From Niabella aurantiaca DSM 17617 (lineage in GTDB: Bacteria > Bacteroidota > Bacteroidia > Chitinophagales > Chitinophagaceae), in the NCBI RefSeq assembly GCF_000374125.1, contig NZ_KB893625.1, forward strand, positions 654,945-718,944: DNA of 64,000 bases, in the 5' to 3' direction. The translations under genes were made by a program, and so were the position numbers. The notes below the pieces were generated by a model that made no database searches, was not told where the DNA came from, and saw nothing but the letters and a program-made list of their open reading frames with translations. Numbering within the stretch: position 1 is the stretch's first letter; each line of letters begins with the position of its first letter. Of this stretch, positions 1-64,000 are shown piece after piece.

Positions 1-1
1 T

Positions 2-157
2 AATGCGCGCCTTTTTGTCAGCGGGGATAATTTATGGACGGGGACGCGTTTTTCGGGAATGGATCCTGAAGTGTTACTGAGCTCCAGTGGCGGAATTTCG
101 AGATTTACGTATCCCAACAGTAGAAGAATAATAGTTGGTCTAAATGTTAAGTTTTAA
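2..157 (+). CDS. SusC/RagA-type TonB-dependent receptor, C-terminal end only
   Basis: Only the last 51 codons and the stop are in the window; the open frame runs in from the left edge. The visible residues (SGDNLWTGTRFSGMDPEV, then YPNSRRIIVGLNVKF) are typical of the last beta-strands of SusC-family outer-membrane receptors, including the aromatic C-terminal residue that outer-membrane barrels use for insertion. The next gene is a SusD, 11 nt downstream, which is the standard pairing. SusC imports oligosaccharides with TonB energy. The glycan cannot be judged from this fragment. Confidence 0.85.
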   Translation, partial: NARLFVSGDNLWTGTRFSGMDPEVLLSSSGGISRFTYPNSRRIIVGLNVKF

Positions 158-168
158 ACAGCCCGTAT

Positions 169-1626
169 ATGAAAATTATTTCAATTAAGATAATGGCATG
201 TCTGATTTTGATCAGTTCGTGTAATAAAGACTTGCAGCCGTACGATAGTAAATCAGATGAGATGGCCTTAGCAACGCTATCCGATTTAGAAACGGCAACG
301 ATGGGTACATATGCCGGGATGATCGGACCGGCAAGTGAAACCTTCACATGGTATTATACTATTTTAAGCGAATATCCAAGTGATAACGTAGCTTTAGCCT
401 CAAGCAGCACTAATCATATGCTGCAGGCATACGATTATAATCACTTTGCAGGTATGAATTGTACTACACAATTTTGGAGAATCTCATATAAAATAATTCA
501 TTCTGCCAATCGTGTTATAGAGAAAATTGAAGATGGGGCATCCCCTGAAACGGACCAGCTTAAAGGCGAGAATCTATTTTTACGGGCTATGTGTCACTTT
601 AATCTGGTGCGGGCCTTTGGCCGCCCCTATACACAGGATTCGGGAAATAACCCGGGGGTGGTAATTAAAGATAATACAGCCAATGATCTGCCGGCGCGAA
701 ACTCCGTAAAAGAAGTCTATGATTTTGTTATAAATGACCTGCTAAAGGCAGCAGAGCTGATGTCGGTAAATAAAGATTCCCGGTTTGCTTCCAAAGAGGC
801 AGCTTATGCACTTTTATCGCGTGTTTTTTTGTATATGGAGGACAATGAGAATTCAGCCTTTTATGCAACGAAGGTAATTGATTCAGAACGTTATCAGTTA
901 GCAGGGGCGGAACTTTACAAAAAATATTTCACTGTTGTTCCGGAGCAGAATCCCGAAACAATTTTTGCCGTGCGGCATACGATTTCAGATCCTTATGGAA
1001 TAGTTGGTATCATGTTCTACAACGATCCGGTAACCCGGGCTACGGGTTATGCGCAAATGTCCGCCTCTCTCACTTATGTCAATTTGCTGGATAAATATCC
1101 CCAGGATATCAGACATAGTTTTATTGAACCATTGTTAGATGCAAATGGTAATATCGAAGTGCTTTATGGCGGATTGACGCCTTGCTATATGGTGAATAAA
1201 TACAATAAACAGGAGGGTATCGTTAATTTGAATTCGCCTGTTTATCTGCGATTAGCAGAAATGTATTTAAACCGGGCAGAAGCAAATGCTAAGATTGGGA
1301 ATGAACAGGCTGCTCTTGACGATGTAAATAAGATCCGTATGCGTGCAGGTTTATCAGGTGCAGCCCTCTATACAACAAACGACTTAAAGGGTTTGAACAG
1401 TATATTGGAGGTGGTGTTGCAGGAGCGTAGACTTGAACTGGCGTTTGAAGGACATCGTGTTTATGATTTATTCCGGAATAATCTTCCGATGATTAGAAAC
1501 TATCCTGGGTATCATGGTTTGGATCATTTGCATCAAACTGTTCAGCCTACTGATAATTCAGTAGTGTTTTTAATTCCGGAATATGAAATGAACAACAATC
1601 CGAATTTAACTCCAAACCCATTATGA
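169..1626 (+). CDS. SusD/RagB-family outer-membrane glycan-binding lipoprotein
   Basis: A 485-residue protein with a lipoprotein signal (hydrophobic stretch ending LISSC, Cys19 as the lipidated residue), which places it on the outer membrane. Family hallmarks include an N-terminal helical region rich in aromatic residues, the TPR-like helices around FLRAMCHFNLVRAFGRPY (about residues 138-155) and the C-terminal RLAEMYLNRAEANAKIG and ERRLELAFEGHRVYDLFR segments. SusD proteins lid the SusC barrel and capture the glycan. It lies 11 nt after susC and 6 nt before the next open frame, so it belongs to the same operon. Sequence alone does not identify the bound sugar. Confidence 0.95.
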   Translation: MKIISIKIMACLILISSCNKDLQPYDSKSDEMALATLSDLETATMGTYAGMIGPASETFTWYYTILSEYPSDNVALASSSTNHMLQAYDYNHFAGMNCTTQFWRISYKIIHSANRVIEKIEDGASPETDQLKGENLFLRAMCHFNLVRAFGRPYTQDSGNNPGVVIKDNTANDLPARNSVKEVYDFVINDLLKAAELMSVNKDSRFASKEAAYALLSRVFLYMEDNENSAFYATKVIDSERYQLAGAELYKKYFTVVPEQNPETIFAVRHTISDPYGIVGIMFYNDPVTRATGYAQMSASLTYVNLLDKYPQDIRHSFIEPLLDANGNIEVLYGGLTPCYMVNKYNKQEGIVNLNSPVYLRLAEMYLNRAEANAKIGNEQAALDDVNKIRMRAGLSGAALYTTNDLKGLNSILEVVLQERRLELAFEGHRVYDLFRNNLPMIRNYPGYHGLDHLHQTVQPTDNSVVFLIPEYEMNNNPNLTPNPL

Positions 1627-1728
1627 CCCTCAATGATTGTAAAGCTTATGAATATTCAATTTTTTTTAAGTCTGCTGCAGAAGAGTAAATTCTCTTTTCT
1701 GTCGGGGCAAATAGTGTACTGCCGAAGG

Positions 1729-4239
1729 ATGATGTATCTTTTTGGACCTTTCTTGTTGATGGCTGTTTCAACTGCTGTATTAGGACAAGATCCCACTCCC
1801 TCAATTACAATCGAACCACATCAGATTGTTGTTACGCATCATGCGCATAAGCTTGCAGTGTCAATTGACTGCCCGTTCTTTGATGTGGGTGGGCAAATTA
1901 TTGGGGGGGATGCTCCAATAAAGAAATTTGGCGATATTCGAAAATCAATGAAAGAACCCTTTCGCATTGCATACCCCAATTTGAAACTGAAGGGGGGCGG
2001 GCAAATTCAGGCAGAACTTTTTATTCAATGGTCGCCGAAGGAAAAGCTGCTGCATAAGTGGGTTAGTTATAGTTTATCAGAAATCAAAGCGCCTGTTTTG
2101 ATTAAAGAAATAGTTTTAGACAGACTAAACGCAAAGGGACTTTCACTCAATTTGCCTGCGGCGCCGGGACAAAGTTATCCGGTATTACTGACTGGTTATT
2201 TTGCAGGAATTGAATATCCTGTATCTTCTGTCCGAATGGAATCGGAACAGGTGGTGATCGCTCATCAGCCGGGCCTCAGATTGAAACCGGGGGTAAGGTA
2301 TCAAAGCAGGAAGGCCGTTTACGGCGCTACGCCGCCGGGGCAGGAACGAGCAGCGTTTCTTTCATATATTTCTGCTTACCAGCTATCGGGAAGCCGTGAA
2401 TTACACGTAAATTATAACTCCTGGTGGACTTCTCCGGTGCCGTATTCTGAAAAGAATATTCTTGAGTTGATGGAAACATTCAACCAGAAACTGTATTTAA
2501 ATGGCCATGAATCGTTCAATACATTTTGTATTGATATGGGGTGGTCCGACCCTAAAAGCATCTGGGATATAGATACAAACATGTTCCCGAAAAAATTCAA
2601 TGCCATTCAGCAGGCTGCAAAGAAAATGAATACAAATCTGGGCTTATGGATATCGCCTTCTACTTTTTACGCTCCTGAAAGTGTTGATACCAAATGGGCG
2701 GAGCGGGAGGGATATGAGACTTTTAACGTGAAGTCAACCAGCCATTTTTACCCTATAAGATGCTGTCTTGCCGGTAAGCGCTATGGAACTGCTTTCAGGA
2801 ATAAGCTGGTGAATATGGTACAGCGGTATGAGATCAAGCAGGTAAAGCTGGATGGATATAATTTTGTTTGCCCTGAATCTGATCATGGTCATGAACCTGG
2901 TAATTTATCTATGGAAGCAATAGCTGCCTCATTGATTGAAACCTGCTTACAAATACACCAAGTTTCACCTGAGACCTGGATCGAAACTACCTGTATGGGT
3001 TATAATCCCAGTCCCTGGTGGCTTTTCTATGCCAGCTCCGTTATCGGCACTTTTGGAGGAGATTTCCCAGAGGGACGCATTCCCAGTCCTGTTTACCGGG
3101 AGAGCTATACTTCTGCTCGCGATTTTTTTAATCTTCAGGGTGCCGCTCATATTATGACACCGATCTCCTCGCAGGAGGTGTTGGGCGTTATTCATCAAAC
3201 ATCAGAGTCTTTCGCCAATGATGCCGTTACGACGATTATGCGGGGCCATATGTTTCTGCCTTTATATGTTAATCCGAAATTTATGAACGCTTCACGTTGG
3301 AAAATGATGGTGGATATGATTACTTGGGCCAGGAATAATACAGCGTTCATTAATAATACGATCCCGCTTTTTCCCAAAACCTGGCAAAACGGGGATATAC
3401 CCAAGGGGGAAAAAGATCCTTCTCTTATGCCTCGTGAACCTTATGGCTATGCGCATTGCAATAAAAATGAAGGGTTAATTGAACTTAGAAACCCTTGGAT
3501 CGAAAATAGCGGGTACACGTTGAAGATTGATAGCAGTATCGGACTTCCGAAACAGGGTAAGAATTTGAATATTGTAAGTATTTATCCTGAGGTAAGAGTG
3601 TATGCAAAAAAACTGCAGTATGGCGATACCATTACTATTCCGCTTGCCCCATACGAAACGCTGGTATTATCTGTGACTGACAAAGCGTTGCCGAATGAAC
3701 TTCCCCGGGTGACCGAAGCGCTTCGTGGATTTGACGCGGTTAAGATTAATAAAATTGATAAGACCCTTATTAAGACGACGGGCATAAATCATGTTGCAGA
3801 TTCGGCTTCACCGGCAACTTCAATGGTCAGGCTTAGCATGGAGGGGTCTGTTAATATAGTGTCCACTAAAGCCGATTTGCTGATACTCATGGAGGGTAAT
3901 AACGATGCTTTCAAACCTGAAGGAACCGTTTATATTAATGGGAACAAAAGGCCCTTGGTAACAACCGAAAACAGCAGGGTGTTGCCCCGATGGGGGGTCG
4001 GTAAAAAATACTGGACTTTTCTGAAGGCTCCTCTGTATCACGGGGAGAATGTTATTTCGTTTAAAATTGATTTACCGCGCTCATCGCCACAAAGAGTTTC
4101 CGTATGGGGGGTGGCTCATAAATCGGGCGGCAACGAAAATAACAACTATCCGAATGCGCTTCCCCAACCTGAAAATGTCTCTTTGGCGTCCATTAACCTG
4201 ATCGAATCATTTGATACGGAAGCTGTTAATATGCGTTGA
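1729..4239 (+). CDS. clan GH-D-like (alpha-galactosidase-type) glycoside hydrolase
   Basis: A large secreted glycosidase. The open frame extends upstream to 1633, but the signal peptide (MMYLFGPFLLMAVSTAVLGQ) starts at codons 33-34 of that frame, so 1729 is preferred; 1633 remains possible. Numbered from 1633, an N-terminal beta-rich domain is followed by a TIM barrel of the GH27/GH36 type: FCIDMGW (298-304), GLWISP (337-342) and VKLDGYNF (404-411), whose Asp407 is the likely nucleophile. Asp477 in GGDFPEGR is an acid/base candidate. A beta-sandwich C-terminus follows. It overlaps the upstream part of the next frame. The family level is fairly secure, but the substrate is not. An alpha-linked sugar released outside the inner membrane is the inference. 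Confidence 0.75.
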   Translation: MMYLFGPFLLMAVSTAVLGQDPTPSITIEPHQIVVTHHAHKLAVSIDCPFFDVGGQIIGGDAPIKKFGDIRKSMKEPFRIAYPNLKLKGGGQIQAELFIQWSPKEKLLHKWVSYSLSEIKAPVLIKEIVLDRLNAKGLSLNLPAAPGQSYPVLLTGYFAGIEYPVSSVRMESEQVVIAHQPGLRLKPGVRYQSRKAVYGATPPGQERAAFLSYISAYQLSGSRELHVNYNSWWTSPVPYSEKNILELMETFNQKLYLNGHESFNTFCIDMGWSDPKSIWDIDTNMFPKKFNAIQQAAKKMNTNLGLWISPSTFYAPESVDTKWAEREGYETFNVKSTSHFYPIRCCLAGKRYGTAFRNKLVNMVQRYEIKQVKLDGYNFVCPESDHGHEPGNLSMEAIAASLIETCLQIHQVSPETWIETTCMGYNPSPWWLFYASSVIGTFGGDFPEGRIPSPVYRESYTSARDFFNLQGAAHIMTPISSQEVLGVIHQTSESFANDAVTTIMRGHMFLPLYVNPKFMNASRWKMMVDMITWARNNTAFINNTIPLFPKTWQNGDIPKGEKDPSLMPREPYGYAHCNKNEGLIELRNPWIENSGYTLKIDSSIGLPKQGKNLNIVSIYPEVRVYAKKLQYGDTITIPLAPYETLVLSVTDKALPNELPRVTEALRGFDAVKINKIDKTLIKTTGINHVADSASPATSMVRLSMEGSVNIVSTKADLLILMEGNNDAFKPEGTVYINGNKRPLVTTENSRVLPRWGVGKKYWTFLKAPLYHGENVISFKIDLPRSSPQRVSVWGVAHKSGGNENNNYPNALPQPENVSLASINLIESFDTEAVNMR

Positions 4240-4265
4240 ATATTATTAATTCGAAACTAAAAGAG

Positions 4266-5039
4266 ATGAATCTAAATGAGAAAAATATTTTGGTTACCGG
4301 CGGTGGTGGTTTTGGGGTGGGAGAAGGAGTTTGCAAAGCGCTTTTGTCCTGTGGTGCCCGGCTTATTGTTAACGAAAAAGATCCGGAAAAAACGGCCAGG
4401 GTTTCTGAAAAATTTCCCGGCGTGCTGACTATTGCTGCAGACATCGCTAAAACATCTGAAGTCGCCTCCATGTTCGAACGTATAGAAAAGGAAGTGGGTG
4501 TTCTTCATGGCCTGGTGAATAACGCAGGAATAGGGCTGAGTAAGCCTGCGCACGAAATTACAGAACAAGAATTTGATCAATTATATCAGATAGATATCAG
4601 AAGTGTATGGCTGATCTCTAAATTTTTTATCCAACAGCTTTTAAAGAATGATATTACGGGCAACATTGTAAATATTTCGTCAGTCCATGCCCATTCGACT
4701 ATTCCGGGACATGCCATTTATGCCAGTGCCAAATCTGCAGTTGAAGGGCTTACCCGGGGTATGGCGGTTGACTTAGGTCAATACAACATTAGGGTAAACG
4801 CCGTGGCCCCCGGTTACGTGCATGCCGAACAGAATTACGATCTTTTAAGGTCGGTAACAGATAACCCGGAGCAATGGGTGGAGAATATTATTTTAAAGGA
4901 ACAGGTAATCCATACCGAAATTCAGCCCGAAGATTGTGGCTATACCGTTGGTTTTCTTCTTTCAGATTTAAGCAGGGCCATTACCGGACAAACCTTGTAT
5001 GTTGATAACGGGAGCACTATTCAACTATTTGCATCATAG
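4266..5039 (+). CDS. short-chain dehydrogenase/reductase, sugar-acid pathway
   Basis: A 257-residue classical SDR using NAD(P)H. The frame opens with a TTG at 4236 inside the previous gene, but ATG at 4266 starts the conserved Rossmann strand directly and is preferred. From that ATG, the dinucleotide motif is TGGGGFGVG (11-19), one residue longer than the usual TGxxxGxG. NNAG is at 85-88, the catalytic Ser at 138-139, and YASAK gives Tyr152 and Lys156. It sits between a glycosidase and an enolase-superfamily dehydratase. A role as sugar 1-dehydrogenase or as 2-keto-3-deoxy-acid 4-dehydrogenase is inferred from that context and is not determined by the sequence. Confidence 0.88.
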   Translation: MNLNEKNILVTGGGGFGVGEGVCKALLSCGARLIVNEKDPEKTARVSEKFPGVLTIAADIAKTSEVASMFERIEKEVGVLHGLVNNAGIGLSKPAHEITEQEFDQLYQIDIRSVWLISKFFIQQLLKNDITGNIVNISSVHAHSTIPGHAIYASAKSAVEGLTRGMAVDLGQYNIRVNAVAPGYVHAEQNYDLLRSVTDNPEQWVENIILKEQVIHTEIQPEDCGYTVGFLLSDLSRAITGQTLYVDNGSTIQLFAS

Positions 5040-5048
5040 TCTATTTAT

Positions 5049-6179
5049 ATGAGGGTACATAAAATTGTTGTTTATGAAGTAATCGTTCCCGCCAAACAGG
5101 GAACCATTGATAGCGGTGATGTTAGCAGGCCACTGCATAAATTACCTGTTGACGCTAAACAGGGATGGAGCGTCCAGTTCGACGAATTGTCCAAACTGAT
5201 TATTGAGCTGCAGTTAGATTCAGGAATTACAGGTTGGGGTGAATGCTATCGAAATCATAACAAGGATGTTGTAGCCGGGATCATCCAGATGCTTATCGGG
5301 AAAGATATAACAAGCCTGGTCTTGCAAAATCTGCCTTTTGCTTTTTGTAGGGAATATGATGGATTTGAATGTGCGATTTGGGATGCGTATGCTAAGATGC
5401 ACCAACTACGGGTGGTAGATCTTTTGGGAGGCGCACTCAGGAATAAAGTAAAAGTGGGCGCCTGGTCGAGTCATCGAACCCGGACCGATGTAGGGGTTGT
5501 AGCAGGAAAATTCCATAAAATGGGGTACGATTGTATTAAGTTTAAATGCGATCTTCAGGATGATGTTGTCTCCTGGTGCGAGATTATCGCAGCAGAGGCG
5601 CCTGGCATGCAAGTGATTCTTGATCCGAATGAGCGTTGGGAATATGGGTTTCAGGCGCGGCAACGGATGGAGGCATTAGAAAAAGTGGGCAATATATTAT
5701 GCCTGGAAGACCCGATACCAAGATGGAAAATCCAAGAGTATGCGGAACTGAAGAACTTTGCATCCATACCGATAGTACTGCACGTGGCACTGCCTTATAT
5801 GCTGCAAGGGCAAAGAATACAGGACGCGGTTCGCGCGATTCAACTGCAGGCCGTTGATGGCTTCAATTTCAATGCTGGGCTGGCTAATTTCCAACGAATG
5901 GATCATATTGCGGCGGCGGCAGAATTGCCCTGCTGGCATGGCTCAGAAATTGATCTTGGTATACTTGAGGCGATGTATGTACATAGTGCGGCTGCGGCTG
6001 GCTCCTGTGTGTGGCCAAGCGATATTTTTGGACGAATGATAAGAACGCACGACCTGTTACGAACACCATTGCGTTTTGAACCACCGTATGTCTATTTACC
6101 GGAAGGCATTGGTTTGGGCATAGAACCGGATACAGATGCCATCGCACGTTATCAAATAAGTAAAAAAGAGTATAACTGA
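5049..6179 (+). CDS. mandelate racemase/muconate lactonizing enzyme family protein (sugar-acid dehydratase candidate)
   Basis: A 376-residue enolase-superfamily protein, probably a cytosolic Mg-dependent acid-sugar dehydratase. The N-terminal capping domain (ITGWGE, 60-65) leads into the barrel. Visible active-site elements are KFK (Lys164, Lys166; the KxK base motif), LDPNERW with metal ligand Asp192 and Asn194, and CLEDP with Glu220. The third ligand, normally Glu or Asp after the next strand, is not evident: the stretch reads IPIVLHVALPY. WHGSEID (296-302) resembles the C-terminal His/Glu region. It starts 9 nt after the SDR. The family is secure. The reaction is inferred from the SDR and FAH neighbours, and the altered third ligand leaves some doubt. 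Confidence 0.85.
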   Translation: MRVHKIVVYEVIVPAKQGTIDSGDVSRPLHKLPVDAKQGWSVQFDELSKLIIELQLDSGITGWGECYRNHNKDVVAGIIQMLIGKDITSLVLQNLPFAFCREYDGFECAIWDAYAKMHQLRVVDLLGGALRNKVKVGAWSSHRTRTDVGVVAGKFHKMGYDCIKFKCDLQDDVVSWCEIIAAEAPGMQVILDPNERWEYGFQARQRMEALEKVGNILCLEDPIPRWKIQEYAELKNFASIPIVLHVALPYMLQGQRIQDAVRAIQLQAVDGFNFNAGLANFQRMDHIAAAAELPCWHGSEIDLGILEAMYVHSAAAAGSCVWPSDIFGRMIRTHDLLRTPLRFEPPYVYLPEGIGLGIEPDTDAIARYQISKKEYN

Positions 6180-6184
6180 TTATA

Positions 6185-7069
6185 ATGATAAATCCATTCA
6201 CAGGAAAAGATACGGATCGGGCCGCCATATGGGAAATGCTGGTAGCCCGGGATATTGAAGCTTTTGTAAAAGAAGACTGGTCAATGATTGCGGAAGATTT
6301 CATTGAAGAGAACTTCATTGGTATTGATGGACAGAATAAAAGTGATCCGGATGGCTGGGTGCTTAGTTTCCCGAACCTGGAAGCCTATAAAACAGAATGG
6401 CTAAAACAGGCAAAGATTTTTAATGAAGTGAAATGGGCCGGTGATCCCAAAGCCATGTATTTACAGGTGACTATTTTAAACGATATAGAAATTAGAGAAG
6501 ATAAGGCATTAGCACATAAAAAGTTTATCGGCTCATTTGTAAAAGCCAATGGTGAAAGAGAGGTTGCGAACTGGCAAACGGTATACTACTGCCGTTGTAT
6601 AAATGGAACCTGGAAAATTACCGGATTTACCGGGTACCTTCCTCATTTTACTGGTTCTGTTGCAGAAAAAATGGAACGGCAAATTCAATTTACAACACAG
6701 GCGGTACAGCATAAGACTGCCGGGCCCTATTCACCCGTGTTGATTATTGATCCAGCCAGACTGGTGGTTATTTCCGGACAGGCAGCTATTGCTGTAGATG
6801 GAAATATTGTTGGCGATACGATCGAAACCCAGGCAAGAAAAACGCTTGATAATTGTAAAAAGCAACTGGCATTTGCGGGATGTAGTCTTGATGACGTTTT
6901 TAAAGTAAATGTTTACATGAAAGATCTTGCAGACTGGCCGGTATTCAACGAAGTGTACAAAAAGTATTTTAATAACCCATTGCCGGTGCGAACAGCTGTG
7001 CAAACAGGTTTACTTGAAAAGCTGCTGGTGGAGATAGAGCTGTGGGCAATAAAAAAAATAGTTTCATGA
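6185..7069 (+). CDS. SnoaL/NTF2-like domain fused to a RidA (YjgF/YER057c) domain
   Basis: A 294-residue two-domain protein. Residues about 15-155 look like an NTF2/SnoaL-type fold, with an amphipathic N-terminal helix region and a C-terminal beta segment ending WKITGFTGYLPHF. Residues about 175-292 are a RidA domain: GPYSPV, VISGQ, the helix ETQARKTLDNCKKQLAFAG, VNVYMKDLADWPVFNEVY, and PVRTAV, which carries the Arg that in RidA enzymes contacts the substrate carboxylate. RidA proteins hydrolyse reactive enamines/imines; some relatives act on other compounds. The fusion is uncommon, and its location between a dehydratase and a creatininase-family gene suggests a dedicated catabolic step. The frame overlaps the next gene by ATGA. 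Confidence 0.8.
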   Translation: MINPFTGKDTDRAAIWEMLVARDIEAFVKEDWSMIAEDFIEENFIGIDGQNKSDPDGWVLSFPNLEAYKTEWLKQAKIFNEVKWAGDPKAMYLQVTILNDIEIREDKALAHKKFIGSFVKANGEREVANWQTVYYCRCINGTWKITGFTGYLPHFTGSVAEKMERQIQFTTQAVQHKTAGPYSPVLIIDPARLVVISGQAAIAVDGNIVGDTIETQARKTLDNCKKQLAFAGCSLDDVFKVNVYMKDLADWPVFNEVYKKYFNNPLPVRTAVQTGLLEKLLVEIELWAIKKIVS

Positions 7070-7836
7070 TTTGGGATCAGCTTACTTCTGCACAAATAGG
7101 GGCTCTGGATAAGAATATTCCGGTACTATTACCATTAACCGCTACCGAACAGCACGGTGGACATCTGCCGCTGGCAACCGACCGATTGATCGGAGAACAT
7201 TTCGCACATTGTTTGCATACTGAAATGAGTGGCACTGTTTTGATTCTTCCGGCAATTAATGTGGGCTGCTCTGACCACCATATGGATTTTCCCGGTACTT
7301 TAAGTTTAACGCATGGTACTTTTTTATTGGTAGTAAAAGAAATGATTGTTTCGGTACTGCGACATGGGTTTAATAAAATAATTCTCCTCAACAGCCATGG
7401 AGGCAATCAGGGAATTATGAACGTAGTTGCCGAACAACTTGGCTATGAAAACCCCGGGACGCATATTGTGACCGTTACATGGTGGGTGCTGGCGCAGGAA
7501 GCATTGAGAAAAATTACAGAGACAGGCCCGGGTGGGACAGGCCATGCCTGCGAATTTGAGACTTCCCTTATCCAGCTCATTGCAAACCATCTGGTAGATA
7601 ATGCAAGCATACAAAAAGGCCAGAATATGCCTGCATTCACATGGGCCGAAGGCGATATGCTTCGAGGGCCGGCAGCATCCTATTACCGCACCTTTAAATC
7701 AAAAACTTCCAATGGTATTTACGGAAACCCACTTAAGGCGTCCGCCCAAAAAGGCCAACAAATTACAACTACCGTAGTTCATGCGCTCAAACAAATAGTC
7801 ATTGATATTTATAGAATAAATGAGCAGAACCTGTAA
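7066..7836 (+). CDS. creatininase-family amidohydrolase (possible lactonase/amidase)
   Basis: A 256-residue creatininase-family hydrolase. An earlier ATG at 7042 is in frame, but ATG at 7066 overlaps the previous stop as ATGA and starts with the usual family opening (MIWDQLTSAQIGALD), so it is preferred. Metal-ligand motifs are present: TEQHGGHLPLATD (Glu28, His30, Asp39), NSHGGNQG (His111) and HACEFETS (Glu163). Known family members open cyclic amides or deformylate. In this operon no recognisable sugar lactonase is present, so ring opening of an aldonolactone or a lactam is a reasonable guess but only that. Confidence 0.85.
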   Translation: MIWDQLTSAQIGALDKNIPVLLPLTATEQHGGHLPLATDRLIGEHFAHCLHTEMSGTVLILPAINVGCSDHHMDFPGTLSLTHGTFLLVVKEMIVSVLRHGFNKIILLNSHGGNQGIMNVVAEQLGYENPGTHIVTVTWWVLAQEALRKITETGPGGTGHACEFETSLIQLIANHLVDNASIQKGQNMPAFTWAEGDMLRGPAASYYRTFKSKTSNGIYGNPLKASAQKGQQITTTVVHALKQIVIDIYRINEQNL

Positions 7837-7881
7837 TGTATATGCGGTTAAGCGGTACTTCTATAGAAAATTTAAAATTTT

Positions 7882-9180
7882 ATGTCTTACTTGATTTCTG
7901 CGGCGATGGACCCTGTAAAAAATAGCAGACATACCTGGCAGATTGCAACGATTGGTGGTTTCTTTTTTATTTTCGGATTTATAACCTGGGTTAATGGTAC
8001 ATTGATACCTTACCTTACCATAGCCTGTGAGTTGAAAGAATGGCAGGCGTACCTCGTGACCTTCGCCTTTTATATTTCTTATACTGCCCTGGCGATACCA
8101 TCCAGCAGGGTTTTACAGCTTACTGGAATGATTAAGGGAATGCGTATTGGGCTGGTTGTTATGGCGGGCGGATGCCTTCTCTTTGTTCCTGCAGCTTATA
8201 CCCGGTACTACCCCTTATTCCTAATTGCACTTTTTGTAGTGGGTGCAGGCCTTACAATATTACAAACAGCTGTAAATCCTTATATCACACTGATCGGGTC
8301 TATTGATAAAGCGGCTCAGCGAATGAGTATTATGGGCATTTGTAATAAATTTGCCGGTATCATAGCTCCACTTATATTCGGGGCCATTTTATTAAAAAAT
8401 GCGGATAGTTTAATTGTTGAACTTCAATCAATGGATGCTGTTGAAAAAAAGCTGCGTTTGGATCGGCTTGCCAAAGCGGTCATTCTGCCGTATCTCATTT
8501 TGTCAGGGTCCTTATTAGTTACCGCTTTCCTTATTAAATATGCTCGCCTTCCAGAGATAAGACCTTCCCAGTTGATCGGCAATAGCATTATTAGCGAGAC
8601 AAAGAAATCGTTCCTTTCTTATCGTTCAAATTTTGTTTTTGGTTTCATCGCTGTTTTTTGTACGATGGGACTAGAGGTTATCGCCGGCGATACTATTGCG
8701 AATTACGGATTATACCAGGGGCTCAGTTTAAATATTTCAAAAAACCTTACCGCCTTTACGCTGGCCAGTACATTACTTGGTTATCTTTTAGGCGTAATTT
8801 TAATACCGAAAATTGTATCTCAACAAAAAGCTTATTTGTATTCCTCCGTATTGGGGAGTGGCGTTGTTATCCTCGCTGTTGTAACATCTGGTAGAGCTTC
8901 CGTAGCATGTGTGACTTTACTTGGCCTTACAAACGCCTTGTTATGGCCTGCGATCTGGCCGCAGGCACTCAGGGGACTATCAAATAAAACTCTTAACAAC
9001 GTATCTGCCATATTAATTATGGGCGTTGCAGGTGGGGCAGTGATGCCATTGATGTATACCTGGTTGTCGCATTATACCAATAACAGAGTCGCCTATCTGA
9101 TTTTGCTACCCTGTTATCTCTTTAACCTCTATTATGGTACTCGTGGCGTAAGAGAAACATCTTTTAAACATAAAATTTGA
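7882..9180 (+). CDS. FucP-like MFS sugar:proton symporter
   Basis: A 432-residue inner-membrane transporter of the fucose/glucose-galactose permease branch of the major facilitator superfamily. The opening transmembrane segment FFFIFGFITWVNGTLIPYL carries the family pattern (FFxxGFxTxxNGxLIPxL). About twelve hydrophobic segments can be traced, with a central cytoplasmic loop around residues 215-245. It follows the creatininase-family gene by 45 nt and sits among sugar-acid catabolic enzymes, so it probably brings the released monosaccharide into the cytoplasm. E. coli FucP takes L-fucose, but the branch also carries other hexoses, so the substrate is not fixed. Starts at Met1 or Met9 are both possible. 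Confidence 0.88.
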   Translation: MSYLISAAMDPVKNSRHTWQIATIGGFFFIFGFITWVNGTLIPYLTIACELKEWQAYLVTFAFYISYTALAIPSSRVLQLTGMIKGMRIGLVVMAGGCLLFVPAAYTRYYPLFLIALFVVGAGLTILQTAVNPYITLIGSIDKAAQRMSIMGICNKFAGIIAPLIFGAILLKNADSLIVELQSMDAVEKKLRLDRLAKAVILPYLILSGSLLVTAFLIKYARLPEIRPSQLIGNSIISETKKSFLSYRSNFVFGFIAVFCTMGLEVIAGDTIANYGLYQGLSLNISKNLTAFTLASTLLGYLLGVILIPKIVSQQKAYLYSSVLGSGVVILAVVTSGRASVACVTLLGLTNALLWPAIWPQALRGLSNKTLNNVSAILIMGVAGGAVMPLMYTWLSHYTNNRVAYLILLPCYLFNLYYGTRGVRETSFKHKI

Positions 9181-9207
9181 TTTTAGTTAATTCATAAATG
9201 TCTAAGA

Positions 9208-9963
9208 ATGAGTAAAAGATTTAGTAATAAAATTGCAATTATAACAGGAGGCGCAAATGGAATAGGGAAAGCCGTGGCATACAGGTTGGGAAAAGAAGGT
9301 GCCAAGCTGGCCGTGTTCGATTTAGATAAAGTATTACTGCAAAAGACGATTGAGGAATTTAAAAAAGCAGGAATTACAGCAACGGGATATCTGGTAGATA
9401 TCAGCTATGAGAACGAGGTACAAAAAGCCGTTTTAGCCGTTGAACAAGAATGGCACCGGATAGATATTCTTGTGAACTCGGCGGGCATCGTGGGGCCAAC
9501 GAATACAAAAATCACTGCCTTTACTACAGCTGACTTTGATAAGATTTACCAAATTAATTTGAAAGGAACATTTCTTATTACAAAATATACATTAAAAGCA
9601 ATGGAGAAGACGGGTGCCGGCCGTTTATTGTTGATTTCTTCAATGGCTGGTAAAGAAGGAAACCCCGGCATGATTGGCTATTCTGCAACAAAGGCTGGAG
9701 TAATAGGGCTAGTTAAAGGAGTGGCGAAGGAATTTGCTGATACAAATATTACGGTGAACGGGCTTACGCCGGCTGTCATTAAAACTGCGATGAATGAAAA
9801 TACATCGGCCGAACAATTAGCTTACATGACTGCAAAAATACCTATGAAAAGACTGGGTACAGTAGAAGAAGTTGCCGCTATATCTTGCTTTATTGTTTCT
9901 GATGAAAATAGCTTTTCTACCGGCTTTATTTATGATATATCCGGAGGAAGGGCAACATATTAA
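9208..9963 (+). CDS. short-chain dehydrogenase/reductase (second in operon)
   Basis: A 251-residue classical SDR. It has a canonical dinucleotide motif TGGANGIG (13-20), acidic Asp38/Asp40 after beta-2 that favours NAD, NSAG (90-93), Ser144/145, and catalytic YSATK (Tyr158, Lys162). It resembles the 2-keto-3-deoxy-sugar-acid dehydrogenase and 3-oxoacyl-ACP-reductase-like group. With the first SDR it supplies the two oxidations needed for a non-phosphorylating route: sugar to lactone, and 2-keto-3-deoxy acid to 2,4-diketo acid. The gene immediately before the FAH-family hydrolase would fit the second oxidation, which is an inference from order. Confidence 0.9.
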   Translation: MSKRFSNKIAIITGGANGIGKAVAYRLGKEGAKLAVFDLDKVLLQKTIEEFKKAGITATGYLVDISYENEVQKAVLAVEQEWHRIDILVNSAGIVGPTNTKITAFTTADFDKIYQINLKGTFLITKYTLKAMEKTGAGRLLLISSMAGKEGNPGMIGYSATKAGVIGLVKGVAKEFADTNITVNGLTPAVIKTAMNENTSAEQLAYMTAKIPMKRLGTVEEVAAISCFIVSDENSFSTGFIYDISGGRATY

Positions 9964-10080
9964 CCAAGAGTAAACGGAATGAGAAATACTATTTGACGCA
10001 CAAATCACCTAGTATGAATTGGTATTTTTCCCTAAGGACTTAAAATACGTTTAGCATATTTATTAATTAAAAAAAAAATT

Positions 10081-10932
10081 GTGAAACTAATCAGATTTGG
10101 GGACCTGGACAATGAAAAACCAGGCATACTTAGCGAAGATGGAAAGCGAAAGGATTTATCCCGGCATTTTACAGACTGGGATAGAAGATTTTTTCAAAAT
10201 CAGGGTATCCGCCATTTAACAAAATTATTGGCGAGTGGCGTTGTTTTTCCCGATGTTCCGGAGGAAACACGCTGGGCGTCCTGTGTGGCCCGACCCGGCA
10301 AAGTAATTTGTATTGGATTAAACTATTCCGATCACGCAGCTGAATCAGGGATGGATATTCCGACAGAGCCAATAGTATTTCAAAAGGGAGCGAATACCGT
10401 AGTTGGTCCTTTTGATCATATATTGATACCGCGAAAAAGCAAAAAGACAGATTGGGAAGTAGAATTAGGGATAGTGATTGGAAAGAATGCCAGCTACCTG
10501 AATAATCCGGAGGAAGCCGGTGAGTACATTGCGGGGTATAGCATATCACATGACGTATCGGAAAGGGCTTTTCAATTGGAGAGAGGCGGGCAATGGACCA
10601 AAGGAAAGTCCTGTGATAATTTTAATCCATTGGGTCCGTATCTTGCCACACCGGAAGAAATAAAGAATGTACATGACCTTAAGATGTCATTAATGGTAAA
10701 CGGCCGACAAATGCAGCAGGGCAACACGGCAAATATGATTTTTAATTGTTATTTCCTCGTACATTATTTATCCCATTTTATGACATTGGAAGCAGGGGAC
10801 CTTATTTCAACAGGCACACCCCCCGGAGTAGGAATGGGCATGAAGCCCCCTCAATATCTGAAAGAGGGGGATGTAGTAGAACTTCAAATTGAAGGCCTTG
10901 GTAGCCAAAAGCAAGTATGTTTGCAGGGATAA
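10081..10932 (+). CDS. fumarylacetoacetate hydrolase family protein (2,4-diketo-3-deoxy sugar-acid hydrolase candidate)
   Basis: A 283-residue FAH-family enzyme starting with GTG; the N-terminus MKLIRFGDLDNEKPG is the normal start for this subgroup. Characteristic segments are VICIGLNYSDHAAESG, the metal-binding WEVELGIVIGK region, GYSISHDVSERAFQ and the C-terminal LISTGTPPGVGMGMKPPQYLKEGDVVELQIEGLG. The group includes 2,4-diketo-3-deoxy-L-fuconate hydrolase, which cleaves to pyruvate plus lactate, and hydroxypentenoate hydratases. Together with two SDRs, a dehydratase and FucP this is the strongest hint of a diketo-acid route. A 117-nt gap precedes it, the longest between intact operon members up to this point. 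Confidence 0.9.
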   Translation: MKLIRFGDLDNEKPGILSEDGKRKDLSRHFTDWDRRFFQNQGIRHLTKLLASGVVFPDVPEETRWASCVARPGKVICIGLNYSDHAAESGMDIPTEPIVFQKGANTVVGPFDHILIPRKSKKTDWEVELGIVIGKNASYLNNPEEAGEYIAGYSISHDVSERAFQLERGGQWTKGKSCDNFNPLGPYLATPEEIKNVHDLKMSLMVNGRQMQQGNTANMIFNCYFLVHYLSHFMTLEAGDLISTGTPPGVGMGMKPPQYLKEGDVVELQIEGLGSQKQVCLQG

Positions 10933-10992
10933 GATTTTCAAGTGTTATTGGCGTCAGTAATTTATTTATAAAAATTCAGCATAGCGGTTTAA

Positions 10993-11259
10993 ATGGCCCG
11001 GGGGCTAGACGATTTTGGCGGCCGGTCTTACTATGTGGAAGCCATGCGATCACTCAAATAATATCTGGGACCTGAAAATATTTGTTTAGCACCGATTATT
11101 CTCTACGTAAACGATAGAAAGCTGGCGAGGCCTTAGTTAGGAAGGGATTTAGCAGGAAAGGAAGGGCAAAGCCCGGCGTATCACTATTTCGTGAACCAGA
11201 CCATTCAAAACGGAGACCCAATTGAAGGGTCGCAAAGGGTACAAAATATCGCTAAATGA
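10993..11259 (+). pseudogene. decayed gene: 88-codon frame with two in-frame stops, ATGA-coupled to the next gene
   Basis: Between the FAH gene and the FAD oxidoreductase, one reading frame translates smoothly but is broken by TAA at 11059-11061 and TAG at 11134-11136. The segments read like protein, for example DDFGGRSYYVEAMRSLK, then YLGPENICLAPIILYVNDRK, then GQSPAYHYFVNQTIQNGDP. The frame ends at TGA 11257-11259, overlapping the next start as ATGA, which is what an intact operon gene would do. I do not recognise the family. The upstream part may also be lost. Chance conservation of frame and overlap cannot be excluded. Confidence 0.5.
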
Positions 11260-13271
11260 ATAGACGGGAAACTATAAAAATGTTAGGTCTTGGCGTTTTG
11301 CCGGCCGCACTTAATATCGATAAAAGGGCGGGTGTATTACCGGATGCCAACCCCGACTCCGATAGGGAGTATCACCTGGCTGTTTTTGGAGGAACTCCCG
11401 GCGGAATAGCGCTCACTGTAAGAGCTGCCCGTGAAGGGTTAAAGGTAGTTTTGATTAATCACAATCAGCATCTTGGCGGGATGTTTGTTAATGGCTTGGG
11501 CACCATGGATACACTATATAATGGAGCTCGGGCGCCAATTTATGATGAATTGCGCTACATGACTCATGATTACTACAGGGAAAAATACGGTAAGCAATCT
11601 CCGCAATATAAGGCCTCACTTCCTGGCTTTCCAAAAACAAGATTCGAATCGAATGTAATGGAGAAACTTATAAATGACCTCCTGGAGAAAGAAAACCTGA
11701 TTACTGTAATTAAAGACTATTACCCCGTAAAAGTGTACAGAGCGGGGAAACTAATAGATACTGTTATTTTCAGCAACAAGAACGAAGTTGATACGATTAC
11801 GATAGAAGCCGATGTTTTTGCGGATTGTTCTTATGAGGGGGACCTGGCAGTTGTAGCAAATACGCCGATGCGTATAGGCCGTGAGTCAAAAGCTGAATTT
11901 AACGAAGCGCACGCCGGTGTTGTTTACATGACGAAAGACGCCTGGCCTCCTTCGTCTAAAGCGATGAATCATATGGATCTGGGGATGGCGCGGCGTATGA
12001 ATTTGTTTGTTTATAACGTATGCTCAGACCTCATTAAGCCGGAAAGCACAGGTGCCAGTCATGAAGCGATTCAGGCGTTTAATATGAGGACTACGCTTAC
12101 CGATGATTCTAGTAACAGAATCGCAATCAAAAAGCCAACCAACTATGAAGCTGATCATATAAAAGCGGCTTTTGGTATTACAAACGATGCGGGTTTAAGC
12201 CTGCCTAATCAGAAAACCAGCTGGAATTTACCGGAACTAATGGGCGAACAGAATAACTACGTGCTCGGAAACTGGAAAGTTCGGGATCGTATTACGAAAA
12301 AATTCCGCGATATGACGCTGGCCTATCTGTATTTTCTTCAGCATGACCCGTCTGTGCCCGAAGCAATCAGAAATAAAATGCTGAAATTTGGTCTAGCCGG
12401 GAACGAATATATGGACAACGGAAATATGCCATACGAAATATATGTTCGGGAAGCGTGGCGTCTAGAAGGCCGTGCTGTATTTACGGAGCATAATGCCTTG
12501 CTATCAAAAGGGATTAAAAGAGCACCCATACAAACAGACAGCATAAGTGTTACCGAATGGTTTATGGACGCTCACGCATGCCGTGGGCTTACCTTACCCG
12601 GAAGCAAACCAGAAGGAGAAATTATGCTGAAAAACAAGACATTCCCGGGACAGGTATCCTGCGACTGCATCTTTCCCAAAGATATTGATAATCTGATAGT
12701 ACCGGTTTGCCTCTCTTCTTCTCATGTAGGTTGGGGTACGATCCGGCTGGAGCCAACTTGGATGAGCATTTGTGAGGCGGCGGGGCATATAGTAGTGATG
12801 GCGATCCAAAACAAGGTGGCGCCCGCACAAGTAAATAAGGATAAGCTTTTGCAGTTATTAGCCAGTAAGGCCCTTATGATCACTTTTTTTAATGATGTGG
12901 AAGGCAGGGAGTACGCGCCATGGTACCCGGCTGTTCAATATTTAGGAACAAAAGGTTTTTTTGGTTCTTATAATGCGAAACCGCATGACCTGCTAACTCG
13001 GGCATTGGCAAGCGCATGGCTGGATCATACTGCCAGGCTGGCTAAAAATCCGTTATTGGATCCTATGAAGTATGCAGCTGGAATCTTCTCCCGGGAAAAC
13101 CTGAAAAGTGATGGCATTACCGGAGCTGATTTTTCGAAAATGCTAAGCGAAAGCAATGATAGATCACCCCGTAAAATTTTGGCAGTGATGCGGAGCCTGA
13201 AAATAAATCCTAAGACTATGATTACCCGGGGAGATGCGTGCAGGGTGATTTTTGAGGTGCTTAAGGCATAA
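11256..13271 (+). CDS. FAD-dependent oxidoreductase (PF12831-type), exported
   Basis: A 671-residue flavoprotein. The N-terminus MNRRETIKMLGLGVLPAAL has twin arginines and a hydrophobic stretch, suggesting Tat or Sec export. The FAD-binding Rossmann motif is FGGTPGGIA followed by AAREGLKVVLI and HLGGMFVNGLG. Further FAD contacts are likely around VFADCSYEGDLA. These proteins occur in many Bacteroidota and Planctomycetota glycan clusters, but their reactions are largely unknown. A periplasmic sugar or sugar-acid oxidation would suit this operon. The start codon overlaps the stop of the decayed frame upstream. Confidence 0.85.
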   Translation: MNRRETIKMLGLGVLPAALNIDKRAGVLPDANPDSDREYHLAVFGGTPGGIALTVRAAREGLKVVLINHNQHLGGMFVNGLGTMDTLYNGARAPIYDELRYMTHDYYREKYGKQSPQYKASLPGFPKTRFESNVMEKLINDLLEKENLITVIKDYYPVKVYRAGKLIDTVIFSNKNEVDTITIEADVFADCSYEGDLAVVANTPMRIGRESKAEFNEAHAGVVYMTKDAWPPSSKAMNHMDLGMARRMNLFVYNVCSDLIKPESTGASHEAIQAFNMRTTLTDDSSNRIAIKKPTNYEADHIKAAFGITNDAGLSLPNQKTSWNLPELMGEQNNYVLGNWKVRDRITKKFRDMTLAYLYFLQHDPSVPEAIRNKMLKFGLAGNEYMDNGNMPYEIYVREAWRLEGRAVFTEHNALLSKGIKRAPIQTDSISVTEWFMDAHACRGLTLPGSKPEGEIMLKNKTFPGQVSCDCIFPKDIDNLIVPVCLSSSHVGWGTIRLEPTWMSICEAAGHIVVMAIQNKVAPAQVNKDKLLQLLASKALMITFFNDVEGREYAPWYPAVQYLGTKGFFGSYNAKPHDLLTRALASAWLDHTARLAKNPLLDPMKYAAGIFSRENLKSDGITGADFSKMLSESNDRSPRKILAVMRSLKINPKTMITRGDACRVIFEVLKA

Positions 13272-13306
13272 CGGATTGCAACGAAGCCACAATAACCGGT
13301 AACTTT

Positions 13307-14431
13307 ATGAATTCAAATAAAATGGTGTTTATTTATAAATATTCAATTATTCTGTTGGGTTTATTAGAAACATTCAATATGTGTTGTTCGGCCCAATTGC
13401 CTTCGCTTTCAAAGCCTGGTGAAGGGGCATATATTAAAGCGGAACTTATTTATCCGCTGAACAACCGGCCAGCACCACAAGCGCATGCTTCTACTATCGT
13501 CGAAACGCACTCAGGTTTGGTGAGTGCTTTTTTCTCGGGCACGCGGGAGAAGGATCCTGATGTGGGAATCTGGGTGTCGCGTAAGATCAGCGGTAAGTGG
13601 AGTTGGCCCATAGAGGTCGCCAACGGCGTCATCAATGACACCGTCAGGTATCCTTGCTGGAATCCCGTATTGTTTCGTCCGAAACAGGCTCCGTTAATGC
13701 TTTTTTACAAAGTCGGGCCCAACCCGGAAGCGTGGTGGGGGATGCTGATGACTTCCGACGATGACGGAAGAACATGGTCGGTTCCTCGTAAGCTGGGCGA
13801 CGACAAAAAGATTGGCCATTTAATTGGACCGGTAAAGAATAAACCTATACAATTTAAGGACGGCACAATGATCAACCCATCGAGCATTGAAAAGGTTACC
13901 CTTAACGGAGAGATCGACTGGAGAGTTTATTTTGAAATAAGTAAGGATACAGGTAAAACCTGGGAGGTTATCGGACCAGTCAATGACGGTGTTGAATTTG
14001 ATGCCATTCAACCGAGCCTGCTAGCTTATCCCGGCGGAAACATTCAAGCTATTTGTAGAACGAGGCAGGACCTACTCGCTCAAAGTTGGTCCACTGATGG
14101 GGGTCGGACCTGGAGTAAAATGACAGCACTTGATCTTCCTAATCCAAATTCGGGAACTGATGCCGTAACACTTAAGGATGGGCGGCAGCTACTCGTATAC
14201 AATCATAGTACCAGAAAGGGGCCGGAGCCGAAGGGTAGAAATCTTCTAAATCTGGCGATCTCTAGTGATGGTATCAACTGGAAGCCGGTTATGACTCTTG
14301 AGAATGAGCCCATTCAGGACGGGTACGCTTATCCGGCGATTATACAGTCTTCAGACGGGCTGGTGCATATTACCTATACGTACAATAGACGGGCTATTAA
14401 ATATATATTAATAGACCCGGCAAAGCTATAA
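13307..14431 (+). CDS. secreted sialidase-like BNR/Asp-box beta-propeller protein
   Basis: A 374-residue protein with an N-terminal signal peptide (hydrophobic about residues 8-29, ending CSAQ). Asp-box motifs of a six-bladed propeller are visible: SDDDGRTW, SKDTGKTW, STDGGRTW and a weaker SSDGINW. HASTIVETHSGLVSAFFSG near the N-terminus and CRTRQDLLAQSWSTDGG resemble the BNR_2 family. That fold covers sialidases, alpha-L-rhamnosidases and polysaccharide lyases, so the activity is open. It is the last intact gene of the operon and probably acts on the glycan outside the inner membrane. Confidence 0.82.
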   Translation: MNSNKMVFIYKYSIILLGLLETFNMCCSAQLPSLSKPGEGAYIKAELIYPLNNRPAPQAHASTIVETHSGLVSAFFSGTREKDPDVGIWVSRKISGKWSWPIEVANGVINDTVRYPCWNPVLFRPKQAPLMLFYKVGPNPEAWWGMLMTSDDDGRTWSVPRKLGDDKKIGHLIGPVKNKPIQFKDGTMINPSSIEKVTLNGEIDWRVYFEISKDTGKTWEVIGPVNDGVEFDAIQPSLLAYPGGNIQAICRTRQDLLAQSWSTDGGRTWSKMTALDLPNPNSGTDAVTLKDGRQLLVYNHSTRKGPEPKGRNLLNLAISSDGINWKPVMTLENEPIQDGYAYPAIIQSSDGLVHITYTYNRRAIKYILIDPAKL

Positions 14432-14742
14432 ATGGAGGCACTCAAAAAATTGAAATAACATGCGACAAAAACAGGATAAATAGTGAGGGCAGGCGCATTT
14501 TTACGGGAACCGGAATTTCGTGATGTAGGAAAAAATATGGCTGGTTTCAAAAGCCGCCATTTACCTTCGGTGAGAATAGTTTGGGCAGAACGTTTTGATA
14601 CCGGTTCGGTATAATCTCCTGACCCCATATTCCGGCAATAGTGCTTCGTAAATGTTGAGTTCTCAAGCTCTCTTTCGTGCGTGAAAGGCGGAGAACCACA
14701 AACAATACCCAACCTTTGCACCTAACCAATTGATTTTAATAG
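14432..14742. other. intergenic stretch between operon end and tRNA, no supported gene
   Basis: About 310 nt lie between the propeller gene and the tRNA terminator. Two overlapping minus-strand open frames (about 14374-14721 and 14547-14729) can be read, but neither has a recognisable domain or start signal. The larger one runs into the end of the propeller gene. This is where an island junction would be expected, yet no integrase motif or copy of the tRNA 3' end is visible here. Confidence 0.4.
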
Positions 14743-14771
14743 AAAAAGGGCTGATCCAAATAGACCAACCC
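14743..14771 (-). terminator. intrinsic terminator of tRNA-Met
   Basis: On the minus strand a nine-pair stem (GGGTTGGTC with GATCAGCCC, including G-U pairs, six-base loop) is followed by a T run at 14747-14743. It lies about 30 nt past the tRNA 3' end. Confidence 0.6.
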
Positions 14772-14800
14772 TCTGTTATTTTGGGAGAAACTCCCAATCG

Positions 14801-14874
14801 TAGCGGGATCGGGAGTTGAACCCGAGACCTTTGGGTTATGAATCCAACGCTCTAACCACCTGAGCTACCCCGCC
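14801..14874 (-). tRNA. tRNA-Met (CAT)
   Basis: A 74-nt cloverleaf on the minus strand. The acceptor arm is GGCGGGG paired with TCCCGCT (G-U at both ends), then discriminator A. TAGCTC begins the D arm, the anticodon loop is TTCATAA with anticodon CAT, and the T arm is TCGGG-TTCAACT-CCCGA. CCA is not encoded. An A-C mismatch closes the anticodon stem. The G1-U72 pair argues against initiator tRNA. An isoleucine tRNA with lysidine cannot be fully excluded, so elongator Met is the better call. Its 3' end faces the left-hand operon. Confidence 0.88.
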
Positions 14875-14904
14875 ATACGGAATTTAAAATCAATTACCGG
14901 GCCG

Positions 14905-14912
14905 CAAAAATA
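14905..14912 (-). promoter_or_regulatory. TAnnTTTG -7 box for tRNA-Met
   Basis: The minus strand reads TATTTTTG, matching the Bacteroidota -7 consensus TAnnTTTG, about 30 nt before the tRNA 5' end. No well-spaced TTG -33 element is obvious. Confidence 0.5.
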
Positions 14913-14964
14913 GTTATTCTTGCTGTAATTCGGAAATCAATTGATGAGTTTTCTGAAAAATGTT

Positions 14965-15294
14965 TTAACCGGCTGCATCTAAAATATCTTCCATGTAAAC
15001 GGCGCTGTGACTCTCATTATAAACACATTTTCCGTTTTTGATCAGTAACACCTGGGGCGACTCGTGGCGGATGCTATAATGTGCTGCGATCGCATTGGAC
15101 ACATTACGGCAGGCGATCAGGTCCAGGTAATAGAAGTCGATCTCCGCAGGCAAGGTCCCTTTATTCAGCCGGCTTTTGACAACGCTACTGATGGAACAAC
15201 GGGTACTGTGCTTAAAGATCAGCTGGGGTCTGCTGACCGAGGCACGATCGATATCCGGTAATTGTTCTTCTTTTTCGAGGAGGATCCAGTCCAT
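14965..15294 (-). CDS. ytxJ: bacillithiol system redox-active protein YtxJ
   Basis: A 109-residue thioredoxin-fold protein of the YtxJ (DUF2847) family. The signature FKHSTRCSIS carries the single redox Cys (Cys33) in place of a CxxC pair. A cis-Pro is expected at SPQVLLI, near residue 80. The family is associated with bacillithiol, probably as a monothiol bacilliredoxin-like protein. bshC, the last enzyme of bacillithiol synthesis, is also in this window at 37839. It lies 24 nt downstream of the YebC-family gene and is probably co-transcribed with it. Confidence 0.88.
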   Translation of the reverse strand: MDWILLEKEEQLPDIDRASVSRPQLIFKHSTRCSISSVVKSRLNKGTLPAEIDFYYLDLIACRNVSNAIAAHYSIRHESPQVLLIKNGKCVYNESHSAVYMEDILDAAG

Positions 15295-15318
15295 TTTAAA
15301 TATTGATTGCTGCCTGCT

Positions 15319-16041
15319 CTATTGCATATTGTGGAATACCTTCTGCACATCATCGTCCTGCTCCAGCCGCTCGATCAGCTTGCTTACTTCTTCTGCCTGT
15401 TCATCGGTCACCGGAACCGTGGTGCCGGGGATCCACTCTACTTCGGCACTGATGGGGGTAATGTTTTTTTCTTCCAGGGCTTTTTGCATATTGCCAAAAT
15501 CAGTGAACCCCACACGTGCCACAAGGACCTCTTTCTCATTTTCATCGGTGCTCTCACCCAGCTCTTCCAGGCCGGCATCGATCAGTTCCAGTTCCAGCTC
15601 CTCCGCATTCAATCCCTCGGGATTTAATTTGAAAACGCCCATTTTAGTGAATTGAAAGGCTACGCTGCCACTGTTGCCCAGGGTACCACCGCCTTTATTG
15701 AAATGTGATTTTACATTTGCCACCGTGCGTACATGGTTGTCAGTGGCCGTTTCAACCAGTACGGCAACGCCATGGGGCCCGTATCCTTCATAGAGGAGCT
15801 CATCATAGTTCTCCATCTCTTTTCCCTGGGCTCTTTTGATGGCCGCTTCTACCCGGTCTTTGGGCATATTTACACTTTTGGCATTCTGCATACAGCGGCG
15901 CAATGCGGCATTGGTATGCGGGTCCGGACCACCGGCCTTTACAGCGATGGCAATTTCCTTACCAATACGGGTAAACTGTTTGGCCATACGGTCATACCGG
16001 GCAAACATAGTGGCTTTACGAACTTCAAATATCCTTCCCAT
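15319..16041 (-). CDS. YebC/PmpR/TACO1-family protein
   Basis: A 240-residue member of the YebC family, close to the usual 235-250 length. Hallmarks are the N-terminal helical domain ([21 protein letters not shown], split as [11 protein letters not shown] and [11 protein letters not shown]), [50 protein letters not shown] and the acidic C-terminal lobe. Members were described as DNA-binding regulators; recent work on relatives points to a role in translation of proline-rich stretches. The N-terminus is slightly divergent ([27 protein letters not shown]) compared with the common MAGHSKWANIKHRK opening, as seen in the Bacteroidota branch. A TAAATTTG box lies about 35 nt upstream. Confidence 0.93.
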
Positions 16042-16076
16042 AAAAATTTCTTTCTGACTGTGCGTTAATAAGGGTG

Positions 16077-16084
16077 CAAATTTA
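16077..16084 (-). promoter_or_regulatory. TAnnTTTG -7 box for the YebC-family gene
   Basis: The minus strand reads TAAATTTG, an exact match to TAnnTTTG, 35 nt before the start codon at 16041. A -33 TTG at the usual distance is not seen. Confidence 0.5.
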
Positions 16085-16103
16085 TGGCTTCTTTGACGAA
16101 GTA

Positions 16104-16136
16104 TAAAAAAACAGCCTGCTTTTACGGGCAGGCTGT
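16104..16136 (-). terminator. intrinsic terminator after APC permease
   Basis: A perfect nine-pair stem (ACAGCCTGC with GCAGGCTGT, eight-base loop) at 16111-16136, followed on the minus strand by a run of T at 16110-16104. It sits 18 nt past the permease stop and insulates the YebC-family gene downstream. A shorter T run on the other side could allow weak bidirectional use. Confidence 0.85.
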
Positions 16137-16154
16137 AAAAATAATATGATGCGC

Positions 16155-17843
16155 TTACTGGTCAACTCCGGTTGCGGCAGATGTTTTGGACGACCGGTTT
16201 GCCAAAAAGAGCAGGAAGTGCAAAGCCGCAAAACCAACAGAGAAATAAAACAGGCCGGTATCCGGTACATTGGTGGTATAGTGATGGGCAAAGGCAACGG
16301 CCGCCAGGATCACTGCCATCACCAGTCCCGTATTGGAGACGGTACGGTAGCTGCTGCTGTCGTGTTTCCCCTTATTCAGGATGCTGTGTTTTAACCCAAA
16401 GAACAGATATACATCCATACCGATCAGCATCCATACGATCAGGCGGATCCAGGTATCAAACGGCAGGAAAGCCATCATGCCAAAACAAACGATCACGCCC
16501 AGGATGGGAACCAGGGGAACCAGGGGTGTTTTGAATGCCCTTGGGGCATCCGGGTTCGATTTCCGCAGGATGATCACACCGATGCAAACAAGGATAAAGG
16601 CAAACAGGGTACCGATGCTGGTCATTTCGCCTACAACCCTTCCCGGAACAAAGGCCGCGAACAGGCTTACGAATACCATAAAGAACAGGTTGGAACGGGC
16701 AGGTGTCCGGTATTTGTGGTGCACCACTGAAAAGAACCGGGGCAGCAATCCGTCGCTGCTCATAGAATAGAATACACGGCTTTGTCCCAGCAGCATCACC
16801 AGTATCACAGAAGCATATCCCAGCAGGATGGCTATAATAATGGTATTATTCAGCCAGGGGTAAGCCGGCTGGATCTTACCGGTTGCATCAGCAAGTCCCA
16901 TATGGTCAATGGCGGTAGCTACCGGCGCCAGGTGATCACTTGAAGTGCCTTGTCCAAACTCCGTATAATGGGCCACACCAACCATCACATAGGCAAAAAT
17001 AATATACAATACGGTACAAATAAGCAGAGAGCCCATGATACCGATGGGCATGGCCTTTTTGGGATTTTTTGTTTCCTGGGCGGCCGTCGACACGGCATCA
17101 AACCCGATATAGGCGAAAAAGACGACGGCTGCCGCGCGGATGATGCCCGACCAGCCGAATTTTCCAAACTCGCCCTGATTCTCGGGGATCAGGGGCTGCA
17201 GATTCTCCGGACGGACATATTTAAAGCCCACAAAAATAAACGTGAGCACAATACCCACTTTCAGGATCACAATGATCGTATTTACCAAAGCCGACTCGCT
17301 AGTTCCTTTGATCAATACCAGCGACATCAGTACGACAATGAATACTGCCGGGAGGTTCATCAGTCCATGTGTTCCGTCTGCGGCCGTGTCGAAAGGGGTC
17401 ATCATCAAATGCTGCGGCAGCGAAACGCCAAAAGACGCCAGCAGCTTTGACAGGTAGCCCGACCAGCTGGAGGCAACGGTGGCTGCACCTACCGCATATT
17501 CCAGCACCAGGTCCCAGCCAATGATCCAGGCAATGAACTCACCCATGGTGGCATAACTATAGGTGTAGGCGCTGCCCGCAACCGGGATCATCGAAGCAAA
17601 TTCCGCATAACACAGGCCGGCAAAAGCACAACCCAGCGCAGCAACTACAAATGAGATCATGATCGCAGGCCCCGCATAATTCGCTGCTGCCATGCCGGTG
17701 ATCGAAAACAGGCCGGCTCCGATGATGGCACCGATTCCCAGGGCCACCAATGACCAGGAAGTAAGTGTTTTTTTTAACCCTTGTTCCGATTCCTCAGATT
17801 CAGCTAATAAGGCATGCAATGGTTTCTTGACAAATAATCCCAT
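16155..17843 (-). CDS. APC-family amino acid permease (cationic amino acid transporter type)
   Basis: A 562-residue inner-membrane permease. TM1 carries the helix-breaking substrate motif [15 protein letters not shown], and the following [31 protein letters not shown] is the conserved APC region. About 13-14 hydrophobic segments can be traced, which fits the CAT/YfnA branch rather than the 12-TM LysP branch. [22 protein letters not shown] is the standard loop in the middle. It is a single-gene unit with its own terminator and lies opposite the symporter gene. Substrate is unknown; a basic or neutral amino acid is likely. Confidence 0.9.
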
Positions 17844-17988
17844 AAGATTGATTCTTTAATGAGTAGTTTATTTTTAATAAAAATTATACGGCAGTGAAAA
17901 GTAAGCAATAATACGCTTCCCGGATAAAACTTATTCCATTTTTTTGAAAATTATTAAAGGGGGGAGGCCCTTTTTCAGGCTAAACCTT

Positions 17989-17996
17989 TAGTTTTG
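17989..17996 (+). promoter_or_regulatory. TAnnTTTG -7 box for the dicarboxylate/amino-acid symporter
   Basis: TAGTTTTG matches the -7 consensus 18 nt before ATG 18015. It overlaps the alternative TTG codon at 17994, which argues against that upstream start. Confidence 0.5.
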
Positions 17997-18014
17997 GCAA
18001 ATAACTACTCGACT

Positions 18015-19487
18015 ATGAACAGAAGAAAAGCCGGGTTTCTTTCCATCATACTTTTTACAATTGCTGCTGTTTTCCATCTGATACATGAAGAGTGGGTTCC
18101 CATTCCCGGGGCAGTGCTTTTTGGGCTGCGGTGGATCGTGATCGCCAGCCTTATTGTATTTGCAGGATACAAAAGATCGCTCACCACCTGGATCTTCGTG
18201 GCCATGGCGATCGGCGTGGAGATCGGGGTAGACTTTCCTGCTTTTTCCCAGAACCTGAAGTTTTTGAGTACGATCTTCCTGAGGCTGATCAAGACCATTG
18301 TGGCCCCCCTGTTATTTTCTACACTGGTAGTGGGTATTGCCAGCCACAGCAACCTGAAGCAGGTGGGGCGCATGGGATGGAAATCTATACTTTATTTTGA
18401 GATAGTGACCACTTTTGCGCTGATAATCGGGTTGGTATTTATAAATATTACAAAAGCAGGAACCGGCATCGAAGTGCCGGAGGCATTATTAAAAGACCTT
18501 CCGCGTTCCCAGGAAAAAGTGCTGCAGCAGAAGGTGATCACCATTATGGACAGCGCCGGGATCGAGATGCCGCCGCACCTGATCGACAAACTGCCCGATC
18601 CTTCCGAAAAGACCTGGCAGGATCATATCATTGATATTTTCCCGGAAAACATCATCAAGTCCGTTTATGAAGGCAGTGTATTGCCCATCGTGGTATTCAG
18701 CCTCATTTTTGGAATATCGCTGGCAATGCTTTCCGAGAAGCGGAAAAAGCCGCTGATCGATTTTACGGAGAGTCTCTCGGAGACTATGTTCAAGTTCACG
18801 AACCTGATCATGCACTTTGCACCCTTTGGGGTGGGCGCGGCCATATCCGTTACCGTGGGGCACCTGGGCATTGATATTTTAAAGAACCTGGGGCTTCTTT
18901 TGATAACGCTTTACCTGGCGCTGATCGCATTTCTCCTGCTTGTGCTGGTACCCATTGCCCTGTTCGTGGCCCGTATTCCGCTGCGCAGGTTTATTCAGGC
19001 CATCAAGGAGCCGGTGTCGATCGCCTTCGCTACTACCAGTTCGGATTCTGCTTTGCCTAAAGCGCTGGAAAACATGGAAAAATTCGGTGTACCTCGAAAA
19101 ATAGTTTCGTTCGTGATCCCCACCGGTTATACCTTTAACCTGGACGGGACCACGCTGTACCTGTCGCTGGCAGCTGTTTTTGTAGCCCAGGCCGCGGGCA
19201 TTCATTTGTCGTTTGGGGAGCAGCTGATGATCGGCTTATCGCTGATGCTGAGCAGCAAGGGGGTGGCTGCCGTTCCCAGGGCCTCCCTCGTGATCCTGAT
19301 CGCCACCGCGCATACCTTCAATTTGCCCTTGTGGCCCATTATGGCGATTTATGGCATCGATGAGCTGATGGACATGGCCCGTACTTCTGTTAACGTAATC
19401 GGAAATACACTGGCAAGTTGCGTAATTGCACGCTGGGAAGGAGAATTTGATGAACAAAAAGCCCGGAATTTTGTAGAGGATAATTAA
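18015..19487 (+). CDS. dicarboxylate/amino acid:cation symporter (DAACS family)
   Basis: A 490-residue inner-membrane symporter of the GltP/DctA family. The start is placed at ATG 18015 rather than TTG 17994 because the latter overlaps a promoter box. The conserved second half is clear: the Ser-rich hairpin FATTSSDSALPKALENM, the TM7 motif GYTFNLDGTTLYLS, the hairpin-2 segment SSKGVAAVPRASLVIL, and the TM8 end DELMDMARTSVNVIGNTLAS. This last element contains the Asp and Asn residues that contact cation and substrate in homologues. It imports C4-dicarboxylates or acidic/neutral amino acids with Na+ or H+. DedA follows 9 nt downstream and is probably co-transcribed. Confidence 0.92.
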   Translation: MNRRKAGFLSIILFTIAAVFHLIHEEWVPIPGAVLFGLRWIVIASLIVFAGYKRSLTTWIFVAMAIGVEIGVDFPAFSQNLKFLSTIFLRLIKTIVAPLLFSTLVVGIASHSNLKQVGRMGWKSILYFEIVTTFALIIGLVFINITKAGTGIEVPEALLKDLPRSQEKVLQQKVITIMDSAGIEMPPHLIDKLPDPSEKTWQDHIIDIFPENIIKSVYEGSVLPIVVFSLIFGISLAMLSEKRKKPLIDFTESLSETMFKFTNLIMHFAPFGVGAAISVTVGHLGIDILKNLGLLLITLYLALIAFLLLVLVPIALFVARIPLRRFIQAIKEPVSIAFATTSSDSALPKALENMEKFGVPRKIVSFVIPTGYTFNLDGTTLYLSLAAVFVAQAAGIHLSFGEQLMIGLSLMLSSKGVAAVPRASLVILIATAHTFNLPLWPIMAIYGIDELMDMARTSVNVIGNTLASCVIARWEGEFDEQKARNFVEDN

Positions 19488-19496
19488 AACCAAATA

Positions 19497-20279
19497 ATGA
19501 TCGAACTTTTAAACAGCTTTAGCTGGACGGATTTGTTGCAACCGCAGTGGTATATTGAGAATGGTGGCCTATGGCTTTTACTTTTTGTTGTTTTTGCCGA
19601 AACCGGCCTGTTTGCCGGGTTTTTTCTCCCGGGCGATACGCTCTTATTTATTGCCGGAATTTATGCCCATAAGATTGGGGAAGGCGCAACCGCGGAACCC
19701 GGGCTGACCTACCAGTTTTTAAAACTTTTTAATTTAGGACATATTCAGAATGAATGGCTGGATCTTGTGGTGCTTTGGGCACTGATCGCTTTTTGCGGGA
19801 TCCTGGGCAATATGGTCGGATACTGGACCGGTCGCAAAGTAGGCCCGGCAATGTACCACTGGAAAGAGAATTTCTTTTTTAAACGCCGCTACCTGGAACA
19901 GGCGCATGATTTTTATGAAAAGCACGGCGGAGGTGCCATCATTGTTGCACGGTTCCTGCCTTTTATCCGGACCTTTGCTCCCATCATTGCCGGCATTGTG
20001 GGAATGAACCGGGCCAAGTTCACCTTTTATAATATTGTGGGTTGTGTAGCCTGGGTATTTTCGATGCTGTTTGCCGGGCATTTTCTTCAGAAGTGGTTAA
20101 TGACCGCTTTCCAGTTCGACCTGAAACAACACCTCGAATACATTGTTTTGGGTATCGTGGTGGTAACGACCGCCCCTGTGATCATCAAGCTGATGAGCGG
20201 AAAGAAAAAGGCCAAAGAGAAGGAAGCTGCTGAAGCCGCGAAAAAAGCGCTGGATGCCGCAGCCGAAAATGTTGAATAA
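19497..20279 (+). CDS. DedA-family membrane protein
   Basis: A 260-residue polytopic protein of the DedA/SNARE-associated family. The motif FAETGLFAGFFLPGDTLLFIAG and the second conserved piece GGGAIIVARFLPFIRTFAPIIAGIVGMNRAKFTFYN (quoted in parts: GGAIIVARFLPFIRTFAP, IAGIVGMNRAKF) carry the family Glu, Asp and two Arg residues. Members act as undecaprenyl-phosphate or phospholipid flippases and affect envelope homeostasis. The C-terminus is a charged Lys/Glu/Ala-rich cytoplasmic tail. The gene ends just before a strong terminator. Confidence 0.92.
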   Translation: MIELLNSFSWTDLLQPQWYIENGGLWLLLFVVFAETGLFAGFFLPGDTLLFIAGIYAHKIGEGATAEPGLTYQFLKLFNLGHIQNEWLDLVVLWALIAFCGILGNMVGYWTGRKVGPAMYHWKENFFFKRRYLEQAHDFYEKHGGGAIIVARFLPFIRTFAPIIAGIVGMNRAKFTFYNIVGCVAWVFSMLFAGHFLQKWLMTAFQFDLKQHLEYIVLGIVVVTTAPVIIKLMSGKKKAKEKEAAEAAKKALDAAAENVE

Positions 20280-20306
20280 TTTCATCTTATAGCATATTAG
20301 ATAGAA

Positions 20307-20337
20307 GAACAGCCCGTGCAAACGGGCCGTTCTTTTT
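20307..20337 (+). terminator. intrinsic terminator after DedA gene
   Basis: An eleven-position stem with one internal A/C mismatch (GAACaGCCCGT with ACGGGCcGTTC, loop GCAA) followed by five T. It begins 28 nt after the stop codon and closes the symporter-DedA unit. Confidence 0.85.
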
Positions 20338-20479
20338 AAGGGAGGTTGTTGCCGGTTGTTTACACAACCAGGATTTCATAAAGTCTCCCCAGGTCCTCCC
20401 AGCCGCTTCGTTCCATAATGATGAACGGTTTTGCCTATTAGCTGAATTATTTATCTTGCAGCACCGCAAATACTATTGA

Positions 20480-22876
20480 ATGAAATATATTGTTACAGCT
20501 TTTGCGATGCTGACAGCATCTGCAACATTGCTTGCCCAAAAGAGTATTTATCATAAAGACTGGATCGATTTTAATAAGAACGGTAAAAAAGATATCTATG
20601 AAGATCCGGGTGCTCCGCTGGAGTTAAGGGTCAAGGATCTGCTGGCGCAAATGACGGTGGAGGAGAAGACCTGTCAGACGGCAACGCTGTATGGTTATGG
20701 AAGAGTGCTGAAAGACGAGCAACCTACCCCGGCCTGGAAGAATGAGATCTGGAAAGACGGCATTGCCAATATTGATGAAATGCTGAACGGACTAGCCCAT
20801 AACAAAAAGGCGCAAACGAAATATTCCTATCCCTTTAGCCGGCATGCGGAAGCCATCAACAATGTACAGCGGTGGTTTATTGAAGAAACCCGGCTCGGCA
20901 TTCCGGTCGATTTTACCAATGAAGGCATACACGGGCTGAACCACGATCATGCCACCGCCTTTCCTGCGCCGATAAGCATTGGAGCTACCTGGAACAAGGG
21001 CCTCGTACGGCAAATGGGGCAGATCGTAGGCAGGGAGGCAAAAGCGCTGGGTTATACCAATGTATATGCACCTATACTGGATGTTGCCCGGGACCCGCGT
21101 TGGGGAAGAGTAGTGGAAACCTATGGGGAGTCTCCCTTCCTTATTGCACAGCTGGGAACGGAAATGGCTGCGGGCATCCAGGAAAACGGGGTGGCCTCTA
21201 CCTTAAAACATTTTGCCGTGTACAGTATTCCCAAGGGAGGACGCGATGGCAATGCCCGTACCGACCCGCATGTGGCGCCCAGGGAAATGCACCAGTTATT
21301 CCTGTATCCGTTTAAAAAAGTAATCGCCCATGCACATCCGATGGGCATCATGAGCAGCTACAACGACTGGGACGGGGAACCGATAACCGCCAGTCATTAT
21401 TTTTTAACGGAGCTGCTGCGGCAGCAATACGGGTTTAACGGGTATGTAGTGTCGGACAGCCGGGCCGTGGAATTTGTATCGGAAAAGCACCATGTGGCAA
21501 AGGACTACAAGGAAGCGGTAAAAATGGTGATGGAAGCGGGACTGAATGTACGTACGGAATTTGATTCGCCGGCAACCTTCATACGGCCGTTGCGCGAGCT
21601 GGTAAAGGAAGGGTCCGTGTCTGTGGAAACCCTGGATCAGCGCGTGGGGGAAGTGCTGCGGGTGAAATTCAGACTGGGGCTGTTTGATCATCCCTATGTG
21701 AAGGATCCGAAGCTGGCCAACCGTACGGTGGCTACAGAACGATCAGAGGCGGTGGCTTTGCAGATGAACCGCGAGTCGCTGGTATTGCTGAAAAACGGAC
21801 AGCAGCTTTTGCCGCTTTCAACGGGGGAGTATAAAAAGATCCTGGTAACCGGTCCTCTGGCTGATGAAAAAGATCATGCCATCAGCCGTTACGGGCCCTC
21901 CAATAAAGAAGTGATCTCGGTGTTGGAAGGTATCCGGAACTATGTTGGCAGTCAGGCGGCGGTACAATACGTAAAAGGATGCGAAGTAGCAGATGCGACC
22001 TGGCCGGAGAGCGAGATCATTGAAACCCCGTTAACAAACGAAGAAACAGTGGAGATCAGCAGAGCCGTGGAAGCTGCAAAGAAAAGTGATGTGGTGATCG
22101 CCGTGGTTGGGGAAGACAACAAACGCGTGGGTGAGAGCTTGTCCCGCACCGGTCTGAACCTGCCTGGCAGGCAATTGAAATTATTACAGGAGCTGAAGAA
22201 GACGGGCAAACCCGTTGTGATGGTAATGATCAACGGGCAGCCGCTCACCATCAACTGGGAAAACCGTTACCTGGATGCCATTTTAGAAGCCTGGTTTCCC
22301 GGGCCGCAGGGAGGAACGGCAGTGGCAGAAGCGCTTTTCGGGGCCTATAATCCGGGTGGAAAGCTGACCATGACCTTTCCCAAAACGACCGGGCAGATCG
22401 AACTAAACTTCCCCTTCAAACCGGCATCCCATGCGGGACAACCCGGGGATGGCCCCAATGGCTACGGCAGAACGGCGGTAGTGGGCCCTCTGTATCCCTT
22501 TGGCTTTGGATTGAGCTATACCCGCTTTGAATATTCTAACCTTCAGGTATCACCTGAAAAGGGCAAAACGCAATCGGATATCCGGGTTGCGGTAGATATA
22601 AAAAATACCGGAGCGGTTAAAGGCGATGAAGTCGTGCAGTTGTATGTAAAAGACCGGGTGAGCAGCGTTACGGCTTATGAGTCTGTGTTGAGAGGATTTG
22701 AGCGGGTATCGCTGACTCCGGGAGCAACGAAGACCGTTCATTTTAAACTGACCCCGGATGATCTGTCCCTGCTGGATAAGCATATGGATTTTGTGGTAGA
22801 ACCCGGGGAGTTTGATATCATGGTGGGCAGCTCTTTGAAAGACATCCGGCTTAAAAAACGTATTGAACTGGAATAA
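20480..22876 (+). CDS. GH3 beta-glucosidase/beta-xylosidase
   Basis: A 798-residue exported glycoside hydrolase family 3 enzyme. It has a signal peptide (MKYIVTAFAMLTASATLLAQ), the TIM barrel with IPVDFTNEGIHGL, LDVARDPRWGRVVETYGESP and KHFAVYSIPKGGRDGNAR, and the nucleophile region GYVVSDSRAVEFV, whose Asp follows VVS. The alpha/beta sandwich carries the acid/base region GEDNKRVGESLSRTGLNLPG. A fibronectin III-like C-terminal domain ends the protein. It would act in the periplasm on oligosaccharides. Unlike typical PUL enzymes it stands alone, with a terminator before it and no susCD nearby. Confidence 0.92.
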   Translation: MKYIVTAFAMLTASATLLAQKSIYHKDWIDFNKNGKKDIYEDPGAPLELRVKDLLAQMTVEEKTCQTATLYGYGRVLKDEQPTPAWKNEIWKDGIANIDEMLNGLAHNKKAQTKYSYPFSRHAEAINNVQRWFIEETRLGIPVDFTNEGIHGLNHDHATAFPAPISIGATWNKGLVRQMGQIVGREAKALGYTNVYAPILDVARDPRWGRVVETYGESPFLIAQLGTEMAAGIQENGVASTLKHFAVYSIPKGGRDGNARTDPHVAPREMHQLFLYPFKKVIAHAHPMGIMSSYNDWDGEPITASHYFLTELLRQQYGFNGYVVSDSRAVEFVSEKHHVAKDYKEAVKMVMEAGLNVRTEFDSPATFIRPLRELVKEGSVSVETLDQRVGEVLRVKFRLGLFDHPYVKDPKLANRTVATERSEAVALQMNRESLVLLKNGQQLLPLSTGEYKKILVTGPLADEKDHAISRYGPSNKEVISVLEGIRNYVGSQAAVQYVKGCEVADATWPESEIIETPLTNEETVEISRAVEAAKKSDVVIAVVGEDNKRVGESLSRTGLNLPGRQLKLLQELKKTGKPVVMVMINGQPLTINWENRYLDAILEAWFPGPQGGTAVAEALFGAYNPGGKLTMTFPKTTGQIELNFPFKPASHAGQPGDGPNGYGRTAVVGPLYPFGFGLSYTRFEYSNLQVSPEKGKTQSDIRVAVDIKNTGAVKGDEVVQLYVKDRVSSVTAYESVLRGFERVSLTPGATKTVHFKLTPDDLSLLDKHMDFVVEPGEFDIMVGSSLKDIRLKKRIELE

Positions 22877-23084
22877 AGCCTGCAGCGTTTCAGGTTTAAC
22901 GTTTCACGGCAGATCCGTTTTTATACATGGTGTGATGTTTCAAATCTCAAATGCACTGAAAAAAGCTGGTGTTCCGATGTTCCGGCCCCGGCTCTCCTGC
23001 TATGCATATTAATTTCGATAGAAATTTTTATTCAATACCTGTCCGTCCGGCAGGCGGGTTCTACATTCCCGGAAGGGTCACTTA

Positions 23085-23118
23085 TTTCCACATTCTCACA
23101 TTTCCATATTTTCAAATT
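23085..23118. repeat. degenerate 7-nt periodic array
   Basis: Units such as TTTCCAC, ATTCTCA, CATTTCC and ATATTTT step by seven bases immediately past the end of the pseudouridine synthase gene. One of several such arrays in the window. Confidence 0.5.
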
Positions 23119-23119
23119 A

Positions 23120-24178
23120 CTAAGGCCGATGGGTATACCGTCGCCACTTTTCAATCATGGCTTCCATGTCCGGTGGCAGCGCACTGTCAAATAAAATTTC
23201 CTCATTGGTATCGGGATGCACAAAGCCCAGTGTTTTAGCGTGCAACGCCTGGCGGGGGCAAAGTTCAAAGCAGTTGTCTACAAATTGCTTGTACTTGGCA
23301 TATACGGTCCCTTTTACGATCTTGTCGCCGCCATAGAAGTCATCATTGAAAAGGGGATGCCCGATGTGCTTCATATGCACCCGGATCTGATGGGTGCGGC
23401 CGGTTTCCAGGATGCACTGCACGAGGGTTACATAGCCAAAGCGCTCCAGTACTTTATAGTGGGTAACGGCCTCTTTTCCATGGTCGCCTTCGGGGTAAGC
23501 TTCAAATAGCTTACGGAAGCGCAGGTTTCTTCCCACATGGGCAACAATGGTGCCTTCGTCGGCTTCCAGGTCTCCCCATACCAGCGCAATGTATTTCCGG
23601 CTTACGGCGTGGTCAAAAAATTGTTTGGCAAGGGAGCGCATGGCCTTCTCGGTTTTGGCAAGCACCAGGAGTCCACTGGTATTCTTGTCGATCCGGTGTA
23701 CCATACCAAAGCGGGGAAGCGTTTCTTCGGTTATGGCGGCATTCTCCTGCTGTAAATGATGGGCTACCGCGTTGATCAGGGTACCGTCCGGATTGCCGGA
23801 CCCCGGGTGCACCACCATTCCCGGCTCTTTATTCACGATCAGAACAGCGGCATCTTCATAAGCAATGTTTAGCGGAATATTTTCGGGGAGGATCTCATTC
23901 CCGTCCGGCGCCATATCGGTGTACACAACGATTTCCTGGATGCCTTTTAATTTGTAGTTGGGTTTTATCTCCCTGCCATCCACCAGCACCATATGATTGC
24001 GGATCGCCTGCTGGATCTTGTTCCGGGTAGCGCCTTCAATACGGTTCATCAGGTATTTATCAATGCGATAGGGTTCCTGTCCTTTATCGGTCTTATAAAC
24101 AAACTTTTCGTATAGCTCATCATTGCCATCGGTACCTGCCGAAAAATCGTCTGGTACTTCGCTTTCATTCATTGCCAT
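23120..24178 (-). CDS. RluA/RluD-family pseudouridine synthase
   Basis: A 352-residue RNA pseudouridine synthase. An S4-like N-terminal RNA-binding part (residues about 30-90, RIDKYLMNRIEGATRNKIQQ region) precedes the catalytic domain. The catalytic motif HRIDKNTSGLLVLAKT holds the essential Asp, and GRTHQIRVHMKHIGHPLFND is the second family signature. RluD-type enzymes modify 23S rRNA helix 69, but RluA-family members differ in targets, so rluD is not asserted. A TAAATTTG box lies only five bases before the first ATG. Confidence 0.93.
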   Translation of the reverse strand: MAMNESEVPDDFSAGTDGNDELYEKFVYKTDKGQEPYRIDKYLMNRIEGATRNKIQQAIRNHMVLVDGREIKPNYKLKGIQEIVVYTDMAPDGNEILPENIPLNIAYEDAAVLIVNKEPGMVVHPGSGNPDGTLINAVAHHLQQENAAITEETLPRFGMVHRIDKNTSGLLVLAKTEKAMRSLAKQFFDHAVSRKYIALVWGDLEADEGTIVAHVGRNLRFRKLFEAYPEGDHGKEAVTHYKVLERFGYVTLVQCILETGRTHQIRVHMKHIGHPLFNDDFYGGDKIVKGTVYAKYKQFVDNCFELCPRQALHAKTLGFVHPDTNEEILFDSALPPDMEAMIEKWRRYTHRP

Positions 24179-24183
24179 TGCTT

Positions 24184-24191
24184 CAAATTTA
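24184..24191 (-). promoter_or_regulatory. TAnnTTTG box 5 nt before the pseudouridine synthase ATG
   Basis: The minus strand reads TAAATTTG, then five bases, then ATG at 24178. With transcription normally starting a few bases past the box, the mRNA would have almost no leader. Confidence 0.5.
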
Positions 24192-24297
24192 GTAGACCCT
24201 GCCGGTCTGGTTTTTCTTCCACCTCGGGGAAATCATGCCTGAAAGACCGGTAAAGCCCCTTTCCCGCTGCAAATGTAAGACATCCGCCTTTCTTTGG

Positions 24298-24305
24298 TAA
24301 TTTTG
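24298..24305 (+). promoter_or_regulatory. TAnnTTTG -7 box for lipB
   Basis: TAATTTTG matches the consensus exactly and lies 10 nt before the lipB ATG. No TTG at the expected -33 distance. Confidence 0.5.
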
Positions 24306-24315
24306 CATATCGATT

Positions 24316-25044
24316 ATGAATTATCAGGAAGTATTGTTTAAGGACATCGGAACCGTTCGGTATAAAGAAGCGTGGGATTACCAGGAACGGTTATTGCAGG
24401 AAAATGTGGCTGTTAAAACCGCGTTGCGTGAGGCTCAGGATAAGGGAGAAACGTCAGGTGCCGAATATCAAACGTCAAACCATTTGCTTTTTGTGGAGCA
24501 TCCGCATGTGTACACGCTGGGAAAAAGCGGGCATATGGATAATGTGCTGCTGAGCGAAGAGCACCTGGTAAAGCGGGGGATCGATTTTTTCCGGATCAAC
24601 AGAGGGGGCGATATTACGTATCATGGGCCGGGGCAAATAGTGGGATATCCTATTTTTGACCTGGAAAGATTTTATACGGACATTGGCCGCTACCTGCGGA
24701 ATATAGAAGAGGTGGTGATCCGGACCCTTTCCGGTTATGGTTTAAAAGGAGAGCGGTCGCCCGGCGAAACGGGGGTATGGCTCGATCCTTTCGTACGGGG
24801 CCGTGAGCGGAAGATCTGCGCCATTGGCGTGCGGACCAGCCGGTGGATCACCATGCACGGTTTTGCGCTGAATGTAAATACAGACCTGGATTATTTTGGG
24901 TTCATCATACCCTGCGGTATCCAGAACAAGCAGGTCACATCCCTGCAGAAAGAGTTGGGCCGGGAAGTGGATATGGAAGGAGTAAAACAGCAGTTAAAGA
25001 CGCATTTTGAAGACGTATTTGAGATCCGCCTCCGGTATCAGTAA
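24316..25044 (+). CDS. lipB: octanoyl-[acyl carrier protein]:protein N-octanoyltransferase LipB
   Basis: A 242-residue cytosolic enzyme that moves octanoate from ACP to lipoyl domains, the first step of lipoate synthesis. Signature segments are LLFVEHPHVYTLGKSG, FFRINRGGDITYHGPGQIVGYPI (RGGxxTxHGPGQ motif), KICAIGVR with the catalytic Lys, and HGFALNVNTDLDYFGFIIPCGI with the catalytic Cys. The length is normal, and a promoter box 10 nt upstream supports this start. It is divergent from the pseudouridine synthase gene. Confidence 0.96.
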   Translation: MNYQEVLFKDIGTVRYKEAWDYQERLLQENVAVKTALREAQDKGETSGAEYQTSNHLLFVEHPHVYTLGKSGHMDNVLLSEEHLVKRGIDFFRINRGGDITYHGPGQIVGYPIFDLERFYTDIGRYLRNIEEVVIRTLSGYGLKGERSPGETGVWLDPFVRGRERKICAIGVRTSRWITMHGFALNVNTDLDYFGFIIPCGIQNKQVTSLQKELGREVDMEGVKQQLKTHFEDVFEIRLRYQ

Positions 25045-25164
25045 GGAGCAGGCTGCAGGCCGGTCTTCCTGTAATGCCGAACTTGTTCCGGCAGCTACGC
25101 AGCGGAATCGCTTCAAAGCACCGAATAAGCACTTTCCGTACTGAAATTAAGATCTTAAATCAGC

Positions 25165-25893
25165 TCATGGATGTTCCTCTTTATGTGAATCGAAATACGC
25201 TTTTTTCTTCTTCAGTATGATTTCACTTTCAGGCAGGTCCCGGTAGTATTGGGCCCATGTCCACCCGGAGTCTACCGATACGTTTAAATGATCCATTAAG
25301 GGACCCATGCCGATCTCCCTCCGCCAGCTATCCACTTTGCCGGGATCGAGGAGCGGCGCCAGCACTGTTTTGTGCTTATCAATAAGAAATTGCTGGGTGC
25401 CATATCGCTGTTTCATGCCTTTATCCCCGGCGATCCTGTCCTCCAGGTAGCCCAGGTATTTTGGTTCCAGTTTTTTATCGGCCACTGCCTGCACCACCAT
25501 GCCCAGATATTTTTCCCGTGTTTTCAGATCTGCATGCTGAAGTACGGCCCAAACAGTGATTGAACCCTCAATACCAACCTGCTTTGGATGGGGCCAGCCT
25601 TTATGATCCAGGATGTAACGGATTGCGCGCTGGTTGATGGAATCTGCCTGGTGTATCTTTTTAAAGACGGCTTTTAGCTTTACAGAATCCAGATGATCTG
25701 CATTTATGATCGGCATAATTTCCTGGCGATAACGCTGATCTTCATAATCGATAGCTGCCAGTTGATCCATCATAGAAGGAGATGCATTGAAGATGGAGTG
25801 CATTTCTCCGGACCTTGTATGCGTGCAGGCAACTGCAAACCATAGGAGCGAAAGAGCCGCGAACAAATGAAAAAAGGATGCGCTTCTTTTCAT
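25165..25893 (-). CDS. DUF6624-like lipoprotein of unknown function
   Basis: A 242-residue protein if started at the second Met of the frame. That start gives a clean lipoprotein signal, MKRSASFFHLFAALSLLWFAVAC, with lipobox AVAC; 25929 is the longer alternative. The body is helical, with the pattern DYEDQRYRQEIMPI, DSINQRAIRYILDHKGWP and GSITVWAVLQHADLKTREKYL that I associate with DUF6624. Function is unknown. It lies downstream of the OmpA-like gene on the same strand but behind a terminator. Confidence 0.7.
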   Translation of the reverse strand: MKRSASFFHLFAALSLLWFAVACTHTRSGEMHSIFNASPSMMDQLAAIDYEDQRYRQEIMPIINADHLDSVKLKAVFKKIHQADSINQRAIRYILDHKGWPHPKQVGIEGSITVWAVLQHADLKTREKYLGMVVQAVADKKLEPKYLGYLEDRIAGDKGMKQRYGTQQFLIDKHKTVLAPLLDPGKVDSWRREIGMGPLMDHLNVSVDSGWTWAQYYRDLPESEIILKKKKAYFDSHKEEHP

Positions 25894-25950
25894 ATGGAAT
25901 TTAACAGGAAAGTTATGAAAGGATTTCATAAGAAGCTGTTATCAATCTCC

Positions 25951-25994
25951 GGGATCTGATGTCTGGCGTCCAGCGCCCGGCATCTGGCAACATC
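25951..25994. repeat. degenerate 7-nt periodic array
   Basis: GGGATCT, GATGTCT, GGCGTCC, AGCGCCC, GGCATCT, GGCAACA step by seven bases between a lipoprotein gene and a terminator. Confidence 0.5.
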
Positions 25995-25995
25995 A

Positions 25996-26024
25996 AAAAA
26001 AATCCCCGCCCAAATGGGCAGGGA
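25996..26024 (-). terminator. intrinsic terminator after OmpA-like gene
   Basis: A stem TCCCcGCCC/GGGCaGGGA with loop AAAT at 26003-26024, followed on the minus strand by T-rich sequence down to 25995. It lies 25 nt past the OmpA-like stop codon. Confidence 0.8.
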
Positions 26025-26048
26025 TGTATTTGTTATAGCAAAAAGTGA

Positions 26049-27731
26049 CTATTTTTTGCGAAGGTTCGGGTGCGGAGGAGCTACGGTATTGGGTCCGTCC
26101 TCGCCCGGAGCCGCTGCACGGATGTCGACCGTGTTGCAATCTCCACCTTCCTGGCCGGAAGAGAAGATAAATCGATCTCCGCTGATGCCTTCTTTTTCCT
26201 GTAAGTGTGTGATCACTTTATTTACATGATCCCAGCTCAATTGCTGCTGGCGTTTGGTTGCCGCGCAATATCCAACCACTACTACTTTACAGTTGGGGTT
26301 TGCTCTTAATTTAGAAGCAACAACGGCCAGGGAAGCAGCCGCATCGGCAGAAAGCGTATTTGAATTGGATTTGAATGTTACGCCTGGTAAAGCTCCCAGC
26401 AGGGTAGCGCATTCAGGCTCGGCTACTTTGCAGTCGTCCGGGCAGGGGCATTTTCCAACACCGTCTGCATCTACCGGCTGGCAATAGGTCGGCGTGATGA
26501 TCTCTTTATCTTTACAATCCGGAACGCCATCGCCATCAGTATCGCGGCTTACACCATGCGTATCAACCGGGCAACCGGCAGGGGTTTGCTCCTGGTCGAA
26601 CTGATCGGTAACGCCGTCGCCATCTGAATCCGGAAGAACGATCTCCGGTACGCGGCGCAGTTCGCCATAAGCATAGTTCAGCGGGTTCAGCCAGTACAGG
26701 GGCTCGACTCTTTTCTTTTTAGAACCTACATTATAATTGATACCCAGGGTAAGGTAGTTCATAAAATCCTTATCCGGGCTGAGTGTACCCTGGTTGGTCC
26801 AGCGCTGGCCATCCAGCAGGTCGGAACCGTTAAAGATGATCCGGTCTTCCAGCGCGATGTTGAAACGCGGGCTCAAACGGAGCGCCAGACCTGCACCTCC
26901 TGTAACGGAAGCGGCAACGGAACCGGCAAACACATGCGAATAACGGATGCTCGGATCGGCTTCGATCGGCGTATCATACATATCATCCTGCAGGTCTTTC
27001 AGCTGTTTCAGCACATCTTTCTTGCTGGTGCCGTTGATGGAGCTGTAATCGTAGGCAGCGCTTTCAGCATCCCCCCTTACCTCATGCATGGCGTTCACAC
27101 GGCCATCCCAGGTGGTAACGCCCAAACCTCCCAATACATAGAAGGTAGCGCCGGATTGAGGCTTGTAAAAGCGGATATTATGAACATTGGCGATCAGCTG
27201 CAGGCTCAGCTCCTGTACAGTGGTCTTGTAGTTATAATAAACATTGGGGAAGTTGATGGGATTCCATACGTTTCCGCCCGGCAATACACTATTACGCTGA
27301 TAGCGATAGTACCAGGGATTCTGCATGCCGGTAAATTTATAACCGGAAGACGGACGCCAGTCCTGTCCCTTGGCAATGCCATACATATATTCCAGTCGCA
27401 AAGACAGGGTATGCCCCAGCGATTTCCGGATGTGGGCACCAAAACCGGGGCTCAGCATCTCAGAGCGTACATCCCCGTTTATGCTGAATAAACCGCCTTT
27501 GATACCAATTTCCCACATATCCCGCGGCTTGGGCGGGAAATCAGTCTCGCCGTTCACGAAATCACGGAATTGTTGTTGCTTTTTCTTCGAATAATACTGC
27601 GAATCAGTAACCGAAGCCGGCCCGTAGACGGAGTGGGGAGCCGTGTACGGATGAGTTGCACTTACCTGCGCACGCGCACTGCCAAAGGAGCAGATAGCTA
27701 AGGCTAAAAGGAGGGTTTTGGAATGGTTCAT
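26049..27731 (-). CDS. OmpA-like outer-membrane protein with type 3 repeats and a degenerate OmpA C-domain
   Basis: A 560-residue secreted protein (signal peptide ending GSARAQ). The N-terminal two thirds look like an eight-strand-type barrel with conserved GIKGGLFSINGDVRSEM and LGHTLSLRLEYMYGIAKG. Calcium-binding thrombospondin type 3 repeats (DSDGDGVTDQFD, DTDGDGVPDCKD) form a linker, then a Cys-rich stretch. The C-terminal domain follows OmpA order (VTFKSNSNTLSADA, QQLSWDHVNKVITHLQEKEGI). However, the GHTD Asp and the LSxxRA Arg that bind peptidoglycan are replaced (GYCAAT, LSWDHV). A membrane anchor role that does not depend on diaminopimelate binding is possible. Confidence 0.85.
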   Translation of the reverse strand: MNHSKTLLLALAICSFGSARAQVSATHPYTAPHSVYGPASVTDSQYYSKKKQQQFRDFVNGETDFPPKPRDMWEIGIKGGLFSINGDVRSEMLSPGFGAHIRKSLGHTLSLRLEYMYGIAKGQDWRPSSGYKFTGMQNPWYYRYQRNSVLPGGNVWNPINFPNVYYNYKTTVQELSLQLIANVHNIRFYKPQSGATFYVLGGLGVTTWDGRVNAMHEVRGDAESAAYDYSSINGTSKKDVLKQLKDLQDDMYDTPIEADPSIRYSHVFAGSVAASVTGGAGLALRLSPRFNIALEDRIIFNGSDLLDGQRWTNQGTLSPDKDFMNYLTLGINYNVGSKKKRVEPLYWLNPLNYAYGELRRVPEIVLPDSDGDGVTDQFDQEQTPAGCPVDTHGVSRDTDGDGVPDCKDKEIITPTYCQPVDADGVGKCPCPDDCKVAEPECATLLGALPGVTFKSNSNTLSADAAASLAVVASKLRANPNCKVVVVGYCAATKRQQQLSWDHVNKVITHLQEKEGISGDRFIFSSGQEGGDCNTVDIRAAAPGEDGPNTVAPPHPNLRKK

Positions 27732-27818
27732 ATTTTTGTGGTTTTGATATATTTGTCGGAGCAGCGTCTATCGCCTCTCCAAGATTTACAAAAACAATTG
27801 TAAATATATAATGACGTG

Positions 27819-27826
27819 CAAATATA
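27819..27826 (-). promoter_or_regulatory. TAnnTTTG -7 box for the OmpA-like gene
   Basis: The minus strand reads TATATTTG, an exact match, giving an untranslated leader of roughly 80 nt before ATG 27731. An inverted repeat TTTACAA/TTGTAAA sits just inside that leader (about 27785-27804). Confidence 0.45.
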
Positions 27827-28061
27827 TGATTTATCGGACATTTGTTAAAAAATAATCAGGAAGAAGGTTATTTTTTTTCTTCCTGTTTTTTGAGGAAGGA
27901 AGGCTTGCGCTGTTGTCTGAAAAAGGAGGGCAGCAGATGGTCGCCGGCTTCTTCCGGAAGCAGGGATTTCCCCGGGCTTTTGATGCCGGATCCGGCCCCG
28001 CTGAAAATTCGGACATTATTAAAAACTACCGTTAGTTATAGAATATTTTTTAAATATTTAT

Positions 28062-28091
28062 TTTGCAATTTGAATTTTCGTTTTATATTTG
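28062..28091 (+). promoter_or_regulatory. promoter of the aromatic operon leader (TTTG-N18-TAnnTTTG)
   Basis: TTTG at 28062-28065, an 18-base spacer and TATATTTG at 28084-28091 fit the Bacteroidota vegetative promoter consensus in both boxes. Transcription should start near 28095-28098, only a few bases before the leader ATG at 28100. No other gene is read rightward through this region, because the neighbour on the left is divergent. Confidence 0.7.
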
Positions 28092-28099
28092 AGCCCTAA

Positions 28100-28186
28100 A
28101 TGATACGCGCAACAAAATTTTATACCTGGTTTTATTTTAGCTTCTTCTTTTTTAGCGGAAAGCCGGGTGCATTTTTGTTGAAATAA
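28100..28186 (+). CDS. aromatic-amino-acid-rich leader peptide of the pheA-aro operon
   Basis: A 28-codon ORF too short for usual gene calls. Residues 7-18 read FYTWFYFSFFFF; in all there are eight Phe, two Tyr and one Trp. It starts 8 nt after an exact TAnnTTTG box and ends 28 nt before a perfect intrinsic terminator that lies ahead of pheA. The segment GCCGGG (28162-28167), within the ORF just past the Phe run, is complementary to the 5' arm of that terminator (CCCGGC, 28218-28223). A ribosome stalled at Phe/Tyr/Trp codons would leave it free to pair and block termination. The function is inferred from this architecture, which mirrors the enterobacterial pheA and trp leaders. Confidence 0.8.
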   Translation: MIRATKFYTWFYFSFFFFSGKPGAFLLK

Positions 28187-28214
28187 TTTTATACCAACAT
28201 ATTCAACATAAAAG

Positions 28215-28244
28215 AATCCCGGCGAAAAGGCCGGGATTTTTTTT
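28215..28244 (+). terminator. attenuator terminator upstream of pheA
   Basis: A perfect nine-pair stem, AATCCCGGC with GCCGGGATT, loop GAAAAG, followed by a T run ending at 28244. It is only 23 nt before the pheA ATG, and nothing but the leader ORF lies between it and the promoter, so it must act on the operon's own transcript. The 5' arm can alternatively pair with GCCGGG at 28162-28167. Confidence 0.85.
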
Positions 28245-28267
28245 ATAACATACCAGTAGGAAGAAAA

Positions 28268-29122
28268 ATGATAAGAGAAACAACTCAGGCAGGAACCGTG
28301 CATATGGCCATACAGGGCTATGAAGGAAGTTTTCATCAGGAAGCCGCCAACCTCTATTTTAAAAAACAGGTTACGGTAGAGTGTTGCGATACCTTTAAAG
28401 AAGTGATTGCGGCGGCAAAGGATCCGGACCGCACTGATGGCTGCCTGATGGCCATCGAAAATTCCATCGCCGGGAGCATTCTTCCAAACTATAACTTATT
28501 GCAGGGCAGCGACTTGCGGATTATAGGTGAAGTATATATGCAGATCAACCAGAACCTGCTGGTAAACCAGGATGTGGAGCTGGAGGACATCAAAGAAGTG
28601 CATTCGCATACCATGGCCCTGCAGCAGTGCTATGAATACCTGGACCAATTCCGTTGGAAACTGGTAGACGCGGAAGATACGGCGCTCAGCGCCCGTCATA
28701 TAGCACAGCATAAGGCCCGGCACATTGCGGCAATTGCCAGTAAGCTGGCTGCTGAGCTTTACGGGTTGAAGGTCATTGCGCCAAAGATCCAGACACTGAA
28801 GAACAATTATACGCGCTTCCTCGTGCTGCGCCGCCGGGAGGACCTGCCGGCGGCGGCCGAAGGCGACAAAGCTTCCATTAATTTTCATACGGATCATTCC
28901 AAAGGAAGCCTGGCCAAGGTGCTTTCCATCATCGCAAAGGAGAAAGTGAACCTTACCAAGCTGCAGAGCTTCCCCATCCCCGGAACCCAGTTCCGGTACC
29001 AGTTCCATGCGGATATGGAATTTGAGCAGATAAATGATTTTGAGAAAATGATGGATAAGATAAAACCAGTGACCACCGGTTTAAAAGTATATGGCATTTA
29101 CAAAAGAGGTTCATGGAAATAG
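28268..29122 (+). CDS. pheA: prephenate dehydratase
   Basis: A 284-residue monofunctional prephenate dehydratase, converting prephenate to phenylpyruvate. Catalytic-domain motifs are IQGYEGSFHQEAA, AIENSIAGSILPNYNLL and NNYTRFLVL (TRF motif). A C-terminal ACT domain starts near residue 200 (KGSLAKVLSIIAKEKVNLTK); the Phe-binding ESRP motif reads QSFP here, so feedback by Phe may be altered. ATG 28268 follows the attenuator; Met12 (MAIQGYEG) is an alternative. The 3' end overlaps the aminotransferase start by 10 nt. Its first codons resemble those of the leader peptide (MIRETT against MIRATK). Confidence 0.95.
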   Translation: MIRETTQAGTVHMAIQGYEGSFHQEAANLYFKKQVTVECCDTFKEVIAAAKDPDRTDGCLMAIENSIAGSILPNYNLLQGSDLRIIGEVYMQINQNLLVNQDVELEDIKEVHSHTMALQQCYEYLDQFRWKLVDAEDTALSARHIAQHKARHIAAIASKLAAELYGLKVIAPKIQTLKNNYTRFLVLRRREDLPAAAEGDKASINFHTDHSKGSLAKVLSIIAKEKVNLTKLQSFPIPGTQFRYQFHADMEFEQINDFEKMMDKIKPVTTGLKVYGIYKRGSWK

Positions 29123-30288
29123 CGAAAAGACTTAATGGAGTGGGGGAGTATTATTTCTCCAAAAAGCTGCGGGAGATCGACGGGCTGAACAAACAGGGGA
29201 AAAATATCATCAACCTCGGTATCGGCAGTCCCGATCTGCCGCCGCATCCGGAAGTGATCCGGACATTACAGGAAGAAGCGGTAAAACCCAATGTACACGG
29301 GTATCAGAACTATAAAGGCAGCCCGGTGCTGCGCCAGGCCTTTGCAGACTGGTACCGGAAATGGTATGGTGTGGAACTGAACCCGGAAACCGAGATACTG
29401 CCCCTCATTGGCAGTAAGGAAGGGATCATGCATATCTGTATGACCTATCTGAATGAAGGGGATGCGGCCCTGGTACCCAACCCGGGGTATCCGACTTACC
29501 GGAGCAATGTAACCATTGCCGGGGGAGTATGCATCAATTATGAGCTGAAGGAGGAGCACCGCTATCAGCCGGATCTGGAAGCGCTGGCTGCAAAAGATCT
29601 TTCCCGGGTAAAGCTGATGTTTGTAAACTATCCGCAGATGCCAACAGGGCAGCAGCCGGATGTGGAGGTGATGAAGGACCTGGTCGCTTTTGCAAAAAAG
29701 CACGGGATCTTACTGGTGCACGATAATCCGTATAGCTTTATCCTCAATGACCGCCCGGCCAGCATTCTCAGCATCGAGGGAGCAAAAGAGGTAGCGTTGG
29801 AATTGAATTCGCTCAGCAAGTCGCACAATATGGCGGGCTGGCGCGTAGGGGTTCTTTGCGGGGCGGCAGACCGGGTCAACGAGGTGCTGCGGTTTAAGAG
29901 TAATATGGACAGCGGCATGTTCCTGCCCCTGCAGCTGGCTGCAGCTGCGGCGTTAAGCCTGGGCCGGGACTGGCATGATGAAGTGAACGCGGTTTACAGG
30001 GCCCGGAGGGAAAAGGTATATGACCTGCTGGATCTGCTGGGATGTACCTATTCGAAGGATCAGGTAGGCCTGTTTATGTGGGCGGCCATCCCCCAGGGAT
30101 ATAAAGACGGGTATGAACTGGCGGATGCGGTGTTATATAATGCCGATGTGTTCATAACGCCCGGCGGGATCTTTGGCGATGCCGGCGACCGGTACATCCG
30201 CATCAGCTTGTGCGGGTCCATCGAACGCTTTGAAGCCGCCATCGACCGGGTAAGCGCGCAAATAGCGAAGATCAGAATTGAGAATTGA
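29113..30288 (+). CDS. class I/II pyridoxal-phosphate aminotransferase, probably aromatic
   Basis: A 391-residue fold-type I aminotransferase. It contains INLGIGSPDLPPHPEV, the substrate-binding GYQNYKGSPVLRQAFADWY, LVPNPGYPTYRS, VHDNPYSFI with the PLP-ring Asp, and SLSKSHNMAGWRVG with the PLP-binding Lys. It resembles the LL-diaminopimelate/aspartate aminotransferase branch. Its position between pheA and tyrA suggests transamination of phenylpyruvate and 4-hydroxyphenylpyruvate. The last codons and the stop lie inside a 7-nt periodic array, so the exact C-terminus may be recent. Confidence 0.9.
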   Translation: MEIAKRLNGVGEYYFSKKLREIDGLNKQGKNIINLGIGSPDLPPHPEVIRTLQEEAVKPNVHGYQNYKGSPVLRQAFADWYRKWYGVELNPETEILPLIGSKEGIMHICMTYLNEGDAALVPNPGYPTYRSNVTIAGGVCINYELKEEHRYQPDLEALAAKDLSRVKLMFVNYPQMPTGQQPDVEVMKDLVAFAKKHGILLVHDNPYSFILNDRPASILSIEGAKEVALELNSLSKSHNMAGWRVGVLCGAADRVNEVLRFKSNMDSGMFLPLQLAAAAALSLGRDWHDEVNAVYRARREKVYDLLDLLGCTYSKDQVGLFMWAAIPQGYKDGYELADAVLYNADVFITPGGIFGDAGDRYIRISLCGSIERFEAAIDRVSAQIAKIRIEN

Positions 30289-30376
30289 GAATCGAGTATT
30301 GAGAACCGGGCATCCGGTATCTGAGATCTATTATCTAAAATCTAAGGTCTAAAATCTATAGTCTAACGTCTGAAGT
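30275..30376. repeat. degenerate 7-nt periodic array between aminotransferase gene and tyrA
   Basis: Heptads such as GAATTGA, GAATTGA, GAATCGA, GTATTGA and later ATCTAAA, ATCTAAG, GTCTAAA, ATCTATA, GTCTAAC run in phase for about 100 nt. The array begins inside the end of the upstream coding sequence. Confidence 0.75.
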
Positions 30377-30387
30377 GTAAAGAACCA

Positions 30388-31239
30388 ATGGTCAATCGTA
30401 AAAGAATCGCAATTGTAGGGGTGGGCCTGATCGGAGGATCGATGGCACTCCAGTTGCACGAGAAGAAATTGTCGTCCAGGCTGATCGGTGTGGAAGCCAG
30501 CAAAGTACACGCGGAGCAGGCGCTGGAGTATGAGCTGGTAGATGAATTCCTGTCGCTGGAAGAAGCCATAAGCGCGGCAGAGGTCATCGTGCTGGCCATT
30601 CCGGTGAACAAGATGGTGCATTTGCTGCCGCAGATAATGGACCAGGTAACCGACCAGATCGTTATGGATATGGGATCTACAAAGTCATCGGTGATCGATG
30701 TGCTGAAACAACATCCCAAACGCGGCCGCTTTGTTGCCACGCACCCCATGTGGGGAACCGAGTACAGTGGCCCCAAATCGGCTGTACGTGGTGCTTTTGA
30801 AGGAAAGGCGGTCATCATCTGCAACCCCGGTGAATCGGATGCCGATGCCCTGGGATGGGTGGAAAAAATGTATGCCAAGATCGGCATGCGCATTGTGGAA
30901 ATGGAAGCCGGAGCGCACGATCTTCATGTGGCCTATGTAAGCCATATCAGCCACATCACTTCGTTTGCACTGGCCAACACGGTTCTGGAAAAGGAAAAAG
31001 TGGAGAGTGCTATTTTTGAAATTGCCTCGGCGGGTTTCGAAAGTACGGTGCGGCTTGCAAAGAGCAACCCGGATATGTGGGTGCCCATTTTTTTGCAGAA
31101 CAAAGACAATATCATCGATGTACTGACGGCGCATATCGACCAGCTCACAAAGTTCAAGGAGTCGATACAGGAAAATGACCCCGGGCGTTTACAGGCATTG
31201 ATCAACGACGCCAACAAGATCAAACGCATCATCAAATAA
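30388..31239 (+). CDS. tyrA: prephenate dehydrogenase
   Basis: A 283-residue NAD(P)-dependent oxidative decarboxylase making 4-hydroxyphenylpyruvate. The Rossmann motif is IAIVGVGLIGGSMALQL; MDMGSTKSSVID, ATHPMWGTEYSGPKSA and DLHVAYVSHISHITSFALAN (catalytic His region) are family signatures. There is no fused chorismate mutase or ACT domain, which fits the separate mutase domain in the next gene. It continues the aromatic operon after a repeat-filled 99-nt gap. Confidence 0.94.
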   Translation: MVNRKRIAIVGVGLIGGSMALQLHEKKLSSRLIGVEASKVHAEQALEYELVDEFLSLEEAISAAEVIVLAIPVNKMVHLLPQIMDQVTDQIVMDMGSTKSSVIDVLKQHPKRGRFVATHPMWGTEYSGPKSAVRGAFEGKAVIICNPGESDADALGWVEKMYAKIGMRIVEMEAGAHDLHVAYVSHISHITSFALANTVLEKEKVESAIFEIASAGFESTVRLAKSNPDMWVPIFLQNKDNIIDVLTAHIDQLTKFKESIQENDPGRLQALINDANKIKRIIK

Positions 31240-31276
31240 AGAACGAAATATATAATTTAAAAATTCACAGGAAAAA

Positions 31277-32368
31277 ATGAAAACTCTTGAAATGACGGAT
31301 AAAGAAAAAACACAACAGGTATGGACAAAACGTCCCATCGTTATCAGTGGGCCTTGCAGCGCTGAAACGGAAGAACAGGTAATAGCCACGGCACAGCGCC
31401 TGGCGGCAACCGGTAAGGTAGATGCACTGCGCGCCGGCATCTGGAAGCCAAGAACCAAGCCCGGTATGTTTGAAGGCATAGGCGCCAAAGGATTGCCCTG
31501 GATGCAGGCGGCAAAAAAGGCGACCGGCCTGCCAACAGCAGTAGAAGTGGCCACTGCAAAACAGGTAGAGGCGGCACTGACCTTTGACGTGGACATCCTG
31601 TGGATTGGGGCGCGCACCACGGTAAACCCTTTCAGCGTTCAGGAAGTAGCCGATGCCCTGAGAGGGGTTGATGTTCCTGTGCTGGTAAAAAACCCGATCA
31701 ACCCCGACCTGGAGCTTTGGGGCGGAGGCGTGGAACGCATTGCCCGTGCCGGTGTAAAGGATATCGGGTTGATCCACCGGGGCTTTTCTTCCTATGGTAA
31801 TACGCAATTCCGCAATGCGCCCATGTGGCACCTGGCCATTGAAATGAAGCTGCGCTTTCCCGATCTGCCCATCATCAACGATCCCTCACATATCTGCGGT
31901 AACCGCGACGGGCTGTTTGATGTGGCGCAAAAAGCGATCGACCTCGACTACGACGGCGTGATGATCGAGTCGCATATCGATCCGGACAATGCCTGGAGCG
32001 ATGCCAAACAACAGGTAACGCCCGAGCGTCTAAAAGAAATGCTGGAAGCGATTGTCTGGAGAAAGGAAAGTAAAGAGAACTCTGAGCTGCAGGGCGGACT
32101 GGAAAAACTGCGCCAGCAGATCAACCACCTGGATGATGAAATGCTGCAGATCCTTTCCCAGCGGATGAAGATCGCTGATAAGATCGGCCAGTATAAAAAA
32201 GAAAATAACCTCACCATCCTGCAAACCAACCGATGGCAGGAGATCTTAGATAAAATGATGGCGAAAGGCGAAAAGCTGGGATTGAGCAAAGACTTCATCA
32301 TGAAGTACCTGGATGCCGTGCATCTGGAGAGCATCAATCACCAGAAAAATATAATGGACGCACAATAG
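31277..32368 (+). CDS. bifunctional 3-deoxy-7-phosphoheptulonate synthase/chorismate mutase type II
   Basis: A 363-residue fusion. Residues about 15-255 form a DAHP synthase of the KDO8P-synthase-like (Ibeta) type: PIVISGPCSAETEEQV, ALRAGIWKPRTKPG, LVKNPINPDLELW, LIHRGFSSYG and INDPSHICGNRDG. Residues about 270-360 are an AroQ-type chorismate mutase (LRQQINHLDDEMLQILSQRM, then IADKIGQYKKENN). The fusion couples entry into the shikimate route with the branch to prephenate, and mutase-domain fusions often mediate feedback control. It is typical of Bacteroidota. Confidence 0.95.
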   Translation: MKTLEMTDKEKTQQVWTKRPIVISGPCSAETEEQVIATAQRLAATGKVDALRAGIWKPRTKPGMFEGIGAKGLPWMQAAKKATGLPTAVEVATAKQVEAALTFDVDILWIGARTTVNPFSVQEVADALRGVDVPVLVKNPINPDLELWGGGVERIARAGVKDIGLIHRGFSSYGNTQFRNAPMWHLAIEMKLRFPDLPIINDPSHICGNRDGLFDVAQKAIDLDYDGVMIESHIDPDNAWSDAKQQVTPERLKEMLEAIVWRKESKENSELQGGLEKLRQQINHLDDEMLQILSQRMKIADKIGQYKKENNLTILQTNRWQEILDKMMAKGEKLGLSKDFIMKYLDAVHLESINHQKNIMDAQ

Positions 32369-32460
32369 TTCACAGATCATAGTTCATAGATTATAGCGGA
32401 TAGGGTTCCTTAAACTATGGTCTATGAACTATTCACCATTCACTATTCACTATTTATCAT
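32367..32460. repeat. degenerate 7-nt periodic array between DAHP synthase gene and aroB
   Basis: AGTTCAC, AGATCAT, AGTTCAT, AGATTAT, AGCGGAT and later ATTCACC, ATTCACT, ATTCACT, ATTTATC step by seven. It supplies a spurious in-frame ATG at 32424 ahead of the real aroB start. Confidence 0.7.
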
Positions 32461-32465
32461 CAGGA

Positions 32466-33482
32466 ATGGAAAAAGTTATAAAATTCTCAAATGCTTCCAC
32501 GCATTTTTATTTTGACAGCTCTTTTAAGCAGATAACCAGGATCGCTGACAAAAGATCATTGGTGATCATTACGGATGAAAATGTTTTTAAGGCCCACACC
32601 GCTGCCTTCAAAGGGTTGAATGTGATCGTGCTGAAGCCAGGTGAGGAATACAAGGTACAGGCTACCGTAGACGAGGTGATCGATACCCTTATAAAAATGG
32701 AAGCCGACCGGAAAACCGTACTAGTGGGAGTGGGCGGTGGGGTGATCACGGATCTGACCGGCTATATTGCCTCAGTGTATATGCGCGGCATCCGCTTCGG
32801 GTTTGTGCCTACGTCTATCCTTGCCCTGGTAGACGCTTCCATCGGGGGCAAGAATGGTATTGATGTGGACCGGTATAAGAACCTCGTGGGCATCATCCGG
32901 CAGCCTTCCTTTATCCTGCATGATGTGGCGTTCCTGCAATCGCTGCCCCAAAGCGAGTGGGAAAACGGCTTTGCAGAGATCATCAAGCATGCCTGTATCA
33001 AAGATGCACCCATGTTTAAGCAGCTGCAGCAGGAGTCGCTTTCTTCTTATCAAAAAGACAAAAAGAAACTGAGCGGCCTGATCCGGCGCAATGCCCTGAT
33101 CAAGACCAAAGTGGTACAGAAAGATGAATTTGAAAAAGGAGACCGCCGCTTATTGAACCTGGGGCACACCATTGGGCATGCCCTGGAAAAAGAATATGAG
33201 CTCATGCACGGGCAGGCTGTTGCCATTGGTACTACCTATGCCTGTCATATTTCGGAGCAAATAACCGGGTTTACTCAAACCGCAGCGGTGGTAGCGCTCC
33301 TGGAACAATACCGGCTGCCTACTTATGCCGGCTTCGACAAGCAAAAGGTGTTTAATGGCCTCAAGATGGATAAGAAACGCGAGAAAAAAGAAATGAACTT
33401 CGTATTGCTTAACAAGATCGGACAGGGGATTGTAAAACCCATTGCCATGAGGCAACTGGAAAAAATCATTAACAAATTATAA
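32466..33482 (+). CDS. aroB: 3-dehydroquinate synthase
   Basis: A 338-residue NAD- and metal-dependent enzyme for the second shikimate step. ATG 32466 is chosen; the frame stays open to 32424, but those 14 codons come from the 7-nt array. Motifs are VGVGGGVITDLTGYIASVYMRG (quoted as GGGVITDLTGYIAS), FVPTSILALVDASIGGKNGID, NGFAEIIKHACI and GDRRLLNLGHTIGHALE, which carries metal-binding His residues. It is intact and of usual length. Confidence 0.95.
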   Translation: MEKVIKFSNASTHFYFDSSFKQITRIADKRSLVIITDENVFKAHTAAFKGLNVIVLKPGEEYKVQATVDEVIDTLIKMEADRKTVLVGVGGGVITDLTGYIASVYMRGIRFGFVPTSILALVDASIGGKNGIDVDRYKNLVGIIRQPSFILHDVAFLQSLPQSEWENGFAEIIKHACIKDAPMFKQLQQESLSSYQKDKKKLSGLIRRNALIKTKVVQKDEFEKGDRRLLNLGHTIGHALEKEYELMHGQAVAIGTTYACHISEQITGFTQTAAVVALLEQYRLPTYAGFDKQKVFNGLKMDKKREKKEMNFVLLNKIGQGIVKPIAMRQLEKIINKL

Positions 33483-33535
33483 AAGTGATGAGCGATCTGC
33501 TAAAAGCTGCCCCGAAGTTTCAGGGGCAGATAGTT

Positions 33536-33587
33536 AGCTGAAAACTGACAGCTGAATGCTGAAATCTCAAATCTCAAATCTCAAATG
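33536..33587. repeat. degenerate 7-nt periodic array running into the aroA start codon
   Basis: AGCTGAA, AACTGAC, AGCTGAA, TGCTGAA and three exact AATCTCA-phase heptads run up to and include the aroA ATG at 33585. The same three heptads recur inside aroA at 34283-34303. Confidence 0.75.
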
Positions 33588-34943
33588 AACAGAACCATAC
33601 ATCCTTCAAAATTAGCCGGTAATATTTATGCCGCAGCATCCAAAAGCTCCATGCAGCGGGCCTGTGCCGCGGCATTGCTTTCAATGCAAAAAGCAGTGAT
33701 CAAAAATCCGGGGCACAGCAATGACGATATAGCCGCTATGGGTATCATCCGGTCATTGGGGGCAGTGATTACCGAAGTAGACCGGGAAACCATTGAAATT
33801 GAAAGTTCATTTTTAAACGACCCGGCGGCGATTGTTTCAAAAGAAGCTGCGGTGAACTGTGGCGAGAGTGGTCTGAGCATACGGATGTTTACCCCCATTG
33901 TTGCATTGTGCAAAAATGAAGTGACCATTAACGGAGCTGGCAGCCTGGTTACCCGGCCCATGGATTTCTTTGACCAGGTACTGCCGCAACTGGGAGTTTC
34001 GATCGTTTCCAATAACGGTAAACTGCCACTGAAGGTCAATGGCCCTTTACAACCCAGAGAGATCACGATTGACGGCTCTTTGAGTTCCCAGTTCCTTACG
34101 GGACTGCTGATGGCGTTTGCGGCCGTTCCTGCGCCGGACCCGGTAATCATCCGCGTAAACGACCTGAAGAGCAAGCCCTATATTGATCTTACGCTGAACG
34201 TCATGCAGCAATTCGGTCTGCGGGTTCCGGAAAATAACAATTATGAAACGTTCACATTTGCCGCGTCCCAACCCGAATCCCGAATCTCAAATCTCAAATC
34301 TCAAATAGACTACACGGTTGAGGGTGACTGGAGCGGCGGCGCCTTTTTGCTGGTAGCCGGTGCTATAGCCGGTGATATCCGGGTGCAGGGGCTTCAGCAA
34401 ACCAGTACGCAGGCCGATAAAAAGATCATCGAAGCCTTAATGGCTGCCGGAGCCGGCATTGCCATGGAGGCAAAAGGGATCGTGCTGCATGCGGCGCCAT
34501 TGCAAGCATTTACATTTGACGCGACGGATTGTCCCGACCTGTTTCCCCCGCTGGTAGCGCTGGCAGCAAACTGCAAAGGCATCACCAAAATAAAAGGCGT
34601 AAGCCGGCTGGCACATAAGGAAAGCGACCGGGGTGTCACCCTGCAGGAAGAGTTTGGCAAAATGGGAATCCGGGTAGATCTGGATAGCGACATCATGAGG
34701 GTACATGGCGGTGCCGTGAAAGGCGCGGTGGTGCATTCCCGGCACGATCACCGGATCGCGATGGCCTGTGCCACAGCAGCGCTGAGAGCGGATGGCCCTG
34801 TTACGATCGAAGAGGCAGAAGCGATCAATAAATCTTACCCCGATTTCTATGATCACTTAAAAGAGCTGGGGGCAACGGTTACCGGTGGGCTGGATTACAG
34901 AAATGCGCTGAACGAAACTTACTCAGATAAAAACGGGGAATAG
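33585..34943 (+). CDS. aroA: 3-phosphoshikimate 1-carboxyvinyltransferase (EPSP synthase)
   Basis: A 452-residue EPSP synthase. Present are SKSSMQRACAAALL (phosphate-binding Lys/Ser/Arg), NCGESGLSIRMF, GAGSLVTRPM, DGSLSSQFLTGLLMA, EGDWSGGAFLLVAGAIAG, TQADKKIIEAL and HDHRIAMACATAAL. Residues about 231-241 (ESRISNLKSQI) are encoded by an AATCTCA array identical in unit to the one before the gene, so a short surface insertion appears to have come from an intergenic repeat, in frame. The position lies just before the second-domain EGDWS motif. Catalytic residues seem intact. Confidence 0.95.
   Translation: MNRTIHPSKLAGNIYAAASKSSMQRACAAALLSMQKAVIKNPGHSNDDIAAMGIIRSLGAVITEVDRETIEIESSFLNDPAAIVSKEAAVNCGESGLSIRMFTPIVALCKNEVTINGAGSLVTRPMDFFDQVLPQLGVSIVSNNGKLPLKVNGPLQPREITIDGSLSSQFLTGLLMAFAAVPAPDPVIIRVNDLKSKPYIDLTLNVMQQFGLRVPENNNYETFTFAASQPESRISNLKSQIDYTVEGDWSGGAFLLVAGAIAGDIRVQGLQQTSTQADKKIIEALMAAGAGIAMEAKGIVLHAAPLQAFTFDATDCPDLFPPLVALAANCKGITKIKGVSRLAHKESDRGVTLQEEFGKMGIRVDLDSDIMRVHGGAVKGAVVHSRHDHRIAMACATAALRADGPVTIEEAEAINKSYPDFYDHLKELGATVTGGLDYRNALNETYSDKNGE
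34270..34306. repeat. 7-nt periodic array inside aroA coding sequence
   Basis: Units AATCCCG, AATCTCA, AATCTCA, AATCTCA (34276-34303) continue the heptad pattern seen in intergenic DNA. Three heptads equal seven codons, so the reading frame is kept. Confidence 0.8.
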
Positions 34944-34944
34944 G

Positions 34945-35010
34945 CAATGGTCAATGACTGATAGCTGACTGCGGGTAACTGACAGCTGAAGGCTGATCGC
35001 TGAAAGCTAA
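34945..35010. repeat. degenerate 7-nt periodic array between aroA and aroC
   Basis: GACTGAT, AGCTGAC, then AACTGAC, AGCTGAA, GGCTGAT, CGCTGAA, AGCTAAA follow a seven-base step through the whole aroA-aroC gap. Confidence 0.7.
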
Positions 35011-35024
35011 AAAATATTTTAACA

Positions 35025-36023
35025 ATGAATGCATTCGGACAATTATTCAGGGTACAGATCTTTGGCGAATCACATGGTGAATGTGTGGGTATTGTAATAG
35101 ATGGCCTCCCCGCCGGACTGGATCTTCCGGTGGAGGATTTCCTGCCGGATATGGAACGCCGCAAAGGAGGCACACAGAAAGGCGCTACACCCAGAAAGGA
35201 AGACGATATCCCCCTGTTTAAAAGTGGCGTATTTAACGGAAAATCCACGGGCTTCCCGGTGATGATCTATTTTGAAAATAAGAATACCAGGAGTGGGGAC
35301 TACGAAAAGATAAGGAGCTTTCCCCGGCCGGGTCATGCCGATTTTGTGGCGCACAAAAAGTTTGGCGGTTTTGAAGATTACCGGGGTGGCGGGCATTTCA
35401 GCGCGCGTTTGACAACAGGCCTGGTGGCCGCGGGCGTCATCGCCAAAAAGCTGCTCCGCAATGTTTCCATAGAAGCGCGGATCGTCGAAATAGGCGGGGA
35501 CCCGGATCCGGAAAACGGGCTGCAGAAAGCCATTGAGGCGAAGGACTCCGTAGGAGGGCTGATCGAATGCCGCGTAAATGGATTGCCCGTAGGATTGGGA
35601 GAGCCTTATTTTGATTCTATGGAATCGGTTTTGGCACACCTGCTGTTTACCATTCCTGCTGTAAAAGGCGTGGAATTCGGATCCGGCTTTGCCGCTGCAA
35701 AAATGTTTGGCTCCCAGCACAACGATCCTATAGAAAACAATGAAGGCAAAACAACCAGCAATCATGCCGGAGGAATTGTGGGTGGCATAACCAATGGGAA
35801 CGAGCTGGTTTTTCGCATTGCCATCAAGCCTACGGCATCTACACCCAGGCCCCAGCACAGCCTCAACTGGGAAACCGGTCATATGGAGGATTTCTCTGTC
35901 AAAGGCCGTCATGATCTTTGTGTAGCCCTGCGCGCACCGGTGATTGTAGAAGCAGTTACCGCCATTGCCCTGGCCGATTTTATGATGCTGGCAGGAAGAA
36001 TAGAGCGGGTTATAGGGGAATAA
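35025..36023 (+). CDS. aroC: chorismate synthase
   Basis: A 332-residue FMN-dependent enzyme completing chorismate. Signatures are FGESHGECVGIVIDGLPAG, RRKGGTQKG, FPRPGHADFVAHKKFGGFEDYRGGGHFSARLT (in parts RPGHADFVAHKKFGG and RGGGHFSARLTTG), GGITNGNELVFRIAIKPT and GRHDLCVALRAPVIVEA. It is at the short end of the family range (usually about 350-370), but the conserved blocks are all there. It is the last gene of the operon; no clear terminator follows. Confidence 0.95.
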   Translation: MNAFGQLFRVQIFGESHGECVGIVIDGLPAGLDLPVEDFLPDMERRKGGTQKGATPRKEDDIPLFKSGVFNGKSTGFPVMIYFENKNTRSGDYEKIRSFPRPGHADFVAHKKFGGFEDYRGGGHFSARLTTGLVAAGVIAKKLLRNVSIEARIVEIGGDPDPENGLQKAIEAKDSVGGLIECRVNGLPVGLGEPYFDSMESVLAHLLFTIPAVKGVEFGSGFAAAKMFGSQHNDPIENNEGKTTSNHAGGIVGGITNGNELVFRIAIKPTASTPRPQHSLNWETGHMEDFSVKGRHDLCVALRAPVIVEAVTAIALADFMMLAGRIERVIGE

Positions 36024-36133
36024 CCTGTTGATAACTACCTGTTCCTTAACGGTAAATTGTTTTTTTGGCATGTTTTTTTATGGTAACTTTAAAGAACGAA
36101 AACTTTATTTCACCTTGTTAAAACAAAAAAACT

Positions 36134-36397
36134 ATGGGTATCTTATCTTGGATCATTTTTGGATTGATAGCAGGTGCTATTGCTAAAGCCCTACACCCCG
36201 GTAAAGACCCCGGAGGGTGGATCGTAACGATCATCATTGGTATTGCGGGAGCCTTTGTGGGCGGATGGATCGGAACACAGGTGTTGGGTATTCCTATCAA
36301 CGGGAACTGGTCGTTCAAGGGGTTTGCCTTTGCTATTTTGGGAGCAGTGCTTTTATTATGGATTTACGGGATGATCACCCGCAAAAAAGGGACCTGA
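36134..36397 (+). CDS. GlsB/YeaQ/YmgE-family small membrane protein
   Basis: An 87-residue protein with three hydrophobic segments. The family pattern GLIAGAIAKALHPGKDPGGW followed by IGIAGAFVGGWIG is clear, and a third helix near the C-terminus ends in a basic tail (TRKKGT). Members are stress-associated inner-membrane proteins of unknown mechanism. It is a single gene ending at a strong terminator. Confidence 0.9.
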   Translation: MGILSWIIFGLIAGAIAKALHPGKDPGGWIVTIIIGIAGAFVGGWIGTQVLGIPINGNWSFKGFAFAILGAVLLLWIYGMITRKKGT

Positions 36398-36424
36398 TGC
36401 CATCGCCGCTTATGGATGATATTG

Positions 36425-36450
36425 ATCCCGCTCGCGTGGCGGGATTTTTT
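36425..36450 (+). terminator. intrinsic terminator after glsB-like gene
   Basis: ATCCCGC and GCGGGAT form a perfect seven-pair stem (seven-base loop), followed by six T. It lies 27 nt past the stop. Confidence 0.85.
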
Positions 36451-36934
36451 ATTTTAGCGGACTGGCTTCCTTCGGATCTTTTCGTGGTTTCTTATTGATC
36501 GTTCTTTCCATGTGTCATCAGCCATCATCTACGCAGATCTGCAAAGATCCTGTTTCGCTGTTCCGGTATGAAGCATTTGCTTGGTTCTATCTGCGCAGAT
36601 TCCATCTAATGATCCGGTTTTATGTTTTTTATGCTTACTGATGGCACAGACTTGCACCGATTTGTATTGAATCGTTTTAAGTCGGTGCCTGACTGTGAAA
36701 TCCGTGAAGCCCTGTTACATATTTACATATAGCCGGCTGTTAGTGGCGGCGTTTTGTATTTTAATTTCTTCTGATCAGCGGGAAAAGCAGTGTTCCGGAA
36801 CCCACAATGAGCACCGGGAATCGGGTATCCAACACCGGACATCAAAACGGACCCGGCCTGATTCCGGTCACGACCGGGAAAACGCTAAACCTGGAATAAA
36901 CACAAGAGATCGCACAACTAACCCTGGCAGTTGT
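36451..36934. other. long intergenic region, no gene seen
   Basis: About 480 nt between a terminator and the end of purU. Reading frames on both strands are short and unlike known proteins. Parts show the seven-base step (CACCGGG, AATCGGG, TATCCAA, CACCGGA around 36813-36840) and short duplicated pieces such as CGCAGAT. Confidence 0.5.
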
Positions 36935-37768
36935 TTAATTTTCAAAAACCACCGTCTTATTCCCGTCTACGATCACCCGGTCCTGTAATACCAGCTGCAG
37001 CGCTTTTGCCAGCACCGATTCTTCGATCTCTTTGCCCAGCGTTACCATGTCTTTAATTGAATAGGCATGGTTTACCGGAATGATCTGCTGGGCAATAATA
37101 GGACCTTCATCCAGGGTGTCGGTAACAAAATGGGCTGTTGCCCCGATCATTTTTACTCCGCGTTCGTATGCCTGCCGGTACGGGCTGGCACCTACAAAGG
37201 CCGGCAGAAAAGAATGATGGATATTGATGATCCGGTGCGGGTGGGCTGCTACAAACCCGGGCGAAAGGATCCGCATGAATTTTGCCAGAATGATGTAATC
37301 GAAGGTATACCCCTTCAACACTGCAGATACCGCTTCTTCGAAAGCCTCTTTTGAAAGACCCTGGTGATCCACATAATGGAAGGGGATGTCGAATTTTCCG
37401 GTGAGCGACCGGAGCGTTTCGTGGTTACCGACCACACATGCTACTGAGGCGCCAAGGGTGTTGAAATAATTCCGCAGTAAGATATCGCCCAGGCAATGGT
37501 ATTCTTTTGTGACCAGGACGGCCACTCTTTTTTTTACAGCAGTATTGATAAAAATAGAGCAATTGGATGGAAGCACCTTCAGCAGCTGTTCTTCAACCTG
37601 CGAAGCCTTAATGTCTCCGTCTGCGATTTCCAGCCGGAGATAAAAACGGTTTGCTTCAGCATTCACATATTCGCGCATGGAGATGATGTTGAGGTCCGCA
37701 TCGGCCATCACTTTGGAAACGGCAGCCACCAGCCCCACCTGATCGGTACATTGTATTAAGATGATCAT
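36935..37768 (-). CDS. purU: formyltetrahydrofolate deformylase
   Basis: A 277-residue enzyme that releases formate from 10-formyl-THF, balancing one-carbon pools and feeding formate-dependent purine synthesis. The N-terminal ACT domain (IILIQCTDQVGLVAAVSKVM) is followed by a formyltransferase-type domain. This has the catalytic NIHHSFLPAFVGASPYRQAY (Asn, His) and TDTLDEGPIIAQ (Asp). Start and length are standard. purE lies nearby but on its own. Confidence 0.94.
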   Translation of the reverse strand: MIILIQCTDQVGLVAAVSKVMADADLNIISMREYVNAEANRFYLRLEIADGDIKASQVEEQLLKVLPSNCSIFINTAVKKRVAVLVTKEYHCLGDILLRNYFNTLGASVACVVGNHETLRSLTGKFDIPFHYVDHQGLSKEAFEEAVSAVLKGYTFDYIILAKFMRILSPGFVAAHPHRIINIHHSFLPAFVGASPYRQAYERGVKMIGATAHFVTDTLDEGPIIAQQIIPVNHAYSIKDMVTLGKEIEESVLAKALQLVLQDRVIVDGNKTVVFEN

Positions 37769-37838
37769 TTGCTAAAAATAAAACTATTTCACTTTAAAAA
37801 TGTTATTGTATTTTCATTTTGGATTGCAATATAAATGT

Positions 37839-39440
37839 ATGGACTGTAAGACCTTAAATCTTTCTTACGCGGAAACCGGCGCTTTTAGCAGGCTGGTACA
37901 GGAATATTTGAGTAAGGATGAAAAGCTGAAACCTTTTTATAATGCTTTTCCTGAAGCAGCAGCTGTTCCCAAACTCATTGAGCGAAGGGAAGCCGTAACC
38001 ATCAACCGGGAGCTCCTGGTACAGGTATTGCAAAAACAATATGCAGGCGTTCCGGTATCGGACCAGGTAAAGGCAAACCTGGAGCTGCTGAAAAAGCAGA
38101 CAACTTTTACCACGATCACTGCGCACCAACCCAATGTATTTACAGGCCCCCTTTATTTTATTTACAAGATCCTGCATGCCATCCGGCTTGCCGGGCAAAA
38201 CAAACAGCAATATCCAGGTTACGATTTTGTGCCGGTGTACTATATGGGAAGCGAGGATGCAGACCTGGAGGAATTGGGACATCTTTTCATGAGCGGGCAG
38301 AAGCTGGAATGGCAGACGGATCAGACCGGCGCGGTAGGAAGGATGAAGGTTGATGCTGCCTTGCTGGAGCTGATCGGCCGGATAGAGGCGCAGGCCGGGG
38401 TGCTGCCACTTGGAAACGAGATCGCCGGGCATTTGAGAAGCTTTTATGAAAAGGGAAGGTCCATACAGGAGGCCACGTTTCATCTGGTGAACTTTTTGTT
38501 TGCTGAATACGGATTGATCGTGGTGATCCCCGACAATGCCAAACTAAAATCGGTGGCCATCGATCTGTTCAAAGATGAGCTGCTGAACAGCCGGTCCTCG
38601 GCGATGGTTGAAGAAACAGCAAACCAGCTGACGGCGGCAGGATATAAGGTGCAGGCGCATGGACGCGAGATCAACCTGTTTTATTTAACTGATGAGGGGC
38701 GTTACCGGATCGAGCGTATGGGTGATCTTTGGAAGGTAGTGGGCACCTCCTGGTCATTTACCAAAGCAGCGATCCTGAAAGAAACGGAGGAGCACCCCGA
38801 GCGATTTAGTCCCAATGTTATTTTGCGCCCTGTGTTCCAGGAAATGATCCTGCCCAATCTTATGTTTGTGGGCGGAGGGGGAGAGCTGGCCTACTGGATC
38901 CAGCTAAAAAAAATATTTGATCACTACGGGGTGCCTTACCCGCTGCTGGTATTGCGGAACTCATTTTTGCTGATCAACCGGCAACAGGCAGCAATGGTGC
39001 AAAAACTGGGCTTCCGGCCGGTACAGCTCTTCCAATCGCTGCATGATCTTAAGAACGATTGGGTACACGCCCATTCTGACAAGAACCTGGAAGTGAAAGA
39101 AGCCTTCAATGGTATGCAAGAGATTTACAATGGGCTGAAAGAACAGGCTGGTGCTGTGGATACTACATTGATCGGGCATATAGCAGCTTTGGAAAAAACT
39201 GCAGGAAAGCGAATCAGTGATCTGGGAAAGAAAATGCTTCGGGCCGAAAAGCGGAACAACTCCGATGCCATGAACCAGGTAACGAAACTAAAAGAGCAGC
39301 TGTTTCCGCTGAATAACCTGCAGGAGCGGATCGAGAACTTTATCCCGTTTTATGCCCGGTACGGGAGTGAATGGATCGCTATGCTTTATGAACATTCATT
39401 GGGATGGGAGCAGGAGTTTGTGGTATTAGAGGAACAATAG
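37839..39440 (+). CDS. bshC: bacillithiol biosynthesis cysteine-adding enzyme BshC
   Basis: A 533-residue enzyme adding Cys to glucosaminyl-malate to finish bacillithiol. The frame is open to 37800, but ATG 37839 (MDCKTLNLSYAETG) matches the usual start of the family. Diagnostic stretches are TITAHQPNVFTGPLYFIYK, FVPVYYMGSEDADLEELGH, SPNVILRPVFQEMILPNLMFVGGGGEL (in parts NVILRPVFQE and PNLMFVGGGGELAYW) and a C-terminal coiled coil (about 440-500). It agrees with ytxJ elsewhere in the window that this organism uses bacillithiol. Confidence 0.95.
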   Translation: MDCKTLNLSYAETGAFSRLVQEYLSKDEKLKPFYNAFPEAAAVPKLIERREAVTINRELLVQVLQKQYAGVPVSDQVKANLELLKKQTTFTTITAHQPNVFTGPLYFIYKILHAIRLAGQNKQQYPGYDFVPVYYMGSEDADLEELGHLFMSGQKLEWQTDQTGAVGRMKVDAALLELIGRIEAQAGVLPLGNEIAGHLRSFYEKGRSIQEATFHLVNFLFAEYGLIVVIPDNAKLKSVAIDLFKDELLNSRSSAMVEETANQLTAAGYKVQAHGREINLFYLTDEGRYRIERMGDLWKVVGTSWSFTKAAILKETEEHPERFSPNVILRPVFQEMILPNLMFVGGGGELAYWIQLKKIFDHYGVPYPLLVLRNSFLLINRQQAAMVQKLGFRPVQLFQSLHDLKNDWVHAHSDKNLEVKEAFNGMQEIYNGLKEQAGAVDTTLIGHIAALEKTAGKRISDLGKKMLRAEKRNNSDAMNQVTKLKEQLFPLNNLQERIENFIPFYARYGSEWIAMLYEHSLGWEQEFVVLEEQ

Positions 39441-39467
39441 TCCACTACCGATACGGATCCGGTGCTT

Positions 39468-39502
39468 GTTTGAGATTTGATGTTTGAGGTTGCAGTTGCG
39501 GT
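39468..39502. repeat. degenerate 7-nt periodic array
   Basis: GTTTGAG, ATTTGAT, GTTTGAG, GTTGCAG, TTGCGGT step by seven in the gap between bshC and purE. A second run (CGCACTT, TCACATT, CCCATAT) follows near 39553-39580. Confidence 0.6.
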
Positions 39503-39600
39503 TTTGTGCCTGGTGTTCGATTTTCTTTTGGAAATCCGGGATCCTCATTTTCGCACTTTCACATTCCCATATTTTCAAATTCAATGTATTCGTGCAGATC

Positions 39601-40116
39601 TCAGGCATCGAACCCATTGGGTTGCCCCGATTTCTTCAAACGTGCTGCCTTCTGCAGTACTTCGGCTTCCAGTTCGGTTTTATAATCTGCTACTTTCTTA
39701 TAGATGACATCATCGGCAGCCCCGATGATCTGTGCAGCAAGGATGCCGGCGTTTTTAGCCGCATTCAGCGCAACGGTGGCAACGGGCACGCCATTGGGCA
39801 TTTGCAGGATGCTGAGCACTGAATCCCAGCCGTCGATAGAGTTGCTCGATTTTACCGGAACACCAATAACCGGGAGTGCGGTGATGGAGGCTACCATTCC
39901 CGGCAGATGCGCCGCACCGCCGGCACCGGCGATGATCACTTTTAAACCACGTCCCTTTGCTTTTTGTGCATATTCTACCATACGCAACGGGGTACGGTGC
40001 GCAGATACAACGGTTACTTCATAATCGATTCCCAATGTTTTCAGAACAGCTGCTGCCGGTTCCATTACCGGTAAATCGCTGTCGCTGCCCATGATGATCC
40101 CTACCTGTATAGCCAT
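39601..40116 (-). CDS. purE: 5-(carboxyamino)imidazole ribonucleotide mutase
   Basis: A 171-residue class I PurE. It has [16 protein letters not shown], the catalytic [16 protein letters not shown] (His), [17 protein letters not shown], and [21 protein letters not shown] (in parts). It rearranges N5-CAIR to CAIR in purine synthesis. purK is not adjacent. A near-consensus box (GTTCTTTG) stands four bases before the ATG on this strand. Confidence 0.95.
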
Positions 40117-40299
40117 AGTGCAAAGAACGGTAAAAAGAACATATCATGCGGCGGGGACGGGATATTTTTGAGGGCGGGATGCTGGATGCGCCCCCAGGTT
40201 CCGGTGCCTGATCTAACCGTAAACGCAAAGGTTTCGTGAAGATCGCGGCGGGGATATGATGGAACATTCCATCACTGCCAAAACAACGATCGTAAACGG

Positions 40300-40377
40300 T
40301 CTGATAGCTGATCCCTGAAGGCTAATGACTGGATGCTGATTGCTGACAGTTCAAATCTCAATCCTCAATTCTCTAAA
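40300..40377. repeat. degenerate 7-nt periodic array upstream of pncB
   Basis: AGCTGAT, CCCTGAA, GGCTAAT, GACTGGA, TGCTGAT, TGCTGAC, AGTTCAA, ATCTCAA, TCCTCAA run in phase right up to the pncB promoter box. Confidence 0.75.
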
Positions 40378-40387
40378 CAATTTTGTG

Positions 40388-40395
40388 TAGGTTTG
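40388..40395 (+). promoter_or_regulatory. TAnnTTTG box 4 nt before pncB ATG
   Basis: TAGGTTTG, then AACA, then ATG 40400. The spacing implies a leaderless mRNA. Confidence 0.55.
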
Positions 40396-40399
40396 AACA

Positions 40400-41584
40400 A
40401 TGAATACTGAAACGTTTTTTCCCTCCCCGTCGATCCTTGACAACGACTTTTACAAGTTTACAATGCAGTGTGCCGTTACGCAGTTGTTCCCGGATGTGAA
40501 GGCTAGGTACTCGTTCATCAACCGGGGGGCACATTTATTCCCGGAGGGATTTGGGGATGCGTTGAAAGAACAGGTTGCCTTAATGGCAACGCTGCGGCTG
40601 ACGAAGGAAGAACACCGCTATCTTGCCGCCAATTGCCCCTACCTGAATGCGGCGTATCTCAACCTCCTGGCAGGATATGCATATGATCCATCAGAAGTGA
40701 CGATCACCCAGGAGAGGGGACGGCTGGAGGTTTCGGTAGAAGGGCACTGGTTCCGTACCATTCTGTGGGAAGTGCCGCTGCTGTTCCTGATCAGCGAGCT
40801 GTATTACCGGCTCACGGGGCAGAAAAGAGATACGGACGAAGCGGTGATCAGCAACACGATCGAAAAAACAGGCATCTATAAAGAGCTGGATGTGCCGGTG
40901 GCCGAGTTTGGAACGCGGCGCCGGCATTCATACGAAGTACAGCAACTGGTGGTGGATACCCTTACAAAACATGGCGGAAAAAGTTTTGTAGGAACCAGCA
41001 ATGTGCACCTGGCCATGCGCTCCAAAACAAAGCCCATCGGCACGCATGCGCATGAGTGGTTTATGTTTCATGCCGCAAAATACGGATTCACCATGGCCAA
41101 TGCACTGAGCCTGGAACACTGGACGGATGTGTATCGCGGAGATCTGGGAGTAGCGTTGTCCGATACCTATACCAACGATGTTTTCTTTGAACAGTTTGAT
41201 AAAAAATTTGCAAAGCTGTTTGACGGGGTACGGCATGACAGTGGTGACCCGGTCGCTTACGCAGAAAAGGTGATCGCCCATTATCAAAAATTAGGGATCA
41301 ATCCCGCCTATAAATTCATCATTTTTTCCGATGGATTGAATACGGAGAAGGTTGCAGGGATCACCCGTGCCACCAAAGGCAAGATCGGCATTTCCTTCGG
41401 CATCGGTACCAATCTTACCAATGATGTAGGACTGCAGCCCATGAATATTGTTGTAAAGCTAACGGCTGTTCAGTTTGATGACAGGAGATGGGTGTCTACC
41501 GTAAAGCTATCAGACGAAAAAGGAAAACATACCGGTCAGCCGGAAATGATCCGGCTGGCGAAGGAAGTTTTAGGCATTGAATAG
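40400..41584 (+). CDS. pncB: nicotinate phosphoribosyltransferase
   Basis: A 394-residue enzyme of NAD salvage making nicotinate mononucleotide. Motifs are DNDFYKFTMQCAV, FGTRRRHSYEVQQLV, GTSNVHLAMRSKTKPIGTHAHEW (in parts; contains the phosphorylatable His region GTHAHEW), DTYTNDVFFEQF, FDGVRHDSGDP and FSDGLNTEKV. Length is normal. Its start is fixed by a promoter box four bases upstream. Confidence 0.95.
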   Translation: MNTETFFPSPSILDNDFYKFTMQCAVTQLFPDVKARYSFINRGAHLFPEGFGDALKEQVALMATLRLTKEEHRYLAANCPYLNAAYLNLLAGYAYDPSEVTITQERGRLEVSVEGHWFRTILWEVPLLFLISELYYRLTGQKRDTDEAVISNTIEKTGIYKELDVPVAEFGTRRRHSYEVQQLVVDTLTKHGGKSFVGTSNVHLAMRSKTKPIGTHAHEWFMFHAAKYGFTMANALSLEHWTDVYRGDLGVALSDTYTNDVFFEQFDKKFAKLFDGVRHDSGDPVAYAEKVIAHYQKLGINPAYKFIIFSDGLNTEKVAGITRATKGKIGISFGIGTNLTNDVGLQPMNIVVKLTAVQFDDRRWVSTVKLSDEKGKHTGQPEMIRLAKEVLGIE

Positions 41585-41659
41585 CAGATATATATAAATT
41601 TAATTATATTAAATGCTTTTATTTAAGCTTTTCGTAACAGAAAAGCGCCGTTGTTGCTG

Positions 41660-41667
41660 TACCTTTG
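41660..41667 (+). promoter_or_regulatory. TAnnTTTG box with long leader for the L,D-transpeptidase-like gene
   Basis: TACCTTTG lies about 155 nt before the next ATG. The presumed leader contains two small stems (GTCCG/CGGAC near 41687-41701 and AACATCC/GGATGTT at about 41718-41747). Confidence 0.4.
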
Positions 41668-41822
41668 CGTTGTTTTTGTGGGAAAAGTCCGTTAACCGGA
41701 CATTGACTCTCCGGGAACATCCTGTAGCTGCCGGATCTGGATGTTTCATCCGCCATATGATTCGTTTAGGATCATTTTAGACCCATATCTGATTTTTTGA
41801 GAATTAAAAAAGGGATTTTTTA

Positions 41823-42566
41823 ATGATGAAGGCTTTTATTGCAAAAAAGATATTACCACTGGTATTTTTAATTGTTGCGGTGACAAATATTTCGTGGCGC
41901 GCCCCTGCCATTGCCCCGGCGAGGGAAGAGCTGAACTTTTTAACCCTGTACCGGATGCCTTTTGAATGGGGGATGAGCCGTTCAGATATGGTTTACGACA
42001 GCCTGCACCTGGATATGAAAGGGCTTTCTGAGAAAGCATTTGCCTATGCGCTCGAAGGACTGGAGGAGCTGAAGGGGGAAGGCAGGGTGCTCAATGATTC
42101 CATCATCACCATTGTTGACTTTGACCAGCCAAGTGTCAATAAACGGATGTACATCCTCGATCTTAAGAATTTTAAGCTGCTTTTTAATACCTGGGCGGCG
42201 CACGGGAGAAGGTCTGGCACATTGATGGCCACTTCCTTCAGCAATACCCTTTCTTCCAATAAAAGCAGCCTCGGTTTTTACCTCACGGATGAGCCTTACT
42301 ATGGAGGCAACGGCTACTCATTAAAATTGAAAGGACTGGAACAGGGAGTGAACGACCGTGCAATGCAACGGGCTATAGTGCTGCACGGTGCCCCTTATGT
42401 AAGCCAGTCGAGCATCAATGAGCTCGGATACCTGGGTCGCAGCTTTGGATGTCCTGCAGTGCCTGTTGAGCTCAGTCATTCCATTATCGAAACGATCAAA
42501 GAAGGTTCCATACTATTTATCTACAGCAGCAGTTACCGGCCTCAATTCTTCTATGACCTTGGCTAA
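41823..42566 (+). CDS. murein L,D-transpeptidase catalytic domain (YkuD_2-type) protein
   Basis: A 247-residue exported protein with an N-terminal hydrophobic signal segment (about residues 10-23). Residues about 90-235 form a YkuD_2-type domain: ITIVDFDQPSVNKRMYILDL, WAAHGRRSG, VLHGAPYVS with the active-site His, and YLGRSFGCPAVP with the nucleophilic Cys. Such proteins act on peptidoglycan cross-links, but the YkuD_2 group is barely characterised. ATG codons at 41823 and 41826 are equivalent. It has a long structured leader. Confidence 0.85.
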   Translation: MMKAFIAKKILPLVFLIVAVTNISWRAPAIAPAREELNFLTLYRMPFEWGMSRSDMVYDSLHLDMKGLSEKAFAYALEGLEELKGEGRVLNDSIITIVDFDQPSVNKRMYILDLKNFKLLFNTWAAHGRRSGTLMATSFSNTLSSNKSSLGFYLTDEPYYGGNGYSLKLKGLEQGVNDRAMQRAIVLHGAPYVSQSSINELGYLGRSFGCPAVPVELSHSIIETIKEGSILFIYSSSYRPQFFYDLG

Positions 42567-42583
42567 TGCTGTTTAGCGGCCGT

Positions 42584-43036
42584 TTATCCCGTGCTTTTAA
42601 GAGCAGGGTTTCCTTTGCCGCTGGCGATCAGGTTGCACAGGCTCCCGGAAATATAGTCTGCCCAGGCATTCGAGCAGGCACTATAGCATTCTATACCAGG
42701 ACGGAGTCCTTCATGTGTAAAACGAAGTTCCGTCCGGCCTTTTTGTTCCGAGATATCAAAACAGATCCGGGTGCCGTTCCATTCCGCGGGGTCCTGTAGA
42801 AAATTAAGCCGGCTGCGGGTAACGAGCCATACTACTTTTTTATCAGGGATCACTTCCGCTAATTGCTGCCGGGAGTAGTGTACATCGCCAAAGCGCACTT
42901 CAAAGATATCGCCCTCTTGCAGGGTTTTCCCTTCAACATTTTCCGTCCACCATCCCCGTATGTTGCCCACCGCATGGAATACCTCCTCCGGCGTTTTGTC
43001 GGTTATGATGGAAACGGTGAAATTGGGGTCTTTCAT
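42584..43036 (-). CDS. SRPBCC (AHSA1-type) domain protein, copy 2
   Basis: A 150-residue START/Bet v1-like protein with the pattern TPEEVFHAVGNIRGWWTENVEG, VWLVTRSRLNFLQDPAEWNGT (in parts) and ELRFTHEGL near the end. The ligand is unknown. It is a diverged tandem copy of the gene at 43118, 81 nt apart on the same strand; both share IRGWW/VRGWW, EWxGTRI, FDISE and FTHEGL. Confidence 0.85.
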   Translation of the reverse strand: MKDPNFTVSIITDKTPEEVFHAVGNIRGWWTENVEGKTLQEGDIFEVRFGDVHYSRQQLAEVIPDKKVVWLVTRSRLNFLQDPAEWNGTRICFDISEQKGRTELRFTHEGLRPGIECYSACSNAWADYISGSLCNLIASGKGNPALKSTG

Positions 43037-43117
43037 ATATCGTATTTATTGAAAGATAAATAAAGAGGTGCTGTGAGTAATGTAAATGATGAAACGCATC
43101 CTGTTTAAAAGTCATTC

Positions 43118-43612
43118 TCAGACTGCCTGCATTTTCCATTTTTTGAGCAGCTCCTCGTTGAAGCCGTCTTCCCTGGCGTTGGGCGCTCCCTTACCGGTGG
43201 TGATGAGCTGATAAAGGCTGTTGCGGATATAATTGGTCCATGCGTCCCGGCAGATATTGTAACATTCATGTTGCGGTACCAGCCCCTCGTGGGTAAAGTG
43301 GAGCTCAGTTTGCCCATTCTTTTCGGATATGTCAAAAATGATCCTTGTGCCCTTCCATTCGCTCTGGTCTTTCACAAAATTGAATGAGTTGTCCAGGACC
43401 AGCCAAACTACCCTTTTGCCGGGGATCACTTCTGTTAGCTTTAACTTACAGATGTGAACGTCTTTATAATGATAAAGAAATTCGTCGTTCAGGTTTGCGG
43501 TTGGTCCCATGATCTCTTCACTCCACCATCCGCGCACGTTGTTGATGGCGTTAAAGACCTGCCCGGGCGTTTCGGTCACCCGGATCGCTGTGTTAAAATC
43601 GTTGTGTTGCAT
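43118..43612 (-). CDS. SRPBCC (AHSA1-type) domain protein, copy 1
   Basis: A 164-residue START/Bet v1-like protein: TPGQVFNAINNVRGWWSEEI, VIPGKRVVWLVLDNSFNFVK, GTRIIFDISEKNGQTELHFTHEGL. Such domains form a hydrophobic pocket; function is unknown. It is transcribed away from the GlxA-type regulator gene, suggesting the regulator may control the pair. Confidence 0.87.
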   Translation of the reverse strand: MQHNDFNTAIRVTETPGQVFNAINNVRGWWSEEIMGPTANLNDEFLYHYKDVHICKLKLTEVIPGKRVVWLVLDNSFNFVKDQSEWKGTRIIFDISEKNGQTELHFTHEGLVPQHECYNICRDAWTNYIRNSLYQLITTGKGAPNAREDGFNEELLKKWKMQAV

Positions 43613-43766
43613 TGTTTCTTTTTTAGGTTTAAAAATGAGGCTTCTTCCCGATCCGGATCGATTCTTTTATTTCCGGGGGAACAGGAACAAAGCTATTGTC
43701 TTAAAAGTTTATGGCCGGTGTGTAAAATGGACTTTGATCGGGGGCGATTTGGACAAGTATGTAGTG

Positions 43767-43774
43767 TACCTTTG
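43767..43774 (+). promoter_or_regulatory. TAnnTTTG -7 box for the GlxA-type regulator
   Basis: TACCTTTG, 14 nt before ATG 43789; a TTTG at 43748-43751 is a -33 candidate, with a spacer (15) shorter than usual. Confidence 0.5.
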
Positions 43775-43788
43775 TAAAAACAATTTTT

Positions 43789-44769
43789 ATGAAGCAAATA
43801 ACCATTGTGGTGCCGGATTGCAGGGTCAATGTAAACACGATCGGCGGGGCATATGATATCCTATGTCAGGCCAACGAATACTGGAAGCGTGCCGGGCATC
43901 CTTCTTTATTGAACGTCGAGATCGCCGGTTTTGCACCAGAAGTAAGATCGCATAACGGTTACCTGGCCATCCGGCCGGTGGATATCCGGGAGATTCGAAA
44001 TACCGACCTGGTATTGATCCCGGCCGTACTGGGTGAATATGAGGAAGCCGTGCAGCGGAACCAGCAGCTGCTTGAATGGATCCGGTTGCAATACAAGTGC
44101 GGGGCAGAGGTGGCCAGCATGTGCTCCGGTGGTTTTTTGCTGGCCGCTACCGGGCTTCTTGAAAACCGGGCCTGCTCCATCCACTGGAACAAAGTGGAGG
44201 AATTCGGGCGCATGTTCCCCGGGGTAAACATTGCAACCGGTAAGATCATTACGCACGAAAACGGCATCTATACCAATGGCGGGGCCTATTCATTTCTGAA
44301 CCTGATGCTTTACCTTGTGGAAAAGCTGTTTGACCATTCCATCGCGATCATTTGCTCAAAGGTTTTCCAGATCGATGTAGAGCGAACCACGCAATCTCCG
44401 TTCACGATCTTTCAGATCCAGAAGGAGCATGGGGACGAGGTGATACGGGATGCGCAGACCTATATCGAAGAGCATTTGGATACCCGGATCTCTTTTGAGA
44501 AATTAGCCGTGCAACTGGCCGTCAGCCGCCGCAATTTTGACCGGCGCTTTATTAAGGCTACCGGTAATACTCCCGTAGAGTACCTGCAACGTGTAAAAAT
44601 TGAAGCTGCAAAAAGGGAGCTGGAAAAAGGCCGTAAAACCGTACTTGAGGTGATGATGGATGTGGGGTATTCCGATGACAAAGCGTTCCGGGAGGTATTC
44701 CGGAAAATAACCGGGTTGTCGCCGCAGGATTACAGGAACCGGTATCAGAAAAGTGAATATACCGTTTGA
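43789..44769 (+). CDS. GlxA-type transcriptional regulator (DJ-1/PfpI domain plus AraC HTH)
   Basis: A 326-residue regulator. Residues about 1-180 form a DJ-1/PfpI-like domain with ASMCSGGFLLAATGLL at the nucleophile-elbow position. Residues about 225-318 carry two AraC-type helix-turn-helix units (ISFEKLAVQLAVSRRNFDRRF; TVLEVMMDVGYSDDKAFREVF) ending GLSPQDYR. It is divergent from the two SRPBCC genes, which are natural candidate targets. The effector is unknown. Confidence 0.9.
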   Translation: MKQITIVVPDCRVNVNTIGGAYDILCQANEYWKRAGHPSLLNVEIAGFAPEVRSHNGYLAIRPVDIREIRNTDLVLIPAVLGEYEEAVQRNQQLLEWIRLQYKCGAEVASMCSGGFLLAATGLLENRACSIHWNKVEEFGRMFPGVNIATGKIITHENGIYTNGGAYSFLNLMLYLVEKLFDHSIAIICSKVFQIDVERTTQSPFTIFQIQKEHGDEVIRDAQTYIEEHLDTRISFEKLAVQLAVSRRNFDRRFIKATGNTPVEYLQRVKIEAAKRELEKGRKTVLEVMMDVGYSDDKAFREVFRKITGLSPQDYRNRYQKSEYTV

Positions 44770-45318
44770 TCGATATTTGCTGCGGGACGTTGTTTGTTCA
44801 CAGAAGCCACTCGGACAAGTCGCAAGCGGCTCCCCCGAAGCCCAACGGATTGGCACCAGCACAGCACCTCTGCAAAGAACAGGAAATGCCACGAAGGCAG
44901 AAAGGCCAAAGAAACACGAAGGCCTGGTATAAAAGCCGCGTGATGCGTATTGGATTGTGGTCTCCTTTGTCTGTTTTCTGTACTCTTTACTCTGGCGGCT
45001 TTTATCGACCTTGCGCTTTAAACCTGATCTCTGCGTATTTCTGCACTTTGCGGTAAAATAGAGATCGTGATATCAACACTGCGACCGTCGCGCCTTGGCG
45101 CCGCTGCGAGCGATCTTCGCGTCGTAGCGCACTTCCTCGGCGTCATTGCGGGAAACCTCTTTGTTCTGCGCGAAATAACATCCTCTTGTTCCATCAGCGG
45201 AATATGCTTATTTTAGTGCCCTCAAAAATGATTGTATGAAATGAACTACAAGCATCTTGCCTGCCTGCGGCAATGATGTTTTGGCGGATTCCATTTAACC
45301 ATTCAAAAAAATAAACAG
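44770..45318. other. long intergenic region, no gene seen
   Basis: About 550 nt between the regulator and the O-acetylesterase gene. Frames are short and shared with no family I know. Pieces resemble common Bacteroidota intergenic debris (CACGAAGGCAGAAAGGCCAA near 44892 and TGCGTATTTCTGCACTTTGC near 45034). A promoter for the next gene is not evident. Confidence 0.5.
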
Positions 45319-47301
45319 ATGAAACCTTGCCATTTTTTGACGCTGGTGCTTTTTGCCCTGAGCTCAGTATTTCCGGGTCGCCTGTCGGCCGAAGTGAAGT
45401 TGCCGGTGTTGATCAGCAACAATATGGTATTGCAGCAAAAAGCAACGCCTGCCCTTTGGGGCACTGCGGGGGCCGGAAAAACCGTGCTGGTACAAACATC
45501 CTGGAATAAAAGGACCTACCGGGCAAAAGCAGATGCTTCCGGTAACTGGAAGGTAAATGTAAACACGCCTTCCTTTGGCGGGCCCTATACGATCCGTATT
45601 TCCGAAGACAATACCGTTACACTGGAGAATGTGCTGATCGGGGATGTGTGGTTGTGTTCCGGTCAGTCCAATATGGAAATGCCCCTGGCCGGCTGGGGAA
45701 AGATACAGCATTACGAGCAGGAGATTGCAAATGCAAGTTATCCCAATATACGGCTGTTACAGGCCATTCATGTTACGGCCAATCAGCCTCTGAATGAGCT
45801 CCGGGTACGCAATAACGGTTGGGATGTTTGCGCACCGGAGACGGTAGCTGAGTTCTCTTCCGTGGCTTATTTCTTTGCCCGGGAGATCTACGAAAAAACA
45901 AAGATACCCATCGGGCTGATCCACAGCTCCTGGGGTGGTACGATTGCTGAAGCCTGGACCAGTTATGAGACGCTGCAGCATATGGCCGATTTTGCTACTG
46001 CTGCGCGGGAAATAAAGAACACACCGGCTACAGATCAGCAGACGTTTGAGCGCTTGCTTGGAGAGTGGAGCCAGAAAAAACAGGAAGCCGATAAAGGCAT
46101 GGTGAATGGAAAAGCGCTCTGGGCTGCGGCAGATCTGAACACTGCAGACTGGAAAACCATGGCGGTTCCCGGCCTGGTAGAGGACAACGGTCTGCCGGGT
46201 TTCGACGGAATGATCTGGTTCAAACAGAAAATAACGCTTCCCGCGAACTGGCAGGCGGAAGATCTTACGCTGAGCTTGGGGCCGGTTGATGATGAGGATA
46301 TAGCCTGGTTCAACGGAGAGCAGATTGGCGCTACCAGCGGGTGGAATCAGGAGCGGGTTTATACGATCCCGGCAAGGCTGGTGAAAAAAGATGCAAACGA
46401 TCTTACCATACGTGTAATGGACAACGGCAATGGCGGCGGCATCTACGGAACGCCGGCACAGCTTTTCATCAGGAACAGTGCGGGACAGAAGGCTGCGCTT
46501 TCCGGCAACTGGAAGTACAGGATATCCTACGCATTAAAAGACCTGCCACCGGCGCCGGCAAACCCCAACAATCCCAACCGGCCTACTGTATTGTATAACG
46601 CCATGATCCACCCGGTCATCCAATACACGATTAAAGGGGCCATCTGGTACCAGGGTGAATCCAATGCAGGCAGGGCCTACCAGTACCGGACATTGTTCCC
46701 TGCGATGATCCGGGACTGGCGCTCGAAGTTTCCATCGGGCAATTTCCCGTTTTACTTTGTTCAGCTGGCAAACTTTATGAAGCGGGCGGATCAGCCGGGA
46801 TCTTCGGCATGGGCCGAGCTGCGGGAGGCACAGCTGATGACCACACAGCTTCCCAACACCGGCATGGCAACGATCATTGACATCGGCGATGCGAAGGATA
46901 TTCATCCTAAAAACAAACAGGAAGTGGGCAGAAGGCTGGCGCTGATCGCATTGAACAGGGACTATAAAAAGAACATCGAATACTCCGGCCCTGTTTATAA
47001 AACACAAAAAGTAAAAGGTGACCGGATCCTGCTGAGCTTTGATCACGCTGCAGGAATGAAGGCTTCCGGCGGGAAGCTGACCGGTTTCGCCATCGCTGGT
47101 TCCGATCAGCAATTTCAATGGGCGGAGGCCGAAATTTCCGGAAATACGATAACGGTGAAAGCGCCCGGAGTAAAACAGCCCGTTGCGGTCCGCTATGCCT
47201 GGGCCGATAACCCGGATGCAAATCTGGTCAACAGCGCCGGGCTGCCTGCCAGTCCCTTCCGTACCGACCGGTGGGATGGAGTTACAAAAACGGCAAAATG
47301 A
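45319..47301 (+). CDS. sialate O-acetylesterase
   Basis: A 660-residue exported SGNH-type carbohydrate esterase with signal peptide ending RLSA. The first catalytic block DVWLCSGQSNMEMPL holds the nucleophile Ser117; the last block DIGDAKDIHPKNKQEVGRRLA carries the Asp-x-x-His pair. A beta-sandwich insertion (about 280-400) with a carbohydrate-binding look (LSLGPVDDEDIAWFNGEQIG) splits the catalytic domain, as in family relatives. It would remove O-acetyl groups from glycans in the periplasm. No susCD neighbour is present. Confidence 0.92.
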   Translation: MKPCHFLTLVLFALSSVFPGRLSAEVKLPVLISNNMVLQQKATPALWGTAGAGKTVLVQTSWNKRTYRAKADASGNWKVNVNTPSFGGPYTIRISEDNTVTLENVLIGDVWLCSGQSNMEMPLAGWGKIQHYEQEIANASYPNIRLLQAIHVTANQPLNELRVRNNGWDVCAPETVAEFSSVAYFFAREIYEKTKIPIGLIHSSWGGTIAEAWTSYETLQHMADFATAAREIKNTPATDQQTFERLLGEWSQKKQEADKGMVNGKALWAAADLNTADWKTMAVPGLVEDNGLPGFDGMIWFKQKITLPANWQAEDLTLSLGPVDDEDIAWFNGEQIGATSGWNQERVYTIPARLVKKDANDLTIRVMDNGNGGGIYGTPAQLFIRNSAGQKAALSGNWKYRISYALKDLPPAPANPNNPNRPTVLYNAMIHPVIQYTIKGAIWYQGESNAGRAYQYRTLFPAMIRDWRSKFPSGNFPFYFVQLANFMKRADQPGSSAWAELREAQLMTTQLPNTGMATIIDIGDAKDIHPKNKQEVGRRLALIALNRDYKKNIEYSGPVYKTQKVKGDRILLSFDHAAGMKASGGKLTGFAIAGSDQQFQWAEAEISGNTITVKAPGVKQPVAVRYAWADNPDANLVNSAGLPASPFRTDRWDGVTKTAK

Positions 47302-47536
47302 TTTAGCGATTCCATATTCGTGGCTTCCTGTTCTGGATTTCGGGAGTTTAAAGTTTCAGGTCTCAGGTCAAAACATCATAGGAACCAGACCTCCCTTCCT
47401 GTTGTCTCGTCGGGTGTCGATTGTCGATTGTCCCGGATTTCGGCATTGACAGTACCTGATGAGCAGAAAGCCTGTATCTAATGTTTATTATCTTATTTTA
47501 AATGCTTACTTTGTATAGAGATTTAAAACCCGGTTC

Positions 47537-48268
47537 ATGAATAAGCATATTACTTCCTGGTTCAGTCCGGCTCTGCAAAAAGAAATGCCGGTTGTCGCTT
47601 ACGGGTATTTTGGAACGGTATTGCTACTGGTGCCCACTGCCGGCGCCGATTTTATGGAATACGAACGCTTCCGTTTGATCGATAGCCTGGCGCCGTTTAT
47701 CAATGACGGAAAGCTGAAAGTATATTCGATCGACAGCGTAAATAACGAAAGTTGGCTGAACAAGGACATGAATAACTGGGACAAGGCACAACGACACGAG
47801 CAATGGAATGCCTACGTGTACAATGAGGTACTGCCATATATAAAAAATGAATCCGGCGCCGGTACTCCTGTATTTGTTAGCGGGGCCTCGTTTGGCGCCT
47901 TGCACAGCATGAATTTGTTTTTAAAACGGCCGGACCTGCTGGGCGGGGTTATTGCAATGAGCGGCGTATACGACCTTACCTACTATACAGATGGGTTTAT
48001 GAATGATACGGTCTATTTTAACAGTCCCTGGCACTATATGCCCAACCTGACGGATGACGGGATTCTGGAGCAGATCCGAAACAGCCCGCACATCCACATC
48101 CTTACGGGGGCAGGGGCCTACGAGGACCCCCGGGCAGGCGGCGAGTTTGCCAAGATCCTTTATGATAAAGGTATTTATTACGAGTTTGACAACTGGGGTG
48201 AGAACTATAAACACGATTGGCCTACCTGGCGGGAGATGTTGCCGCATTATATCGGTACCCGGTTTTAA
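47537..48268 (+). CDS. alpha/beta-hydrolase, putative esterase (PF00756-like)
   Basis: A 243-residue protein with no clear signal peptide. The nucleophile elbow is VSGASFGALHSMN, FLKRPDLLGGVIAMSGVYD follows as in the esterase D/antigen 85 group, and the C-terminal NWGENYKHDWPTWREMLPHY holds the likely catalytic His. The early VLLLVPTAGADFMEYERF is the usual oxyanion region. Substrate is unknown. Confidence 0.87.
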   Translation: MNKHITSWFSPALQKEMPVVAYGYFGTVLLLVPTAGADFMEYERFRLIDSLAPFINDGKLKVYSIDSVNNESWLNKDMNNWDKAQRHEQWNAYVYNEVLPYIKNESGAGTPVFVSGASFGALHSMNLFLKRPDLLGGVIAMSGVYDLTYYTDGFMNDTVYFNSPWHYMPNLTDDGILEQIRNSPHIHILTGAGAYEDPRAGGEFAKILYDKGIYYEFDNWGENYKHDWPTWREMLPHYIGTRF

Positions 48269-48360
48269 GCACCACTATAAAAGGACAATGTGAAGCGCAA
48301 AGGACATATTTCACGTTTGAGGTTTCACGTTAGATCCGTTTAATGCCTGATGTATGACTC

Positions 48361-48395
48361 CATTTCCACATCTTCAAATTTCCAAATTATCAAAC
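48361..48395. repeat. degenerate 7-nt periodic array
   Basis: CATTTCC, ACATCTT, CAAATTT, CCAAATT, ATCAAAC step by seven between two converging genes. A related run (CACGTTT, GAGGTTT, CACGTTA) is at about 48312-48332. Confidence 0.6.
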
Positions 48396-49040
48396 GGGTA
48401 TGTATTGTTTTAAAAGCGTATCGAATATTTTTCCGTCGATCATACGGGCTCCCATGCTTTCGAGGTATTCCGAGTAAACCTGGCAATCGATCAGCTGCAC
48501 TCCTTCTTTTTTCAGGTATTCGAGATACCGGGCAAATGCGAACCGGGAAGCATTGCTGACAAGGCTGAACATGCTTTCTCCAAAAAAAACCTGCCCCAGG
48601 CGGATGCCATAGAGCCCCCCTATCAGTGCGCCGTCTTTCCAGACCTCGGCGCTGTGCGCATATCCCTGGAGATGAAGTTGCAGATATGCATGGACCACAT
48701 CTTCGGTGATCCAGGTGCCATCCTGATTGCTGCGCCGTACTTTCTGACAGGAACGGATCACTTTTTCAAAAGCCTGGTTAATGGTGAACCCGAACGCATT
48801 TCTGTTCATGAGCGCGCGCACGGTCTTGCTTTTTCTGAATTCGCCGGGAAACAATACAAAGCGTGGGTTGGGGCACCACCAGAGCACGGGCGGTGTTTCA
48901 TACCAAGGAAAAATGCCGGAAGCATAAGCCAGCAACAGCCGCTGCGGGTCGAGGTCGCCACCAATCGCAAGCAGTCCGTCTTTTTCTGCCAGGTGCACCG
49001 GCGGAAAATACAGTTCGTCTGATAGTGCAAAAATGGCCAT
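48390..49040 (-). CDS. aat: leucyl/phenylalanyl-tRNA-protein transferase
   Basis: A 216-residue Aat. Present are the N-terminal DELYFPPVHLAEKDGLLAIG, the family block GDLDPQRLLLAYASGIFPWY, WWCPNPRFVLFP, and GGLYGIRLGQVFFGESMFS. It attaches Leu or Phe to proteins with N-terminal Lys/Arg, creating N-degrons. It starts 8 nt after clpS, whose product delivers those N-degrons to ClpAP, so the two form a functional operon. Confidence 0.95.
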   Translation of the reverse strand: MAIFALSDELYFPPVHLAEKDGLLAIGGDLDPQRLLLAYASGIFPWYETPPVLWWCPNPRFVLFPGEFRKSKTVRALMNRNAFGFTINQAFEKVIRSCQKVRRSNQDGTWITEDVVHAYLQLHLQGYAHSAEVWKDGALIGGLYGIRLGQVFFGESMFSLVSNASRFAFARYLEYLKKEGVQLIDCQVYSEYLESMGARMIDGKIFDTLLKQYIPV

Positions 49041-49048
49041 TGGGGTAA

Positions 49049-49351
49049 CTAAGCAACGAGCTCTTCGATCGTTGCCGAAATACCGCGATCAAGAATGGCG
49101 CTGCACATGGGCTCCAGGTCCTCGTACATGCCCTCTTTAACGGCGTATTTGCCTTTAAAGTGAATAATATAGGAGCATTGTTCTGCCTGCTCATAGCTAT
49201 GACCGCAAACTTCCATAAGGGTTTCGATCACCCATTCAAAAGTGTTCACTTCGTCATTCCATACGATCAGTTGCCAGGAGGCCGCAGCTGCCGTCAGCAC
49301 ATCGGTTTCCGCTTCAGTTCTTGTAAACGGGCTGGTCTCAGAAAAGCTCAT
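49049..49351 (-). CDS. clpS: ATP-dependent Clp protease adaptor ClpS
   Basis: A 100-residue adaptor. The core WQLIVWNDEVNTFEWVIETL and the later AEQCSYIIHFKGKYAVKEG match ClpS: the Asn/Asp pair and the His in YIIHFKG line the N-degron pocket. A longer frame begins at 49369, but ATG 49351 is chosen because TATCTTTG (49363-49356 on this strand) lies within the extra codons and places the transcript start at or next to this ATG. It heads the clpS-aat unit. Confidence 0.93.
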   Translation of the reverse strand: MSFSETSPFTRTEAETDVLTAAAASWQLIVWNDEVNTFEWVIETLMEVCGHSYEQAEQCSYIIHFKGKYAVKEGMYEDLEPMCSAILDRGISATIEELVA

Positions 49352-49355
49352 GACG

Positions 49356-49363
49356 CAAAGATA
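49356..49363 (-). promoter_or_regulatory. TAnnTTTG box 4 nt before clpS ATG
   Basis: The minus strand reads TATCTTTG, then CGTC, then ATG. The spacing implies a leaderless clpS-aat mRNA and decides the clpS start. Confidence 0.6.
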
Positions 49364-49954
49364 AATCATTCGGAATAATTGCTATTCCGGGTGCTTTTGG
49401 CCAGATAAACCCATCTGGGTTATGGAAGAGAAGTATTGCTCCATGTTATCTGATGAACGGCTGTATCCAAAGCCCGCCGGGTCTTGCTGTTCCGGAAATT
49501 AAGGATTGCTGCCGCACGGGGAAGCATCGTTCGTTATCAATAGATCCGGAGCGCAAGGTTCGATGACCGGTCATGCTGTCTGATCTCCGGATGGCTGAAT
49601 ACCGGGGCGCTGTTCTGGTAAAAGACATCCACTACAGGGATAAAATGGCCGTGTCTGTGTTAGAAAAAGTCTAAAAAAAGAAAGAAAACGTGAATATGTA
49701 CGAAACACACAATGCCGTTCATGTAATTGTGGAAAAAATAACTGCGAATTTGAATTTAAAGCAATATTTTTATGGCGGAGTTGTTTCGCCTTCTACAAAG
49801 CATGATATAAGCCGCAGTAAACCCGGTAAATGACCAATTGGTTAAGGCGGCCCTGCGGGTTTTGTTTGCCGGAAGCGGGCAACGTTTCATGAACAGCTTC
49901 AATGATTGTTTATTTTTTCACTAACGATTTAACGTTTATTTTAAAAACAGTTTA
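49364..49954. other. long divergent intergenic region, no gene seen
   Basis: About 590 nt between clpS and the GMC oxidoreductase gene. No frame looks like protein, no hairpin stands out and no exact TAnnTTTG box was found facing the oxidoreductase. The right half is AT-rich, as expected for a promoter region. Confidence 0.5.
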
Positions 49955-51637
49955 ATGGCAGAAAATAACACTTACGACGCTATTGTTATTGGCAGCGGTA
50001 TTTCCGGGGGATGGGCTGCAAAAGAACTCACCGAGAAAGGGCTGAAAGTGATCATGCTGGAAAGGGGTAAGAACATCGAGCATGTAAAGGACTACGTCAA
50101 TGCCGGCAAAGCGCCATGGGAGTTTCCGCACCGGGGATCCAAAACGCAGGAAATGATCAAGGATCACCCGGTGCTGAACCGCGATTACCCGCTGAATGAA
50201 ACGAACCTCGACTGGTGGGTAGATGAAAAAGAATCGCCTTATACAGAGGTAAAACGTTTTGACTGGTTCCGGGGATATCATGTGGGCGGCCGCTCCCTGC
50301 TATGGGGCCGGCAAAGCTATCGCTGGTCCGATCTGGATTTCGAAGCCAATGCCAAAGACGGGATCGCCATTGACTGGCCGGTGCGTTATAAGGAGATCGC
50401 GCCCTGGTACGATTATGTGGAAAAATTTGCAGGCATCAGCGGAAACCGGGATGGCATCGGCCATTTGCCGGATGGGCAGTTTTTACCGCCAATGGATATG
50501 ACGGTAGTTGAAAAAGACGTTGCATCCCGCATAAAGGACATTTATAAAGGACAGCGGCAGATGATCATTGGCCGCGTGGCGAATATTACCCAGCCATTGC
50601 CGGGACGTACCAATTGCCAGTACCGGAATAAATGCTGGCTGGGGTGCCCCTTTGGTGCTTATTTCAGCACCCAGTCCTCTACCTTACCGGCTGCTATGAA
50701 AACCGGTAATCTTACGGTAAGACCCTGGAGCATTGTTACAAAGATCCTTTACGATAAAGATAAGAAGCGCGCTACGGGAGTGGAAGTGCTGGATGCGGAA
50801 ACCAATAAGACCTATGTTTATAATGCAAAGATCGTCTTTCTGAATGCCTCTACCTTAAACAGTACCTGGATCCTGATGAATTCTGCTACGGATATCTGGC
50901 CCGGCGGATTGGGAAGCACCAGCGGAGAGCTGGGGCATAACCTGATGGACCATCACCTGGGTGTAGGCGCGAGCGGAAAAGTGGAAGGATATGAGGACAA
51001 ATACACTTATGGCCGCCGTGCCAACGGGATCTATATTCCGCGTTTCAGGAATTTGAATGGCGACAAGCGCGATTATCTCCGTGGTTTCGGCTACCAGGGC
51101 GGCGGAGGCCGGGGCCGGGGCAATACTTCGGCGGAAGAGATTACCATTGGAGTCGGATTGAAAGAGTCGCTGACCGAACCGGGCTCCTGGCACATGAATA
51201 TTGGGGGCTTCGGGGAGATCCTGCCTTATCATGAGAATGTGGTAACGCTGGATCCCAATAAAAAAGATAAATGGGGTCTGAATGTGCTCTCCATCGATGC
51301 GGAATGGAAGGAAAATGAGCGGAAGATGCGTGTGGATATGAAGAATGACGCCATCGAAATGCTGGAAAAAGCCGGCGTAAAAGATGTAAGGGGCCGGGAA
51401 GGCGATGGCACCATCGGACGCGGCATCCATGAAATGGGAACCGCGCGTATGGGCGCTGATCCGAAAACATCGGTGCTCAATAAATGGAACCAGATGTGGG
51501 ATGCTCCGAACGTTTTTGTGACCGATGGTTCGTTCATGGTATCTGCGAACTGCGTAAACCCCTCACTGACCTATATGGCATTTACGGCCCGGGCGGTGGA
51601 TCATGCGGTAAATGAATTGAAAAAACAAAATCTTTAA
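49955..51637 (+). CDS. GMC-family oxidoreductase (glucoside 3-dehydrogenase large-subunit-like)
   Basis: A 560-residue flavoprotein. FAD-binding GSGISGGWAAKELTEKGLKV is at the N-terminus and GYHVGGRSLLWGRQSYRW follows as in GMC enzymes. The catalytic end has GIHEMGTARMG and NCVNPSLTYMAFTARAVDHA (His and Asn). A Cys-rich insert, NCQYRNKCWLGCPFGAYFS, recalls the iron-sulfur site of glucoside 3-dehydrogenase large subunits. The next gene encodes a gluconate-dehydrogenase subunit-3-like protein, the expected small subunit. It probably oxidises a sugar at C3 or C5 in the periplasm. It has no signal of its own and may be exported with its partner. Confidence 0.88.
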   Translation: MAENNTYDAIVIGSGISGGWAAKELTEKGLKVIMLERGKNIEHVKDYVNAGKAPWEFPHRGSKTQEMIKDHPVLNRDYPLNETNLDWWVDEKESPYTEVKRFDWFRGYHVGGRSLLWGRQSYRWSDLDFEANAKDGIAIDWPVRYKEIAPWYDYVEKFAGISGNRDGIGHLPDGQFLPPMDMTVVEKDVASRIKDIYKGQRQMIIGRVANITQPLPGRTNCQYRNKCWLGCPFGAYFSTQSSTLPAAMKTGNLTVRPWSIVTKILYDKDKKRATGVEVLDAETNKTYVYNAKIVFLNASTLNSTWILMNSATDIWPGGLGSTSGELGHNLMDHHLGVGASGKVEGYEDKYTYGRRANGIYIPRFRNLNGDKRDYLRGFGYQGGGGRGRGNTSAEEITIGVGLKESLTEPGSWHMNIGGFGEILPYHENVVTLDPNKKDKWGLNVLSIDAEWKENERKMRVDMKNDAIEMLEKAGVKDVRGREGDGTIGRGIHEMGTARMGADPKTSVLNKWNQMWDAPNVFVTDGSFMVSANCVNPSLTYMAFTARAVDHAVNELKKQNL

Positions 51638-51708
51638 CCCAACAGGTCTGTACACTTGTGAGGTTTTTTAAAATCTGGCAGGCGTGCAGACCGACTAAAA
51701 TACAAACA

Positions 51709-52368
51709 ATGAACAGGAGAGAAGCTTTATCACGTGTTGGTATCTTGCTGGGAGGTACTGTTATCGGCGCGGAAGTTTTTTTGTCGGGTTGTAAATCCAC
51801 CGCTACCAAGGCGGGTGCATTTTCGCCCGAGACAATTGCATTGCTGGACGAGATCGGAGAAACGATCCTCCCGACCACACCGGATTCACCAGGTGCGAAG
51901 GCCGCGCAGATCGGCAATTTTATGAAAACCATCGTAACCGATTGTTACCGGGAGAATGAGCAAAAGGCGTTCAACGAGGGTATCGATAAGTTTAATGAAG
52001 CCTGTAAGGCAAAATACAGCAAAGCATTCACCGAACTGTCTGCAGCAGAAAGGACCGAATTCCTGACCGCCCTGGATAAGGAAGCGAAAGAATTTGTAAA
52101 GACGGATACCTATAAAAAAGAGAAGAAGGCCTTTGATGAACAGCAGGATGCGTGGGTGAAAGCGGAGGAAGCCAAAAAGAATTTTGGTGCCGTAAAAGTA
52201 AAACAGAGCTACCCGCCACATTATTTTACCATGATGAAGCAATTGACAGTATGGGGTTACTTTACTTCCAAACCGGGTGCAACACAGGCGCTACGCTATG
52301 TAGAGACGCCCGGAAAATTTGATGGGGCCTATCCCTATAAGAAGGGCGACAAAGCCTGGGCATTATAG
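51709..52368 (+). CDS. gluconate 2-dehydrogenase subunit 3-family protein
   Basis: A 219-residue small subunit. The longer frame from 51658 is rejected because ATG 51709 begins a twin-arginine-type signal (MNRREALSRVGILLGG), followed by FLSGC, which may also be a lipobox. The body is the helical family domain: LLDEIGETILPTTPDSPGAKAAQIG, IVTDCYRENEQKAF, and the C-terminal HYFTMMKQLTVWGYFTSKPGATQAL (in parts). Such subunits guide export of, and bind, the GMC subunit encoded just upstream. A cytochrome c third subunit is not encoded next to them. Confidence 0.9.
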   Translation: MNRREALSRVGILLGGTVIGAEVFLSGCKSTATKAGAFSPETIALLDEIGETILPTTPDSPGAKAAQIGNFMKTIVTDCYRENEQKAFNEGIDKFNEACKAKYSKAFTELSAAERTEFLTALDKEAKEFVKTDTYKKEKKAFDEQQDAWVKAEEAKKNFGAVKVKQSYPPHYFTMMKQLTVWGYFTSKPGATQALRYVETPGKFDGAYPYKKGDKAWAL

Positions 52369-52510
52369 TAGAACGAACAGCACGCCGGCATATGCGGGCA
52401 CTGGTTTATCATTATCTGCCGCAGATTCGCTGATCCTGCCACCGGCACAATTGGATCGTCAGCGGATCTGCGGCAATATATTTTAATTGATTCATTCTTA
52501 AATTTTCAAT

Positions 52511-53431
52511 ATGCATATCAACCGAAAAGAATTCTTAAAAAGGACCTCTGTTCTGACTGCAGGTGTTATGGCAAGCCAGCCATTGCTGGCCGGCGCCGGC
52601 AGGGTTAAAAAATATCCCATTTCGTTGGCAGAATGGTCCCTGCACCGGGCCTTGCAGAAAAAGCAGATCTCAAACCTGGATTTTCCCAGGATCGCAAAAA
52701 AGGAATTTGGTATTTCGATCGTGGAATATGTGAACCAGTTTTTTAAAGACCAGGCGGAGGATATGGCATACCTGAACCAGTTGCTTACCGTGTGCAAGGA
52801 CAACGGTGTTACTAACCACCTGATCATGTGCGACGGAGAGGGCGAGCTGGGAAACACCAATGATGCAGCGCGCAAAAAAGCAGTAGAGAACCATTATAAA
52901 TGGGTGCACGCGGCAAAGTTCCTGGGTTGTAAGACCATCCGGGTGAATGCTGCGGGCAACGGTACTGCAGAAGACGTGGCGAAAGCTGCGGTGGATGGAT
53001 TAGGGCAGCTGGGCGAATACGCGGCAAAAGAAAAGATCAATGTGATCGTGGAAAACCACGGCGGCCTTTCTTCGGATGGAAAGTGGCTGAGTGGGGTAAT
53101 GAATAGCATCGGTAAAAAGAATGTGGGCACGCTTCCCGATTTTGGAAATTTCTGCCTGAAACGTGGTGAAAACTGGAAGTGCCTGGAGGAGTATGACCGC
53201 TACCTGGGGGTAAAGGAACTGATGCCCTTTGCCAAGGGGGTGAGCGCCAAGTCTTACGATTTTAATGCCCAGGGCGATTGTGTAGAGACGGATTACAAGA
53301 AGATATTTGATATTATAAATGCATCCGGGTTTAAAGGAATCGTAGGGATCGAGTATGAAGGCAATGAGCTGAGCGAATACGATGGTATAAAGGCAACCCT
53401 TGCTTTGCTGAAAAAGGTAATGGCCCGATGA
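52511..53431 (+). CDS. exported sugar isomerase/epimerase-like TIM-barrel protein
   Basis: A 306-residue xylose-isomerase-like TIM barrel with a signal region carrying MHINRKEFLKRTSVLTAG, a Tat-like pattern. Metal-ligand regions are INVIVENHGG (Glu, His), VGTLPDFGNF (Asp), VSAKSYDF and GFKGIVGIEYEGNELSEYDG (Glu). In similar clusters such proteins act on 3-keto sugars, as epimerase, isomerase or lyase. With the GMC pair upstream a periplasmic 3-keto-glycoside route is a fair inference. Confidence 0.85.
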   Translation: MHINRKEFLKRTSVLTAGVMASQPLLAGAGRVKKYPISLAEWSLHRALQKKQISNLDFPRIAKKEFGISIVEYVNQFFKDQAEDMAYLNQLLTVCKDNGVTNHLIMCDGEGELGNTNDAARKKAVENHYKWVHAAKFLGCKTIRVNAAGNGTAEDVAKAAVDGLGQLGEYAAKEKINVIVENHGGLSSDGKWLSGVMNSIGKKNVGTLPDFGNFCLKRGENWKCLEEYDRYLGVKELMPFAKGVSAKSYDFNAQGDCVETDYKKIFDIINASGFKGIVGIEYEGNELSEYDGIKATLALLKKVMAR

Positions 53432-53576
53432 GGAACTAAATAAAGCCGGGTAACCGCCGGCAGCGCGATGAAAGCTCTGTGTTTTTTTTCGCCGCAAAGG
53501 CGGAAAGGCTCTGGTCTTCTTTAGAACTTCAGCTCTTCAGCGGCAGCTATAAAATTCTTAGTGTTGCCAGGTGTCT

Positions 53577-53818
53577 TCACGTCTTTGTGGCAGCTAAGAA
53601 ATCCTTATAGGAACAGGTGCCGGATAAGGGAATATCCTTAAAAAAATCAGCAATACCGGCATCCAGCACCCTTATGATGGTAAGCAGGACCAGAAGGGGG
53701 GGGATGGCCCGGCCATTTTGCTCAGGTCTGCCCTGCCTGCAACATTGTTGATGGTAAGGCATTTATTTTTCCGGATCGCCTTGATCCGCTTTCCGATACC
53801 GATCAGATAATCTTCCAT
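53577..53818 (-). pseudogene. decayed XRE-family HTH regulator
   Basis: From ATG 53818 the minus strand reads MEDYLIGIGKRIKAIRKNKC then LTINNVAGRADLSK, the start of an XRE-type helix-turn-helix. The matching continuation, NGRAIPPLLVLLTIIRVLDAGIADFFKDI, is in another frame (about 53715-53620). Compared with the usual layout, about eight codons covering the recognition helix (normally SKGLLSRIENG) are missing together with a frameshift, and the C-terminal domain is gone. The tail runs into repeat-like sequence. It is thus non-functional as a DNA-binding protein. Confidence 0.75.
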
Positions 53819-53886
53819 AACCCATTTTATGGAGCGAAAGTAAACAGGATTTTAGCTACTCAACTTTGAACTTGAAATCTGGAATC

Positions 53887-55758
53887 TCATGCCTCGATCA
53901 GCTCGCTCAACTCCAGCCAGCGCATTTCTTTTTCGTCCAGCAATGTACTGATCGTTCCGATGCGCCTGGATAATGCCTCCAGCTCTTCGAACCCGGAAGC
54001 ACCGCCGGAAAGCTGGGCAGTGATGGTTTCTTTTTCCGCGTTCAGATCAGCGATCTCCTTTTCAAGCGATTCATATTCGCGTTTTTCTTTAAAGGATATT
54101 TTCCTGCTGACGGATTTTTGCACCGGGGCCGCCTGCGGCTCATTGGCGGCAGCAGCCTGCGGGACCGGGCTTTTTTCCTGCGCCCGGTATTGGGTATAGT
54201 TTCCCGGAAAATCTTTAATGATGCCATCGCCTTCAAAAACAAAAAGATGATCCACCAGCCGGTCCATAAAGTACCGGTCGTGGGATACAATCAGTAAACA
54301 GCCGGGGTATTCGCTCAGAAAATTTTCCAGCACCGAAAGGGTGGGAAGGTCCAGGTCATTTGTAGGTTCGTCAAGGATCAGGAAATTGGGATTGCGGAAC
54401 AGGATGGACAGTAAAAGCAGTCTTCGCTTCTCCCCGCCGCTCAACTTGCTGATATACGTATATTGTTTATCCGGATCAAAAAGAAAAAGCTGTAAGAACT
54501 GGGCGGCGCTGAGGGTGCCGCCGTTTGCAAGCGGGAAATTCTCCGCAATATTCTTTACAAACTCGATTACCCGCATGTCTTCCTTCAGGAGCAGTCCCTG
54601 CTGGGAATAGTTGCCAAAAACGATCGTATCGCCGATATTGATCTTGCCACTATCGGCTGTATCCGCGCCTTGCAGGATATTTATAAACGTAGATTTTCCC
54701 GCGCCGTTTTTCCCGATAATGCCTACCCGTTCTCCTTTTTTAAAAGTGTAGTCGAACCCGTCCAGTATTTTTTTATCGCCGAAGGACTTATACACTTTTT
54801 TCATCTCGACGATCTTTCCTCCGAGCCGGTTCATTTTCATTTGCAGCTGTACCTGGTCGTCGGTTACCTGCTGTTTGGCCGTTTTTTCGATATTATAGAA
54901 ATTATCTTCCCGGCTTTTGGATTTGGTGGTACGCGCTTTGGGTTGTTTGCGCATCCACTCCAGCTCGCGGCGGTAAAGGTTTTTAGCCTTGTCGATGGTG
55001 GCGTTTGTATTTTCAATACGCTGGGCTTTTTTATCAAGGTAATATTCGTAGTCGCCCTTGTGTACATAGAGCTCACTGTCTTCGATTTCCCAGATCTCCT
55101 CACAAACCGCATCCAGGAAATAGCGGTCGTGGGTTACAAGCAGCAGGGTAACGTTCTCCTTTCCCAGGAAGTGTTCCAGCCATTCTACCATACCCACATC
55201 CAGGTGGTTGGTAGGTTCGTCCATGATCAGCAATACGTGCTTGTGCTCAAAACCGATATCGATCAATGTGCGTGCCAGGGCCACGCGTTTTTTTTGCCCG
55301 CCGCTCAGCGTCTTTATCTTGTGATCGAGGTGGTGGATATTTAATTTGCCAAAGATCTGTTTTACTTTGGCGTCGAAATCCCAGGCATTGCGTTCTTCTA
55401 ATTGGATCAGTGCCTGGCTGATGCGGTCTGCGTCGCCGCTTTCGCTGGCCAGCTCATATTCGCGAATGGCTTTTACCGTAGGATGGTTGTGAAAAAAGAT
55501 ATTGTCAGAGATGGTCAGCTCTTCCTCCAGGTCCGGTTCCTGCTCAAAAAGGATCACTTCTACATCTTTATGGATCCATAGCTTGCCGGCATCCGGTGTT
55601 TCTTTGCCCGCCAGTATTTTTAGCAATGTGGATTTCCCCGTACCGTTCCGGGCAACGATGGCCACTTTGTCGCCTTCCTCAATGTGGAACGAAATATCGG
55701 AGAACAGGGGCTGGATCCCGTAACTTTTTGACAGTCCTTCTGCTGAAACATAATGCAT
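53887..55758 (-). CDS. ABC-F family ATP-binding protein (Uup-like)
   Basis: A 623-residue soluble protein with two ABC ATPase cassettes. Walker A motifs are ARNGTGKSTLL and GKNGAGKSTFI, signatures LSGGQKKRVALA and LSGGEKRRLLLL, and Walker B LLIMDEPTNHLD and FLILDEPTNDLD. A charged linker (about 250-320) joins the cassettes and a C-terminal coiled coil (about 550-623) resembles Uup. ABC-F proteins act on ribosomes. The ATG is four bases after a TACCTTTG box, so its mRNA is probably leaderless. Confidence 0.94.
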   Translation of the reverse strand: MHYVSAEGLSKSYGIQPLFSDISFHIEEGDKVAIVARNGTGKSTLLKILAGKETPDAGKLWIHKDVEVILFEQEPDLEEELTISDNIFFHNHPTVKAIREYELASESGDADRISQALIQLEERNAWDFDAKVKQIFGKLNIHHLDHKIKTLSGGQKKRVALARTLIDIGFEHKHVLLIMDEPTNHLDVGMVEWLEHFLGKENVTLLLVTHDRYFLDAVCEEIWEIEDSELYVHKGDYEYYLDKKAQRIENTNATIDKAKNLYRRELEWMRKQPKARTTKSKSREDNFYNIEKTAKQQVTDDQVQLQMKMNRLGGKIVEMKKVYKSFGDKKILDGFDYTFKKGERVGIIGKNGAGKSTFINILQGADTADSGKINIGDTIVFGNYSQQGLLLKEDMRVIEFVKNIAENFPLANGGTLSAAQFLQLFLFDPDKQYTYISKLSGGEKRRLLLLSILFRNPNFLILDEPTNDLDLPTLSVLENFLSEYPGCLLIVSHDRYFMDRLVDHLFVFEGDGIIKDFPGNYTQYRAQEKSPVPQAAAANEPQAAPVQKSVSRKISFKEKREYESLEKEIADLNAEKETITAQLSGGASGFEELEALSRRIGTISTLLDEKEMRWLELSELIEA

Positions 55759-55762
55759 CCGG

Positions 55763-55770
55763 CAAAGGTA
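55763..55770 (-). promoter_or_regulatory. TAnnTTTG box 4 nt before the ABC-F ATG
   Basis: The minus strand reads TACCTTTG, then CCGG, then ATG 55758; the same spacing as at clpS and pncB. Confidence 0.55.
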
Positions 55771-55866
55771 GGGAAGTTTGAGGGGAGCGGGAAGTTGATG
55801 GTGGAAAGCAGGAAAGAGAAAAGCAAAACGTTTTACTTTTCTCTGAACATATTTAGCAAACTCCCC

Positions 55867-56652
55867 TCAAACACTCCGGATCAATCCCCCGTCGATGGCG
55901 ATGCTGGTTCCGGTAATATAGGCAGCTTGTTCCGAAGCGAGGAAGGCTACCAGGTGGCCCATTTCTTCCGGTTTGCCGAGCCGTTTCATGGGGATCGTTT
56001 CCAGCGCCTGTTTTTTATATTCCTCCAGCGGGATGTTCTTTGCAGCAGCTTCCCGCTCATAGAGTTCAAGGATCCGGTCCGTTTCAAAATTGCCGGTAAG
56101 GATGTTGTTCACCGTTATATTGTCTTTTGCCACCTGTGTGGCCAGGGTTTTGCCCCAGGTAACCACGGCAGCGCGGATGGTATTGGACAATGCCAGGGCC
56201 TCGATGGGCTCCTTAACGGATCGGGATGTAAGGTTGATGATGCGCCCCGAACCCCGGGCGATCATATTTGGAAGGGCTTTTTCCGTGGTGTACTGTACCG
56301 TCCGGAACAGCAGGTTGAATGCGGTTACATAGTCGGCGTCTTTTTTTTCGAGGGCGGTGCCCGGGGCGGGACCACTGGTATTATTCACCAGCACATCAAC
56401 CGTATTGCCGGAAAAATAATGATCCATTTTGCTTTTGAATGCGTCGATATCCGAAAAGTCTGCGGCTATATACTGATGCTGCTGGTTTTCCGGCGTGGGC
56501 AATGCCCCTGCCAGCTGCGCCAACGTGGCTTCATTACGTGCCAGCAGAGTAACAGTGGCACCGTTCCCGGCCAGCTGCCAGGCAATGGCTTTTCCCAGCC
56601 CGTTACTGCTGGCGCCTACAAGAGCTTTTTTATTTTTTAATGAGCGTTGCAT
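55867..56652 (-). CDS. SDR-family oxidoreductase lacking the YxxxK motif
   Basis: A 261-residue SDR with GASSNGLGKAIAWQLAGNGA (dinucleotide motif), LARNEATLAQLAG, and NNTSGPAPG at the NNAG position. The catalytic segment is unusual: after INLTSRSVKEPIEALALSN the tetrad Tyr and Lys are replaced (LSNTIRAAV). Related divergent SDRs with an LSNxxR pattern are known by sequence, but their activity is unclear. It starts 3 nt after the M1 peptidase gene, so the two are co-transcribed. Confidence 0.88.
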   Translation of the reverse strand: MQRSLKNKKALVGASSNGLGKAIAWQLAGNGATVTLLARNEATLAQLAGALPTPENQQHQYIAADFSDIDAFKSKMDHYFSGNTVDVLVNNTSGPAPGTALEKKDADYVTAFNLLFRTVQYTTEKALPNMIARGSGRIINLTSRSVKEPIEALALSNTIRAAVVTWGKTLATQVAKDNITVNNILTGNFETDRILELYEREAAAKNIPLEEYKKQALETIPMKRLGKPEEMGHLVAFLASEQAAYITGTSIAIDGGLIRSV

Positions 56653-56655
56653 AAA

Positions 56656-58236
56656 TCATTGTTGAAGCAGTGAACCGGGTTTTTTCAGAAGCGCAAAGAA
56701 ACGGTCGAGGGTCGTACCCAGGCTTTTTTCGAAAGAGGCTTTCATGTCTTCCGGCTGTGGGTGCTTGTTGCTCCAGGTATTAAAATAATCCTGAAAGGCT
56801 TTATCTACCTGGGCCTGGCTGTACTGCCGCTCCAGCAGGTACATCCAGATTGCGGTTTTGATGTAAGATACAAGGCCGTAGTCTTCGGATGTTTTAAAAT
56901 CTGCTGCGGGTTGCTCGATAACAGTTTGCATGGGGATCTGCGAAAGCGCAAAATAGATCCGCTCCTGGAACTGGTCAACCGGCAGTTTTTTGATCTCTTC
57001 GGGGATCGATTCCCGGGCAACTGAATTGTAGTGGTATTTTTCTGCTTCGTACCGGAACTGGTAATACGTGTTCAGTCCCTCATCCTGCCAGGTATGGGCC
57101 CGTTCATTGGAGCCCAGCATGCTCATAAACCAGTTGTGTCCCACCTCATGGGCGATCACGCCGTCCAGGTATTCGCGGGTGGCATCGGGGCAGGTGATCA
57201 GGGTGATCATGGGATACTCCATTCCGCCGCTTGAGTTATTTTTTGGGCCTTCAAAAGCCTGTACCGTAGGATATTGATACGCACCGATCCACCGGCTGTA
57301 ATGATGAACGGCGTCTTTTACATAGTCGATGCTGTTGTTCCACAATGTGCCCGGCTGGTTATGGTAATAAGTAAAAGCGTCTACTGTTTTATCTTTTAGC
57401 TGTATGGTGTCATATTGAATGATGAGCCCCTTTTCGGCAAACCAGGCAAAATCCGGAACATTTTCCGCCGTATAGGCAAGGGTTTTGGAACCGGCTTTTG
57501 CGGGCTTGTAAAGTTTGGGCGGAGCGTTCCGTCCAATGGCATTCATGCTGCCGATGGATTTATACCGGGCCAGCTCCTCCTTATCCTGCAAAACCCCCGT
57601 AGCGCCTACCACGTAATCGGAGGGCAGGGTGATCTTCACATTGTAATCCGCATATTCACTATAAAACTCTCCCATATCCAGGTAGGGAAACTCATGCCAT
57701 CCGTTCTTGTCAAACACGGCGGGTTTGGGATACCATTGACAAATCATAAATTCACCATCGGTAAAACCAGACCTCGAAAAATAAGAGGGAAGCTTTACAC
57801 GGAAGTCGGTAGTAAGCGTGGCTGTGGCCCCCGGTTTGAGCGGGGTGGGGAGCAGCACTTTAATGATGTCGATGTACTCCGGGTTGGGATGAGGCTCTGT
57901 TTTTGCGGCCTTTCCGTCCACTTTAAAATTGAGCCCGTCAATGGAACCATAGGTGATGGCGCCCAGTTTTTCGCTTCGTGAAAGATCGTTGCGGATCTGT
58001 TTCAGCAAGGCCGTGGAGTCGTTCTTATAGGCATTGGGCCAGAGGTGAAACCAGATAAATTGGAGTGTTTCCGGTGAATTATTCTTATATTGAATGGTTT
58101 GTTTTCCGGTAAGGGATCGGGTCTTATCATTCAGCGTCACCTGCATGTCGTATTTCAGCTGCTGCTGCCAATAACCCTCCTGTGCAAAACCCACGGTAAC
58201 AACAGCCGTGAAAATCAGCGTGAAAATTTTCTTCAT
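56656..58236 (-). CDS. M1-family zinc metallopeptidase
   Basis: A 526-residue exported peptidase (signal peptide ending TVGFAQ). The zinc motif is GVIAHEVGHNWFMSMLG followed by the third ligand in HTWQDEGLNTYYQFR. The exopeptidase Gly-rich motif appears as NSSGGMEYP, at the GAMEN position. The N-terminal beta-domain starts QLKYDMQVTLNDKTRSLTG. It lacks the long C-terminal helical domain of large aminopeptidases. It probably trims peptides in the periplasm. Confidence 0.93.
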   Translation of the reverse strand: MKKIFTLIFTAVVTVGFAQEGYWQQQLKYDMQVTLNDKTRSLTGKQTIQYKNNSPETLQFIWFHLWPNAYKNDSTALLKQIRNDLSRSEKLGAITYGSIDGLNFKVDGKAAKTEPHPNPEYIDIIKVLLPTPLKPGATATLTTDFRVKLPSYFSRSGFTDGEFMICQWYPKPAVFDKNGWHEFPYLDMGEFYSEYADYNVKITLPSDYVVGATGVLQDKEELARYKSIGSMNAIGRNAPPKLYKPAKAGSKTLAYTAENVPDFAWFAEKGLIIQYDTIQLKDKTVDAFTYYHNQPGTLWNNSIDYVKDAVHHYSRWIGAYQYPTVQAFEGPKNNSSGGMEYPMITLITCPDATREYLDGVIAHEVGHNWFMSMLGSNERAHTWQDEGLNTYYQFRYEAEKYHYNSVARESIPEEIKKLPVDQFQERIYFALSQIPMQTVIEQPAADFKTSEDYGLVSYIKTAIWMYLLERQYSQAQVDKAFQDYFNTWSNKHPQPEDMKASFEKSLGTTLDRFFALLKKPGSLLQQ

Positions 58237-58371
58237 TTACACATTTTTTTAAAGATAACCAAAAAACGGCGAGAGGGGTCATTTCGGGGAACGGTTTTAA
58301 CGTTGTTTATGGAAACCGAGCGGTGAAGGGGAAAAAATTTTTTCTCCGGATAGGGGGAATGCCTGTTTTGG

Positions 58372-58401
58372 TTGTATTCTGTTAAGGCGCTATTATATTT
58401 G
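58372..58401 (+). promoter_or_regulatory. promoter of the ECF-sigma operon (TTG-N19-TAnnTTTG)
   Basis: TTG at 58372-58374, a 19-base spacer and TATATTTG at 58394-58401 fit both consensus boxes. The start of transcription should lie near 58405, so the open frame from 58372 cannot be used whole and ATG 58411 is the likely start. Confidence 0.7.
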
Positions 58402-58410
58402 CATCCTGGA

Positions 58411-58950
58411 ATGGGTTTGGACAGTGTTCAATACAAGCATGTTTTTGACCTCCATTATGAGGCCTTATACGGATATGCCTGCTCCATACTGCGATCGGAG
58501 GTGTACGCAGAGGACCTGTTGCAGAATATCTTTATAAAGCTTTGGGAAACCAGGGGTAATGTAAACCCCGTATCTGTAAAAGCATACCTGTACACAGCAG
58601 TGCGGAACGAATGCCTCAATCATCTGAAGCATAAAGGGGTACAGGCAACTTATGCGCATGCGGTACGGGTTACCGGAACGGACGCGGATAACAGCAACAG
58701 GGCCGAACAAAAGGAACTGCAGGAAAAGATCCAGGGCTTGCTGAACCGGCTGCCCGAAAAATGCGCTACGGTCTTTTATATGTGCCGCCAGCTGGGACTG
58801 AGCTACCGGCAGGTTGCTGCAGAATTGGACCTGTCTGTAAAGACGGTGGAGAATCATATGACGAAGGCGTTGAAGTTCCTGCGCGGAGGCCTGGCGGCTT
58901 ACCTCGTAAGCGTATTGCTATTGTTTATTTATCAACTCTTCAATGTATAA
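58411..58950 (+). CDS. ECF-type RNA polymerase sigma-70 factor
   Basis: A 179-residue ECF sigma factor from ATG 58411. Region 2 includes YKHVFDLHYEALYGYACSIL and AEDLLQNIFIKLWETRG; region 4 includes LNRLPEKCATVFYMCRQLGLSYRQVAAEL (in parts) and SVKTVENHMTKALKFLR. The C-terminus has a hydrophobic tail (LAAYLVSVLLLFIYQLF), common in Bacteroidota members. The FecR gene follows after 2 nt. A strong vegetative-type promoter precedes it. Confidence 0.94.
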   Translation: MGLDSVQYKHVFDLHYEALYGYACSILRSEVYAEDLLQNIFIKLWETRGNVNPVSVKAYLYTAVRNECLNHLKHKGVQATYAHAVRVTGTDADNSNRAEQKELQEKIQGLLNRLPEKCATVFYMCRQLGLSYRQVAAELDLSVKTVENHMTKALKFLRGGLAAYLVSVLLLFIYQLFNV

Positions 58951-58952
58951 AT

Positions 58953-59894
58953 ATGGAGCATAAACTGATCGCCTATTATGAGCAGACGTTGGATGCTTCG
59001 GAGCGGAAAGAAGTAGAGCGCTGGTTGCAGGAAGAACCGGCGCACCGGAAAATTTACGAACAAACCGTCCGTACCTGGCAGGTGTCCGGGTCCCATATGG
59101 ATTATACTTATTATAATAAAGAGCGGGCCTGGGAAAAGATCCAGGCGCAGATCGCGCAGAAAGGTTCTGCCGGCACCCGGAGTGTCCGTATGCGGTGGTG
59201 GCGGGCGGGCGCTGCAGCGGCGGCGGTAGCCGGCCTGGTCCTGCTGTTTTTGCTGATCAGCAGGCCGGAGCCATTGCAGTTTGCAGCAACGGCGGAGATC
59301 AGGAAGGTCTATCTGGAAGACAGCAGCGGCATTGTGCTTTACCCCCATGCCGTATTGAAGGTGGAGCACGGGTTTAATCAAAAAAACAGAATCGTGCGCC
59401 TGGAGGGGGATGCGCTTTTTGATATTGCCCGGAACCCGGACAAGCCCTTTATCATTCATAGCAGGGATATGGATGTACAGGTGCTGGGCACTTCGTTTAC
59501 CATACAGCAGCGCGCTGATTTTAACACGGTATTTGTACATTCCGGCAAGGTAATGGCTACATCCGGCGATCAACATATAACGGCAGTGGCCCGGCAGAAA
59601 ATTGTAAAGGATAACCGCACCGGTCAGTTGCACCTCGGCACGATGGGTCCTGCCATCGACGAAGTATTGCAAACACAGACCATCCGGTGTAAGGATACAC
59701 GCCTGGATGATCTGGCGCGCATACTGGAAGAACTGTACCATATAGAAATACAGCTCGATCCGGCCATTGCGGGTAAACGGATCACCAGCACCTATTTTTC
59801 CTACGAACAGCCGGAACAGGCGATCGAGAACGTTGCGCTGACGATTAATGCTACCTGGCAGAAAAAGGGAAACCATTACCTCATTACTAAATAG
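58953..59894 (+). CDS. FecR-family anti-sigma factor
   Basis: A 313-residue membrane protein. The N-terminal cytoplasmic part (EHKLIAYYEQTLDASERKEVERWL) binds sigma. One transmembrane helix is at about 85-105 (AAAAAVAGLVLLFLLIS). The FecR domain (about 115-215) has VYLEDSSGIVLYPHAVLKV and DMDVQVLGTSFTIQ. The C-terminal DUF4974-type domain (about 245-313, TRLDDLARILEELYHIEIQ) is the usual site for contact with the STN domain of an outer-membrane partner. The ATG is preferred over the longer frame that overlaps the sigma gene. Confidence 0.93.
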   Translation: MEHKLIAYYEQTLDASERKEVERWLQEEPAHRKIYEQTVRTWQVSGSHMDYTYYNKERAWEKIQAQIAQKGSAGTRSVRMRWWRAGAAAAAVAGLVLLFLLISRPEPLQFAATAEIRKVYLEDSSGIVLYPHAVLKVEHGFNQKNRIVRLEGDALFDIARNPDKPFIIHSRDMDVQVLGTSFTIQQRADFNTVFVHSGKVMATSGDQHITAVARQKIVKDNRTGQLHLGTMGPAIDEVLQTQTIRCKDTRLDDLARILEELYHIEIQLDPAIAGKRITSTYFSYEQPEQAIENVALTINATWQKKGNHYLITK

Positions 59895-59900
59895 ACCTTC

Positions 59901-61634
59901 TTGAAAAAGTATTTGTTTACCTTGCTGCTGTTTTTTTGGGGATCGCTTGCCATGGCCCAGCAGAAAATGCTGCAAAAAGTGATCTCTGTTGATTTCAGGA
60001 ATATTACGATGTACGATGCGCTGATGCAGATCGAAGCCAGGGCCGGCTTCTATTTTTCCTACGACAACCAGTTTATCAAAAATCAGAAGCGGGTATCGTT
60101 CGCTGTAAGCAATAAGCCGGTGGCAGCGATACTGGACCTGCTGTTTGATAACGAGTATCAATACATCGTGCAGAACAATAAGGTGGTCATCCGTAAAAAA
60201 GAGCCGCCGTATATTGTGGTACAGGGCCGTTTTATTGATCATACGGACCAGAAGCCGGTGGCGTATGTAAGTGTTTATATACCGGAGTTGCAGATCGGGA
60301 CCATGTCGGATGAACAGGGATCCTTCTCCCTCCGCATGCCCCTGTCGGCAAACATGACATTAACGGTGAACCGTGTTTCTTATTATGATACTTTATTGCA
60401 TATAGATGGCAAAAACGACCCAATGCTAACCGTGCCGCTGGTGCCGCATATCATGGAAGAAAATGAAGTGCGGCTGACATCAGTACAACGGCACTGGCTG
60501 GCCCGGCGGCTGATCGGCACCCGGCAAAGGCTCAGCAGCATCAATCTTAAAAATTACTTTTATCAGCAGAAGTTCCAGCTGGGCGTCCTTCCGGGAATTG
60601 CCACGAAGAACGTATTGAAAGGTCAGCAGGAGAACAAGCTTTCGTTTAACTTATTGGGTGGCTATGCGGCGGAGGTAGATGCGCTGGAGATCGGTGGCCT
60701 GTTCAATATCGTACAGAAGCATGTCCGGTCCGTGCAGGTTGGTGGATTGGCCAATTTTGTGGGCGGCAGCGTGCATGGTGTGCAGGTGGGCGGGCTGTAT
60801 AATTATGCGGGCGATACGGTAAGCGGATTGCAGATCGGCGGATTAGCAAATGCCGACAAGAGCGCCATGACCGGCTTGCAGATCACCGGTGGGTACAACA
60901 GTACCGGTGCCTTCACCGGTCTGCAGATCGCCGGTATTGCCAATAACGCGCAGAGCGTACAAAAAGGAATGCAGCTGTCAGGTATCGTGAATCGCACCAC
61001 CGTTTTTGAACAAGGCCTGCAACTGTCCGGGCTGGTGAACGTGGCAACGGAAATGAGCCGCGGTGCCCAGGTTGCCGGACTGGTGAACCGGGCAAAGAAG
61101 ATAAATGGCTTTCAGCTGGGGCTGGTGAACCTGGCAGATACGCTCAGGGGCATTGCCATCGGACCATTCAATTATCACCGCAACGGCAAGCATGCTTTTT
61201 CGGTTTCGGCACAGGAGAACGGCCAGGTTAATGTTAGTTACAAATCCGGGAACCGGTCTTTATATAATATTCTTCAGCTGGGTTGGGTGCATGCCGGCAA
61301 CCCAGGCGGCTACTACCTGTTTGGTTACGGACTGGGCAGCGAATGGACGCTGAAGCGGAAGATAAAAATGGCCACAGAACTGGTGAGCCTTTTTTACACC
61401 ACGGCCAAAGAATTTAACACCAATTATGATAACGTCTGCTTTCAGCCGGTGCTGATGTATCAGGTGCATCCCAAACTGCAATTGTTTGCCGGCCCCCGGC
61501 TGCAGTATCAGCTTACGGGAAGCAATGACGGCCAGGATGCCTATACCAATTTTCGCCGGAATATGATCACCCTGAACGAAAACAGCCGCAATCCGCTAAG
61601 CCTGGGCTGGACCATCGGGATGAATCTTTTTTAA
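59901..61634 (+). CDS. STN-domain outer-membrane protein with GLxN repeats, in place of a TonB-dependent receptor
   Basis: A 577-residue protein starting with TTG; no ATG fits, and the signal peptide MKKYLFTLLLFFWGSLAMAQ begins there. Residues about 25-98 are an STN domain (SVDFRNITMYDALMQIEARA to VVIRKK). Residues about 103-190 are CarboxypepD_reg-like (VVQGRFIDHTDQKPVAYVSV). Residues about 240-420 hold ten or so repeats of the type GLQIGGLANxx (VQVGGLANFVGG, VQVGGLYNYAG, LQLSGLVNVA), and the C-terminal third alternates as beta-strands ending WTIGMNLF. A TonB plug and 22-strand barrel are absent. It likely signals to FecR from the outer membrane. Confidence 0.8.
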   Translation: MKKYLFTLLLFFWGSLAMAQQKMLQKVISVDFRNITMYDALMQIEARAGFYFSYDNQFIKNQKRVSFAVSNKPVAAILDLLFDNEYQYIVQNNKVVIRKKEPPYIVVQGRFIDHTDQKPVAYVSVYIPELQIGTMSDEQGSFSLRMPLSANMTLTVNRVSYYDTLLHIDGKNDPMLTVPLVPHIMEENEVRLTSVQRHWLARRLIGTRQRLSSINLKNYFYQQKFQLGVLPGIATKNVLKGQQENKLSFNLLGGYAAEVDALEIGGLFNIVQKHVRSVQVGGLANFVGGSVHGVQVGGLYNYAGDTVSGLQIGGLANADKSAMTGLQITGGYNSTGAFTGLQIAGIANNAQSVQKGMQLSGIVNRTTVFEQGLQLSGLVNVATEMSRGAQVAGLVNRAKKINGFQLGLVNLADTLRGIAIGPFNYHRNGKHAFSVSAQENGQVNVSYKSGNRSLYNILQLGWVHAGNPGGYYLFGYGLGSEWTLKRKIKMATELVSLFYTTAKEFNTNYDNVCFQPVLMYQVHPKLQLFAGPRLQYQLTGSNDGQDAYTNFRRNMITLNENSRNPLSLGWTIGMNLF

Positions 61635-61692
61635 TGACAGCATAGGGGTAATAAGGCTTTAGGATGTATTAGAGGGATACATTACTAAAGAC

Positions 61693-62709
61693 ATGAAAAT
61701 TAAACATTCAATTTTACTACCCGTATTTGTTATTTCCGGTTTAAAGCTTGCTGCACAGGAGCATGCAGGCAAATCGGTGCACCTGGGATTGGTAACCCCC
61801 ATCAGTACACAGGGCGTGCATGCCCGCGATATAAGTCCGGCCTTCGCCTTGCATGCATTGCAAGGCGTGAACCGGGATAATAAGGGCGTATCTGTTGCCG
61901 GGTTGTATGCCACGCTTTACGGAAGCAATCGCGGGGTAATGGTCAGCGGGCTGGTCAATCAGGTTAAAGGCTCAAACAAAGGCGTAGCCATTGCGGGGTT
62001 GGTGAACACTTCCCGGAACGGAAGAGGATTGCAGCTGGCCGGGTTGCATAACCATGATGCCGGCAACGGGTTTATACAGATAGGCGGCTTAAGCAATTAT
62101 AGTCATTACAGCCTGTTGCAGCTGGCTGGCCTGGTCAACACATCGCGGCACGCCGGAAATCAGATCGCAGGCCTGGTGAATAAGGCCCGGACTGTCGAAG
62201 GAGTTCAGCTATCGGGGCTCATCAATATCGCCGACAGCTCCCGGTATCCCATTGGCATTTTAAACTTTATCAGGCATGGTGAAAAGCAGATCGGGTTGCA
62301 GGTTTACGATGATGTATCGGCAAGCCTGGTATTGCGTACCGGAAGTTATAAAACTTATGGTATCGTTGGGGCCGGGCTGGCAAAGGACCGGGGCCGGACC
62401 GTGCTTCAGATGGAAACCGGGCTGGGATACCGCATACCTCTGACCAGGGGGATACGGGTGAATTCGGAAGCCGTGCTTATGGCACGCACCGACGTTCATA
62501 ATTTTATCAGGCATACAGAATCATTGAGAACACTGCTTGGAATAAAGGTCACACCTGCTATAGAGCTCACTATCGGACCAGCCCTGTATATTACGGATCA
62601 GTCGGATTCTGAATTGTTCTCCGGGCATTATATCTGGAAGATCAAAAAGCGGGAATCCGTGCTGCTGGTTGCCCCGGGAGCCATTGCCGGGATCAATATC
62701 CGTCTCTAA
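61693..62709 (+). CDS. exported GLxN-repeat protein, paralogue of the preceding gene without STN domain
   Basis: A 338-residue protein with signal peptide MKIKHSILLPVFVISGLKLAAQ. Residues about 55-200 are repeats: GVSVAGLYATLYGS, GVMVSGLVNQVKGS, GVAIAGLVNTSRNG, LQLAGLHNHDAG, IQIGGLSNYS, VQLSGLINIAD. A C-terminal beta-rich region follows (VGAGLAKDRGR to APGAIAGINIRL). It lacks the STN and regulatory domains of its neighbour. Repeats of about 20-22 residues suggest a beta-solenoid; function is unknown. Same operon, 58 nt downstream. Confidence 0.75.
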   Translation: MKIKHSILLPVFVISGLKLAAQEHAGKSVHLGLVTPISTQGVHARDISPAFALHALQGVNRDNKGVSVAGLYATLYGSNRGVMVSGLVNQVKGSNKGVAIAGLVNTSRNGRGLQLAGLHNHDAGNGFIQIGGLSNYSHYSLLQLAGLVNTSRHAGNQIAGLVNKARTVEGVQLSGLINIADSSRYPIGILNFIRHGEKQIGLQVYDDVSASLVLRTGSYKTYGIVGAGLAKDRGRTVLQMETGLGYRIPLTRGIRVNSEAVLMARTDVHNFIRHTESLRTLLGIKVTPAIELTIGPALYITDQSDSELFSGHYIWKIKKRESVLLVAPGAIAGINIRL

Positions 62710-62745
62710 TTATTTAATCAATCATTTATAAAAATCAAAACGAAA

Positions 62746-63456
62746 ATGAAACAGATCCTACCATTATCTCTTATGTTGTTAATGCTAGCCGCTTCCCAGG
62801 GTTGTAAGAAAGTATATCCGGACGGGCCGGCAGTAAGGGAAACGCGGAGTGTAACCGGGTTTGATAAAATTGAAACAACGATTAGCGGTCATGTGGAATA
62901 TACGAAAGGGACAGATACAAAAGTGGAAGTGCTCGCCGCCGATAATATACAGCGGTATGTGATTACAGAAGTGGTAGACGGGAAACTGGTGGTCCGTACG
63001 CCCAATAATGTGACCATTAAAAGAGGAAGTGTAACCGTATATGTGACGGTGCCTGAACTGAAAGCAATAACACTTACAGGCAGCGGCAATTTTACCGCTT
63101 TGGACGCAATAACGGCCGGTTCCATGGAGCTGAAACTTACCGGCTCCGGCAATATGTTCCTTGCAAAATTGTCGGCTGCGTCGCTGAAAACACAGATCAG
63201 CGGCAATGGTGATGTGACGATCAACGCCGGGCAGTGCAACAGTCAGGATGTAACGCTTACCGGGAGCGGAGACTATGATGCGCATCAGATGCAGAGCAAT
63301 GAAGCAAAGCTCCGGCTTACCGGTTCCGGCGATACCAACGTATGGGCAACGGATCATTTGAACGTAACGATCACCGGCAGCGGGGATGTACGTTACGTGG
63401 GCAACCCTGCAGTTTCGGCGGCGATCACCGGTTCCGGAACAGTTAAGGGATTCTGA
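62746..63456 (+). CDS. GIN-domain (DUF2807) lipoprotein
   Basis: A 236-residue protein with lipoprotein signal MKQILPLSLMLLMLAASQGC (Cys20). The rest is the DUF2807 right-handed beta-helix-like domain, with repeated ITLTGSGNFTAL, LKLTGSGNMFLA, VTLTGSGDYDAH, LRLTGSGDTNVW and VTITGSGDVRYVG. Such proteins are common in Bacteroidota and often sit near regulators and envelope genes; a role in surface adhesion is proposed for the family but unproven. It ends the ECF-sigma cluster. Confidence 0.9.
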   Translation: MKQILPLSLMLLMLAASQGCKKVYPDGPAVRETRSVTGFDKIETTISGHVEYTKGTDTKVEVLAADNIQRYVITEVVDGKLVVRTPNNVTIKRGSVTVYVTVPELKAITLTGSGNFTALDAITAGSMELKLTGSGNMFLAKLSAASLKTQISGNGDVTINAGQCNSQDVTLTGSGDYDAHQMQSNEAKLRLTGSGDTNVWATDHLNVTITGSGDVRYVGNPAVSAAITGSGTVKGF

Positions 63457-63665
63457 TATTTTTTCCGGAACGCGGCGCTTTATTGTATAAGCACCCGTCA
63501 GGCAGGTATTCTGTTTCTTTCAAAAATGTGTTAAGCTCATTTAAACGGTTCCTTAAAAAGTGTTAATGATAAAATCCTGTTGCCGGTTCACAAAAAAAAC
63601 CAACATCTTACCATGAAAATTATACGGCTCAGGCACTATTGTTTTTAAAGGGTTGCCGGCGCTGT

Positions 63666-63673
63666 TATGTTTG
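63666..63673 (+). promoter_or_regulatory. TAnnTTTG -7 box for the START-like gene
   Basis: TATGTTTG, 13 nt before ATG 63687. No TTG at the usual -33 spacing. Confidence 0.5.
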
Positions 63674-63686
63674 TAAAAAATAGTTT

Positions 63687-64000
63687 ATGAAAAAGATACT
63701 TTTTTTGATGTCGCTGTTCCTCTGCGGCAGTCTGTTAAGCGCAACGCCTTCCGGCGATTTTAAAATGGTGAAGACCTCCAATGGAATTGCCCTGTATGAA
63801 CGCTGGGTAATGCATAATGGCAATAAGGTGCGGGAGCTGAAAGTTTCGTTTGAGGTTGCCGGCGCGGGATTGACGGATGTGGTAACGCTTTTGAAAGATG
63901 CTGCAAAGGGAAGCCGCTGGAACGTAAAATCGAGCGCGTATAAAATAGCCCGCACCCGCGATGAGCATGTATGGCTGAACTACATCCGGTATGCGTTGCC
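63687..64000 (+). CDS. START/SRPBCC-like exported protein, 5' part only
   Basis: The first 104 codons of a gene cut by the right edge. A signal peptide (MKKILFLMSLFLCGSLLSA) is followed by DFKMVKTSNGIALYERWVMHNGNKVRELKV (in parts) and a stretch VAGAGLTDVVTLLKDAAKGSRWN. This resembles START-domain proteins, where an activated Trp/Asn region follows the first helices. It is separated from the GIN-domain gene by 230 nt and has its own promoter box. Confidence 0.7.
   Translation, partial: MKKILFLMSLFLCGSLLSATPSGDFKMVKTSNGIALYERWVMHNGNKVRELKVSFEVAGAGLTDVVTLLKDAAKGSRWNVKSSAYKIARTRDEHVWLNYIRYAL

Follow-up and report, generated by a model that had tools for sequence, protein, structure and literature searches.

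Upstream of pheA in Niabella aurantiaca DSM 17617 lies a leader which is very probably a ribosome-mediated transcription attenuator; judged from its sequence, it would sense the supply of phenylalanine and tyrosine and control the aromatic gene cluster downstream. The DNA analysed comprises 64 kb (64,000 nucleotides, here called the window), and the intergenic region is arranged in the order divergent upstream gene, promoter, leader ORF, terminator and pheA. The cluster, encoded entirely on the plus strand, begins with pheA (28268–29122), coding for a prephenate dehydratase with a weak match to the ACT domain. It is followed by a class I/II aminotransferase gene overlapping pheA by 10 nt (29113–30288), tyrA for prephenate dehydrogenase (30388–31239), an aroF-type gene for a DAHP synthase fused to chorismate mutase (31277–32368, both Pfam domains above cut-off), aroB for 3-dehydroquinate synthase (32424–33482), aroA for EPSP synthase (33585–34943) and aroC for chorismate synthase (35025–36023). 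A terminator-like site follows on the plus strand at 36424–36446. The order of these genes, which are spaced by −10 to 102 nt, makes it likely that the leader controls the cluster as a whole. Among named organisms, the closest pheA loci are found in Niabella drilacis (92 % protein identity) and N. pedocola (90 %). The best matches of the aminotransferase are models of LL-diaminopimelate aminotransferase, all below the curated cut-offs; from its context we would guess that it is an aromatic aminotransferase.

The leader ORF (28100–28186, plus strand, ATG start at 28100) has 28 codons and encodes the peptide MIRATKFYTWFYFSFFFFSGKPGAFLLK with eight Phe, two Tyr and one Trp, the aromatic residues being concentrated in positions 7–18 (FYTWFYFSFFFF), exactly as the original prediction had it. 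It is the only ATG ORF of 8–45 codons on either strand of the 64-kb window with at least seven aromatic residues in ten. Among 3000 dinucleotide shuffles of the window's upstream region, 8 of 10 aromatics were reached in two and 7 of 10 in 20. The RNA from 28096 to 28267 folds with z = −4.18 compared to 200 shuffles. According to the fold, region 1 (28110–28133), the 5′ side of the 1:2 hairpin, lies inside the codons and comprises the segments CAACAAAA and TACCTGGTTTT, of which 28110–28117 pair with 28173–28180 and 28123–28133 with 28159–28169. Region 2 (28159–28182) can pair either with region 1 or, as antiterminator, with region 3 (28202–28223), whose last bases are at the same time the 5′ arm of the terminator. 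The intrinsic terminator 3:4 (28210–28243) consists of nine perfect Watson–Crick pairs between the arms AATCCCGGC and GCCGGGATT (28215–28238) with A-U flanks and a subsequent T run; here, too, the earlier description was accurate. It had also named a segment GCCGGG (28162–28167) complementary to the 5′ arm of the terminator. The segment is present but forms just one part of a longer pairing of 28162–28182 with 28202–28223, composed of six, four and seven pairs (28162–28167/28218–28223, 28172–28175/28210–28213 and 28176–28182/28202–28208).

The leader is conserved in relatives. The pheA-anchored set comprised 48 loci, the window and 47 others from Niabella, Ferruginibacter, other Chitinophagaceae and Bacteroidetes bins, of which 46 with at least 250 nt upstream were used (L035 and L046 were dropped for too little upstream DNA). 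An ORF starting with ATG, GTG or TTG and containing at least six aromatic residues in ten was found in 45 of these 46 loci, the exception being L043, and a scripted terminator call followed 42 of the 45 leaders. The original prediction had named as its test a comparison of related Chitinophagaceae for a conserved leader ORF with covarying antiterminator and terminator; both were found (for the covariation see below), the opposite of the outcome that it had set against itself. In the phylum sample pheA was present in 138 of 158 genomes, the own genome included. Upstream DNA was examined for 69 of the 137 others, a non-random choice of the 29 best-scoring and 40 spread over many families, and leaders with at least 7 of 10 aromatics occurred in 5/5 loci of the own family, 25/28 of other families of the class and 4/36 of other classes. 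The pheA loci of other classes are thus a natural negative control for the leader criterion.

A covariance model (R1), built from 23 sequences with the antiterminator as structure, matched 45 of 46 sources (L043 was missed) and gave one chance match in addition; among the 23 sources outside its build 22 were matched. With strict filters, 124 of 195 family genomes were matched at E ≤ 0.01, and pheA lay downstream of all 47 of these matches with flanks examined (29 of the best and 18 weak ones). The 195 family genomes and the 47 pheA-anchored loci share species and are not independent. The chance match, on the minus strand of L040, covers a piece around the terminator and still forms a row of the alignment A4 used below. 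R1 also matched the own genome at a second place (G000:C13, 30.4 bits, E 0.14), likewise attributed to chance: no pheA is nearby, and neither a Phe/Tyr-rich leader nor an amino acid gene was found among its ORFs and sequence. Four loci (L084, L086, L113 and L109) carry tandem Phe/Tyr-rich leader ORFs before one pheA. A scripted terminator follows each leader in three of them and none in L109; L084 has two R1 matches.

For the analysis of codons, the two copies of the window (L001 and L049) were removed before counting and identical leaders were collapsed, resulting in 103 distinct leaders. Since a content of 6 of 10 aromatic residues was the condition of entry and some loci were fetched through R1, the frequency of leaders cannot be estimated independently from this set. 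At least 7 of 10 aromatics were present in 89 of the 103 leaders, preselected at 6 of 10, against 2 of 1030 shuffles. In the densest block, which was chosen in frame 0 before the frames were compared, 8.0 aromatic codons of ten stand in frame compared to 2.2 and 3.0 in the other frames. The T-rich triplets in frame are those of Phe and Tyr (TTT, TTC, TAT, TAC; 922 times) versus those of Leu (TTA, TTG; 98 times). In all aligned rows but one (L014; 38 of 39), the gap runs that lie before the end of the aromatic block have lengths divisible by three, whereas gap lengths of 1, 2, 4 and 5 are common 3′ of the leader stop codon in the same alignment. This pattern indicates that the leader is constrained as a coding sequence as far as the block extends. 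The core of region 2 occurs in different frames (57, 10 and 10 of 77 leaders), so the constraint 3′ of the block looks like one acting on the RNA. Measured from the last aromatic codon downstream to the core of region 2, the distance is 10 or 13 nt for 50 of 77 leaders (median 12 nt), about the footprint of a ribosome, which fits a stalled ribosome that would leave region 2 free.

Phe and Tyr occur together in all 103 leaders (576 and 346 codons, respectively), Trp in only 24 of them with 24 codons in total, and these two amino acids are therefore likely the signals sensed. The proposal that codons for all three aromatic amino acids act as signals thus holds for Phe and Tyr but is rejected for Trp as a third conserved signal. 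Among the Niabella loci, W stands at the Trp position of the window in L002, L003, L004 and L006, and G in L005, L007 and L047. The TGG of the window (28127–28129) is part of the 1:2 stem and may therefore be present for pairing.

Leaders of the same kind precede other amino acid operons of the own genome: MNYLNNNNWWWHRNSSGAR before trpE, MKIFVHIHHHVADIPV before hisG and MISNHNYNVPLFRNILVVIVIVISCRYGGGLIV before ilvD. A terminator stands behind each of the three. In these sisters the codons are exchanged for those of Trp, His or Ile/Val/Leu, matching the product of the respective operon. Within the genus, 11 of 12 genomes have the trp leader, which was not found at the one other locus; the his leader occurs at 14/14 loci (13 genomes) of close relatives, and 7 of the 14 primary ilvD loci combine an ilv leader with a terminator. 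A second ilvD-type gene (eight loci, L196–L203) was discarded as a candidate, the combination of Ile/Val/Leu leader and terminator being absent there. At 23 homoserine dehydrogenase loci no leader with terminator was detected; they form only a weak negative control of the 12 loci with the upstream region in reach, because the 11 others contain a gene of ~820 codons starting at or beyond the 1500-nt flank. Across the phylum, his leaders were found in 18 of the 29 best-scoring loci versus 0/29 on the other strand. For trp leaders, a loose test gave 26/30 best-scoring loci versus 5/30 on the other strand, and a test for at least three Trp in eight residues 21/30 versus 0/30. These loci are the best-scoring among 51 (his) and 53 (trp) genomes with the gene and hence a non-random draw. 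In a further genome (G040), the second R1 match led to a leader rich in Ile and Val (MLKKLSYSIITSVAAIIIVVVIIISASAGGGA), which is followed by a terminator and an ilvE-like gene, named by eye (L081, G040:C30, minus strand, 2240–2480).

These data bear on two readings that dispense with codon sensing through charged tRNA. An RNA element working without translation, for instance a riboswitch or a T-box-like leader, in which the ORF would be a by-product of T-rich sequence, appears very unlikely. The RNA is indeed T-rich and strongly structured, and its conservation lies partly at the RNA level, as the varying frame of the region-2 core after the aromatic block illustrates. However, such an element would have to account for the excess of Phe and Tyr over Leu triplets, for gap runs in threes within the block and for the exchange of codons in the sister operons. 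Moreover, no Rfam family except tRNA reached its gathering score in the window or in eight relatives and sister loci; this includes the T-box leaders and amino acid riboswitches of Rfam, the only hit in the window being a tRNA elsewhere. The other reading, which we likewise hold to be highly improbable, is a nascent-chain arrest peptide which senses free Phe or Tyr instead of charged tRNA, as TnaC does for Trp. Many closer relatives keep the residues RFYFSFYF, as would be expected of an arrest peptide, but in other families the peptides differ (e.g. MKLFNTYYFGYFYYFSKSRG and MLQNTWQGFYFYFYFFYKS) while the content of Phe and Tyr stays, both residues replace each other at many positions, and the leader of each sister operon carries codons for the amino acid which that operon makes.

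The pairings of a ribosome-mediated attenuator are conserved as well. In alignment A4 the antiterminator 2:3 is paired in 90.6 % of the cells with two-sided changes in 9 of 18 pairs (37 two-sided cells versus 3–13 with partners slid) and the terminator 3:4 in 95.1 % of the cells (17 two-sided cells versus 0–4 when slid), both counts being dependent on the model since A4 was fitted to R1 and consists of related sequences including the one chance row. Of 77 leaders, 71 have the GGG of region 2 paired with codons lying upstream in the leader. In 76 of the 77, the minimum free energy of 1:2 is lower than the average of synonymously recoded versions (mean z −1.84). The features tested for an attenuator, namely a codon-rich leader ORF, a terminator, a covarying and mutually exclusive 2:3 pairing and a 1:2 hairpin over the regulatory codons, are all present, in agreement with the initial comparison to the order of parts in enterobacterial phe and trp attenuators. 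The segment 28158–28243 folds as terminator at −25.4 kcal/mol versus −19.2 kcal/mol for the antiterminator segment; when a stalled ribosome was modelled in three rough ways, the RNA left uncovered again settled into the terminator at equilibrium. According to these models the switch between 2:3 and 3:4 must therefore be kinetic, as folding during transcription allows. That the hairpin acts mainly after transcription, by hiding the pheA start or releasing a small RNA acting in trans, is scarcely to be credited: a terminated leader RNA would arise anyway and the trp attenuator RNA of Sinorhizobium meliloti works in trans according to the available parts of PMC7298713, but the hairpin ends 24 nt 5′ of the pheA ATG in the window and lies ~60–190 nt 5′ of the pheA match in many relatives (a match which may begin ~36 nt inside the gene), and it bears the T run of an intrinsic terminator, so that a role in trans would be an addition rather than an alternative.

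The promoter placement suggests how ribosomes may enter. As originally proposed, a two-box promoter precedes the leader; it is of the Bacteroidota primary sigma type and lies on the plus strand. Its −33 box TTTG (28062–28065) is separated by an 18-nt spacer from the −7 box TATATTTG (28084–28091), following the published consensus as given in excerpts of PMC7366714 and PMC9723704. The latter, in its accessible part, places the TAnnTTTG box at −12 to −5; transcription is therefore predicted to start at 28096, leaving a predicted 5′ UTR of 4 nt, a feature that the original prediction did not mention. The window, the pheA-anchored loci and the family genomes together provide 81 leaders (one member, L104, belongs to another family), and 58 of them have TAnnTTTG 4–10 nt 5′ of the leader ATG, which corresponds to a 5′ UTR of 0–6 nt. 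The same spacing was found in 59 of the 103 distinct leaders versus 0.92 expected from shuffles. Most close relatives should thus have a leader mRNA with no 5′ UTR or almost none. Of 12 Niabella trp loci, 11 show a gap of 5–6 nt, and no leader was found at the twelfth; among the 14 his loci it is 7 nt in 11 and 8 nt in one, and two have no box. No TAnnTTTG was found within 60 nt 5′ of the ATG of the own ilv leader, and in phe leaders of other families the box is mostly farther off or unrecognised (exception L112, 8 nt). The fractions published for the phylum are low, 5.5 % leaderless transcripts in Flavobacterium psychrophilum (PMC9723704, in part) and ~3.7 % of 5′ UTRs below 10 nt in Bacteroides thetaiotaomicron (PMC7366714, in part), and the predicted placement close to the AUG therefore looks selected. 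Just 5′ of the −33 box, the stretch 28010–28060 contains an AT-rich palindrome as well as an inverted repeat resembling AACTAnCGTTAGTT. This block, kept in L002, L003 and L006, all close species, is a possible operator.

A different conserved element, the 20-nt sequence CATATGGCAAGCAATCGTTA, lies directly 5′ of a terminator-like hairpin in 29 of 302 fetched loci (e.g. L018:2211–2230 and L037:2254–2273) and frequently precedes the pheA leader by a few hundred nt. It is absent from the 64-kb window with up to three mismatches allowed. In the own genome three copies (G000:C4:63559, 64162 and 64710) with identical surroundings stand within 1.2 kb and look like a repeated small RNA gene; a copy with one mismatch (C19:141007) lies 3′ of a tRNA-Trp gene. 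No Rfam match was obtained in the six of these loci that were tried.

The mechanism proposed for the pheA attenuator builds on what the alignments contain: the conserved ORF, its codon content and frame, three alternative pairings and a near-constant spacing between codons and region 2. Transcription would start a few nucleotides 5′ of the leader AUG, and the ribosome would bind the emerging RNA directly at its 5′ end with no Shine–Dalgarno sequence involved, as the promoter spacing suggests. With charged tRNA-Phe and tRNA-Tyr in plentiful supply, it would pass the codons rich in Phe and Tyr and cover region 2, whereupon region 3 could pair with region 4 and transcription would end before pheA. 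If either charged tRNA were scarce, the ribosome would stall on the Phe/Tyr run and the 1:2 hairpin would be broken; region 2, thereby freed, would pair with region 3, so that no terminator forms and RNA polymerase reads through. When translation fails altogether, 1:2 would form and permit 3:4. In this scheme the start site, the translation of the leader, ribosome stalling, read-through, the sensing of tRNA and the control of all genes of the cluster are predictions.

The enteric pheA attenuator, which is directed by Phe and has a normal 5′ UTR, combines a Phe-rich leader ORF with regions 1–4 and their alternative pairing. The Niabella leader resembles it (Rfam Phe_leader, RF01859) in the Phe-rich leader ORF, the alternative 1:2, 2:3 and 3:4 pairings and the terminator before pheA. 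However, it codes for Phe and Tyr, its ORF starts ~4 nt from the predicted 5′ end, and its cluster includes tyrA, aroF, aroB, aroA and aroC. With 23.5 bits compared to a gathering score of 55, it is outside the Rfam family. Vitreschak and colleagues reportedly listed attenuators of Bacteroidetes in 2004. In the full texts within reach of the literature searches no description of a pheA attenuator or a near-leaderless start was found; Vitreschak 2004 and Lopatovskaya 2010 may list Bacteroidetes attenuators. A leaderless start has precedent since leaderless leader peptides are known from Streptomyces lividans and S. meliloti (in the latter before trp), where a leader ORF with regulatory codons likewise lies at the 5′ end of the RNA and serves attenuation (PMC8079986 and PMC7298713, both in part). 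These systems belong to other phyla and mostly to other operons, and the 5′ UTR length in the window is a predicted one. Bacteroidota are reported to initiate translation without Shine–Dalgarno pairing (PMC10931766, in part). Before their own case in Firmicutes, Naville and Gautheret (2010) knew of no leader peptide system outside Proteobacteria and Actinobacteria, according to the accessible part of their paper (PMC2965389). That classical attenuation is little described in Bacteroidota, as was initially assumed, is borne out by the partial texts consulted: these yielded one sentence from 2021 on leader-peptide attenuation before amino acid operons of F. psychrophilum (PMC9723704) and one comment likening short ORFs of B. 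thetaiotaomicron to leader peptides. The F. psychrophilum leaders are from the same phylum and probably share the mechanism; the part available names no operons, sequences or structures. Hence the scheme is classical, and within the literature searched the pheA attenuator and its near-leaderless start are new.

Beyond this locus, it seems an evenly balanced question whether Bacteroidota run classical attenuators throughout the phylum (those of trp and his being widespread, those of phe/tyr present in part of it and those of ilv at least close to the window), with the phe, trp and his RNAs of Chitinophagaceae starting at or within about six nt of the leader AUG and so letting a ribosome join at once behind RNA polymerase. 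If this is true, transcription and translation would be closely coupled at these operons, with entry by leaderless or nearly leaderless initiation, and the ilv leaders, having no promoter box at such a distance, would be an exception to explain. In the literature examined, partly as excerpts, no demonstration of transcription–translation coupling in Bacteroidota was found. Since classical attenuation works only with a ribosome close behind RNA polymerase, conserved and covarying attenuators in several families of the phylum make coupling there directly testable. The leaders also fill a gap in annotation, which concerns short peptides and leaders without an Rfam family at gathering score, and they may offer an explanation for the control of aromatic, tryptophan, histidine and branched-chain amino acid synthesis in environmental bacteria.
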